Translations under genes and position numbers: made by a program
DNA from: an uncultured Ruminococcus sp.
GTDB taxonomy: Bacteria; Bacillota; Clostridia; Oscillospirales; Ruminococcaceae
Assembly: GCA_900315755.1 (NCBI GenBank)
Contig: ONAI01000008.1
Coordinates: 9,104-45,879, forward strand
Direction: 5' to 3'
DNA: 36,776 bases
Shown: in pieces, positions 1-36,776 of the stretch
Position numbering within the stretch: position 1 is the first letter of the stretch
Layout: each line of letters opens with the position of its first letter
The notes under the pieces: generated by a model
The model's input: only the letters and a program-made list of their open reading frames with translations
Told to the model about the DNA's origin: nothing
Database searches by the model: none

Positions 1-788
1 AAGTTATCCTCGTTTATGTGCATTCCGTTCTGCTCTGAGCATTCAAAAGCAACACCAGGACCGCTTGTCTCAGTAAGTCCGTAAATATCATAAGCTTTAA
101 TACCGAGAGATTTCTCAATAGAACGGCGCATTTCCTCGGTCCACGGCTCAGCACCGAAGATACCTGCTTTCAGCTGAATATCGTCGGGAGTGAGTCCCAT
201 ATCATGAAGGGTTTCGCCTATATAAGCAGCATAGGAAGGTGTGCAGCAAAGAATAGTAGCACCGAGATCGCGCATGAATGTGATCTGTCTGTCGGTATTT
301 CCCGATGACATAGGAACTGTAAGGCAGCCTACCTTGTGTGAACCGCCGTTAAGTCCGGCACCTCCGGTAAAGAGTCCGAAACCATAAGCTATCTGGCATA
401 TATCATCCTTTGTACCGCCGGCAGCTGTAATAGCTCTCGCAGTACACTCTTCCCACATATCAATATCGTTCTGAGTGTAAAAAGCGACAACACGCTTTCC
501 TGTTGTACCGCTTGTTGAATGTATTCTCACACATTCGCTCAGCGGTGTTGCAAGGAGTCCGTAAGGGTAAGCTTCTCTGAGGTCAGCTTTACTGAGAAAC
601 GGCAGCTTATGAAGATCGTCAGTACCTTTGATGTCCTCCGGCTTTACGCCTTTTTCGTCCATGAGATCGCGGTAATACTTCACGTTTTCATAAACGTGCT
701 TTACCTGCTTTACAAGACGCTCGTCCTGAAGCTTTTTCATGTCATCTCTCGACATGGTCTCGATCTCTTCATTCCAATATCTTTCCAT
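1..788 (-). CDS. paaK: Phenylacetate-CoA ligase, partial (3' end outside window)
   Basis: Adenylate-forming ligase that would activate phenylacetate or a related aryl acid to its CoA thioester in the cytoplasm. The translation begins MERYWNEEIETMSRDDMKKL and contains the AMP-binding loop HSTSGTTGKRVV near residue 90, followed by GFGLFTGGAGLNGG and GIFGAEPWTEEMR, typical of the PaaK family. About 262 residues are visible, against roughly 430 for the full family; the C-terminal part lies beyond base 1. An AAGGAG motif stands just upstream of the ATG at 788. It follows iorB by about 106 bp on the same strand, and the pairing with indolepyruvate oxidoreductase fits: IorAB makes arylacetyl-CoA, and PaaK interconverts free acid and CoA ester. 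Family call is secure; exact aryl substrate is not. Confidence 0.88.
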   Translation of the reverse strand, partial: MERYWNEEIETMSRDDMKKLQDERLVKQVKHVYENVKYYRDLMDEKGVKPEDIKGTDDLHKLPFLSKADLREAYPYGLLATPLSECVRIHSTSGTTGKRVVAFYTQNDIDMWEECTARAITAAGGTKDDICQIAYGFGLFTGGAGLNGGSHKVGCLTVPMSSGNTDRQITFMRDLGATILCCTPSYAAYIGETLHDMGLTPDDIQLKAGIFGAEPWTEEMRRSIEKSLGIKAYDIYGLTETSGPGVAFECSEQNGMHINEDN

Positions 789-894
789 TGGACTTCTACT
801 CCTTAACATTATTAGTTTATAGCTTAACAGCCAATCAGGTATTATATTCCTATGCAGCCGCTGGTATTATTATATCACCGCTGCATTGTCATAC

Positions 895-1476
895 TTATAC
901 AGTTCCGGCTTTTTTGCCGAGTTCAAACGCCTTCTTGTTGAGTTCAAGGAACTTAGACGGAACGCACTGTTCAAGTGCCTTCTGCCAGAGCTCTTCGGGA
1001 TAGTCCATACGTGAAGCAAGAACTCCCATAAGAACTACATTTGAAGCCTTAGCAGTACCAGCCTGCTCAGCGAGTGAGAGCGCATCAACAGCAACTATCT
1101 CAGCACCTGCTGCCTTTATTTTATCAACAAGTCCCTCAGGATAGCTTGCAGCCCCCGTAATAACAGGCATAGGATCTATCTGCTGAGTGGATGTTATGAG
1201 CTTTCCGCCCTTTTTGAGGTATGGCAGACATCTTGCAGCTTCAAGAAGCTCAAACGAGATGACAGCATCTGCCTCGCCCTTCTCGATAACAGGTGAATAC
1301 ACCTTATCGCCGTATTTTACATAAGTTACAACAGAACCGCCGCGCTGGCTCATTCCGTGAACTTCACTGACCTTTACGTCAAATCCCTGTGCAAGAAGCA
1401 CATTTCCGAGAAGTCTTGAAGCGAGCAGCGAACCCTGTCCGCCTACACCGACTATCATAACTGATTTAGTTTCCAT
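895..1476 (-). CDS. iorB: Indolepyruvate ferredoxin oxidoreductase, beta subunit
   Basis: Gamma-type domain subunit of the 2-oxoacid:ferredoxin oxidoreductase that converts aryl-2-oxoacids from Trp, Phe and Tyr to arylacetyl-CoA with reduction of ferredoxin. The 193-residue product has the N-terminal nucleotide-type loop VGVGGQGSLLASRLLG and the conserved segment EVHGMSQRGGSVVTYVKYG, both hallmarks of IorB, then GEADAVISFELLEAARCLPYLKKGG. Length is normal. The start has a ribosome site in AAGGAGTAAATATAA on the minus strand. It lies downstream of iorA, but separated from it by a small acidic gene (1493-1897), with only 16 bp between that gene and iorB, so the set is probably one operon. Confidence 0.93.
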   Translation of the reverse strand: METKSVMIVGVGGQGSLLASRLLGNVLLAQGFDVKVSEVHGMSQRGGSVVTYVKYGDKVYSPVIEKGEADAVISFELLEAARCLPYLKKGGKLITSTQQIDPMPVITGAASYPEGLVDKIKAAGAEIVAVDALSLAEQAGTAKASNVVLMGVLASRMDYPEELWQKALEQCVPSKFLELNKKAFELGKKAGTV

Positions 1477-1492
1477 TTATATTTACTCCTTA

Positions 1493-1897
1493 TTATTCAG
1501 CTTTATATATTATGTCAAGGTCACCGTCAACGAAGCCTATACCGACTGCCCTTGCACCGCTCAGTACATCGCAGTACTTTCCGTTTTCAAGGTATTCGCT
1601 GACCATTTCTCTGAAGAGTTCCTGAGCGTGTTCACTTCCCGTATCATCCTCATCCGAGGTGTCAACAGTGAAAATATCCTCTTCACTGCTCCAGACCTCA
1701 TCACACGCCCATTCTCCGCTTTCATCGGCAGGATCGAACTCTCCTGCTGCGATAAGCTGTATACCGTAAACATGGTCATCTTCGGATTCAACATAGAGAT
1801 TGAAACAAAAAGCCTTTGTAGAATCCGGCATATCATTATTTTCAAGGAGCGCGTCCAACCAGTGAGCGAACTCCTCATATATGTTCATTTGCAGCAT
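1493..1897 (-). CDS. Small acidic protein of unknown function inside the ior operon
   Basis: A 134-residue, strongly acidic soluble protein with no signal peptide or membrane segment. It is rich in Asp and Glu, for example ESEDDHVYG, EVWSSEEDIFTVDTSDEDDTGSE, and ends VGIGFVDGDLDIIYKAE. The start chosen is the first ATG, 12 bp after the iorA stop, with AAGGG eight bases upstream; an in-frame ATG three codons later is the alternative. It sits tightly between iorA and iorB, which are normally adjacent, so it is probably co-transcribed and made in parallel with them. I do not recognise a family. The high acidity and lack of cysteines argue against an electron carrier; a small folding or stability partner, or an unrelated insertion, are both possible. 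Confidence 0.8.
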   Translation of the reverse strand: MLQMNIYEEFAHWLDALLENNDMPDSTKAFCFNLYVESEDDHVYGIQLIAAGEFDPADESGEWACDEVWSSEEDIFTVDTSDEDDTGSEHAQELFREMVSEYLENGKYCDVLSGARAVGIGFVDGDLDIIYKAE

Positions 1898-1909
1898 ACT
1901 TCTTACCCT

Positions 1910-3640
1910 TTATTCGATAGCGCCGACCTTGCACTGTTCCTGACAGATGCCGCAGCCAACGCACTGTGTATGGTCAATAACAGCCTTGCCGTCTCTCATC
2001 GAAATAGCAGGACATCCCAGCTTCATGCACATCTTGCAGCCTACGCACTTATCAGCATTGACCTTGAGCGGAGGATTATGCTTAACGTATTTAAGAAGAG
2101 CACACGGACGGCGTGAGATAATAACAGAAGCCTCATCTGCGGCAAGCTCTTCCTTGATAGCAGCCTCTGTCTCAGCGAGGTGGTAAGGATCAACTACACG
2201 CACTCTCTTTATACCGATAGCCTTGCAGAGCTCTTCGAGGTTTATAGCAGCAGCCGGATCACCTTTAAGGTTCTTGCCGGTGGTAGGATTCTGCTGATGA
2301 CCTGTCATACCTGTGATAGAGTTATCAAGAATGATAACTGTTGAATTTGAGTTGTTATAAGCGATATTTACAAGACCTGTCATACCGCTGTGCATGAAAG
2401 TTGAATCGCCGATAACTGCGACCGTCTTATGTTCTGTCTCAGCGCCGCGAGCCTTATTGAAGCCGTGGAGACCTGAGATAGAAGCGCCCATACAAATTGT
2501 AGTATCAACAGCAAAGAGCGGTGCAGCAGCGCCGAGAGTATAGCATCCGATGTCGCCTGAAACTGTGATCTTGTTCTTGCTGAGGCAGTAGAACAGACCT
2601 CTGTGTGGACATCCCGGACACATTACAGGCGGTCTTATCGGGATATTCTCATCAAGAGCAGTATATTCCTTCTTCTCGCCGAGAAGCTTCTCAGCGATGA
2701 CAGACTGCGGAAGCTCGCCAATATATCCGAATATCTCCTTGCCTTTAACATTGTTTACGCCGATATTGCGGCAGTGTTCTTCGATTATGCCGTCAAGCTC
2801 CTCGATAACGTATACCTTCTCGTACTTAGCAGCGAAGTCCTGAATGAGCTTCACAGGCAAAGGGTTTACCATACCGAGTTTGAGTACAGAAGCCTTCTCG
2901 CCGAGAGCCTCCTTAACATACTGATAAGCTGCTCCGTTAGTGATAACGCCGAATTCAGCCTTATCCGAGATCTCAACACGGTTGAGCGGACTTGTCTCAG
3001 CGTACTCGATAAGCTTCTTTGTACGCTCTTCAACGAAAACGTGTCTGCCCTTTGCATAAGCCGGCATCATAACGAACTTCTGAGGATTCTTCTCATATGG
3101 CTTGAGTTCAAGATCCTGTCTGTCTGCCATTTCAACGATGCTCTGTGAGTGGGCAACTCTTGTTGACATTCTTACAATGAACGGAGCATCGAACTGCTCT
3201 GAAAGTTCAAAAGCAAGCTTGACGAATTCCTTACATTCTGTGGAATCGGAAGGTTCAAGCATCGGCACTTTAGAAGCAATAGCATGATGACGGCTGTCCT
3301 GCTCATTCTGTGAAGAATGCATACCCTGATCGTCGGCAACTGCAATTACCATACCTGCATTAACGCCTGTATAAGCGGCAGTATAGAGCGGATCTGCTGC
3401 AACGTTGAGTCCGACGTGCTTCATTCCGCAGAAGCTTCTTGCGCCTGCTATTGAAGCGCCGAGAGCGGTCTCCATAGCTACCTTCTCATTCGGTGCCCAT
3501 TCTGCGTATACCTCGTCGTATTTAGCGACCTCTTCGGTGATCTCTGTTGAAGGAGTTCCGGGATAGCTTGATACCACGCGGCATCCTGCTTCATAGAGAC
3601 CTCTTGCGAAAGCCTCGTTACCTAACATAAGTTTCTTCAT
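1910..3640 (-). CDS. iorA: Indolepyruvate ferredoxin oxidoreductase, alpha subunit
   Basis: Large thiamine-diphosphate subunit of the aryl-2-oxoacid:ferredoxin oxidoreductase. The 576-residue protein opens with MLGNEAFARGLYEAGC and SSYPGTPSTEI, the pyrimidine-binding half, followed by EWAPNEKVAMETALGAS. The middle has the CPGCPHRG element and GDIGCYTLGAAAP, then the ThDP motif GDSTFMHSGMTGLVNIAYNN. The C-terminus is a ferredoxin-like module with C532, C535, C538, C543 and C560, C563, C566, C570; the first cluster motif has four rather than three residues before its last cysteine, as is usual for IorA. It is the first gene of the ior operon here and is preceded by an 81-bp gap containing a good ribosome site (GAAAGGAAAT). 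Confidence 0.95.
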   Translation of the reverse strand: MKKLMLGNEAFARGLYEAGCRVVSSYPGTPSTEITEEVAKYDEVYAEWAPNEKVAMETALGASIAGARSFCGMKHVGLNVAADPLYTAAYTGVNAGMVIAVADDQGMHSSQNEQDSRHHAIASKVPMLEPSDSTECKEFVKLAFELSEQFDAPFIVRMSTRVAHSQSIVEMADRQDLELKPYEKNPQKFVMMPAYAKGRHVFVEERTKKLIEYAETSPLNRVEISDKAEFGVITNGAAYQYVKEALGEKASVLKLGMVNPLPVKLIQDFAAKYEKVYVIEELDGIIEEHCRNIGVNNVKGKEIFGYIGELPQSVIAEKLLGEKKEYTALDENIPIRPPVMCPGCPHRGLFYCLSKNKITVSGDIGCYTLGAAAPLFAVDTTICMGASISGLHGFNKARGAETEHKTVAVIGDSTFMHSGMTGLVNIAYNNSNSTVIILDNSITGMTGHQQNPTTGKNLKGDPAAAINLEELCKAIGIKRVRVVDPYHLAETEAAIKEELAADEASVIISRRPCALLKYVKHNPPLKVNADKCVGCKMCMKLGCPAISMRDGKAVIDHTQCVGCGICQEQCKVGAIE

Positions 3641-3721
3641 ATTTATGTATTTCCTTTCATGTTATGATTATCGTATAAAGTAAACGGTATTTCTGCCGTT
3701 ATTTTAACTGGTTAGTTATCA

Positions 3722-4030
3722 TTATATAATCATCACTGCAGCAGATGCTGCGCTTATAAATCCGGCAGCCGATACTGCCAGTGTTATGAAAGCTTCTTTC
3801 AGCTTCCACTTTTCAAAAAGCTTCCTTCCGATAAGAAATGCCGCAGCTTCGCCAAGCAGCATTGCTATAAATGGTGCAAAGAATATCGCAGCGTCGCGGA
3901 ACATTTCTGCATTTGTCTGAGGCTCATAGTCCAAGTCTATGTTGAAATCGCGCAACATAAGCCACAATGTCAGAAATCCGGCTCCGAAATACACCATAAA
4001 CACTGATAAAAAGTATATCAGTTTTTTCAT
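3722..4030 (-). CDS. Small membrane protein, unknown function
   Basis: A 102-residue protein with three probable membrane helices: residues about 4-24 (YFLSVFMVYFGAGFLTLWLM), 48-67 (AAIFFAPFIAMLLGEAAAFL) and 81-101 (AFITLAVSAAGFISAASAAV). A charged segment between the first two (RDFNIDLDYEPQTNAEMF) would face one side. Its ATG overlaps the stop of the upstream HAD phosphatase gene in an ATGA junction, so the two are translationally coupled. No recognised family. The function cannot be guessed beyond membrane association and likely co-expression with the phosphatase. Confidence 0.72.
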   Translation of the reverse strand: MKKLIYFLSVFMVYFGAGFLTLWLMLRDFNIDLDYEPQTNAEMFRDAAIFFAPFIAMLLGEAAAFLIGRKLFEKWKLKEAFITLAVSAAGFISAASAAVMII

Positions 4031-4848
4031 TTATAGTTCTCCATAAGCCACTTTGCAACGCCGTCATCGGAATTATTACCGATAACAATATCCGCAGCCG
4101 CCCTGACTTCTTCTCTTGCATTACCAACGGCTATCTTAACATCAGCCTGTTCAAACATAGGAAGGTCATTGAGATTATCACCAAAAGCAACGATCCTGTC
4201 GAAGCCGTATTTACTGCGGAGATATTTCAATCCGTTAGACTTTGAAGCCTTGTCCGAGAATATCTCAAGATACCACTCACCGTTATACACATCAAGGTAG
4301 AAAGCGCAGTCAACGCCGCGTATCTTCTCAACCTCAAGTTTTACCGGCAGCAAAGTCTCATAAGGACCGGTAGTTGTATAGTATACTGTACGCTCATCCG
4401 CTTTGTCGATAAGCCGATCAAGCTGAACAAAAGGTTTCTTATACTCATTCTTCCGCGATTCTGCAAAGCTTCTCATGACCTTTGTAGTAAGTTCGGAGTA
4501 ATAGCAGGTGAGGATTTCCTCGTCTATCCTGTACATAAAACAACGCACGTTATGTCTCTCAAACGCCTTCAGCACCTCAGCAGAAGCCGCCGGCGGGATA
4601 AATTCGCTGTTGATATAGCATTTATCTCTTAGATCGTATATGCTTACACCGTTCATGAGCAGACATGGCACATTGATATTCAGCCTTGCAGTTATCGGCA
4701 CAGCTGAATAAACTGAACGCGCAGTCGCAAAGGTAAAGTACGCGCCGGCGGATATTGCACTATTCACAGCATCAGCTGTAAACTCCGTGATCGCTGGTTC
4801 AGGACTGAGCAGAGTCCCGTCAAGATCAGATATAAAGAGCGTTTTCAA
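4027..4848 (-). CDS. Cof-type HAD-superfamily phosphatase
   Basis: A 273-residue HAD hydrolase of the Cof (type IIB cap) group, which dephosphorylates small phosphometabolites such as sugar phosphates or flavin precursors. The nucleophile motif DLDGT (D8, D10) lies at the extreme N-terminus, and the C-terminal GDNLNDLPMFEQADVKIAVG carries the metal-binding aspartates. I chose the TTG at 4848 as start: it is nine bases after a strong GGAGGT and gives the standard family N-terminus KTLFISDLDGTLLS. The open frame extends 52 codons further upstream but those residues are not family-like and would read through the promoter. Substrate is unknown. Confidence 0.88.
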   Translation of the reverse strand: MKTLFISDLDGTLLSPEPAITEFTADAVNSAISAGAYFTFATARSVYSAVPITARLNINVPCLLMNGVSIYDLRDKCYINSEFIPPAASAEVLKAFERHNVRCFMYRIDEEILTCYYSELTTKVMRSFAESRKNEYKKPFVQLDRLIDKADERTVYYTTTGPYETLLPVKLEVEKIRGVDCAFYLDVYNGEWYLEIFSDKASKSNGLKYLRSKYGFDRIVAFGDNLNDLPMFEQADVKIAVGNAREEVRAAADIVIGNNSDDGVAKWLMENYK

Positions 4849-4894
4849 GCAATGTCCACCTCCATAGCAGCAATAAACAGCTACTCGCGGTATC

Positions 4895-4923
4895 ATTATA
4901 ACATATTTTTTAAAAAAAGTGAA
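4895..4923 (-). promoter_or_regulatory. Probable promoter of the HAD phosphatase gene
   Basis: Reading the minus strand, TTCACT (4923-4918) is followed 17 bases later by a perfect TATAAT (4900-4895). The start of transcription would fall near 4888, about 40 bases before the TTG start codon at 4848. The -35 box is only moderately like consensus. Confidence 0.5.
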
Positions 4924-5009
4924 GAAGATATTTGCCATTTCAAGAATATTTGTATGTTCTACACAAATTAACAGTCCCGAAATGTCGATACTGCATAAAG
5001 GCATTCTGC

Positions 5010-5041
5010 AAAAAGAACTGCCTTGTTAAACAAGACAGTTC
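5010..5041 (-). terminator. Rho-independent terminator after the GH5 gene
   Basis: On the minus strand a 12-bp stem (5041-5030 with 5026-5015, three-base loop, one G-U pair) is followed by TTTTT. It starts nine bases after the GH5 stop codon. The single pair that is mismatched on the plus strand is a G-U wobble in the minus-strand transcript, which confirms the direction. Confidence 0.85.
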
Positions 5042-5049
5042 CAATATTT

Positions 5050-7131
5050 TTATTCTGCGCCCTTCATGATACCATCGAGGATAGCTGTATTCCAGCTGAG
5101 AGCGTTCCTGTTGAAGATACCGTAGCTGTCCTTGCCTGAGGATACACCGTTATCCCAGACAAAGCATTTGATACCATTTGCTTTTGCTGATGAGATGTAA
5201 TAGTTGTAATAATCTGCGCGTGTAGCATCATCAGCAGCTGCAACGCATCCGAATTCGCATATCATTACCGGAGTACCGGCTGCTACGAATTTCTGACGCA
5301 GCTCGGTAAACTTAGCATCAAGCTCTCTTCTGTCCTGATCGCCGAATGTAACGCGTTTTCCCTCGGCAAAATTCCACGGAGCATAGTAATGTATAGAAAG
5401 TATGATATTGTCATCCTTAGGCACTACTACATCATTGATAGCAGATGTTTCCGCAGAAGCTGCATAGGATGTGACAATAAGCGTCCTTTCGGCATTATTG
5501 CCGCCGGATGCTCTTACAGTATCAACGAAGTCCTGAGCATACTTGTTGACTACCTTTCTTTCAGCAGTTGTACCGCCGCTCCATTCAGCCGAGCTGCCGA
5601 CTGTTCGCGGCTCATTCATGCCCTCAAAGATCAGTCTGTCGCCGTAGTCACCGAAAACAGAGCATATCTGCTTCCAGATGTCGATAAGCTTAGCGCGGTC
5701 GGACTCATATTCTGCATCAGAAGGAGTAAACCACACATAGTCATCATGGTGCATATTCAGTATAACGATAAGGTCCTCTGAGTATGCATAATCAACGACT
5801 TCCTTTACGCGCGACATCCATGCGCTGTCTATTGTATTGCCGCTCTCCATATGCTCGCCCCACGTTACAGGTATGCGTATCGCATTGAAGCCGGCATCCT
5901 TTACCGCCTTTATCATGTCCTTAGTAGTTGCAGGATTGCCCCATGCTGTTTCCGCATTGCTGCTCCACGACTTGTAGTCATAACACTCAAGCGTGTTGCC
6001 GAGATTCCAGCCCACCTTAATATCGTCAACTATCTGCGAAGCCTTTCTGAATCCGCTTGAAGTCTCAGGCTTATCTCCGGAAACTGTCTTTTTAGGAGTC
6101 GGAACCGCTGCTGAACCGTCCCCCTGACTATACTTCACTGTGATAGAATCGAGCTTTACCGAAGGCTGCTCACTCCACCAATACCCCAAAACAATTTCAC
6201 CATCCTTTGATACAAGAGCTTTCGCCTCATCCGGAACGAACCACGTCAGCGAAAGCGAGGAACTATCTGTATAGACAGCTGTATCCCCCGACTGATAACT
6301 GCCGGCTGAAGAACTGTAACCGAATGCTCCCGTAAACTTCCGGAATCCGCCGGAAGAACTAACATTATATATGACAGCTTCAGGAACAGCATTTTCAGGA
6401 AGGAATTCTGCTGCCGGGACCTTTATCTTATTATCATCGGCACTGAATTCAACACTTTTCCCTACATCATATGAAATAGTTCCATCTACGGGTATATCCC
6501 TCGTTCTTGTATATTCACAGACCGCACTCTCTATTTTGATGCTCGTCGAATTGCCCCACCAATAGCCGAACATCACTTCTCCGCCTGCACTTATACTGCT
6601 TCTGATCTCCGCCGGAACATCCCATCTTATCTCACCGTAGCTGCCCTGCGTAGCCGCTGAGAAGTCCTTGGACTGATACCAGCCTTTCGTAGTAGCCGCG
6701 GCGCAATCCTCATTAACAGAAATGCCGCATCCGCCCTTAAAAGTACCAATATCGCCGCCGTCAGCCGAATATATCGTAAATACGAACGATGAAACTTCAT
6801 CTCCGTCTTCGATAAATTCCGAAAGCGGTATCTTCAAAGTATTGCTGCCGTCAGTACGTTCTATCACCTTACCGGCATTATACTGAGAAGAGCATGAAGC
6901 CGAAAGAGTCTCAACAGGACTGATATGCTTTGATGTCGGCTCGGCTGTTTCGGCTTCATTACTGCCGTTATCAGTAGTTTTAGTTTTTTTGCCGCTTTCA
7001 GATGCCGCGGTACTTGTATAGTAATCGGGGCGGTTCGACTTTTTTGAACTGCTGCTCTTACTTCTGCATCCAACAGAAGCAGAAGCTATCATGGAAGCTG
7101 AAAGCACCGCCAGTAGCTTTATTATCTTCAT
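5050..7131 (-). CDS. Cell-surface lipoprotein glycoside hydrolase family 5 (endoglucanase type)
   Basis: A 693-residue secreted beta-glycanase. Residues 1-22 are a lipoprotein signal ending ASVGC (C22), followed by a Ser/Lys/Thr-rich tether to about residue 70. Two homologous modules follow, about 75-210 and 215-336; each ends in a matching strand, GYWWGNSTSIKIES and GYWWSEQPSVKLDS, and they are probably carbohydrate-binding. The GH5 barrel occupies about 362-693: VGWNLGNTLE, GFNAIRIPVTWGEHM, acid/base E507 in FEGMNEPR, HYYAPWNF, and nucleophile E626 in VMICEFG. The WGNP and NLGNTLE elements suggest the GH5_4 type active on beta-glucan, xyloglucan or cellulose, but the exact substrate is inferred. 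Unusually for this genome there is no dockerin: the enzyme is anchored by lipid, separately from the cellulosome parts at the right end. Confidence 0.93.
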   Translation of the reverse strand: MKIIKLLAVLSASMIASASVGCRSKSSSSKKSNRPDYYTSTAASESGKKTKTTDNGSNEAETAEPTSKHISPVETLSASCSSQYNAGKVIERTDGSNTLKIPLSEFIEDGDEVSSFVFTIYSADGGDIGTFKGGCGISVNEDCAAATTKGWYQSKDFSAATQGSYGEIRWDVPAEIRSSISAGGEVMFGYWWGNSTSIKIESAVCEYTRTRDIPVDGTISYDVGKSVEFSADDNKIKVPAAEFLPENAVPEAVIYNVSSSGGFRKFTGAFGYSSSAGSYQSGDTAVYTDSSSLSLTWFVPDEAKALVSKDGEIVLGYWWSEQPSVKLDSITVKYSQGDGSAAVPTPKKTVSGDKPETSSGFRKASQIVDDIKVGWNLGNTLECYDYKSWSSNAETAWGNPATTKDMIKAVKDAGFNAIRIPVTWGEHMESGNTIDSAWMSRVKEVVDYAYSEDLIVILNMHHDDYVWFTPSDAEYESDRAKLIDIWKQICSVFGDYGDRLIFEGMNEPRTVGSSAEWSGGTTAERKVVNKYAQDFVDTVRASGGNNAERTLIVTSYAASAETSAINDVVVPKDDNIILSIHYYAPWNFAEGKRVTFGDQDRRELDAKFTELRQKFVAAGTPVMICEFGCVAAADDATRADYYNYYISSAKANGIKCFVWDNGVSSGKDSYGIFNRNALSWNTAILDGIMKGAE

Positions 7132-7205
7132 CGTATCCCTTTCCGCGGAATTAACCGCAGCCTTAAATAATTCCGATATTTACCCAGCATAATAACAATA
7201 TGATA

Positions 7206-7234
7206 ATTATATCATGATATTATCCGAATTTCAA
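7206..7234 (-). promoter_or_regulatory. Promoter of the GH5 lipoprotein gene
   Basis: Minus strand TTGAAA (7234-7229), a 17-base spacer and TATAAT (7211-7206). Transcription would start near 7199, giving a leader of about 68 bases. That leader holds an 8-bp inverted repeat (7146-7153 with 7168-7175, CGGAATTA/TAATTCCG) which would fold into a hairpin shortly before the ribosome site. Confidence 0.7.
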
Positions 7235-7364
7235 GCATTTCAGGCAATTGAAAATGCGAACATTGTGCTAACTTGTTAAAATAAATACATATATATTCTT
7301 CCGGAATACTTGTACTTTGCTCTGAATATCATGTTACAAAGCATTTTTCAAGGAGGTTCTCCAT

Positions 7365-8918
7365 ATGGATCTGAAAATGAACAAAGAAAATTTACCGGCT
7401 GCCGTAAGCGTATACGAAGGTATACAGGAACAGAACATCGACCTCGATTATATTCTTCCGGACTACTATCCGGATATTTTCAGGATAGTACGCTGCGAAA
7501 CTGTTCCTGTTATCACAGGTTGGAATATTAACGGCGATAAGCTTTCCTATGAGCTGCGATGCGACATCAATATCCTCTACTGCGGCGAAGGCGACAGCGT
7601 TATCCGCTCTGTAACTCAGTTCCAGACCTATCAGCGTTCGATTGATCTCGAACGCCCCTGCGAACAGCCGACTGTAAGCCTTATACCCAAGGCAGACCAC
7701 ATCAATTTCCGTGCCGTCAACAAAAGGCGTTTCGATCTCCACGGCGCAGTATCTATCAAGGTTTCCGTAAGCTGTGAAACTTCTCAGGAGGTCATCTCCT
7801 ATGTATCAGGAATGAATCTTCAGCTGAAAACAACTCCCATGACTTTTGCCGCACAAAAATCAGTAACAGAAAAGCAACTGCACTTATCAGAAGAAACGGA
7901 GCTCTCACCTGCACAGCCTGCTGTTGCGAACATAGTAAACTGCCGGAGCAAGGTCACGGATTGCGAGAAGAAAATGATCTCGGGAAAGCTGCTCGTCAAA
8001 GGAGAACTCGGTATAGATCTGCTCTATTCCTATGGCAGCGACGGTTCAGGTGCTCTTGAAGCGATGAATTTCTCACTTCCTTACAGTCAGGTCATAGACA
8101 TTGATACGATCGACGAGAACTACGAATGCAGAGTAACTCCGGAAATAATATCCTGCGAAATAACTCCGGCTGCCGGAAAGGACGGCGAAAACCGTATACT
8201 CCGCTGCGAAGCTGATCTCCGCCTTATATGCAGCGCTGTAAGGACTTCCACAGTAATGGTCGGAACAGACGCTTATTCAACTGTATATCCCTGTGAAGTT
8301 ACGTTCTCGGACATAGATGCTGAACAGCTCCCTACTGTATATAACGAGAGCTTCCGCCACACAGCACGTCTCGCCGAAGGTGACAGCGTTCCCGAAACGA
8401 TCTACTCCATGTGGGTAACTCCCAAAAATATCAACACACGTCTCCTCGAAGACGGTAAATCGCTTGTTATCAGCGGTATGCTTACATATTCAATGGCAGT
8501 CCGCGATAATTCCGGAATGATCTCCATGCCCGATAAGGACGAGACCTTCGAGGAAACTATCACCATAGGCGATGATATGAGCAATTCCGCTGTTATCGCA
8601 GAAATCACCCCAAATGACGTCTCCTACACTATTTCCTCAGACGGCATTCTTACTGCAAAATCTGAAATGTCCGCAAGAATATCCGTAACTCCCTCCGCAG
8701 CGGTCAAAGCGATTACAGATATAACAGTTGACGACAGTGTACGCAAATCCCGCGACGGAGATTATGCAATAAAGCTGTATTTTGGAGTTCCCGGCGAAGA
8801 TGTATGGAGCATCGCAAAACGTTACAGCACCTGTGTTTCTGCAATAATGGAAGAGAATGATCTCGAAGGCGATCACCTTGAAAACGGCGGTATGCTGCTC
8901 ATACCGATCGTAACATGA
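7365..8918 (+). CDS. sipL: SPOCS/DUF3794-domain protein with C-terminal LysM (SipL-like, SpoIVA partner)
   Basis: A 517-residue soluble protein built from repeated DUF3794 (SPOCS) domains: about residues 35-150, 175-290 and 310-430, and a C-terminal LysM-like domain from about 465 (YAIKLYFGVPGEDVWSIAKRYSTCVSAIMEENDL, ending LLIPIV). This is the layout of clostridial SipL, which binds the coat-basement ATPase SpoIVA through its LysM domain. The ATG at 7365 follows AAGGAGG. The next gene, 56 bp downstream on the same strand, is spoIVA, which strongly supports the call. A 7-bp inverted repeat (8903-8923) spans the stop codon but has no T-tract. I did not find a convincing sigma-E promoter upstream by eye. 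Confidence 0.88.
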   Translation: MDLKMNKENLPAAVSVYEGIQEQNIDLDYILPDYYPDIFRIVRCETVPVITGWNINGDKLSYELRCDINILYCGEGDSVIRSVTQFQTYQRSIDLERPCEQPTVSLIPKADHINFRAVNKRRFDLHGAVSIKVSVSCETSQEVISYVSGMNLQLKTTPMTFAAQKSVTEKQLHLSEETELSPAQPAVANIVNCRSKVTDCEKKMISGKLLVKGELGIDLLYSYGSDGSGALEAMNFSLPYSQVIDIDTIDENYECRVTPEIISCEITPAAGKDGENRILRCEADLRLICSAVRTSTVMVGTDAYSTVYPCEVTFSDIDAEQLPTVYNESFRHTARLAEGDSVPETIYSMWVTPKNINTRLLEDGKSLVISGMLTYSMAVRDNSGMISMPDKDETFEETITIGDDMSNSAVIAEITPNDVSYTISSDGILTAKSEMSARISVTPSAAVKAITDITVDDSVRKSRDGDYAIKLYFGVPGEDVWSIAKRYSTCVSAIMEENDLEGDHLENGGMLLIPIVT

Positions 8919-8974
8919 TCGGTAATCCTCAGTGAACACATCCCTGCTAAAGAAATACTAATAAGGAGCAAGAT

Positions 8975-10450
8975 ATGGTTAAAGATATATACAGCAATAT
9001 CGCTGAACGTACAGGCGGCGATATTTACATAGGCGTTGTCGGTCCTGTAAGAACAGGCAAATCAACTTTTATCAAGCGTTTTATGGAATCGCTCGTTATC
9101 CCGAATATCAGCAGCGAATTCAAGCGCGAACGCGCTCTCGACGAGCTTCCGCAGTCCGCTGCCGGCAAAACTATCATGACTACCGAGCCTAAGTTCATCC
9201 CGGAAGAAGCAGTCGAGATAAATCTCGGTGACGGCGCGATATTCAACGTCCGTCTCATCGACTGCGTAGGCTATATTGTACCAAGCTCGCTCGGATATAT
9301 CGAAAACGAGCAGCCGCGTATGGTCATGACCTCATGGTTCGATGAGGAAATACCTTTCAATATGGCGGCTGAGATAGGTACACAAAAAGTCATCACCGAC
9401 CACTCCACGATCGGTCTGGTCATCACAACCGACGGCTCTATCTCGGACATTCCCCGTGCAGAGTACGAAGAATGTGAAGAACGTGTTATCCGTGAACTCA
9501 AAGAGCTTGGAAAGCCGTTTGTAGTTATCATGAACACTGTCGATCCCACTCTGCCGGAAGTACAGAAACTCGCAGCTGAACTCACAGAACGATACGATAC
9601 AAAGGTCATCCCTGTAAACTGCCTTGACCTCGGCGAAGAGGACATCCGCAATATCATCCGTGAGATACTTTTCTCTTTCCCGATACGTGAGATCAACATA
9701 CGTACTTCCCGCTGGATAAATTCGCTCGAAAAAGGTCACTGGTTGAAATCAGAGATACTCAACTGCATCCGTGATGCAGCAAAGAACATCAAACTCGTCC
9801 GTGAGGCTGCTTCGGCTGCCGAAGCTATGGCTCAGTGTCCGCACGTTGTAAGTGCCTCGATAACGTCCATTGACCTCGGAAAAGGCTCTGTCACTATGAC
9901 CGCTGACCTCGACAGCAATCTTTTCTACAAGATACTCGGTGAAACAACAGGCATCGAGATCGAAAGCGAAAGCGACCTCATGCCGCTTCTTATGGAGCTT
10001 AACGACATCCGCAGGAAGTATCAGCGAATCGAACCGGCACTTGCTGAGGTCGAGGCGACAGGCTACGGTATCGTTATGCCCGAACTCGAAGAGCTGACAC
10101 TCGAAGAGCCGAAGATAATCCGTCAGGGCGGCAAATACGGTGTCAAGCTCAAAGCCTCTGCGCCGTCGATACACCTGATGAAAGCGAATATAAACACCAC
10201 TGTCAGTCCTATCGTCGGCACTGAAAGGCAATCCGAGGAACTTGTAATGTATCTCCTCGACGGCTTCGATGACGATCCGACCAAAATATGGGAGTCCAAT
10301 ATTTTCGGAAAGTCACTGCACGATCTCGTAAACGAGGGACTTCACAACAAGCTCTACAAAATGCCCGTCGAGGCTCGTCTGAAATTGCAGGAGACTCTCG
10401 AACGCGTCATCAATGACGGCTGCTCAGGTCTTATCTGCTTTATACTGTGA
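8975..10450 (+). CDS. spoIVA: Stage IV sporulation protein A (coat morphogenetic ATPase)
   Basis: The 491-residue ATPase that polymerises on the outer forespore membrane and forms the basement layer of the spore coat. The N-terminus DIYSNIAERTGGDIYIGVVG leads into the Walker A motif GPVRTGKST (residues 23-31); RLIDCVGY forms the Walker B region, and VVIMNTVDPT corresponds to the family's GTPase-like specificity segment. The C-terminus ends CSGLICFIL, close to the conserved tail that contacts the forespore membrane. Length matches the family (about 490). The ribosome site AAGGAG lies upstream of the ATG, and a bidirectional terminator follows. All landmarks are intact, so the gene appears functional rather than a relic. 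Confidence 0.96.
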   Translation: MVKDIYSNIAERTGGDIYIGVVGPVRTGKSTFIKRFMESLVIPNISSEFKRERALDELPQSAAGKTIMTTEPKFIPEEAVEINLGDGAIFNVRLIDCVGYIVPSSLGYIENEQPRMVMTSWFDEEIPFNMAAEIGTQKVITDHSTIGLVITTDGSISDIPRAEYEECEERVIRELKELGKPFVVIMNTVDPTLPEVQKLAAELTERYDTKVIPVNCLDLGEEDIRNIIREILFSFPIREINIRTSRWINSLEKGHWLKSEILNCIRDAAKNIKLVREAASAAEAMAQCPHVVSASITSIDLGKGSVTMTADLDSNLFYKILGETTGIEIESESDLMPLLMELNDIRRKYQRIEPALAEVEATGYGIVMPELEELTLEEPKIIRQGGKYGVKLKASAPSIHLMKANINTTVSPIVGTERQSEELVMYLLDGFDDDPTKIWESNIFGKSLHDLVNEGLHNKLYKMPVEARLKLQETLERVINDGCSGLICFIL

Positions 10451-10451
10451 C

Positions 10452-10482
10452 AAAAAAGGAGTACCGCAGGGTACTCCTTTCT
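10452..10482. terminator. Bidirectional terminator between spoIVA and the small-gene operon
   Basis: An 8-bp GC-rich stem (10458-10465 with 10470-10477) is flanked by six A on the left and TTTCTT on the right. In the plus direction it ends spoIVA; in the minus direction it has TTTTTT after the stem and would end the small-gene operon. Confidence 0.82.
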
Positions 10483-10492
10483 TAGTATGTAG

Positions 10493-10514
10493 GTGACGCC
10501 GCCCTCGGCGTCAC
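10493..10514. repeat. Perfect 9-bp inverted repeat
   Basis: GTGACGCCG and CGGCGTCAC separated by a four-base loop. There is no adjoining T-tract, so it is not a standard terminator. It lies between the last small minus-strand gene and the terminator at 10452-10482 and could protect the 3' end of that transcript, or be a dispersed repeat in the genome. Confidence 0.6.
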
Positions 10515-10533
10515 ACTATTCTTAATGTGTAAA

Positions 10534-10704
10534 TCACATAAGATCAACTAAAACTTGTTCGATTCCTTGATGTGAAGCTGCACTTCCTCTTGCTCCTGCT
10601 CTTGCTTTCGCTTCTGCTTCACTGGCAGAGCTTGCAGGGATAATAGAACGTTGTTGTGTTCCGTCACCAAATATAACAATAACCTGATATCTTTCAAATG
10701 CCAT
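10534..10704 (-). CDS. Small protein of 56 residues, third gene of the small-gene operon
   Basis: Starts MAFERYQVIVIFGDGTQQRS and continues with a long Ala/Glu/Arg helix-like stretch (SASEAEAKARAGARG), ending GIEQVLVDLM. It has an excellent ribosome site, AAGGAGG, nine bases before the ATG, which is the main reason to believe in it. No signal peptide, membrane helix or cysteine. The order beta-strand, central helix, final strand could make a tiny alpha/beta fold. Third of three small genes read in the same direction from the promoter at 11189-11217; 20 bp separate it from the preceding gene. No known family recognised. Confidence 0.7.
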   Translation of the reverse strand: MAFERYQVIVIFGDGTQQRSIIPASSASEAEAKARAGARGSAASHQGIEQVLVDLM

Positions 10705-10724
10705 AAATAATTCCTCCTTTTAAT

Positions 10725-10895
10725 CTATTGCTTTTCCCACCTTGGTGAGTGGGGCATATCCTGTTTTCCTGATGGGTGGCAATTACATTTCCCGGGAACA
10801 AACGGTGTCTGATTTGGCATATGACCGCATTCAGTATACGCTATTTTTCCCTGCTTGCCACACCATTGACAAATTGATTTACAAAGCTGTTCCAT
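10725..10895 (-). CDS. Small cysteine-rich protein, possible zinc ribbon
   Basis: A 56-residue protein with six cysteines: C5, C9 and C12 (CKSICQWCGKQ), C23 (TECGH), C37 and C39 (GKCNCH), plus H25 and H40. The CQWCG and CNCH pairs suggest a zinc-binding ribbon. It begins MEQLCKSICQWCGKQGK and ends SPRWEKQ. The upstream ribosome site is weak (GAGGA about 14 bases before the ATG, inside the end of the previous gene), so expression may rely on coupling to that gene, whose stop is eight bases away. Second gene of the three-gene set. Family not recognised. Confidence 0.6.
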   Translation of the reverse strand: MEQLCKSICQWCGKQGKIAYTECGHMPNQTPFVPGKCNCHPSGKQDMPHSPRWEKQ

Positions 10896-10903
10896 AAATT
10901 GTA

Positions 10904-11128
10904 TTAATAATCCTCATCGCTATTATTATCAGTTCCGTTTGATTTAGAGTCATACCATTTCTGAGCCGCATCTATACAATCCTGATTACCGCTCTTAATC
11001 GCCTGATTTGCCAATGAATCCCCCAATTTGCTCACGACCTTCTTAGTCTTTTCTCTGTGTTCCTCATCCTTTACGCAGTTATATCCAACCGCACCTGCCG
11101 CAGCAATTCCTAACAATGTTAACAACAT
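10904..11128 (-). CDS. Small membrane-anchored protein, first gene of the small-gene operon
   Basis: A 74-residue protein: an N-terminal hydrophobic helix (MLLTLLGIAAAGAVGYN) followed by a charged, mostly helical tail (KDEEHREKTKKVVSKLGDSLANQAIKSG and so on) ending in acidic NNSDEDY. It resembles a single-pass anchor with a cytoplasmic or surface tail. I placed the start at 11128, eight bases after AAAGGAG; an ATG two codons upstream is too close to the ribosome site, and the longer open frame runs into the operator. It is the first gene after the palindrome at 11165-11184. No recognised family. Confidence 0.68.
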   Translation of the reverse strand: MLLTLLGIAAAGAVGYNCVKDEEHREKTKKVVSKLGDSLANQAIKSGNQDCIDAAQKWYDSKSNGTDNNSDEDY

Positions 11129-11164
11129 AATCATCACTCCTTTAAATTGTAAGTTTTTTACATC

Positions 11165-11184
11165 TTGCACCTATTTAGGTGCAA
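11165..11184. promoter_or_regulatory. Operator palindrome, left copy
   Basis: A perfect 20-bp palindrome, TTGCACCTATTTAGGTGCAA. It lies directly downstream of the -10 box of the minus-strand promoter, covering the expected start of transcription, a classic repressor position. A near-identical copy sits 59 bp away at 11224-11243. Confidence 0.82.
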
Positions 11185-11188
11185 TTTT

Positions 11189-11217
11189 ATTATAGCATAT
11201 GTATATAATAAAGTCAA
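11189..11217 (-). promoter_or_regulatory. Promoter of the small-gene operon
   Basis: Minus strand TTGACT (11217-11212), exact 17-base spacer, TATAAT (11194-11189). It is a near-consensus vegetative promoter lying between the two palindromes. A plus-strand TATAAT at 11204-11209 could be the -10 of the divergent HTH gene, although its -35 region is poor. Confidence 0.78.
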
Positions 11218-11223
11218 TGAATT

Positions 11224-11243
11224 TTGCACTTATTCAGGTGCAA
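11224..11243. promoter_or_regulatory. Operator palindrome, right copy
   Basis: TTGCACTTATTCAGGTGCAA differs from the left copy at two positions (11230 and 11235) and keeps the half-sites TTGCAC and AGGTGCAA. It lies just upstream of the minus-strand -35 box and just downstream of the candidate plus-strand -10, so binding here could repress the HTH gene while the left copy represses the small-gene operon. Confidence 0.8.
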
Positions 11244-11269
11244 AAATTTTTACGGAGGATTTGTGTATT

Positions 11270-11500
11270 ATGAACAAAGAGATCGAAAAAGCAGTCGGCA
11301 ACAACATCCGCGTACTGCGTGAAAAAGCCGGTATCACGCAGGAAATGCTTTCTGCTCGCTTACAGGTGAACGGCTGCGACATAACCCGCAGCGCCCTCGC
11401 AAAGATAGAGGTTGGGCAGCGTCACCTCTACCCCGACGAGATAATCCTGCTGAAAAAACTGCTGAAAGTAAGCTACGACGACATTTTCAGGATAAACTAA
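11270..11500 (+). CDS. Small XRE-type helix-turn-helix regulator
   Basis: A 76-residue DNA-binding protein of the Cro/C1 type with almost nothing beyond the HTH domain: VGNNIRVLREKAGITQEMLSARLQ forms helices 1-2, and DITRSALAKIEVGQRHLYPDEI the recognition helix and helix 4. The start at 11270 follows CGGAGGA by about eleven bases. It is divergent from the small-gene operon, and the two palindromes between them are the likely operators, so I infer that it represses both itself and the operon. The domain size resembles phage- or element-derived regulators. Inducing signal unknown. Confidence 0.88.
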   Translation: MNKEIEKAVGNNIRVLREKAGITQEMLSARLQVNGCDITRSALAKIEVGQRHLYPDEIILLKKLLKVSYDDIFRIN

Positions 11501-11501
11501 A

Positions 11502-11528
11502 AAGGCTGTACCGCAATGGTACAGCCTT
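11502..11528 (+). terminator. Terminator after the HTH gene
   Basis: An 11-bp stem (11502-11512 with 11518-11528, five-base loop) begins immediately after the stop codon. The T-run is short (TTAAAA follows), so efficiency is uncertain, but the stem is long and perfect. Confidence 0.72.
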
Positions 11529-11548
11529 AAAATCGTTCATATACAACA

Positions 11549-11578
11549 AAAGACCTATCGTTTTCACAATAGGTCTTT
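11549..11578 (-). terminator. Terminator of tRNA-Leu
   Basis: A 10-bp stem, AAAGACCTAT with ATAGGTCTTT, around a ten-base loop. In the minus direction it begins directly at the tRNA CCA end and is followed by TTTTGTTG. Confidence 0.78.
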
Positions 11579-11662
11579 GGTGCGAGTAATGGGACTTGAA
11601 CCCATACGTCTCTCGACACACGCCCCTCAAACGTGCCTGTCTGCCTATTCCAGCACACTCGC
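11578..11662 (-). tRNA. tRNA-Leu (anticodon GAG)
   Basis: The minus strand gives acceptor GCGAGTG pairing with TACTCGC, discriminator A and an encoded CCA. The anticodon stem CACGT/GCGTG encloses the loop TTGAGGG, with U33 and anticodon GAG, which reads CUC and CUU leucine codons. The variable arm is long (GTCGAGAGAC), as required for a class II leucine tRNA, and the T-arm has GGGTTCAAGTCCC. A consensus promoter lies at 11691-11719. Confidence 0.93.
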
Positions 11663-11690
11663 ATTCACAGTCTCACCTGACTGCCTTAAT

Positions 11691-11719
11691 ATTATATCAG
11701 ATAAAAGTCAACTTGTCAA
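11691..11719 (-). promoter_or_regulatory. Promoter of tRNA-Leu
   Basis: Minus strand TTGACA (11719-11714), 17-base spacer, TATAAT (11696-11691): a perfect consensus, about 28 bases before the mature tRNA 5' end, as expected for a stable RNA gene. Confidence 0.88.
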
Positions 11720-11774
11720 GCGTTTTTCTGAATTTTTTCAAAAAATTTTTCTCAGCAGAACCAATACCACGAAT

Positions 11775-12251
11775 TTACGGCATTTTCGGCGATGATTTTT
11801 TTATTCTGAGTTCCTTAAAAAACGCCGAAAGCATATCCGCGCACTCCTTTTCCATAACTCCGCCGGTAACATTCGGGCGGTAATTATAAGGCAGCTCAAA
11901 CATTTTCTGTACCGAAACTGCCGAACCGCTCTTGTAGTCATAAGCCCCGAAGATAACATCGTCAATGCGGGAATTGATTATCGCACCGCAGCACATCGGA
12001 CAAGGTTCAAGCGTGACATATATCGCACATTCGGGAAGCCGCCAGCCGCCGAGAGTTCTGCAAGCCATGTCTATTGCTATTATTTCAGCGTGTGCGAGAG
12101 CGTTTTTAGCACCCTCGCGCATATTTCTTCCCTCGCCGACGATCTCGCCGGTGGTTTTTTTTACGACTACCGCTCCTACCGGCACTTCACCTTCATCGTA
12201 AGCCTGTTTCGCCAAAAGCAAGGCTCTTTCCATGTATTTACTTATTTCCAA
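11775..12251 (-). CDS. tadA: tRNA-specific adenosine deaminase
   Basis: Zinc-dependent deaminase that converts A34 of tRNA-Arg(ACG) to inosine. The 158-residue protein has the catalytic HAE (H54, E56) and the zinc ligands in LEPCPMCCGA (C84, C87), with EVPVGAVVV and GRNMREGAKNALAHAE typical of TadA. The start is uncertain. A TTG at 12251, immediately after the stop of the upstream membrane gene, gives a normal family N-terminus. The ATG at 12233 (MERALLLAK) is the alternative; neither has a strong ribosome site, which suggests coupling to the upstream gene. A paralogous guanine or cytosine deaminase role is less likely. Confidence 0.92.
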   Translation of the reverse strand: MEISKYMERALLLAKQAYDEGEVPVGAVVVKKTTGEIVGEGRNMREGAKNALAHAEIIAIDMACRTLGGWRLPECAIYVTLEPCPMCCGAIINSRIDDVIFGAYDYKSGSAVSVQKMFELPYNYRPNVTGGVMEKECADMLSAFFKELRIKKSSPKMP

Positions 12252-13424
12252 TCAGAACACCACACCAATAACCATTTCAAGTATACAAAGCATTACAACA
12301 GCTGCAAACGGAAAGCTTTTCACGGCAATAACACCACGGTTCAGAGGAGAAACCTCCGATTTATATGCAGCGATAAAATGCAGTTTCCTGCCCTTTCTTC
12401 TGCGTACTATGTAAATGGATCCGGAAACAGCAACTCCCGCAACAAGTGCAGCTATCATAAAAACGTTACGCTTCAGCAGCATACTCGGAGTATTCTCGTT
12501 TTCAAACATAATAAGCGCGAACGTATATGACTTATAGATTATGTTTATAATAAACGCAGTCATAATAGTACCGCTTCTGAGCATACTTACAGCAGCAAGC
12601 AGTGATATGAGAAATGTTGCAGGTATCTCGCTTGGAGTGTCGGCAAGCAGACAGGCAGCCACTGTTGTAACAGCTATTGCGAATCTGTCGCCGAATTGTC
12701 TCAGCGCGGCAAAAATAGGGCCGTGCAGGAAAAGTTCATATACAGCCGGAAATACTACGAGCGTAAAGAGGGCATATACCACAAATTCACGTTGACCCCA
12801 GAGTGAAACATCAGCATTTGCGGATTTGAATAACGTATATATCTCCTTTGTATCGCTCGAATAAGCAGTCGGAAGACAAACTACCGTGCAAGCCACAAGC
12901 GCCAGACCAACAGAGTTGACTATCTCAGCCGTACTGTTCACATGGCTCATATAACCGACGCTTAAAGGCATTTTCAGTTTCAGCTGTATGTATATTACCG
13001 GAATGAGTATCTTCAGAGCAGAAGCAAGCAGAAGCACCTCAACGACTCCTGTAACATTCCCATAAACTGCGGCACTGAGCATACTTGCATGAACATTTAT
13101 GCCAAAGCATCTGAAAAGCGGAGCAAGAAGCCTGTTCGCGGAATTATCGATAACTATGAACATAAGCATAGCAATGCCCAGAACATACATTACTCTATTG
13201 ATTATTTTTTTCTCAACAGCTTCCGGAGAGCGTTTCTCGAAGCCTCGGCTGTCGTTAAATACCTTTTCCTTTTTATTCCCCTGAAAGCGAAAGGCGTGAC
13301 GATTATCTTTGTTTTTACGCCATTTTTTGTATTTCTCGTTATAGGAGCTGTTCTGTGTAGAGTAGTCGAAATCCTCAACAACATCCAATATGTCCTTCTC
13401 GGCATCATTTGAAGTATCGGTCAT
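12252..13424 (-). CDS. Polytopic membrane protein, CPBP/Abi-like with degenerate active site
   Basis: A 390-residue protein with a charged cytoplasmic N-terminus (about residues 1-75, containing KYKKWRKNKDNRHAFRFQGNK) followed by about eight membrane helices. The segment VVFPAVYELFLHGPIFAALRQFG resembles motif 1 of the CPBP intramembrane protease (CAAX/Abi) family. However, the catalytic EExxxR is replaced by YELFLH, and the later histidine motif appears as ACLLADTPSE, so the key residues are missing. It could be a CPBP relative that has lost protease activity, or a coincidental likeness. It starts after a good AAAGGAGG and lies directly against tadA. Confidence 0.7.
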   Translation of the reverse strand: MTDTSNDAEKDILDVVEDFDYSTQNSSYNEKYKKWRKNKDNRHAFRFQGNKKEKVFNDSRGFEKRSPEAVEKKIINRVMYVLGIAMLMFIVIDNSANRLLAPLFRCFGINVHASMLSAAVYGNVTGVVEVLLLASALKILIPVIYIQLKLKMPLSVGYMSHVNSTAEIVNSVGLALVACTVVCLPTAYSSDTKEIYTLFKSANADVSLWGQREFVVYALFTLVVFPAVYELFLHGPIFAALRQFGDRFAIAVTTVAACLLADTPSEIPATFLISLLAAVSMLRSGTIMTAFIINIIYKSYTFALIMFENENTPSMLLKRNVFMIAALVAGVAVSGSIYIVRRRKGRKLHFIAAYKSEVSPLNRGVIAVKSFPFAAVVMLCILEMVIGVVF

Positions 13425-13565
13425 TCGTCTCCCCTCCTTTCAGAATTTCTCATACTAATATTATCACATTTACATATATGCGATGTTATGATTTTCGAAG
13501 ATTTTTCTAAACTTTTTGTAAATTCGTATATATATTTGATTTATTGTCCGATTTTATCCAATCTG

Positions 13566-13594
13566 TTGCTATTTTTATAATGGTATGTTATAAT
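13566..13594 (+). promoter_or_regulatory. Promoter of the membrane protein-ArsR pair
   Basis: TTGCTA (13566-13571), 17-base spacer, TATAAT (13589-13594). The leader of about 125 bases contains an imperfect 11-bp hairpin (13606-13616 with 13621-13631, ten of eleven pairs), the best candidate for a cis element. No classic 12-2-12 SmtB operator was evident by eye. Confidence 0.6.
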
Positions 13595-13725
13595 AAGTGT
13601 AACCTCAATAGCCGCCATAAGGCAGTTATTGCCCGTAACTTTCTTCGCAAAGCACAAATTACTAAATAATTGTGCAGACATTAATCAGTATACGATCCAC
13701 AATACGATTCTGAAAGGAGTCTGCT

Positions 13726-14163
13726 ATGGAATTCGTTGCAGCAACTGCCGTCATCATTGCAGTTTGTCTTATACTTGGCATAAAGATCCAGACGCTCGTC
13801 ACTGCTGCAATATTGCTTCTTTTGCTCGCTTCTGCGTCAATGGCAGTGTTATTCTTCGTTATGTTTATAAGAATACTTCTTTCAAAGCCAGTAAAAGCAC
13901 AGTTTTCACGTATTGACAGATCACCGTATTTCCGCTATAAAACCGCTTATTACATAGTGGACGGCGTTGAATACCCGAACGTTTTTCCGGAAGAAGGTCA
14001 CCACGAAAACAGACTTTACAAAAAAGAAAAGCAATATACCGTGCTTCTCAGCCGAAAAAAGAAATGCGTATTCGATCGTTTCGCAATAGCTACCTGTACA
14101 TTAGGCACCTTATTCTGTGCTGCTCTGCCGATAGGCGCAGCGTTACTTATATCAATATTCTGA
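13726..14163 (+). CDS. Small membrane protein, unknown function
   Basis: A 145-residue protein with N-terminal hydrophobic helices at about 3-22 and 24-52 (MEFVAATAVIIAVCLILGIK, then LVTAAILLLLLASASMAVLFFVMF). A polar central domain follows (FSRIDRSPYFRYKTAYYIVDGVEYPNVFPEE), and there is a final helix at about 124-145. The central part, with YIVDGVEYPNVFPEE and KEKQYTVLLSRKKK, looks like a small soluble domain of the DUF3592 kind, but I cannot confirm that. Ribosome site AAAGGAG. Its stop is 11 bases before the ArsR-type regulator, so the two are co-transcribed and probably functionally linked. Confidence 0.75.
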   Translation: MEFVAATAVIIAVCLILGIKIQTLVTAAILLLLLASASMAVLFFVMFIRILLSKPVKAQFSRIDRSPYFRYKTAYYIVDGVEYPNVFPEEGHHENRLYKKEKQYTVLLSRKKKCVFDRFAIATCTLGTLFCAALPIGAALLISIF

Positions 14164-14174
14164 AGGAGTTAACC

Positions 14175-14525
14175 ATGGAAGAACATATCTGCGGCAACAC
14201 CACAATACACAAAGACTTAATTGATAAAATATCCAGTGTCATGCCGGATGAATCAGCTCTTTACGAAGCTGCCGAACTGCTGAAAGTATTCGGTGATCCT
14301 ACAAGGATACGCATTATATTTGTACTCTGCCATAGCGAAATGTGCGTTTGTGACATAGCAAAGGTACTCGGCATGACACAGTCCGCTATATCTCACCAGC
14401 TGAGAGTTCTGAAACAGGCACGTCTTGTAAGCTCACGCCGTGAAGGCAAAACCATATTCTATTCGCTATGCGATGACCACGTTCAGACCATTTTCTATCA
14501 CGCTATGGAACACGTTATGGAATAA
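14175..14525 (+). CDS. ArsR/SmtB-family metal-sensing repressor
   Basis: A 116-residue winged-helix repressor. The DNA-reading helix is MTQSAISHQLRVLKQARLVSSRREGKTIFYSL. Both known zinc sites of the family seem present. The alpha-5 site has D100, H102, H113 and E116, spaced exactly as in SmtB; the alpha-3N region has C57 and C59 in MCVCD, with a possible fourth ligand from the N-terminal HIC (H5, C6), as in CadC. That suggests sensing of Zn(II), Cd(II), Pb(II) or similar. The start at 14175 has AAGGAG in good position. No efflux pump gene is adjacent; the only operon partner is the membrane protein upstream. Confidence 0.9.
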   Translation: MEEHICGNTTIHKDLIDKISSVMPDESALYEAAELLKVFGDPTRIRIIFVLCHSEMCVCDIAKVLGMTQSAISHQLRVLKQARLVSSRREGKTIFYSLCDDHVQTIFYHAMEHVME

Positions 14526-14605
14526 ACTGCTTTCAATTTGCTGCGGATCAAAAATAGTCAAAAATAAAAATAAATTCAGCCGTTGTCTTATTCGCCGGAA
14601 AGTCA

Positions 14606-14634
14606 TTGACATATTTTCAAAAATAGTATATAAT
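14606..14634 (+). promoter_or_regulatory. Consensus promoter for rny and its long leader
   Basis: TTGACA (14606-14611), exact 17-base spacer, TATAAT (14629-14634). Transcription would start near 14641, some 267 bases before the rny start codon. Confidence 0.82.
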
Positions 14635-14640
14635 AATTAT

Positions 14641-14871
14641 GTTGTATTTATTTGCATAATATTACTATGGCAGTATATGCAGCTTTGTTTTACATCATTA
14701 CGGGCAGAAATATATCATCCCGTTATATAAATATGATAACTGAAACAAATTATGGGCGCTGTGCGTCCGCTATGTTTTGCGAGTCTGTTCCCAGACTCTT
14801 GATCAATATATTTAAATGAATAAAATAATGCGGCATTTACCGCCTTGTAGTAGTAAAGTTTTATGATACAA
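14641..14871 (+). ncRNA. Candidate structured leader RNA upstream of rny
   Basis: A 230-base non-coding stretch beginning at the predicted transcription start. Four hairpins are visible in order: ACGGG/CCCGT (14700-14723), GGGCGC/GCGTCC with a TGT loop (14754-14768), GAGTCTG/CAGACTC (14781-14798) and GCGG/CCGC (14830-14843). The ends can also pair: TTGTAT (14642-14647) with ATACAA (14866-14871), CATAA (14655-14659) with TTATG (14861-14865), and TTACTA (14662-14667) with TAGTAA (14851-14856). No terminator separates it from rny. It could be a cis-regulatory leader or a separately processed RNA. It does not match a riboswitch class I know; the A/T-rich closing helix may be chance. Confidence 0.42.
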
Positions 14872-14907
14872 ACTATAAATTCTACACAAAAGGAGGTAAT
14901 GCACTGT

Positions 14908-16485
14908 ATGAACTTGACTCTCGCTATTGTACTGATCATCGTTGCTTTGGCAGCAGGCGCTGCTGTTGCCGGTTTTCTCGCTTACAGCAAGGGCGTCAAT
15001 GCCGGTATAGAAAAGCGTAAGCTTCAGGCAGAATCCATCGTCGGTTCAGCTGAACAGCAGGCAGAGCGCATCATAGAAGATGCCGAAAAGGATGCGGATA
15101 ATAAAAAGAAAAGCGCTCTTATCGAAGCCAAGGACGAGATCCACAAACTCCGCAGCGACGCGGATAAAGAAATCAAGGATCGCAGAGCAGAGCTGTCACG
15201 TCAGGAAAGACGTATGCAGCAAAAAGAAGAAAATCTCGATAAAAAAACCGATAACCTCGAGAAAAAAGAGGATGTTCTCAATCAGAAGATCAAATCTGCA
15301 GATGAAAAACTCAAGGAAGCTGAAACTATTAAGAAAAGTCAGCTCGATGTCCTCGAAAGGATCTCTGAGTTCACTAAGGATCAGGCTAAAGAATACATAA
15401 TCTCAAAGCTTGAGGACGACCTCGTTCATGAAAAAGCAGTCAAGATCGCTGCTTACGATCAGCAGATCAAGGATGAATGTCAGGAAAAGGCAAGAAGCTA
15501 TATCTCACTCGCTATCGCTAAGGTAGCCGCAGATCAGGTCTCAGAAGCTGCCGTTTCCGTCGTTCCTCTCCCTAATGACGAAATGAAGGGACGTATCATC
15601 GGTCGTGAAGGCCGTAACATCCGTACCCTCGAAACCCTCACCGGTGTAGACCTCATTATCGATGATACACCGGAAGCTATCACTCTCTCCTGCTTCGATC
15701 AGATCCGCCGTGAGGTCGCAAGGATTGCTCTCGAAAAGCTCATTGCAGACGGTCGTATCCACCCGACACGTATTGAGGAAATGGTCGATAAGGCTCGCCG
15801 TGAGGTCGAATACCGTATCAAGCAGGAAGGTGAACGCGCAGTTATCGAAACCAATGTTCACGGTCTTAACCACGAACTTATCAAACTCATAGGAAGACTT
15901 AAATTCCGTACAAGCTACCGTCAGAACGTCCTCGATCACTCGATCGAAGTCGCAAAGCTCTGCGGTGTGCTCGCATCAGAACTCGGTGTAGACGCTAACC
16001 TCGCAAGACGTGCCGGTCTCCTCCACGATATTGGTAAAGCCCTTACCGCCGAGATCGAAGGTTCTCATGTACAGATAGGCGTTGACGTTTGTAAGAAATA
16101 CAACGAGAATCCTATTATCATCCACGCTGTTGAGGCTCACCACAACGACGTAGAGCCAAGAACAGTTATAGCCTGCATCGTACAGGCAGCCGACGCTATC
16201 TCAGCTGCAAGACCTGCCGCAAGAAGTGAAAACTACGAAAGCTACATCAAACGTCTCCAGAAACTCGAAGAGATATGCAACTCCTACGAGGGCGTTGAGA
16301 AATGCTTTGCTGTACAGGCTGGTCGTGAGGTCAGGATCATGGTCGTTCCGGAAGTCATCAACGATGAGAAAATGGTTCTCGTCGCAAGACAGATCTCTCA
16401 GCAGATCGAGAACGAAATGGATTATCCAGGACAGATCAAGGTCAACCTTATTCGTGAGAGCAGAGTTACAGATTACGCAAAATAA
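14908..16485 (+). CDS. rny: Ribonuclease Y
   Basis: Membrane-bound endoribonuclease that starts mRNA decay in Firmicutes. The 525-residue protein has an N-terminal membrane helix ([21 protein letters not shown]), a long charged coiled coil to about residue 190, then a KH domain around 215-290 ([20 protein letters not shown]). An HD domain with metal ligands H373 and D374 in [10 protein letters not shown] spans about 340-435. I chose the ATG at 14908, eleven bases after AAGGAGG, giving [10 protein letters not shown], rather than 15 codons upstream. Length and domain order are standard. It follows a long structured leader and is closed by a strong terminator at 16496-16527. Confidence 0.96.
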
Positions 16486-16495
16486 CGTCTTTTTA

Positions 16496-16527
16496 CGGCT
16501 GCTGAGGTACTCTCAGCAGCCGTTTTT
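16496..16527 (+). terminator. Terminator of rny
   Basis: A perfect 11-bp stem CGGCTGCTGAG/CTCAGCAGCCG with a five-base loop and TTTTT tail. Confidence 0.93.
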
Positions 16528-16558
16528 ATCTCCAATACTATAAAGGAAGGTCATTGCT

Positions 16559-18040
16559 ATGGCTAAAACTATTTTCAAATCCTCGGAGAAATCAAATTTT
16601 ATCCTGAATATGACCGAGGATCAATACGCTAAGCTGGCAACATTCGGTCTGCTTACTGCACTCTTTGCTGTTCCTCTCGCAAATATCATACCGGAAATGC
16701 AGAAAACAGTAACCTATTCCGCATCAGCAGTAGGTCTTGCTATTTCAGGCGTTTTATGCATGATACTTGCAATGATAGCGCTTATTAAAAAATACGTTAA
16801 CGGAAGCATAATACTTCCAGCTGTACTTTTTGCGGGTATCCTCGGATGGGGCACGGTGTCGTTATACAACGGCTACGACAGAACAGTCGGATTCTATGGA
16901 TTTCCGCAGCGCGGTGAAGGTCTGCTCGCTATAATATTTTATTTCTGCTTCTTTATCACAGCTGCTTCGATAAAACGTAAGAAAGCCGTAAACACGCTTC
17001 TTATCGCACTATCAGCGCTCGGAGCAGTCAATTCCATATTCTCGATCATCCAGATAACCACAAAGGAATTCATCTACTATTCATATACCGACATTGCTGT
17101 ATCCGTACAGACTATCGCACCGGACGGAATGTCACAGTCACCGATATTCCTTTCGATGGTGCTTTGCCTGTCACTCGCAGCCTCACTCACTCTCAGCGCT
17201 TCACATGAAAATAAGATCATCCGCATAGGAGCTTCCATAAGTGCTGCTCTCAGCGGATTCGTAATGATATTCACAAGAACTCTCGCAGGGTGGTGCGGAC
17301 TTATCCTCGGAATCCTTGCCGGTATCATCGCACTTTTCGCCTCCAAAAAGCCTAAGACAAGACTCCTCTCCGTGGCAGCAGTTATCGCAGCAGCAGGATT
17401 GAGCTTCGGCATATGTGCAACCGTAAAATCCGGCGACTACAACGGCTATCACCTTTTCGACGGCAACATCCTCTGGGAGGACGATGCATTCCAGAGAGCA
17501 TCCGCAAGCGGTCTTTACAACCCTAAATCGGTAGAAATCGACGACACCTATGATGTTTACACATACATAAATGAAAAAACAATGAAGATAATCAAGGATA
17601 ATAAGCTTTACGGAACAGGTCCTGAGCAGCTTGTATATCCTCAGCTTTATACCTACGGATACCGCTCAGCTAAATCATCAATAAGCGATATTGCAACAGT
17701 AAACGTCGGAACATTCGATAAGGTCTACAACGAGTATCTCTACACTGCCGCAACACGCGGAGTACCTTCACTGATACTGCTTATCGGTCTTCTGCTTCTG
17801 ACAGCAGCTTCGGCTTATAAGAAATTCCGCAAGGGCGGAGATATTAACGATACCGCAGTATTTCTCATTCTGATATGCGGGATCCTTATGTTCTTCATAA
17901 CTTGCAGCAACATAACATATTCGCCTGTATTCTGGACTTTTGCAGGTCTTGCCTGCGCTCAGTTCAGCGGCAAAAATGAAAATACATCCAAGGAAATCAA
18001 AGCCGACAAGAAAAACAATAAGGCAGTATCCAACAAGTAA
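16559..18040 (+). CDS. O-antigen ligase/polymerase-like membrane protein (Wzy_C type)
   Basis: A 493-residue integral membrane protein with about ten to twelve helices. Characteristic pieces are GFYGFPQRGEGLLAIIFYF (around 117-135) and, after a large extracytoplasmic loop with many polar residues (about 300-390), NEYLYTAATRGVPSLILLIGLLLL. These are the two signatures of the O-antigen ligase family, which transfers or polymerises lipid-linked glycans on the outer face of the membrane. In Gram-positive bacteria such proteins serve in wall- or surface-polysaccharide or glycoprotein assembly. The C-terminus is a lysine-rich cytoplasmic tail. It starts 32 bases after the rny terminator with ribosome site AAGGAAGG. 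No glycosyltransferase genes are nearby, so its glycan is unknown. Confidence 0.75.
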   Translation: MAKTIFKSSEKSNFILNMTEDQYAKLATFGLLTALFAVPLANIIPEMQKTVTYSASAVGLAISGVLCMILAMIALIKKYVNGSIILPAVLFAGILGWGTVSLYNGYDRTVGFYGFPQRGEGLLAIIFYFCFFITAASIKRKKAVNTLLIALSALGAVNSIFSIIQITTKEFIYYSYTDIAVSVQTIAPDGMSQSPIFLSMVLCLSLAASLTLSASHENKIIRIGASISAALSGFVMIFTRTLAGWCGLILGILAGIIALFASKKPKTRLLSVAAVIAAAGLSFGICATVKSGDYNGYHLFDGNILWEDDAFQRASASGLYNPKSVEIDDTYDVYTYINEKTMKIIKDNKLYGTGPEQLVYPQLYTYGYRSAKSSISDIATVNVGTFDKVYNEYLYTAATRGVPSLILLIGLLLLTAASAYKKFRKGGDINDTAVFLILICGILMFFITCSNITYSPVFWTFAGLACAQFSGKNENTSKEIKADKKNNKAVSNK

Positions 18041-18061
18041 GCAAAAGCTAACAAAAAGCTA

Positions 18062-18089
18062 TTGATTTTTATTGCAGTTATGGTAAAAT
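18062..18089 (+). promoter_or_regulatory. Promoter of the ferredoxin gene
   Basis: TTGATT (18062-18067), 16-base spacer, TAAAAT (18084-18089), followed by a ribosome site GGAGG at 18121. Moderate match to consensus. Confidence 0.55.
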
Positions 18090-18114
18090 GTAATTAATAA
18101 GGATACGTCCTTAA

Positions 18115-18306
<192 letters not shown>

Positions 18307-18331
18307 TCACTTTTTGATCCGGAAGAAATAT

Positions 18332-18359
18332 ACAGTCCTCTTTTAGAGGACTGTTTTTT
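18332..18359 (+). terminator. Terminator of the ferredoxin gene
   Basis: Perfect 10-bp stem ACAGTCCTCT/AGAGGACTGT, three-base loop, then TTTTT. Confidence 0.93.
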
Positions 18360-18381
18360 CGTTTATATGACTAATTACTAC

Positions 18382-18411
18382 TTGACATAGCGCTATGATT
18401 TATGCTATACT
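18382..18411 (+). promoter_or_regulatory. Promoter of the DUF4352-like lipoprotein gene
   Basis: TTGACA (18382-18387), 18-base spacer, TATACT (18406-18411). Start would lie about 30 bases before the ATG at 18448. Confidence 0.72.
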
Positions 18412-18447
18412 ATATAAGATGTATTTTTATTTTCGGAGGTCTCAGAT

Positions 18448-19059
18448 ATGAGAAAATTCAGACTTACAGCACTTATTCTCGCAGCTGCAATGGCTGTTAC
18501 ACCATTAGTTGGTTGCAGCAGCAGTAGTTCAGCAAGCAGCAGCAGTTCAACAAATTATAAAATTTACGAAAGAAATGATCTCATCGCTTCAAGCGAAGTC
18601 AAGGGTGAAGCAAATAAAGAGGTCGAAGCTAACAAAACCATTTTCAAGCTCAATAAGGTCATTGATGCCGCTTCCCTCACTGACGAAAATGAGCATTATC
18701 TCTACTTCGACATAACTATTAACAACTCAACAGATACCGAATACGAGCTAAGCACCCTCAACAATTTCTACATACTGCTTCCGGATAACCGTGAAATGTC
18801 CGCAGCTATCAGAACTCAGGTGTTTGCTATACAGAATTTTGATGATACCAAATATTTCCAGAGTCCTTTTAAAGTTCCTGCAAACAGTTCTTTCAGTGGT
18901 ATCGTAGGAGGCTTCGTTATTCCCGAAGATCCTAAGAAAGGCTTCACACTTGCTTTCTTCCCTACCCGTGAAGATGCAAGAGACAAGGAAACAGTTATTA
19001 AGGTAAATGTAACCGAAAAGGACGTTATCGAAGTACCAAGCGATCTTCTTAAAAAGTGA
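18448..19059 (+). CDS. Lipoprotein with DUF4352-like immunoglobulin fold
   Basis: A 203-residue lipoprotein. Residues 1-23 form the signal with lipobox LVGC (C23), followed by a serine-rich spacer (SSSSSASSSSSTN). The mature domain, about 55-195, has the pattern of a beta-sandwich: KTIFKLNKVIDAA, HYLYFDITINNSTDTEYEL, NFYILLPDNRE, KVPANSSFSGIVGGFVIPED and GFTLAFFPT, much like DUF4352/DUF5067 proteins. These are exported proteins of unclear function, perhaps ligand-binding or stress-related. It has its own promoter and shares a terminator with the convergent flippase gene, overlapping it by 11 bp at the stop codons. Confidence 0.72.
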   Translation: MRKFRLTALILAAAMAVTPLVGCSSSSSASSSSSTNYKIYERNDLIASSEVKGEANKEVEANKTIFKLNKVIDAASLTDENEHYLYFDITINNSTDTEYELSTLNNFYILLPDNREMSAAIRTQVFAIQNFDDTKYFQSPFKVPANSSFSGIVGGFVIPEDPKKGFTLAFFPTREDARDKETVIKVNVTEKDVIEVPSDLLKK

Positions 19060-20686
19060 TCCGTCTCCCCGGCTTTCCAGCCGGGGATTTTCTGTTTCCT
19101 GACCATATGTGTACGAATTCGCCGCGGAAGCCTAAAAACAGGACTGCGATATATGTACCTCCGCCCAGAATGAGCGCCGCTGCAAATGCAGCTATCATGC
19201 CATAGACTGCAAATAATCCTGATGCAAGATATGCCGTTCCGCCGCACATTGCTCCGGCATATCCGACCTTCAGAAAAGGCGCTGCCTCAAGCCTCAGACC
19301 GCTCTCGCGCAGGTATATGACCACAGAAACCGCCAGTATCACCAGATATGACACTGATGTTGCAGCAGCTGCACCGTCAACGCCCCAAAGCGGTATAAAC
19401 GCCAGATTTCCGGCAAGCTTCACAAAAGTTCCAAGAATCATGATCTTCAGCGGAAGTCCTGCCCTGCCTATCGCCTGAAGCATACTGAAAAGCGGAAAAG
19501 ATACACACAGACACACCATTGCCGGCATCAGCAGTCTCAGTGAGGATATACATATCGCTGCCTCATCGGTCTGATTCGGAAAGAGGATACCAAGCACCTG
19601 AGGAGCTGTAACTCCAAGTCCTACCGCCGAGGGTACTGCTATTATCTCAGCTATCAGCAGCGCCTGTATACTCCCGCGGCGGAAACCGGCTTTATCGTTT
19701 ACTTCTCTTGCAGAAGCAATACAGGTAAGCGCACCTTTTCCAAGCATATTCGTGATCGAGGGTACAAGGTTGAATACAGTCAGGGCAATTCCCGAAAAAG
19801 AGCCGTAAACGAACCGCGGCACTTCATCAGCAGATACGCCCTCAAACATTCCGTTGTAACCACCGGTATGTGAAAGGATTCCGATTATAGTCCACATATC
19901 TATCAGTGCTGTAAAATTTGTCACAACTGCACTTGCACCGACGGGCAGTGCCTCGCGGATGAGTTTCTTCGCTATGATACGTCTTCCTTCGAGACATTTC
20001 TCACCGTCAGGAAGATGTCCGGAAAACAGCCTTGTTATCCATAAATATACTGCCGCTCCAAGTGAGGACAGAGTAACGCCGAGAATACCGGCAGCCGCAG
20101 CAAGGGCGCGTATATCAGTCGCCCACGGAAAACGGCTCATAAAGAACTCACTGTTATCAGTGACAAAACGGCAAAGAAAAAGTCCTGCAAAAACCTTGAC
20201 AAAGCCCTCTGCGATCTGTGAAAGTGCAGTCGGGAACATATTCCCCATTCCCTCATAGTATCCCCTCTCGACAGCCGTTATGCACCCGAAAAGCACTGCC
20301 GGTGCTATCATGATTATTGAGGCAGCTCCCTCTGTACTGCCGACAGAATATATGCTGAAAGGTACTGCAAACGTCGCCAGCAGAAGACTCGCCGGAACTC
20401 CTGCAATTGAAAACAACACTAACGCAACACGTCTTATCCTAAGCGCATTTGAATACATTCCAAGCGCGGCACTCGAAGCCACAAGCTTCGCAACAGCTGA
20501 CGTTATACCAGTTACGATAAGCGCATAAAACGGCATGAACAAACTGTAAGCACAGCTGAAATAACTCATGCCCACTCCGCCAAGCATATTCGTGAGCGGT
20601 ATCTTGAAAACCGCTCCAAGAGCCTTTGCCGCTATCGCTGAAGCCATAAGTATCAGCGAGCCTTTCAGAAATGTCTGCTTTTTCAT
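19049..20686 (-). CDS. MOP-superfamily lipid-linked oligosaccharide flippase (SpoVB/YtgP-like)
   Basis: A 545-residue polytopic protein with about fourteen helices. The start LKGSLILMASAIAAKALGAVFKIPLTNMLG and the segment AVERGYYEGMGNMFPTALSQIAEGFVKV are typical of the SpoVB/YtgP branch. That branch includes lipid II flippases and the sporulation protein SpoVB, needed for cortex peptidoglycan. With sipL and spoIVA in the same window a sporulation role is possible, but the sequence alone does not separate SpoVB from a vegetative YtgP/MurJ-like flippase. The ribosome site is CGGAGGAG. The last codons (about KSPAGKPGRRITF) are encoded by the terminator hairpin of the convergent gene, so the C-terminus may be a recent extension. 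Confidence 0.85.
   Translation of the reverse strand: MKKQTFLKGSLILMASAIAAKALGAVFKIPLTNMLGGVGMSYFSCAYSLFMPFYALIVTGITSAVAKLVASSAALGMYSNALRIRRVALVLFSIAGVPASLLLATFAVPFSIYSVGSTEGAASIIMIAPAVLFGCITAVERGYYEGMGNMFPTALSQIAEGFVKVFAGLFLCRFVTDNSEFFMSRFPWATDIRALAAAAGILGVTLSSLGAAVYLWITRLFSGHLPDGEKCLEGRRIIAKKLIREALPVGASAVVTNFTALIDMWTIIGILSHTGGYNGMFEGVSADEVPRFVYGSFSGIALTVFNLVPSITNMLGKGALTCIASAREVNDKAGFRRGSIQALLIAEIIAVPSAVGLGVTAPQVLGILFPNQTDEAAICISSLRLLMPAMVCLCVSFPLFSMLQAIGRAGLPLKIMILGTFVKLAGNLAFIPLWGVDGAAAATSVSYLVILAVSVVIYLRESGLRLEAAPFLKVGYAGAMCGGTAYLASGLFAVYGMIAAFAAALILGGGTYIAVLFLGFRGEFVHIWSGNRKSPAGKPGRRITF
19067..19090. terminator. Terminator between lipoprotein and flippase genes
   Basis: An 8-bp GC-rich stem CCCCGGCT/AGCCGGGG with a four-base loop, then ATTTT on the plus side. 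The hairpin lies inside the predicted 3' coding end of the minus-strand flippase, so it is mainly a terminator for the lipoprotein gene. Confidence 0.75.
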
Positions 20687-20768
20687 GTTCTCCTCCGGTC
20701 GAAGCCGCCCCTGATCTTAAATATAATAGAATGAGCAGCATAAAATTAGATTTTCAAGAAAATATATG

Positions 20769-20797
20769 TTGCAGAATCAAGAAATATGTGGTATAAT
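20769..20797 (+). promoter_or_regulatory. Promoter of the aminotransferase-trpS operon
   Basis: TTGCAG (20769-20774), 17-base spacer, TATAAT (20792-20797). The leader to the ATG is about 75 bases and shows no T-box-like features. Confidence 0.7.
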
Positions 20798-20876
20798 ATA
20801 GGATAGGCATTTGTTATTTCAGCGGCTGTATCTTTCGCCGCCGCATACATATTGATTTGAAAGGCTGGTATATATA

Positions 20877-22070
20877 ATGGAATATAAATTTTCCGATAAA
20901 GTGACCGGACTTCAAGCGTCCGCGATCCGTGAAATACTCAAATTCACATCTGATCCGGAAGTTATTTCATTCGCTGCCGGAAATCCTGCTCCTGAAGCTT
21001 TTCCGACAGAGAGGATCGCTGAGATCTCAGCTGAGCTTCTCCGCGATGATCCGGTACTCGCTCTCCAGTATAACATAACCGAAGGCTATACTCCTCTGAG
21101 AGACTTCCTCAAAAGCTGGATGACCGAAAAGAACTGCTTCCACAAGGAATTTGATGAGCTCATCGTTACATCAGGCGGTCAGCAGGCAAACGAACTCTCA
21201 TGCAAGGTACTCCTCAACGAAGGCGATACCCTCCTCTGTGAATCTCCGAGCTTTATCGGTTCACTGAACGCTTTTCGTTCCTATAATGTAAATCTCGTAG
21301 GCATTGATATGGAAGCCGACGGCATTGACCTCGAAAAACTGGAAAATGCTTTAAAAACTGAGAAGAATGTCAAGATACTCTATCTTATCCCGAACTTCCA
21401 GAACCCGACAGGCAGAACTATGTCACTTGCCAAGAGAAAGGCAGTATATGAGCTCGCCTGCAAGTATGACTTCATCATCCTTGAAGACGATCCTTACGGC
21501 GAACTCAGATTCGCCGGTGAGAATGTTCCTACTATAAAGAGTCTCGATACAGAGGGAAGAGTTATCTACTCAAGCACATTCTCGAAGATCATATCATCCG
21601 GTTTCAGAACAGGTTTCGTTTCCGCTCCTGCTCCTATCATCCAGAAAATGATCGTCTGCAAGCAGGTATCAGACGTTCACTCGAATATCTGGGCACAGGT
21701 AGTCTCACACCGCTTCATGACTACTGTTGACCGTGAAGCCCACTTCAGCAAGCTGCGCGACATCTACCGCAAGAAATGCGATCTCATGTGCAGCTATATC
21801 GAAAACGGATTCTCAAAGGATATTTCTTATATAAAACCTCAGGGCGGTCTCTTTATATGGTGTACACTCCCGGATAGCTGCGATATGAACGCTTTTTGCA
21901 CCAAGGCTGTTAAGGATTACAAGGTCGCAATAGTCCCCGGTAATTCATTCAGCATCCGTCAGGACGAAGTAAGCAAGTCATTCAGACTTAACTACTCAAC
22001 TCCTACTAACGAACAGATCGAAAAGGGTATGGACATCCTCGCTCGCATGACACGCGAAATGCTCGGATAA
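20877..22070 (+). CDS. PLP-dependent aminotransferase, class I/II (2-aminoadipate/aromatic type)
   Basis: A 397-residue fold-type I aminotransferase of the LysN/AraT-like group. Visible landmarks are SFAAGNPAPEAFP at the N-terminus, LQYNITEGYTPLRDFL, the cofactor-contacting SGGQQANEL, YLIPNFQNPTGRTMS, EDDPYGELRF, the Schiff-base lysine K237 in SSTFSKIISSGFRTG, and GGLFIWCTLP near the C-terminus. No MocR DNA-binding domain is attached. The substrate could be an aromatic amino acid, 2-aminoadipate or a branched-chain acid. The operon with trpS and the presence of iorAB for aryl-2-oxoacids make an aromatic substrate attractive, but this is inference. The start has a modest AAAGG upstream. Confidence 0.88.
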   Translation: MEYKFSDKVTGLQASAIREILKFTSDPEVISFAAGNPAPEAFPTERIAEISAELLRDDPVLALQYNITEGYTPLRDFLKSWMTEKNCFHKEFDELIVTSGGQQANELSCKVLLNEGDTLLCESPSFIGSLNAFRSYNVNLVGIDMEADGIDLEKLENALKTEKNVKILYLIPNFQNPTGRTMSLAKRKAVYELACKYDFIILEDDPYGELRFAGENVPTIKSLDTEGRVIYSSTFSKIISSGFRTGFVSAPAPIIQKMIVCKQVSDVHSNIWAQVVSHRFMTTVDREAHFSKLRDIYRKKCDLMCSYIENGFSKDISYIKPQGGLFIWCTLPDSCDMNAFCTKAVKDYKVAIVPGNSFSIRQDEVSKSFRLNYSTPTNEQIEKGMDILARMTREMLG

Positions 22071-22116
22071 GCCCATCCCATAAATATAAAATTACAACCG
22101 AAAGGAATCAAATACT

Positions 22117-22638
22117 ATGCCAAACAGTATCACAGGCAGATATTCTGTCACTCAGAAATACCTCATGACAAGAGGTCAGGCTATCAACTTCCCTGCTAAA
22201 TTCTTCAATACCAATTTCAAGAAAGATGAAGTTTTCGGCGTTGTTGTAGACATCCCGATGGCTTCAGATATTCTTACAACTATGGTTTGCTTCATCAACG
22301 GTGCAGCTAACCTCTATTTCAACAACGGCGGCGAGTACACAGGCGCTTCACAGAAATACCTCAGCCTTGTTCAGGCTACTCACGCCCTCGTTTCAAATGC
22401 AGGTCAGCTTCTCCCGAAGGCTCAGAAGACAACTAAGTTTGATCTCCCGACAGACCGTTCAAACAACGTATTCCTTCTCACAAAAGGCGGAGTATACAAG
22501 GTTGAGATCAAAGCAGGCGTTATTCCCGAGAGCGAGCCTGAAAAGCGTAATGTATATGTACTCTATCAGCGTGTTCTCAACGAACTCAGAAACTGCCAGC
22601 TCAAAGACGACGCTGAGAAGCGTAAAGCAGCAAAGTAA
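22117..22638 (+). CDS. Conserved-looking protein of unknown function in the trpS operon
   Basis: A 173-residue soluble protein with a clear ribosome site (AAAGGAAT). It begins MPNSITGRYSVTQKYLMTRG and has a beta-rich core (EVFGVVVDIPMASDILTTMVCFINGAANLYFNNGGEY). A helix follows (KYLSLVQATHALVSNAGQLLPKAQ), then NNVFLLTKGGVYKVEIKAG, and a basic tail ends KDDAEKRKAAK. No signal peptide, membrane helix or recognised catalytic motif. It lies 46 bp after the aminotransferase and 12 bp before trpS, so it is co-transcribed. Codon use is like its neighbours and favours preferred codons, suggesting decent expression. I cannot assign a function. Confidence 0.78.
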   Translation: MPNSITGRYSVTQKYLMTRGQAINFPAKFFNTNFKKDEVFGVVVDIPMASDILTTMVCFINGAANLYFNNGGEYTGASQKYLSLVQATHALVSNAGQLLPKAQKTTKFDLPTDRSNNVFLLTKGGVYKVEIKAGVIPESEPEKRNVYVLYQRVLNELRNCQLKDDAEKRKAAK

Positions 22639-22650
22639 GGGGCAGCCTAA

Positions 22651-23649
22651 ATGGAAGATAAGAAACTCATTTTCAGTGCTATCCAGCCTACCGGAACTTT
22701 TACCCTCGGAAACTATATCGGAGCAGTACGCAACTGGGCACCGCTCCAGAATGACTATAACTGTATCTACTGTGTCGCTGATATGCACGCTATCACTGTT
22801 AAACAGGAGCCTGCAAAGCTTCGCCAGAACACCCTCAATTCCTATGCGCTCCTTATGGCTTGCGGCATAGATCCTGAGAAATCTATACTCTTCATACAGA
22901 GCCATGCCGTAACTCACGCAGCACTCAACTGGATACTCTGCTGCAACACTCAGTTCGGCGAGCTTTCAAGAATGACTCAGTTCAAGGACAAGAGCCAGAA
23001 GCATCCTGACGACATTAACGCAGGTCTCTTCACATATCCTTCGCTCATGGCTGCTGATATTCTCGCTTACAATGCGGATTTTGTACCAGTCGGCGTTGAC
23101 CAGAAGCAGCATCTCGAACTCGCAAGAAATATCGCTCAGCGCTTCAATCAGCGCTACGGTGACTTCTTCACTCTGCCTGAGCCTTATATCATAGACATCG
23201 GCGCAAAGGTAATGTCTCTTCAAGAGCCTACCAAGAAAATGTCTAAATCCGATGAGAATCCGAATGCCTGCATTCTCATACTCGATGACAAGGATACTAT
23301 CATCCGCAAGTTCAAACGCGCTGTTACTGACAGCGAAGCGGAGGTATGCTACCGCGAAGGTAAGGACGGCATTAATAACCTCATGACTATCTATTCAGCT
23401 GTTACCGGCAAGGATTACGCTGCTATCGAAGCTGAATTCGCAGGCAAGGGCTATGGAGATTTCAAGATAGCTGTCGGAGAGGCTGTTGCCGATCATCTTG
23501 AACCTGTAAGAACAGAATTTGCAAAGCTCAGTGCAGATAAGGCTTTCCTCAAGCAGTGCTACACTGAAGGAGCTCAGAAAGCAATGCGTTATTCACAGCG
23601 CATCGTTTCTAAAGCATACCACAAGGTCGGTTTTGTTGACAGGGGTTAA
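22651..23649 (+). CDS. trpS: Tryptophanyl-tRNA synthetase
   Basis: A 332-residue class Ic synthetase that charges tRNA-Trp. The first ATP motif appears as TLGNYIGA (residues 18-25, the HIGH-equivalent), followed by NWAPLQNDYNCIYCVADMHAIT. The Rossmann body includes YPSLMAADILAYNADFVPVGVDQKQHLELARNIA, and KMSKS lies at 196-200 with SDENPNA after it. Length is normal. Its start follows the unknown gene by 12 bp with AAGGGGC as ribosome site. A weak hairpin (23693-23711) follows the stop. Confidence 0.96.
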   Translation: MEDKKLIFSAIQPTGTFTLGNYIGAVRNWAPLQNDYNCIYCVADMHAITVKQEPAKLRQNTLNSYALLMACGIDPEKSILFIQSHAVTHAALNWILCCNTQFGELSRMTQFKDKSQKHPDDINAGLFTYPSLMAADILAYNADFVPVGVDQKQHLELARNIAQRFNQRYGDFFTLPEPYIIDIGAKVMSLQEPTKKMSKSDENPNACILILDDKDTIIRKFKRAVTDSEAEVCYREGKDGINNLMTIYSAVTGKDYAAIEAEFAGKGYGDFKIAVGEAVADHLEPVRTEFAKLSADKAFLKQCYTEGAQKAMRYSQRIVSKAYHKVGFVDRG

Positions 23650-23692
23650 AGTGCTATATATCTAACAAAACCGCATTTTTGCAGTATAATAT

Positions 23693-23711
23693 ACAAACAG
23701 TCTCTGTTTGT
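23693..23711 (+). terminator. Possible weak terminator after trpS
   Basis: An 8-bp stem ACAAACAG/CTGTTTGT with a three-base loop, followed by AGAAAATTATTTT. The stem is A/T-rich and the T-run is displaced, so confidence is limited. Confidence 0.42.
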
Positions 23712-23753
23712 AGAAAATTATTTTGCCAAATTGACAAAAATTTAAAATACGGG

Positions 23754-23782
23754 TTGCAATTTCCCGAAATATAGGGTATTAT
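23754..23782 (+). promoter_or_regulatory. Promoter of mazG-hup
   Basis: TTGCAA (23754-23759), 17-base spacer, TATTAT (23777-23782). Transcription near 23789 means the upstream TTG at 23788 cannot be the mazG start, supporting the ATG at 23818. Confidence 0.65.
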
Positions 23783-23817
23783 ATTACTTGGCCCGTCATT
23801 ATGGGAGAGTTTTTCTT

Positions 23818-24630
23818 ATGGTTGAATATCAGCAGAAAAAGCATTACTCGATAGATGATCTTCTCGAGATCGTCAAGCTTCTCCGCGGCGAGGGCGGATG
23901 TCCCTGGGACAGAGAACAAACTCACGCTTCTATCAAAAGTGACTTTATCGAGGAAACTTGTGAAGTTATAGAAGCTATTGATCTCAACGATCCTGAGCTT
24001 CTGCGCGAAGAATTGGGAGATGTTCTGCTTCAGGTCGTTTTTCACTGCCGTATAGAAGAGGAAAACGGCTCGTTCGTGTTCGATGATGTCTGCGACGAAG
24101 TATGTAAGAAACTTATTATAAGGCATCCTCATGTTTTCGGTGATGTTTCAGTAGACGGTACTGATGAGGTACTCAAAAACTGGGACGCTATCAAAATGAA
24201 AACAAAAAATCAGGAAACATACACAGATACCCTCACAAGCGTTGCAAAATCACTTCCTGCCCTTATGAGAGCACAGAAAGTGGGCAAGCGCGCAATGCGT
24301 GCAGGTATGGATTTCCGCTGTGCAGAGGACGCTGTTGCTTGTATAAGCGCCGAAAAAACAGAACTCGATAACGCTATCGCAAACAGAGACAGCGCCAATA
24401 TCGAGGAAGAAATAGGCGATCTGCTGTTCTCTTGTGTTAACGCAGCAAGACACCTCGGCGTAGACGCTGAACAGGCTTTGAAAAATGCTACGGAAAAATT
24501 TATCAAACGCTTTTCAATTACAGAAGAACTCACTGTTAAAGATAAGCTCGACATGAAGGATCTCCCAATAGAGGAACTTGATGTTTATTGGGCAAAAGCT
24601 AAACATATTATTGATTCGGAGGAAAATTAA
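23818..24630 (+). CDS. mazG: Nucleoside triphosphate pyrophosphohydrolase MazG
   Basis: A 270-residue all-alpha NTP pyrophosphatase that removes non-canonical or excess nucleotides. Two MazG-type helical units are visible. The first is LRGEGGCPWDREQTHASIKSDFIEETCEVIEAI with the metal-binding EE..E and the partner EELGDVLLQVVFH (ELGD); the second is around EEEIGDLLFSCVNAARHLGVD. It lacks the YabN methylase-like N-terminal domain fused to MazG in many Firmicutes. The start at 23818 is based on the promoter position and GGGAGAG upstream. It is followed at once by hup and then rqcP, the arrangement found near mazG/yabN in Firmicutes. Confidence 0.94.
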   Translation: MVEYQQKKHYSIDDLLEIVKLLRGEGGCPWDREQTHASIKSDFIEETCEVIEAIDLNDPELLREELGDVLLQVVFHCRIEEENGSFVFDDVCDEVCKKLIIRHPHVFGDVSVDGTDEVLKNWDAIKMKTKNQETYTDTLTSVAKSLPALMRAQKVGKRAMRAGMDFRCAEDAVACISAEKTELDNAIANRDSANIEEEIGDLLFSCVNAARHLGVDAEQALKNATEKFIKRFSITEELTVKDKLDMKDLPIEELDVYWAKAKHIIDSEEN

Positions 24631-24631
24631 A

Positions 24632-24907
24632 ATGACTAAAACAGAACTTATCAACGCTATCGCTGATAAAGCAGGCTGCACAAAGAAGGACGCTGCTTCC
24701 GCTCTCGAGGCTACTCTTGCTTCTATCCATGAGTCTCTCGAAAAGGGTGAGAAGGTTTCTATCACAGGCTTCGGCACATTTGAAGTTCGTGAGAGAGGCG
24801 AAAAGACCTGCATCAACCCAAGAACTAAGAAGCCAATGGTTTGCCCTCCAAGCAAGGCACCTGCATTCAAGGCTGGCAGAGCTCTCAAGGAAGCTGTTAA
24901 TAAGTAA
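24632..24907 (+). CDS. hup: HU-family DNA-binding protein
   Basis: A 91-residue nucleoid protein that bends DNA as a dimer. It begins MTKTELINAIADKAGCTKKD and has the core motif GEKVSITGFGTFEVRER followed by the DNA-embracing arm with INPRTKKPM and the conserved end FKAGRALKEAVNK. The start at 24632 follows CGGAGGAAAA and lies only two bases after the mazG stop; an open frame 18 codons longer exists but overlaps mazG. A terminator hairpin (24921-24947) follows, so rqcP may be partly separated from hup. Confidence 0.96.
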   Translation: MTKTELINAIADKAGCTKKDAASALEATLASIHESLEKGEKVSITGFGTFEVRERGEKTCINPRTKKPMVCPPSKAPAFKAGRALKEAVNK

Positions 24908-24920
24908 TTGATACATTTCA

Positions 24921-24947
24921 GGGGGCGGTATTCCGTCCCCTTTTATT
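24921..24947 (+). terminator. Terminator between hup and rqcP
   Basis: An 8-bp G/C-rich stem GGGGGCGG/CCGTCCCC (one G-U pair), four-base loop and TTTTATT tail. It ends most hup transcripts; rqcP, 20 bases further on, would depend on read-through, which fits a much lower need for RqcP than for HU. Confidence 0.82.
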
Positions 24948-24967
24948 CTTGTGAAAGGAGTATTTCC

Positions 24968-25210
24968 ATGCGACTTGATAAATATCTCAAAGTAACACGT
25001 CTCATAAAGCGCCGCACTATCGCTAACGAAGCCTGTGACGCTGAGAAAATCGTAGTAAACGGCAAGGTTGCACGTGCAAGCTATGATGTAAAGGTAGGCG
25101 ATATAATCGAAATCAACATGGGTACACGCCCTCTGAAGGTAAAGGTACTCAACGTTACAGAACACGCCACTAAAGACAACGCCGCTGATAATTATACTGT
25201 TATCGAATAA
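24968..25210 (+). CDS. rqcP: RqcP/YabO-like S4-domain RNA-binding protein
   Basis: An 80-residue protein consisting almost entirely of an S4 domain: MRLDKYLKVTRLIKRRTIAN, then KIVVNGKVARASYDVKVGDIIEI. In Firmicutes the family (RqcP, formerly YabO, related to Hsp15) works with RqcH in adding alanine tails to peptides stalled on the 50S subunit. The start at 24968 follows AAAGGAG. The position after mazG and hup supports the RqcP assignment over other S4 proteins. Its C-terminal ten residues are variable in the family. Confidence 0.92.
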   Translation: MRLDKYLKVTRLIKRRTIANEACDAEKIVVNGKVARASYDVKVGDIIEINMGTRPLKVKVLNVTEHATKDNAADNYTVIE

Positions 25211-25211
25211 A

Positions 25212-25235
25212 AAAGCCCTGCTAATGCAGGGCTTT
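25212..25235. terminator. Bidirectional terminator between rqcP and the SDR gene
   Basis: A 10-bp stem AAAGCCCTGC/GCAGGGCTTT with loop TAAT. It has AAAA on the left and TTTCGTTTTT on the right, so it can act for both convergent genes. Confidence 0.88.
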
Positions 25236-25240
25236 CGTTT

Positions 25241-26215
25241 TTATTTGGTATTATGGAGATCCCAGCGGAAGGAAATAAATTTCGCAGCCTTGGTATTATC
25301 GAGCATATTGTTATATTCCAGCTTCGACATATCAAGATAGCGGTAATTTGTTTTTTCCTCCTTATTGCCTGAGAGTATTCCTTTAAGCTTATACATCGTA
25401 CCGCCGGCACCTCTTTGCACAACAGCGCCGAGGCTGTGGTTTGATCTCATAAATGCAATAATATCCGCAGCAGTAGTTATACGCTTATCGCAAACGTTAT
25501 ATACTCCGGCAAATGAAATATTATCAGCACCTTTCAGGTAACTCAGTATAAAGTCTACCAGATTGTGAACACAGCACATCTGGAAACCATACTGTCCCTT
25601 TCCTGAAACGAATTTTACTCCGTCTTTGGGATCGGTGATCTTAGACATAAGGTTATCAATAAAATCGTGCGTATACACCGGTGAATACCTTATTATACAG
25701 CACATAACTCTATAATTGCCGTCCTCATCCTTATGGTGTGACATTTCCGAGAACAGAGCTTTTTCTGAAGAGAATTTCATATCAGCATAATTGCTTGTCG
25801 GTTTAAGTTCGCCGTCTTCTCTGATCGGCTCTCTTGTTTTCGGGAATTCATACACCTTATCGGTACTAAGAAGCACTATCTTCTTCACACTATCGCACAT
25901 CATAGCGTATCTGTAAAGAAATTTATCGCACTGTTTAGACTGACGCATTTCAGCCTCACCGATTATAGGACCAAGGTCGTTGTCAACTGTACAAGCTGCA
26001 TGAACAAGTATGTCTATTTTATTGTTATCAAAAATCTCCGCAAATGCGTTTTTGTCGTCAGGAGCGGCCTGAATGAACGAGTAATGAAGTTTACCTTCAT
26101 TATAAATACCCGGTTCTTTATCAACTGCTATAACAGCAAACCCCTTTTTCAGGAGTCCTGAGCATATGTGTTGACCTATGAGACCGCAGCCGCCGGTTAC
26201 AAGTACTGTATCCAT
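25241..26215 (-). CDS. NAD-dependent epimerase/dehydratase (extended SDR)
   Basis: A 324-residue nucleotide-sugar-type epimerase or reductase. The Rossmann motif is TGGCGLIGQHI (GxxGxxG) at residues 7-17; VLVHAACTVDND and VLLSTDKVYEFPKTREPIRED correspond to strands 4 and 5, and the catalytic pair is YADMK in SNYADMKFSSEKA. The start at 26215 follows a strong AAAGGAGG; the open frame continues 77 codons upstream but those residues are not family-like. It lies about 300 bp after the solute-binding protein gene on the same strand. Substrate unknown; UDP-glucose 4-epimerase proper is unlikely given the divergent C-terminal half. Confidence 0.86.
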   Translation of the reverse strand: MDTVLVTGGCGLIGQHICSGLLKKGFAVIAVDKEPGIYNEGKLHYSFIQAAPDDKNAFAEIFDNNKIDILVHAACTVDNDLGPIIGEAEMRQSKQCDKFLYRYAMMCDSVKKIVLLSTDKVYEFPKTREPIREDGELKPTSNYADMKFSSEKALFSEMSHHKDEDGNYRVMCCIIRYSPVYTHDFIDNLMSKITDPKDGVKFVSGKGQYGFQMCCVHNLVDFILSYLKGADNISFAGVYNVCDKRITTAADIIAFMRSNHSLGAVVQRGAGGTMYKLKGILSGNKEEKTNYRYLDMSKLEYNNMLDNTKAAKFISFRWDLHNTK

Positions 26216-26515
26216 TAGCATTGCCTCCTTTAATGAAATTACTAATGCTTCATTTGGTCCTGAGAAACTGCTGTTCAAAGTGAACAAATAACTCCGGCAG
26301 GAACGGAATACGCAGCATAACTGCTGCAACCACCTGTTCAGCAAGCGTTCAGGATCTCTCATACTACTTCCGCAGAAACCACATTTTTCATCCGGATAGT
26401 GGACTGATCCGGACATACTGCGGCAAATATTTTTCAAATTCCGCACAAAGCAGAATATGAACAGCTTATCGTTAATACTTCATTACCGTATATCCGGCAT
26501 TGAATACTGTGTATC
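26216..26515 (-). other. Intergenic region between binding protein and SDR genes
   Basis: About 300 bp without a supported gene. The SDR reading frame stays open across most of it, beginning MRNLKNICRS, and would encode a Cys- and Arg-rich stretch, but there is no ribosome site for it. A short inverted repeat uses two copies of the self-complementary TCCGGA around 26392-26415. No clear promoter or terminator was seen. Confidence 0.4.
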
Positions 26516-27916
26516 TTACTGATCTGAAATACTATTATTTATATCCTCAATGTATTTTTCGACAACGGGAGCAATAGACTCATAAGTTTCATTCCACGGA
26601 ACACCTCTCGTAGTTTTTCTCAATTCTGTATCGAGAAGTTCACCGCAGTCCTTAGAAACGCCCTTAGAAAGATCAAATACAGGATCTTCTTCAGCAATAC
26701 GATCCATTTCGTCCTTCATATCAAGCATTTCCTGTGTCCAGCCATAATCGTCAATAAAGGTAGAATCAGCGATGCTGCGAGCCTCTTTATTGATAAGCAC
26801 AAAGCGTTTGCAGTCAAGGAACTTAGCAACGCCTTCAGGGTTCTGTCCGCCGTTCACGAAAGCGTATGCTTCCATGCCAACAGGGATATACTGTGCATCG
26901 GCTTTTGGATCTTTAGGCATAGGAACAAAGAAAGCATCTTCACCATAGGTAGCCTTCCACTGTTCCGGTTTGTAGTAAAGTTCATATAGTCCGACAGGAT
27001 AGAACAGCAGACTGCCCTCTCCTATATGCTGTGGGAATACGTTCCAGCCGGAAGCTTCACCAACAGCTACATAACCCTTCTGATAAAGGTCATACATCCA
27101 GTTCTGGACACGTTCCATTGCGGGGTCACCGACATTTGATTTGAGTTTGCCGTCCTCGATACCTACTGCCGGAACACCGATAGTATTTATGAGTCCAAAC
27201 TCGAACCACCAACCGTCAATACCATAATGATTGCTGTCAGAACCGACGAATTTTTCAAGCATTCCTTCAAATGCATCCCAATCCCACTTTCCTTTTCTGT
27301 AAAGGTCGGCAGGATCATCAAGACCTGCTTCCTGGATAGTCTTTCTGTTATAGATACAAGCAACATTAGAACCTGTCACCTGAGTTATTGCAAGATAGTG
27401 CTTACCTCCCCAGAGGAGTTCATCATTAGCAGCCTTAACGTCCTTCCAGAGAACTGAATCGAAGTCGATATAATCGTCTGCCGGTACGAACCAGTTGTTG
27501 TCGTTAAGAGCACCTCTTGGAAAAGCATCAAGATTACCGCCGTAGAAAAAATCCACACCCTCACCGCTGCTTATGCTCTTAGCAAGCTTATCATAGAGCA
27601 GATCGGACTTTGTGCAGGCAATATACTCGATCTCTCCGCCATAGATTTCCTTGAACAGAGCGAGATCCGGTGGAGTGTATTTTCCGGAATTAACGTCCGG
27701 ATTAATATCCCAGTTGGAGAGCCACTTTATCTTTTTATTTTCAATTTCACCTTTAAGCAGATCTTCATTTTCAGCAATTTCAAACAGCTTAGTTCTTTTT
27801 TCCTCATCCATGATAATATCCGTTGAAGAGGAAGAATCCTTGCTGCTGCAAGCAGTTGCAGCAAATGTAGCAGTAGTGATCAGAACAGCCGAAAGAAAAG
27901 CTTTTAAATTTCTCAT
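26516..27916 (-). CDS. ABC-type sugar-binding lipoprotein (solute-binding protein family 1)
   Basis: A 466-residue lipoprotein: signal 1-22 with lipobox ATAC (C23), then a Ser/Asp spacer. The mature part has the family 1 pattern: KIKWLSNWDINPDV, YDKLAKSISSGEGVDFFYGG, WFVPADDYID, LWGGKHYLAITQ, ACIYNRKTIQEAGLDDPADLYRKGKWDWDAFEGML, and PVGMEAYAFVNGGQNPEGVAKFL. It should capture an oligosaccharide or sugar at the cell surface. No permease or ATPase gene lies beside it, so it is an orphan component that would share a transporter encoded elsewhere or act as a sensor. Ribosome site AAAGGAG; promoter at 27983-28012. Confidence 0.87.
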   Translation of the reverse strand: MRNLKAFLSAVLITTATFAATACSSKDSSSSTDIIMDEEKRTKLFEIAENEDLLKGEIENKKIKWLSNWDINPDVNSGKYTPPDLALFKEIYGGEIEYIACTKSDLLYDKLAKSISSGEGVDFFYGGNLDAFPRGALNDNNWFVPADDYIDFDSVLWKDVKAANDELLWGGKHYLAITQVTGSNVACIYNRKTIQEAGLDDPADLYRKGKWDWDAFEGMLEKFVGSDSNHYGIDGWWFEFGLINTIGVPAVGIEDGKLKSNVGDPAMERVQNWMYDLYQKGYVAVGEASGWNVFPQHIGEGSLLFYPVGLYELYYKPEQWKATYGEDAFFVPMPKDPKADAQYIPVGMEAYAFVNGGQNPEGVAKFLDCKRFVLINKEARSIADSTFIDDYGWTQEMLDMKDEMDRIAEEDPVFDLSKGVSKDCGELLDTELRKTTRGVPWNETYESIAPVVEKYIEDINNSISDQ

Positions 27917-27982
27917 TAGCTTAACTCCTTTTGGAATTTTCTCGTTCGAGAAAGCAAGATATTAATTCACATACTTTTCTAT

Positions 27983-28012
27983 ATTATATCATTTTTTCAT
28001 AGGCTGTGTCAA
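27983..28012 (-). promoter_or_regulatory. Promoter of the solute-binding lipoprotein gene
   Basis: Minus strand TTGACA (28012-28007), 18-base spacer, TATAAT (27988-27983), about 67 bases before the start codon. Confidence 0.78.
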
Positions 28013-28134
28013 TATCAATTTTACATAGAAAAAACACATATTTATAGTCAGAATATCAAAATTGTGGATTTTAAATGCAGTATTTTATTAATATGTAATT
28101 CGCTTTTACTTTTTAATAATCTGTCAATAATTCC

Positions 28135-28812
28135 TCAGCCTTCGTTACGACAATTCTTACCTGTTCTCCGGAACTCACAGCTTTCCCGCATATTACATAC
28201 TGCACACCCTTTTGTACCTTTATTCACAGGTTTATCTGATACGCCTATAACAGCGGTCACTGACTTTGAAGGTATCAGCAGGCAGTTATCAGTAACAGTA
28301 AGTCCTATACGTCTCTGCGCGTTCAGAAACAGGAGGAAATCACGCTGTATATCCAGCGGAAGATCGCCATATCCCGGACTGAAACGCCATGTACGATAAG
28401 GTGCAACTATCTCCGAGAATATCTCCTTCTCAGCAATATCACACGCCTGTTCAACAGCCGCACTGCAAAGACAGTCGATAGCCAGTGATTCCGCCATATT
28501 GCTTATTGCCGCCCTGCGTATCAGTTTATCAGCCTCGGCAGAGAGCGTTACAGCCATGAGCACAGCTTTGCTGCACCCCTCGATATGCTTACGGACAGAC
28601 TTCCCGGTCAGAGGCGAACTCATCCCCTCAACGTGAACGCCGTCCTCGGCGAATGAAATATCAACTTCACGGTAAACATAATTCGGACGCACGGTTTCCC
28701 GCACAAGCTTCTCGCAGCGGTCAAGCATAGCTTCAATGCTGCTGTCCGGTGTGCCGTTTATGCCCATATACCGTGCTGCTTCATCCTTAGAAATACTGTT
28801 TAGGGAGATCAT
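28135..28812 (-). CDS. Stand-alone B12-dependent methionine synthase activation-domain protein
   Basis: A 225-residue protein equivalent to the C-terminal reactivation domain of MetH, which binds S-adenosylmethionine and rescues oxidised cobalamin. The key segment is YRTWRFSPGYGDLPLDIQRDFLLFLNAQRRIGLTVTDNCLLIPSKSVTAVIG, with RxxPGYGD and SKSV as the SAM-binding motifs. The C-terminus is cysteine-rich (CAVCNMRESCEFRRTGKNC), which the domain in MetH lacks. Its ATG overlaps the stop of metF in an ATGA junction. It probably works with a short MetH encoded elsewhere that lacks this domain. Confidence 0.88.
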   Translation of the reverse strand: MISLNSISKDEAARYMGINGTPDSSIEAMLDRCEKLVRETVRPNYVYREVDISFAEDGVHVEGMSSPLTGKSVRKHIEGCSKAVLMAVTLSAEADKLIRRAAISNMAESLAIDCLCSAAVEQACDIAEKEIFSEIVAPYRTWRFSPGYGDLPLDIQRDFLLFLNAQRRIGLTVTDNCLLIPSKSVTAVIGVSDKPVNKGTKGCAVCNMRESCEFRRTGKNCRNEG

Positions 28813-29669
28813 GTTCTGATTATTCCGGAGACTGCCTCGCTTATTTTACGTGCAACGTAGGCATTGTTCATTGTGTACAAATGTATGCCGTCAACTCCGC
28901 TTGCAGCGAGGTCTACTATCTGATTTACGGCATAAGCGATGCCGGCATCACGGAGTGCTTCCGGACTATGCTCGAATTTCTGCATGATCTTTACAAATTT
29001 CTTCGGAAGACTTGCGCCGCAGGTCGTTACCATTCTCTCAATCTGATTCTTGTTTACAACAGGCATGATACCTGCCTCGATAGGTACATTTATACCCGCT
29101 GCCCTTGCTTTCCAGAGAAACTCATAAAACGACGAATTATCAAAGAAAAGCTGACTGATAAGATGATCTGCACCGGCTTCAACCTTTCGTTTCAGGTTGA
29201 GTATATCAACATCGAGCGAGGAAGCGTCAGGATGACACTCCGGATAGCAAGCACCTGCAATGTCAAAATTCCCCTGCGAACGGATAAACTCGATCAGATC
29301 ACTTGCATACTTGAATTCCTTCTTTGGCGGTATATCAGGATTTATATCACCGCGCAGAGCAAGTATATTCTCGATTCCGCGATTCTTTATCTCTAAAAGA
29401 GTATCAGCTATTTCCTCGCGTGTATAGTTGATACACGGAAGATGTATCATAGGTACAACGCCGTTATTCTTGATCTTTGAAGCTATTTCGCAGGCAAGTG
29501 CATTATTGCTGCTTCCGCCTGCACTGAAAGTAACGCTTATAAAATCAGGTTTGAGGTCGCGGAGCTCATCAAGTGTATTGTAGATAACGTCAATAGAGCT
29601 TGTCTTTTTAGGCGGAAAGACTTCAAAAGAAAAAACCATCCTATCCTTGAACATATCTTTTACGTGCAT
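28809..29669 (-). CDS. metF: 5,10-methylenetetrahydrofolate reductase
   Basis: A 286-residue flavoprotein that makes 5-methyl-tetrahydrofolate, the methyl donor of methionine synthase. Visible landmarks are FSFEVFPPKKTSSIDV at the N-terminus, PDFISVTFSAGGSSNN, PMIHLPCINYTREEI, ILALRGDINPDIPPKKEF, AGADHLISQLFFDNSSFYEFL, and VPIEAGIMPVVNKNQIERM. The start at 29669 (MHVKDMF) follows GGAGGTATAACT; the open frame six codons longer would overlap the ung stop. It is coupled to the MetH-activation gene downstream and follows ung by 14 bp. Confidence 0.95.
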   Translation of the reverse strand: MHVKDMFKDRMVFSFEVFPPKKTSSIDVIYNTLDELRDLKPDFISVTFSAGGSSNNALACEIASKIKNNGVVPMIHLPCINYTREEIADTLLEIKNRGIENILALRGDINPDIPPKKEFKYASDLIEFIRSQGNFDIAGACYPECHPDASSLDVDILNLKRKVEAGADHLISQLFFDNSSFYEFLWKARAAGINVPIEAGIMPVVNKNQIERMVTTCGASLPKKFVKIMQKFEHSPEALRDAGIAYAVNQIVDLAASGVDGIHLYTMNNAYVARKISEAVSGIIRT

Positions 29670-29683
29670 AGTTATACCTCCAA

Positions 29684-30355
29684 TCAATCAATAGACCAGT
29701 CGATCTCACCCATGCCATTTGCACGGAGAAACTCATTTGCTTTTGAAAAATGTCTGCATCCGAAGAATCCGTTATAAGCGGAAAGCGGGCTCGGATGTGC
29801 AGCTTTGAGTACAAGATGCTGCTTATTTGTAACGAACTCCGCCTTACGCTTGGCATCGCCGCCCCACAGCATAAACACCATTGGCTTTTCACGCTCATTA
29901 AGAAGCCTGATAACGTCAGTGGTGAAGTTCTCCCAGCCTATACCATGATGGCTTCGAGCTTGATCTGCACGTACCGTAAGCACTGAATTCAAAAGCAATA
30001 CGCCTTGTTCAGCCCATTTGGTCAATTCGCCATGCTTACCGAGATTATCAATACCAACATCGTCCTTGATCTCCTTGAATATATTCACAAGTGAAGGCGG
30101 CGGTGTTATACCGCTTCTGACTGAGAAGCTCAGTCCATGCGCCTGACCTGCCCCGTGGTAAGGATCCTGCCCAATTATTACGCACTTTACGTCACTGTAT
30201 GACGTATACTTCAGCGCATTGAAAATATCATACATACTCGGATAAATGCGCTGTGTACGGTATTCGTTGATAAGTATCTGACGAAGTTTCAGGTAATACT
30301 CCTTCGCAAATTCTTCCTTGAGCAGTTCATCCCACTCATTATTAAAATGTACCAT
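29684..30355 (-). CDS. ung: Uracil-DNA glycosylase
   Basis: A 223-residue family 1 enzyme that removes uracil from DNA. The catalytic water-activating motif is GQDPYHGAGQAHGLSFSV with D64, followed by PPPSLVNIFKEI, LLLNSVLTV, VFMLWGGDAKRK and the DNA-intercalation loop HPSPLSAYNGFFGCRHFSKAN. I placed the start at 30355 (MVHFNNEWDEL), after AAAAGGAG; the open frame extends 21 codons upstream without family similarity. It sits in a minus-strand run with metF, an arrangement of no evident functional meaning. Confidence 0.95.
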   Translation of the reverse strand: MVHFNNEWDELLKEEFAKEYYLKLRQILINEYRTQRIYPSMYDIFNALKYTSYSDVKCVIIGQDPYHGAGQAHGLSFSVRSGITPPPSLVNIFKEIKDDVGIDNLGKHGELTKWAEQGVLLLNSVLTVRADQARSHHGIGWENFTTDVIRLLNEREKPMVFMLWGGDAKRKAEFVTNKQHLVLKAAHPSPLSAYNGFFGCRHFSKANEFLRANGMGEIDWSID

Positions 30356-30382
30356 AGAATCTCCTTTTGCAGCAACTAATAA

Positions 30383-30402
30383 AGGGCGACTAATGCCGCC
30401 CT
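30383..30402 (-). terminator. Possible attenuating hairpin before ung
   Basis: Minus strand stem AGGGCG/CGCCCT with an eight-base loop and a following TTTATTAG. Stem is short and the T-run imperfect; it may give partial termination after the membrane protein gene. Confidence 0.42.
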
Positions 30403-30414
30403 CAGTCAATAGTG

Positions 30415-30882
30415 TCAATTGAACACAGTGTCTTCGTAATACTTGAATTTCACAAGGGTATTCCTCTTATATGTAAGTGACCCCTGCTGATTGAACGGAA
30501 CACGCTCATATGCCTGAGGTGAACACTCAATTTTCAGCTTGTGACCTTTCCTCGTTACAAAAACAAGTTCGTAATATTCATCTTCGATACGTTCACGTCC
30601 GGTACTCTCAATAATACGCAGACGATCGTCGCTCTTCCTTATAAGTGTAGCCATAACAACAGTCGGCTCGGACTTACTTTTCTGAACAGGCTCTGCGGCA
30701 GGTCTTCCACGTGTCGGAGCGCCTTTATATGAAAAATTATTGCTGTTCTCGCCCTCTTCCTCAAGAAAAACAGAGAGAAGTCTTCTGAAGGAGCTTTTAC
30801 CGCTGAACAGGAGTATAACTATAATGAGAATAACAGCTATCGCGCCGAGCATAATTAGCAAATTTTTTAGCTGTGGTGTCAT
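30415..30882 (-). CDS. Single-pass membrane protein, DUF2500-like
   Basis: A 155-residue protein with one N-terminal helix (LLIMLGAIAVILIIVILLFSG, about 8-28), a linker with acidic and basic patches (FLEEEGENSNN; TRGRPAAEPVQKSKSEP) and a C-terminal beta-domain. The last part, ATLIRKSDDRLRIIESTG ... YYELVFVTRKGHKLKIECSPQAYERVPFNQQGSLTYKRNTLVKFKYYED, fits the pattern of the DUF2500 family: YY-F-G-K plus Y-x-x-x-x-x-x-x-G-x-L-x-Y-x-x. This is a recalled pattern, not a search result. Ribosome site is AAAGGAATTC. Function unknown. Confidence 0.68.
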   Translation of the reverse strand: MTPQLKNLLIMLGAIAVILIIVILLFSGKSSFRRLLSVFLEEEGENSNNFSYKGAPTRGRPAAEPVQKSKSEPTVVMATLIRKSDDRLRIIESTGRERIEDEYYELVFVTRKGHKLKIECSPQAYERVPFNQQGSLTYKRNTLVKFKYYEDTVFN

Positions 30883-30918
30883 TTAGAGAATTCCTTTCCA
30901 TAAACTATTAACATTATT

Positions 30919-30947
30919 ATTATAATATATTCTGCAAACTTTTGCAA
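30919..30947 (-). promoter_or_regulatory. Promoter of the DUF2500-like gene
   Basis: Minus strand TTGCAA (30947-30942), 17-base spacer, TATAAT (30924-30919). It lies back to back with the plus-strand promoter at 30955-30983; the two -35 boxes have the same sequence. Confidence 0.68.
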
Positions 30948-30954
30948 GATATAT

Positions 30955-30983
30955 TTGCAAATTTTTATGATTTATGATATAAT
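30955..30983 (+). promoter_or_regulatory. Promoter of the TtcA-family gene
   Basis: TTGCAA (30955-30960), 17-base spacer, TATAAT (30978-30983), about 23 bases before the ATG at 31007 and its ribosome site CCGGAGG. Confidence 0.72.
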
Positions 30984-31006
30984 TAATAAAAACTCCGGAG
31001 GCTATT

Positions 31007-31759
31007 ATGCAAAAAATACTTGGACATATGCGAAAAGCTATTCAGGAATATGACATGATTCAAAACGGCGACCGAATCTGTGTAGGAGTATCAGGCGGCA
31101 AGGACAGCGTTGTCCTGCTTTATGGGCTCGCGCAGCTAAGAAAATTTATAGGCATCAGTTACGAACTGACAGCTGTAACTCTTGATCCTGTTTTTCAAGG
31201 CAACCGCTGCGATTACAGCGAGATCACAAAACTATGCGAGTCTTTAGGCATCGAGCATAAGGTCATAATTACTGAGATCGGCAGCATAGTGTTTGATGTT
31301 CGCAAAGAAAAGCATCCTTGCAGCCTTTGCTCGCACTTGAGACGCGGTGCTCTGCACGATGAAGCTGTGTCGCTCAACTGCAACAAAATCGCTCTCGGAC
31401 ACAATTACGACGACGCTGTCGAAACCTTTATCATGAATCTCTTCAACGAGGGACGTATCGGCTGTTTTTCCCCAGTAACACATCTCGAAAAAAAGGATCT
31501 GTTTATGATACGTCCGCTGCTATTGGCTACTGAACGTGAGATTAAACGTGCTGCAAATCGAACATCACTCCCGATAGTTAAATCAGCTTGCCCTGCGGAT
31601 GGTCACACTAACCGCCAGCGAACTAAAGAATTCCTCAGGGAAATGGAACGCTCCGATCACGGCTTTAAAGACCGAATATTCGGAGCGATGCGACGTGCTG
31701 ATATTGACGGCATGGGCGGTGTTAATTACACTCCGCCGATCCGGAAAGACGTATACTAA
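31007..31759 (+). CDS. TtcA-family tRNA thiolase (PP-loop ATPase)
   Basis: A 250-residue PP-loop enzyme that adenylates a tRNA base and replaces oxygen with sulfur. The PP-loop is SGGKDS (29-34); the [4Fe-4S] cysteines are C105 and C108 in HPCSLC and a third in SACPADGHTNRQRTKEF. ALGHNYDDAVETFIMNLFNEGRI is the family's conserved helix. In Enterobacteria TtcA makes 2-thiocytidine at position 32; in Firmicutes the substrate of such short forms is not well fixed, so I give no gene symbol. It has its own promoter and shares the terminator at 31758-31785 with the convergent ScaE-like gene. Confidence 0.9.
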   Translation: MQKILGHMRKAIQEYDMIQNGDRICVGVSGGKDSVVLLYGLAQLRKFIGISYELTAVTLDPVFQGNRCDYSEITKLCESLGIEHKVIITEIGSIVFDVRKEKHPCSLCSHLRRGALHDEAVSLNCNKIALGHNYDDAVETFIMNLFNEGRIGCFSPVTHLEKKDLFMIRPLLLATEREIKRAANRTSLPIVKSACPADGHTNRQRTKEFLREMERSDHGFKDRIFGAMRRADIDGMGGVNYTPPIRKDVY

Positions 31760-31785
31760 AAAAGGCTCTCCATAAGGAGAGCCTT
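31758..31785. terminator. Terminator between the TtcA-family and ScaE-like genes
   Basis: A 10-bp stem AAGGCTCTCC/GGAGAGCCTT with loop ATAA. The minus direction has TTTTTT after the stem, so it is a strong terminator for the cohesin gene; the plus direction has AATTATTT and is weaker. Confidence 0.85.
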
Positions 31786-31814
31786 AATTATTTCAGTGAA
31801 TTGTGACTAATTAA

Positions 31815-32789
31815 TTAGTCTTCCTTCTTTCTGAGTACAAATGCAGTACCAACAGCGAGTGCAAGACCAGCAGCAGCTACGCCTACACCAGCAACACCTG
31901 TCGGAGGTGCGTTTGTTGCCTTAGCAGTAGTTGTTGTTGTAGAACCAGCACCTGATGTTGTTGTAGCAGCAGCACCAGTTGTGTCAGCCTGTGTATCAGC
32001 CTGTGTTTCAGCCTGTGTATCAGCCTGTGTATCTGGCTCTGTATCTGGCTCAGTTGGTCTCTCAATTACCTTGATAGCACCGTTTGTGATAGCGCCGTCC
32101 TCTGTGAAGAAGTATCTCTCCATGAACTGACCGTCAGCATTGTCATCAAGGTTTGTGAATGTATCGTTTGAGAACTGTGAGAAGAAGAAATCATCGATAC
32201 CGATTGGGTATACGTCGCCAGCCTTAGCCTCAGCAGGGAGATTGAACTCAACTGTGAACATTACGCCGTCGCCGCCGTCCTCAGCCTGTGCCATTGCAGC
32301 AGCCCAGATCTGACCAGCAGATGCGTTGCCTTCTTCTGTTGAACCAGTGCTAAGAACTGATGGGTTGAACATGATTCCAGGAGCTGGAAGAGCAGGACCA
32401 ACCTTAGCACCGTTTGTTGTATCTGTAAGAGTAAGACGGTTATCGAAGTTTACGTGCCAGCTGAATGAGCTGTACTTCTTATCTGCGTTAGCCATTGTGA
32501 AGTTAACTGTTACAGGCTTATCGATCTCATCCTCATATACTTCGATTGTATCGATTGTGAGTGCTGGCTTAATAGCGCTATCGCCTTCGAGCCAAGCAGC
32601 ATATTTAGCATCGTCAACAGCCTCAGGAGCTACAGCTGCGATGTTTGTCTTGAATGTTTCAGCTCCATTGTAAGCTACTGGCTCGTTATCGCCGAGGAAG
32701 CTTGCAGATGAAGACATAGCTGTTGCTGAAACAGCAACTGAAGTAACAGCGAGTGCTGCAAAAATGCTCTTTAAAGTATTCTTTCTCAT
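31815..32789 (-). CDS. scaE: Cell-wall-anchored single-cohesin protein (ScaE-like)
   Basis: A 324-residue secreted protein. Residues 1-28 are a signal peptide (SIFAALAVTSVAVSATAMSS). Residues about 50-235 have the pattern of a type III cohesin, a jelly-roll: IDTIEVYEDEIDKPVTVNFTMAN, FSWHVNFDNRLTLTD, and GVMFTVEFNLPAEAKAGDVYPIGID. A linker EPDTEPDTQADTQAETQADTQ and a threonine-rich stretch follow. The C-terminus is a sortase-type signal: NAPPTG (293-298), a 21-residue hydrophobic segment and RKKED. In R. flavefaciens ScaE, a single cohesin on the wall, binds the X-dockerins of ScaB and CttA; the two upstream genes here encode just such modules. The sorting motif is APPTG rather than LPxTG. Ribosome site AAAGGAAAG. 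Confidence 0.8.
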   Translation of the reverse strand: MRKNTLKSIFAALAVTSVAVSATAMSSSASFLGDNEPVAYNGAETFKTNIAAVAPEAVDDAKYAAWLEGDSAIKPALTIDTIEVYEDEIDKPVTVNFTMANADKKYSSFSWHVNFDNRLTLTDTTNGAKVGPALPAPGIMFNPSVLSTGSTEEGNASAGQIWAAAMAQAEDGGDGVMFTVEFNLPAEAKAGDVYPIGIDDFFFSQFSNDTFTNLDDNADGQFMERYFFTEDGAITNGAIKVIERPTEPDTEPDTQADTQAETQADTQADTTGAAATTTSGAGSTTTTTAKATNAPPTGVAGVGVAAAGLALAVGTAFVLRKKED

Positions 32790-32823
32790 TTTTAATTCTT
32801 TCCTTTCAGATATAATTTTTATG

Positions 32824-32849
32824 TTACCTGCCGCCGAAACGGCAGGTAA
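32824..32849 (-). repeat. Stable hairpin between CttA-like and ScaE-like genes
   Basis: A perfect 10-bp stem TTACCTGCCG/CGGCAGGTAA with loop CCGAAA, 13 bp after the upstream stop codon. Neither side has a U-tract in the transcript (minus strand continues AACATAAAAA), so it is not a normal terminator. It may be a partial terminator or an RNA end-protecting structure. No promoter is visible for the downstream gene, so both are probably on one transcript. Confidence 0.7.
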
Positions 32850-32862
32850 AAAACTAATTGGA

Positions 32863-35220
32863 TTATTCCTCTGTCTGTGGCTCTTCCGGCTTTACACCGC
32901 TGATTGTATTCCACATTGCTTCGTGGTTGTTCTGATACTCTTCAGTACCAATAAGCATTGCTGCTCTGAGGATGTAAGAAGCATCAGTTGTCTGATATCT
33001 TCTGTACTTTGTGGTTTCAACTCTGTCGTTCTTACCAACTCTCCAAGGAGCTGCGAAGCTATTTTCAACCTTTGCATCAGCGAGGAATGCTGCAAAGTTA
33101 TCGTAGATACCTGATGGATCATCAATAAACTTAGCTTCATCTTCAGAATCAACCTTCTTAGCTAATACGCTATTTGAAAGCTGGATTGCGAGAGGATCTG
33201 TGCCCTGCTTGTTGAGTGCGCCTACAAACTTGAATGTGAGTGTTGCATCAACAGTTGTAAGTCTTCCATCGAGGTTAGCATCGCCCTTAAGACCGATGTA
33301 AGCCTTGATTGTAAGAGGCTTGCCGTTCTTGTCGAGGAGCTGCTTGTTAGAACCGATCATTCTCTTGCCGCCAGGGTTGTTGTCTCTGATAGCATGAGCG
33401 GAGATAACCGGAACATCGTATTCAAACTGCTTCTCTTTCTGAGCCTTGTCAACGTCAAAGAGTTTATCAGGTGTGTTTTCTTCAGCAAATGTAATGTCGC
33501 TAAGCGGGATAGACTGAACGAATACATCATCTGGCTGCTCGCCATATGGCATCAGATCGCCAGTTTCTTCGTCAACAACACAGATCTGAGTGTGCTTGTA
33601 AGCCTTTACGCTTCTGATCTGGTCAATAGCGAATTCCTTATCGATTTCTGTGTAGAAACCGTAATCAGCGTCCATCTCGAAGTAGTAGCTTACTACCTCT
33701 GTTGTAGCCGGCTCTGTTACTGGATCAGTTACTGGGTCAGTTACAGGATTTGTATCAGGCTGTGTGTCTGGCTGTGTATCAGGCTGAGTGTCAGGCTGTG
33801 TATCAGGCTGAGTGTCTGGCTGTGTATCAGGCTGAGTGTCTGGCTGTGTATCAGGCTGAGTATCAGGCTGTGTATCAGGCTGAGTGTCTGGCTGTGTATC
33901 AGGCTCTGTATCCTTCTGCTTAACTGTTACGAAACGTGTTACGTTGAATGAAACAGTTGCACCAGAATCAGCGAGAGCAGTTGCGTCAACGCCGAGGTCG
34001 ATCTTCTTGATAGACTTTACGAATTCAACATCTTCAACATTTGCATCGTAATAGGTCTTAACTTCTTTCTCTTCAGCATCAGGAACATAGAATGAAAGGC
34101 TATAAATTCCGTTATTAGCTGAAGCTGTAAAGCCTTCAGTAGAGCTGTCAACAAGAGCAGCAAGATCGTTTGCTGTTATGTCGAGTGTATAATCACTGTG
34201 CTTTGCAACAAAGTTTGAAGCCTTAGTGAAAGCTTTAGTAACCTTTGAGTTTGCAGCGATAGCTGTTGCTGAAGCCGGGATCTTTTTGCTGATATTGTGA
34301 TTTGCGAGTCTCTTGTTGATCTCAGCAATGATTGTCTCTTCATCAGCAAAGAATGTATCAGCACCATCGTTGTATGTGTAGCTGTCTGCCTTGTCAATTG
34401 CTCTGAGAGCCTTGTTAGCGAACTTCACATACTTGTTGATCTGATCGTCAACGTCCTTCTTAGCTGAAGTCTTGTCGATCTCAGAAACCTTCTCGATTGC
34501 ATCATATGCAATGTTCTTGAACTCGCCAAGCTTTGCCTTAGCATACTCAAGTGTAGCCTTTGGTCCATATGTCTCATTAGTATTCTTGTCTGTGTACTCA
34601 AAGATCACTGGGATCTTCTTGCCGGCATCAAGCTTTGAAGTCTTGATAGTAACCTTAACAGAACCGTCGATCTTAACTGATTCAAAATCAATTGTCTCAA
34701 GCGAAGGAGCATTGTACTTATCAGCAAGCTTCTTTGCAAGTTCGCCAAGAGAATTCTGAACGTTCTTGTTAAGTGCCTTAGCAACATCGTTTACGTCAGC
34801 AGTAACAATAATATCGTTGTTCTTCTTATCAATTGTTACCTTTCCGTTTGAAACACTTGAAGCGAGTGCATTAGCGACATCCTTATACTGTCCGCCCATC
34901 TTAGCAACATATTCAACAGCCTTAGCAGCGTTGAAATCGAAGCTGGTATTGCCATCGCTTACGAATGTGTCGAGTATGCTTGAAGCCTTAGCATTCCATG
35001 TTGACTCAACACCACTTTCCGGAACTACCTGTTCAGGATCAATCCAAAGCAACTTTTCAACAGTGATAGCTTTATCATTATCAGCGCTCTTAATTGAAAC
35101 ACTTGAACTCGGAACCGCAGGCTTAACCTCAGCAAAAGAACTGAAATTCAAGCACTGTGTGAGAGCGAGCGGAACAGCAGATGCTGCGGCTGCAACTCTT
35201 TTGAATAATGAATTCTTCAT
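32863..35220 (-). CDS. CttA-like secreted X-module-dockerin protein
   Basis: A 785-residue exported protein. A signal peptide (MKNSLFKRVAAAASAVPLALTQCLNFSSFA) is followed by a lysine/alanine-rich region to about 433 with no recognised fold. Residues 434-501 are a tandem linker of twelve PDTQ units ending in PVTDPVTDPVTEP. From about 505 an X-module (YYFEMDADYGFYTEIDKEFA, QFEYDVPV) leads into a dockerin at about 641: YIGLKGDANLDGRLTTVDATLTFKFV, a long insert, then RYQTTDASYILRAAM. The module closely resembles, by eye, the X-dockerin of R. flavefaciens CttA, which binds the ScaE cohesin. The N-terminal half has few Trp residues and does not look like known cellulose-binding modules. Start at 35220 chosen for the signal peptide. 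Confidence 0.8.
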   Translation of the reverse strand: MKNSLFKRVAAAASAVPLALTQCLNFSSFAEVKPAVPSSSVSIKSADNDKAITVEKLLWIDPEQVVPESGVESTWNAKASSILDTFVSDGNTSFDFNAAKAVEYVAKMGGQYKDVANALASSVSNGKVTIDKKNNDIIVTADVNDVAKALNKNVQNSLGELAKKLADKYNAPSLETIDFESVKIDGSVKVTIKTSKLDAGKKIPVIFEYTDKNTNETYGPKATLEYAKAKLGEFKNIAYDAIEKVSEIDKTSAKKDVDDQINKYVKFANKALRAIDKADSYTYNDGADTFFADEETIIAEINKRLANHNISKKIPASATAIAANSKVTKAFTKASNFVAKHSDYTLDITANDLAALVDSSTEGFTASANNGIYSLSFYVPDAEEKEVKTYYDANVEDVEFVKSIKKIDLGVDATALADSGATVSFNVTRFVTVKQKDTEPDTQPDTQPDTQPDTQPDTQPDTQPDTQPDTQPDTQPDTQPDTQPDTQPDTNPVTDPVTDPVTEPATTEVVSYYFEMDADYGFYTEIDKEFAIDQIRSVKAYKHTQICVVDEETGDLMPYGEQPDDVFVQSIPLSDITFAEENTPDKLFDVDKAQKEKQFEYDVPVISAHAIRDNNPGGKRMIGSNKQLLDKNGKPLTIKAYIGLKGDANLDGRLTTVDATLTFKFVGALNKQGTDPLAIQLSNSVLAKKVDSEDEAKFIDDPSGIYDNFAAFLADAKVENSFAAPWRVGKNDRVETTKYRRYQTTDASYILRAAMLIGTEEYQNNHEAMWNTISGVKPEEPQTEE
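33716..33915 (-). repeat. Tandem 12-bp coding repeat (PDTQ linker)
   Basis: Twelve PDTQ units plus PDTN and two PVTD units, encoded by a 12-bp repeat with synonymous changes (plus-strand units tgtatcaggctg, tgtgtctggctg and tgagtgtctggc variants). It is the same kind of Pro/Asp/Thr linker as in the neighbouring genes. Confidence 0.9.
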
Positions 35221-35465
35221 TGTTCTATACCTCTCTATCATATTATTGTCCCCTGCTGTTATTATGTACAAAAACTGCAAATAGGGCGTAATTTCGGGAA
35301 AGCTTTCTGTAAATACATATAGCTTGCCCAGAAATTCATAACTACATTTTATCACATAACTATCAATAAGTCAAGAAATAATGTGTATTTTTTTCAAAAA
35401 TTATTGACGATTAATCATTACTATTTTTGTGCTTATTTCACAAGCAATCCCCTGTTCACTTAAAT

Positions 35466-35506
35466 AATACAGTGTTTATTGTTAATATTGCAGTAAACGC
35501 TGTATT
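35466..35506 (-). promoter_or_regulatory. Inverted repeat in the CttA-like gene leader
   Basis: AATACAGTGTTTA (35466-35478) and TAAACGCTGTATT (35494-35506) form a 13-bp inverted repeat with one mismatch and a 15-base centre. It lies just inside the transcript predicted from the promoter at 35521-35549, about eight bases after its start. An operator or a leader hairpin are both possible. Confidence 0.55.
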
Positions 35507-35520
35507 ATCGGCTTAGACTC

Positions 35521-35549
35521 ATTATATCAGATCATTTCATACAAGTCAA
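35521..35549 (-). promoter_or_regulatory. Promoter of the CttA-like and ScaE-like genes
   Basis: Minus strand TTGACT (35549-35544), 17-base spacer, TATAAT (35526-35521). Transcription would begin near 35514 and give a leader of about 290 bases that holds the inverted repeat at 35466-35506. Confidence 0.75.
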
Positions 35550-35566
35550 TCTGTAAATTCTGGCAT

Positions 35567-35598
35567 AAAAAAAGCAGATCCGAAGATCTGCTTTTTTT
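35567..35598 (-). terminator. Terminator of the ScaB-like gene
   Basis: A 7-bp stem GCAGATC/GATCTGC with a TTCG tetraloop on the minus strand, flanked by seven A and seven T, so it ends the minus-strand gene efficiently. The promoter of the next gene starts 18 bp further on, so the two genes have separate transcripts. Confidence 0.92.
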
Positions 35599-35612
35599 AT
35601 TATTTTGTTGGA

Positions 35613-36776
35613 TTACTTCCTGCCCTTTACATTCTTACCAGCAGTAGCCTTAACCCACAAGTTATATCTTGTTGAATCTGTAGGCTCTTCATTATTATTA
35701 TTTGCCTTTTCCTGGTTGTAGAGCTGGATCCAGTTAAGGATCATAGAAGCATCTGTTACATTGAATCTTCTGCCGTTCTTCTTAGTTTTCCAGTTGTTTA
35801 CATCGTATTCGTTCTGGTCTACGTCAGCGAGGAATGCAGAGAGTTCTTCAAGATCAGAATCTGTGCCTTCATCAACTCTGGTGTTAAGACGGAACTTATA
35901 CGGAGCATCCGGATCTGTCCTCATTGCAGGATCATTGAGCGACTTAACATACTTAAATGTATATGTTGCATCAACTACTGTCAATCTGTTATCGAGGTTT
36001 GCATCACCCTTGACACCAATGTATACTGTTGCGCATACCGGCTTACCATCCTTGGTTACAAGAGCAGTTTCGCCAATATAGATCGGAACTTCATACTTGA
36101 ATGTCTTACTCTTACTATCGTAAATCTTTGCAGGTGTTGCACCATTGAAGTTTACGTCATTAATATCAATGTCTTCGCCGAGAACCTTAACAACTTCCTT
36201 ACCGTCAACTACCTCAACAAGCTTGAGAGACTTGAGCATATTCTTGGAGAATCCAATACCTGTGCTTTCGCCGTCATCGTGGCTGAAATAGTAACCCTTT
36301 TCGAGTTCGTAAGACTCAGCATAGATCTGAGGTTCTGTTACAGGATCAGTTACTGGATCTGTTACAGGATCAGTTACTGGATCTGTCACTGGATCAGTTA
36401 CAGGATCTGTTACTGGATCAGTTACTGGATCTGTCACTGGATCAGTTACAGGATCTGTCACTGGATCAGTTACAGGATCTGTTACTGGATCAGTTACTGG
36501 ATCTGTTACTGGATCTGTCACTGGATCAGTTACTGGATCTGTCACTGGATCAGTTACAGGATCTGTTACAGGATCTGTCACTGGATCTGTTACAGGATCT
36601 GTCACTGGATCAGTTACAGGATCTGTCACTGGATCTGTTACTGGATCAGTTACAGGATCTGTCACTGGATCTGTTACTGGATTAGTTACTGGATCAGTTA
36701 CAGGATCTGTTACTGGATCAGTTACAGGATCTGTCACTGGATCTGTTACTGGATCTGTCACAGGATCTGTTACAGG
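35613..36776 (-). CDS. ScaB-like scaffoldin C-terminal part: PVTD linker and X-module-dockerin (5' end outside window)
   Basis: About 388 visible codons; the N-terminus lies beyond the window. The visible part begins inside a long PVTD tandem repeat to the window edge (about 37 units), then TEPQIYAESYELEKGYYFSHDDG opens an X-module (about 120 residues, with FKYEVPIYIGETALVTKDGKPV). The dockerin follows: YIGVKGDANLDNRLTVVDATYTFKYV, an insert, then RRFNVTDASMILNWIQLYN, ending in a basic tail KNVKGRK. The first calcium loop keeps D, N, D and D; the second has lost the D-x-N-x-D pattern. The module is paralogous to the C-terminus of the next gene. Position and module match ScaB of the R. flavefaciens sca cluster, but the cohesins that would prove a scaffoldin are not in view. 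Confidence 0.78.
   Translation of the reverse strand, partial: PVTDPVTDPVTDPVTDPVTDPVTDPVTDPVTNPVTDPVTDPVTDPVTDPVTDPVTDPVTDPVTDPVTDPVTDPVTDPVTDPVTDPVTDPVTDPVTDPVTDPVTDPVTDPVTDPVTDPVTDPVTDPVTDPVTDPVTDPVTDPVTDPVTEPQIYAESYELEKGYYFSHDDGESTGIGFSKNMLKSLKLVEVVDGKEVVKVLGEDIDINDVNFNGATPAKIYDSKSKTFKYEVPIYIGETALVTKDGKPVCATVYIGVKGDANLDNRLTVVDATYTFKYVKSLNDPAMRTDPDAPYKFRLNTRVDEGTDSDLEELSAFLADVDQNEYDVNNWKTKKNGRRFNVTDASMILNWIQLYNQEKANNNNEEPTDSTRYNLWVKATAGKNVKGRK
36335..36776 (-). repeat. Tandem 12-bp coding repeat (PVTD linker), reaching the window edge
   Basis: About 37 consecutive PVTD units. The Asp codon is always GAT, while Pro (CCA/CCT), Val (GTA/GTG) and Thr (ACT/ACA) vary at third positions; only one unit differs in protein, TNPV near 36681. 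It continues past the window end. Confidence 0.95.

Follow-up and report, generated by a model that had tools for sequence, protein, structure and literature searches.

Probable wall-anchoring half of a Ruminococcus flavefaciens-type sca cluster in an uncultured Ruminococcus sp.

The window analyzed here is a 36,776-nucleotide stretch of DNA from an uncultured Ruminococcus sp., and its right end raises the question of whether this organism carries the device that fixes the cellulosome of Ruminococcus flavefaciens to the cell wall. The window corresponds to positions 9104-45879 of contig C19, which stops at window base 36776, so the sequence past that base cannot be read. Followed leftwards from the contig end, the minus strand carries the 3' end of scaB, then cttA, and then scaE. 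We conclude, with a probability of about 95%, that the right end of the window holds that half of an R. flavefaciens-type sca cluster which serves for wall anchoring. The assignment of the three genes is supported by their sequences, the predicted cohesin fold, a tree of X-dockerins, and the gene order in relatives. The system is already known; the lineage carrying the sca cluster is new. The features are as follows.

31007..31759, plus strand: PP-loop ATPase, conserved scaE neighbor (relatives' gene order)
31762..31785, strand not assigned: stem-loop between the convergent scaE and PP-loop ATPase genes, with a T run on the minus strand
31815..32789, minus strand: scaE, with signal peptide, single type III cohesin, and sortase tail; putative wall anchor (sequence, fold)
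31818..31913, minus strand: ScaE sorting tail, NAPPTG, hydrophobic stretch, and RKKED (by reading)
32055..32594, minus strand: ScaE cohesin module, aa 66-245 (4iu2_A/8ajy_A, E 5e-21; Foldseek 9gvb_A and 4iu2_A, E about 5e-15)
32863..35229, minus strand: cttA, with signal peptide, alpha/beta N-terminal region, DTQP linker, X-module, and dockerin
32866..33711, minus strand: CttA X-module and dockerin (4wkz_A, E 1.9e-8; 4iu2_B, E 3.6e-8; CttA side of the tree)
33706..33909, minus strand: CttA linker, 12 DTQP repeats
33919..35148, minus strand: CttA N-terminal region, presumed cellulose binding (model pLDDT 86.7)
35521..35549, minus strand: sigma-70-like site upstream of cttA, TTGACT-17-TATAAT with TG, 11/12 (site scan)
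35565..35600, minus strand: predicted intrinsic terminator after scaB, 16-pair stem, UUCG loop, T run
35613..36776, minus strand: scaB 3' end, cut by the contig end
35616..36335, minus strand: ScaB X-module and dockerin (PF18244, PDB chains, tree)
36339..36776, minus strand: ScaB linker, 146 aa, 35 VTDP units, upstream of the X-module

The probable anchoring genes of the window

The three minus-strand frames are 31815-32789 (324 aa), 32863-35355, and 35613-36776 (387 aa), the last being open at the contig end, which falls inside the scaB linker. The middle frame, open to a GTG at 35355, offers cttA a start at ATG 35229 (788 aa, stop 32863) or at a second ATG, 35208. A preliminary description of this DNA, made from the sequence alone, had reported that two adjoining minus-strand genes share an X-module plus dockerin ending, and this is indeed what they contain: both the scaB 3' end and cttA terminate in GDANLD-(N/G)RLT-VDAT followed by a later TDAS-IL helix, and both match solved CttA X-dockerin chains. 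The E values for the ScaB X-dockerin are 1.5e-14 (4wkz_A) and 1.9e-14 (4iu2_B), and those for the CttA X-dockerin against the same chains are 1.9e-8 and 3.6e-8. The X-module family PF18244 matches the right-edge gene (E 2.9e-10) and does not match the X-module of cttA itself. We set aside the family's name, "CttA N-terminal domain," as a guide, since what the profile matches is the X-module, not the CttA N terminus.

In a tree of 75 X-dockerins, the right-edge module falls among the ScaB-position rows and the middle module among the CttA rows. The tree was made by a quick method, its labels require 7 changes rather than 1, and truncated CttA pieces are labeled "ScaB_or_other" in it. For four loci (L080, L104, L105, and L106), the tree places the genome's own two X-dockerins closest together. 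Based on PF18244, the PDB chains, and the tree, the ScaB of the window has a C-terminal X-dockerin. The long VTDP linker that precedes it was considered as a finding and dropped; it is not special, because in relatives the distance from the last cohesin to the X-module spans 3 to 200 aa (32 frames, duplicates and truncated frames included).

The third gene was described as a single-cohesin protein with a wall-sorting tail, and the reading had been staked in advance on a cohesin fold at 31815-32789. Such a fold is predicted. The AlphaFold2 model of ScaE has a pLDDT of 81.8, and in a Foldseek search its ranks 1 to 8 are anchor cohesins of R. flavefaciens, to which the window cohesin is 24-30% identical, while ranks 9 to 17 are R. 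flavefaciens "autonomous" (ScaG) cohesins. By sequence, the cohesin matches 4iu2_A/8ajy_A ("cell-wall anchoring protein") with an E value of about 5e-21 and 2zf9_A, which is named ScaE, with an E value of 5.8e-10. The match to solved chains and the predicted fold agree that ScaE carries a single type III cohesin. Its termini, by reading, are an N-terminal hydrophobic signal and a C-terminal NAPPTG...RKKED. This type of tail (TG, hydrophobic stretch, KKED) is present in 34 of 34 ScaE-position proteins, window included, which were hand-picked from search hits with duplicates and cohesin proteins from elsewhere left out. Five sortase-family matches were found in the genome.

Searches with domain profiles, which had been proposed as a check on the three C-terminal domains, bore the assignments out in part: the X-module was recognized in the scaB gene and not in cttA, and the Pfam Cohesin profile gave no match to the window's divergent ScaE cohesin. 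We also rejected the use of this profile for counting scaffoldins: its 3 places in the genome are an undercount, because it misses both ScaE and a cohesin on another contig, C76; a low Pfam Cohesin number is therefore not the same as a missing scaffold.

Two signals lie between scaB and cttA. The stem at 35565-35600 has a folding energy of -20.3 kcal/mol (z -7.7), and 0 of 200 shuffled sequences were as stable; the site scan lists a terminator there on the plus strand only, because it counts the T run into the stem. The promoter-like site at 35549-35521 is the best of 13 such sites in 4.4 kb, a match that by itself means little, since shuffled sequences give 8.0 +/- 3.0. Because a strong terminator and a promoter-like site separate the two genes, the sequence suggests that cttA, and perhaps scaE too, is transcribed apart from scaC-scaA-scaB.

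Gene order in relatives and the sequence beyond the contig end

The gene-order set comprised 50 stretches (the window, L006, L145, L147, and L069 to L114). After the window, L006, and L145, the duplicates L073, L092, L107, and L111, and L082 and L084, which hold the scaE tail only, were set aside, 41 distinct loci were counted. The order seen in the window, scaB(3')-cttA-scaE, is that of R. flavefaciens, as the preliminary description had it, and the order X-dockerin gene-cttA-scaE recurs in 32 of the 41. The remaining nine are L071, L077, L093, and L109, which are cut at or before a contig or locus edge; L072, L074, and L104, in which cttA lies in two frames; L105, whose middle X-dockerin gene was not recognized as cttA; and L108, which has another gene. 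In 37 of the 41 loci the gene after scaE is the PP-loop ATPase, encoded on the opposite strand; for R. flavefaciens 007C, the available text of the source lists an "orfA, ATPase, PP family" gene after scaE, as in the window, and places scaB on two contigs (PMC3672088). The nine related contigs that extend over the whole scaC-scaE stretch all agree in order, eight with the five genes scaC-scaA-scaB-cttA-scaE and one (L102) with scaA and scaB fused; L109 reads scaC-scaA-scaB-cttA and then ends. Upstream of scaC, capA is found in six relatives' loci (L098, L102, L109, L110, L112, and L147) and in the closest relative, described below, and dus precedes capA in L102 and in the closest relative.

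It had been predicted that scaA- and scaC-like genes lie just beyond base 36776. The contig ends there, but another contig of the same genome, C113, carries on one strand dus-capA-scaC-scaA', and its scaA runs off the contig end in the direction that matches C19. The scaC gene of C113 is complete, with a cohesin (E 5e-15) and a dockerin (E 2.7e-4; 21.5 bits against a cut-off of 22.9, and 23.2 bits in another search). Of scaA, C113 holds the first 322 aa only, covering the N-module and the beginning of its first cohesin. A search of this genome's contigs recovered neither the remainder of scaA nor the scaB body, and none of these contigs spans the gap between C19 and C113. We infer that the two contigs are neighbors. 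VTDP repeats sit near both contig ends, which would explain why the scaffold body is absent from the assembly.

The closest relative found is a metagenome-assembled genome named R. flavefaciens SIG534 (L069, which is G099:C6; referred to below as the sister), whose ScaE is 85% identical to that of the window, the best of 28 loci, and whose scaA is 97% identical to the fragment on C113 over 322 aa. The sister assembly breaks in the same gene, scaB. Its contig C25 reads dus-capA-scaC-scaA (734 aa)-scaB (1377 aa, open). C25 and another contig of the sister, C6, share a 155-bp end-to-end overlap within scaB (98% identity), which takes in the final cohesin strand ahead of the linker. Past this overlap, the C6 linker is interrupted by 100 N before the X-dockerin is reached, so the sister scaB is linked by a contig overlap plus a scaffold join. 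The open part of the sister ScaB contains eight Pfam cohesin stretches, four ScaA-like and four of a second type, compared with the nine (4+5) reported for strain FD-1 in the available text of PMC5301203. The search for cohesin arrays to the right, which had been suggested for the window, stops at 36776 on C19; in the sister the corresponding gene reaches eight cohesins. Unbroken scaB frames with both cohesins and X-dockerin occur in other relatives.

These data bear on whether the right-edge gene is ScaB at all. The window shows just its linker and X-dockerin, and X-dockerins do occur on other proteins, so that it might encode a ScaF-like adaptor or a cysteine peptidase such as that reported from FD-1, beside cttA. 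However, the sister gene at the scaB place reaches eight cohesins across the contig overlap and the 100-N run, C113 ends inside scaA in the right direction, and the relatives' gene at this place bears cohesins wherever the frame is long enough. We consider it very improbable that the gene is anything other than scaB.

One such other protein is in the sister itself. A gene on its contig C8 (497 aa from ATG) joins a ScaE-type cohesin to an X-dockerin that is 82.6% (195/236) identical to the ScaB X-dockerin of the same genome. In its cohesin half it shares 57-66% identity with ~370-aa proteins from six other genomes, in which the C terminus is an ordinary dockerin; "ScaF-like" is our own label for these proteins, given without comparison to FD-1 ScaF itself. 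No second fusion of this kind was noticed among the listed matches from 100 congeneric genomes, whose frames were not each read, nor among those listed for the window's genome (stated completeness, 92%). Because the ScaE of FD-1 is reported to accept both plug types (PMC5301203, available text), the sister's ScaF-like adaptor, in carrying an X-dockerin, seems to have undergone a natural exchange of plug types, one that would keep the address. Adaptors with one cohesin and one dockerin are described in the same text (ScaC, ScaF, ScaH, and the FD-1 "ScaE-like scaffoldin"), and the window's genome has comparable genes, the ScaC-like gene on C113 and one on C76 that combines a ScaE-type cohesin with an ordinary dockerin.

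The N-terminal region of CttA

The region at 33919-35148 was aligned with 18 relatives, and its model has a mean pLDDT of 86.7 and a pTM of 0.82, with residues 1-24 below 50. In this model, which is based on 19 sequences and whose architecture was taken from the secondary-structure string alone, the region reads as a pair of mixed alpha/beta halves separated by two long helices. Sequence similarity between the halves is weak (hhalign probability 14, E 0.002; at most 0.49 in 20 column-shuffled controls).

Comparison of the model with the PDB by Foldseek gave 0 matches at E <= 0.001. The best hits, NEAT-domain proteins first (E 0.017), were dismissed as chance, with a TM score over query length of <= 0.14 in the best 50 of 165. 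The same was decided for the profile search against PDB sequences, in which the best hit was a repetitive adhesin (E 0.0014) and no single stretch passed alone. Pfam returned three families for the window's region, all below cut-off, and across the 19 members, among 25 of the 28 families, none was matched by more than two members (best E 0.0017). The region was found in 39 of 60 genomes of the genus, in 31 as one match; the other 8 have two or three matches each, most of them fragments of a single region. On the tentative reading given below, it travels with the sca cluster.

Most known carbohydrate-binding modules (CBMs) are beta-sandwiches. The predicted structure is not, and the region is 23-41% identical to the 17 aligned relatives other than the sister, so that in this organism it could bind something other than cellulose. 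Against this, it is homologous to the N-terminal regions of other CttA-position proteins, which are likewise followed by an X-dockerin and stand at the same place in the cluster (the compared set includes R. flavefaciens Y1, L095, and XPD3002, L088), and the CttA of R. flavefaciens reportedly adheres to cellulose by means of two CBMs (PMC4081043), described elsewhere as "two new CBMs" (PMC2721979), in the available text of both sources. We regard a ligand other than cellulose as unlikely. A tentative reading of the model, to which we give somewhat less than even odds, is that the fiber-holding part of CttA consists of two copies of an alpha/beta domain and a helical hairpin, a fold without a solved counterpart, and would thus be a novel cellulose-binding module that is not a beta-sandwich.

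Proposed anchoring and its meaning

In the available text on R. flavefaciens, sortase fixes ScaE and the ScaE cohesin binds the X-dockerins of ScaB and CttA (PMC4081043 and PMC5301203), the bond between CttA and ScaE being among the strongest measured (PMC4266597). By analogy, the ScaE of the window would be secreted and fixed to the cell wall by sortase, and its cohesin would receive the X-dockerin of ScaB, which would bear the enzyme-loaded scaffold (eight cohesins in the sister). The same cohesin would also receive the X-dockerin of CttA, which would hold cellulose through its N-terminal region. We propose that because one ScaE cohesin would take both partners, enzymes and fiber would dock on the same wall receptor. 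The pairing of ScaE with the X-dockerins, its load resistance, sortase attachment, and cellulose binding are all carried over from the known system.

As far as described in the available text of PMC4081043, PMC5301203, and PMC3672088, R. flavefaciens FD-1, 17, and 007C resemble the window in the order of scaB, cttA, and scaE, in module order, in the X-dockerins that end ScaB and CttA, and in a single-cohesin ScaE with a sortase tail. The window differs from them in its VTDP and DTQP linkers. Both partners of the solved complex of the ScaE cohesin with the CttA X-dockerin (PDB 4iu2/4iu3; PMC4266597, available text) are recognizable here by sequence, and the cohesin also by its predicted fold, whereas the CttA X-dockerin of the window gives a weak match (E about 2e-8).

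We also considered whether the device is a decayed or nonfunctional remnant. In favor of this, the scaffold body is missing from the assembly, and the ScaE cohesin is the fastest-changing module of the window between the sisters (dN 0.099, compared with 0.018 and 0.025 for the X-dockerins). However, the window frames are intact, the genome has 59 dockerin matches, and the VTDP repeats near both contig ends account for the missing body. Estimated by simple counting, with no test of significance, the dN/dS values against the sister are 0.18 to 0.44 for six modules: 0.44 for the ScaE cohesin, 0.43 for the ScaA N-module, 0.24 each for the CttA N-terminal region, the CttA X-dockerin, and the ScaB X-dockerin, and 0.18 for ScaC. 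Decay is, in our estimate, very improbable.

If the model of the CttA N-terminal region is right, it gives a shape for a fiber adhesin whose structure was not found in the literature searched, a scope that did not include the original CttA paper, and a cellulose binder other than a beta-sandwich would be notable. The cluster adds a lineage to the cellulosomes anchored by a protein pair that is reported to be among the most load-resistant (PMC4266597, available text). Its diverged receptor and two ligands would be independent material for testing which contacts carry load.

Divergence and pairing of the X-dockerins

Between the window's genome and that of its closest relative found (sister genome G099), the ScaE cohesin at window positions 32055-32594 has a dN of 0.099, while the CttA and ScaB X-dockerins (32866-33711 and 35616-36335) have dN values of 0.018 and 0.025, which is a 4- to 5-fold faster protein change in the cohesin than in its two predicted partners. 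In the X-dockerin tree, both X-dockerins of the same cluster are each other's nearest at four related loci (L080, L104, L105, and L106). This pattern suggests that ScaB and its neighbor at these loci have undergone gene conversion or have repeatedly replaced each other's X-dockerin.

Fusions in relatives

L102:4204-8775, + strand, relative's locus: single 1523-aa gene combining the scaA N-terminal module with the scaB X-dockerin
L108:6486-7979, - strand, sister G099 contig C8: ScaB-type X-module and dockerin on the same protein as a ScaF-like cohesin

In the first relative, scaA and scaB are fused into one gene. Where the sister's ScaF-like protein carries its ScaB-type X-module and dockerin, the 6 relatives read have an ordinary dockerin instead. 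Among the matches listed for genomes of the genus, no such ScaF-like cohesin/X-dockerin fusion was found in the window's genome.

Other cohesins in the window's genome

L007:7208-7879, - strand, contig C80: lipoprotein-like protein, 223 aa, one cohesin
L015:1414-2757, - strand, contig C76: ScaE-type cohesin, PPTDPVTE linker, and ordinary dockerin in a single 447-aa frame

The C80 protein (cohesin Pfam E value, 6.6e-7), encoded between flippase-like and clpC-like genes that were named by reading sequence alone, is possibly a second surface socket. The C76 protein (cohesin E value, 1.1e-17) is an adaptor that could place a ScaE-type socket within the scaffold.
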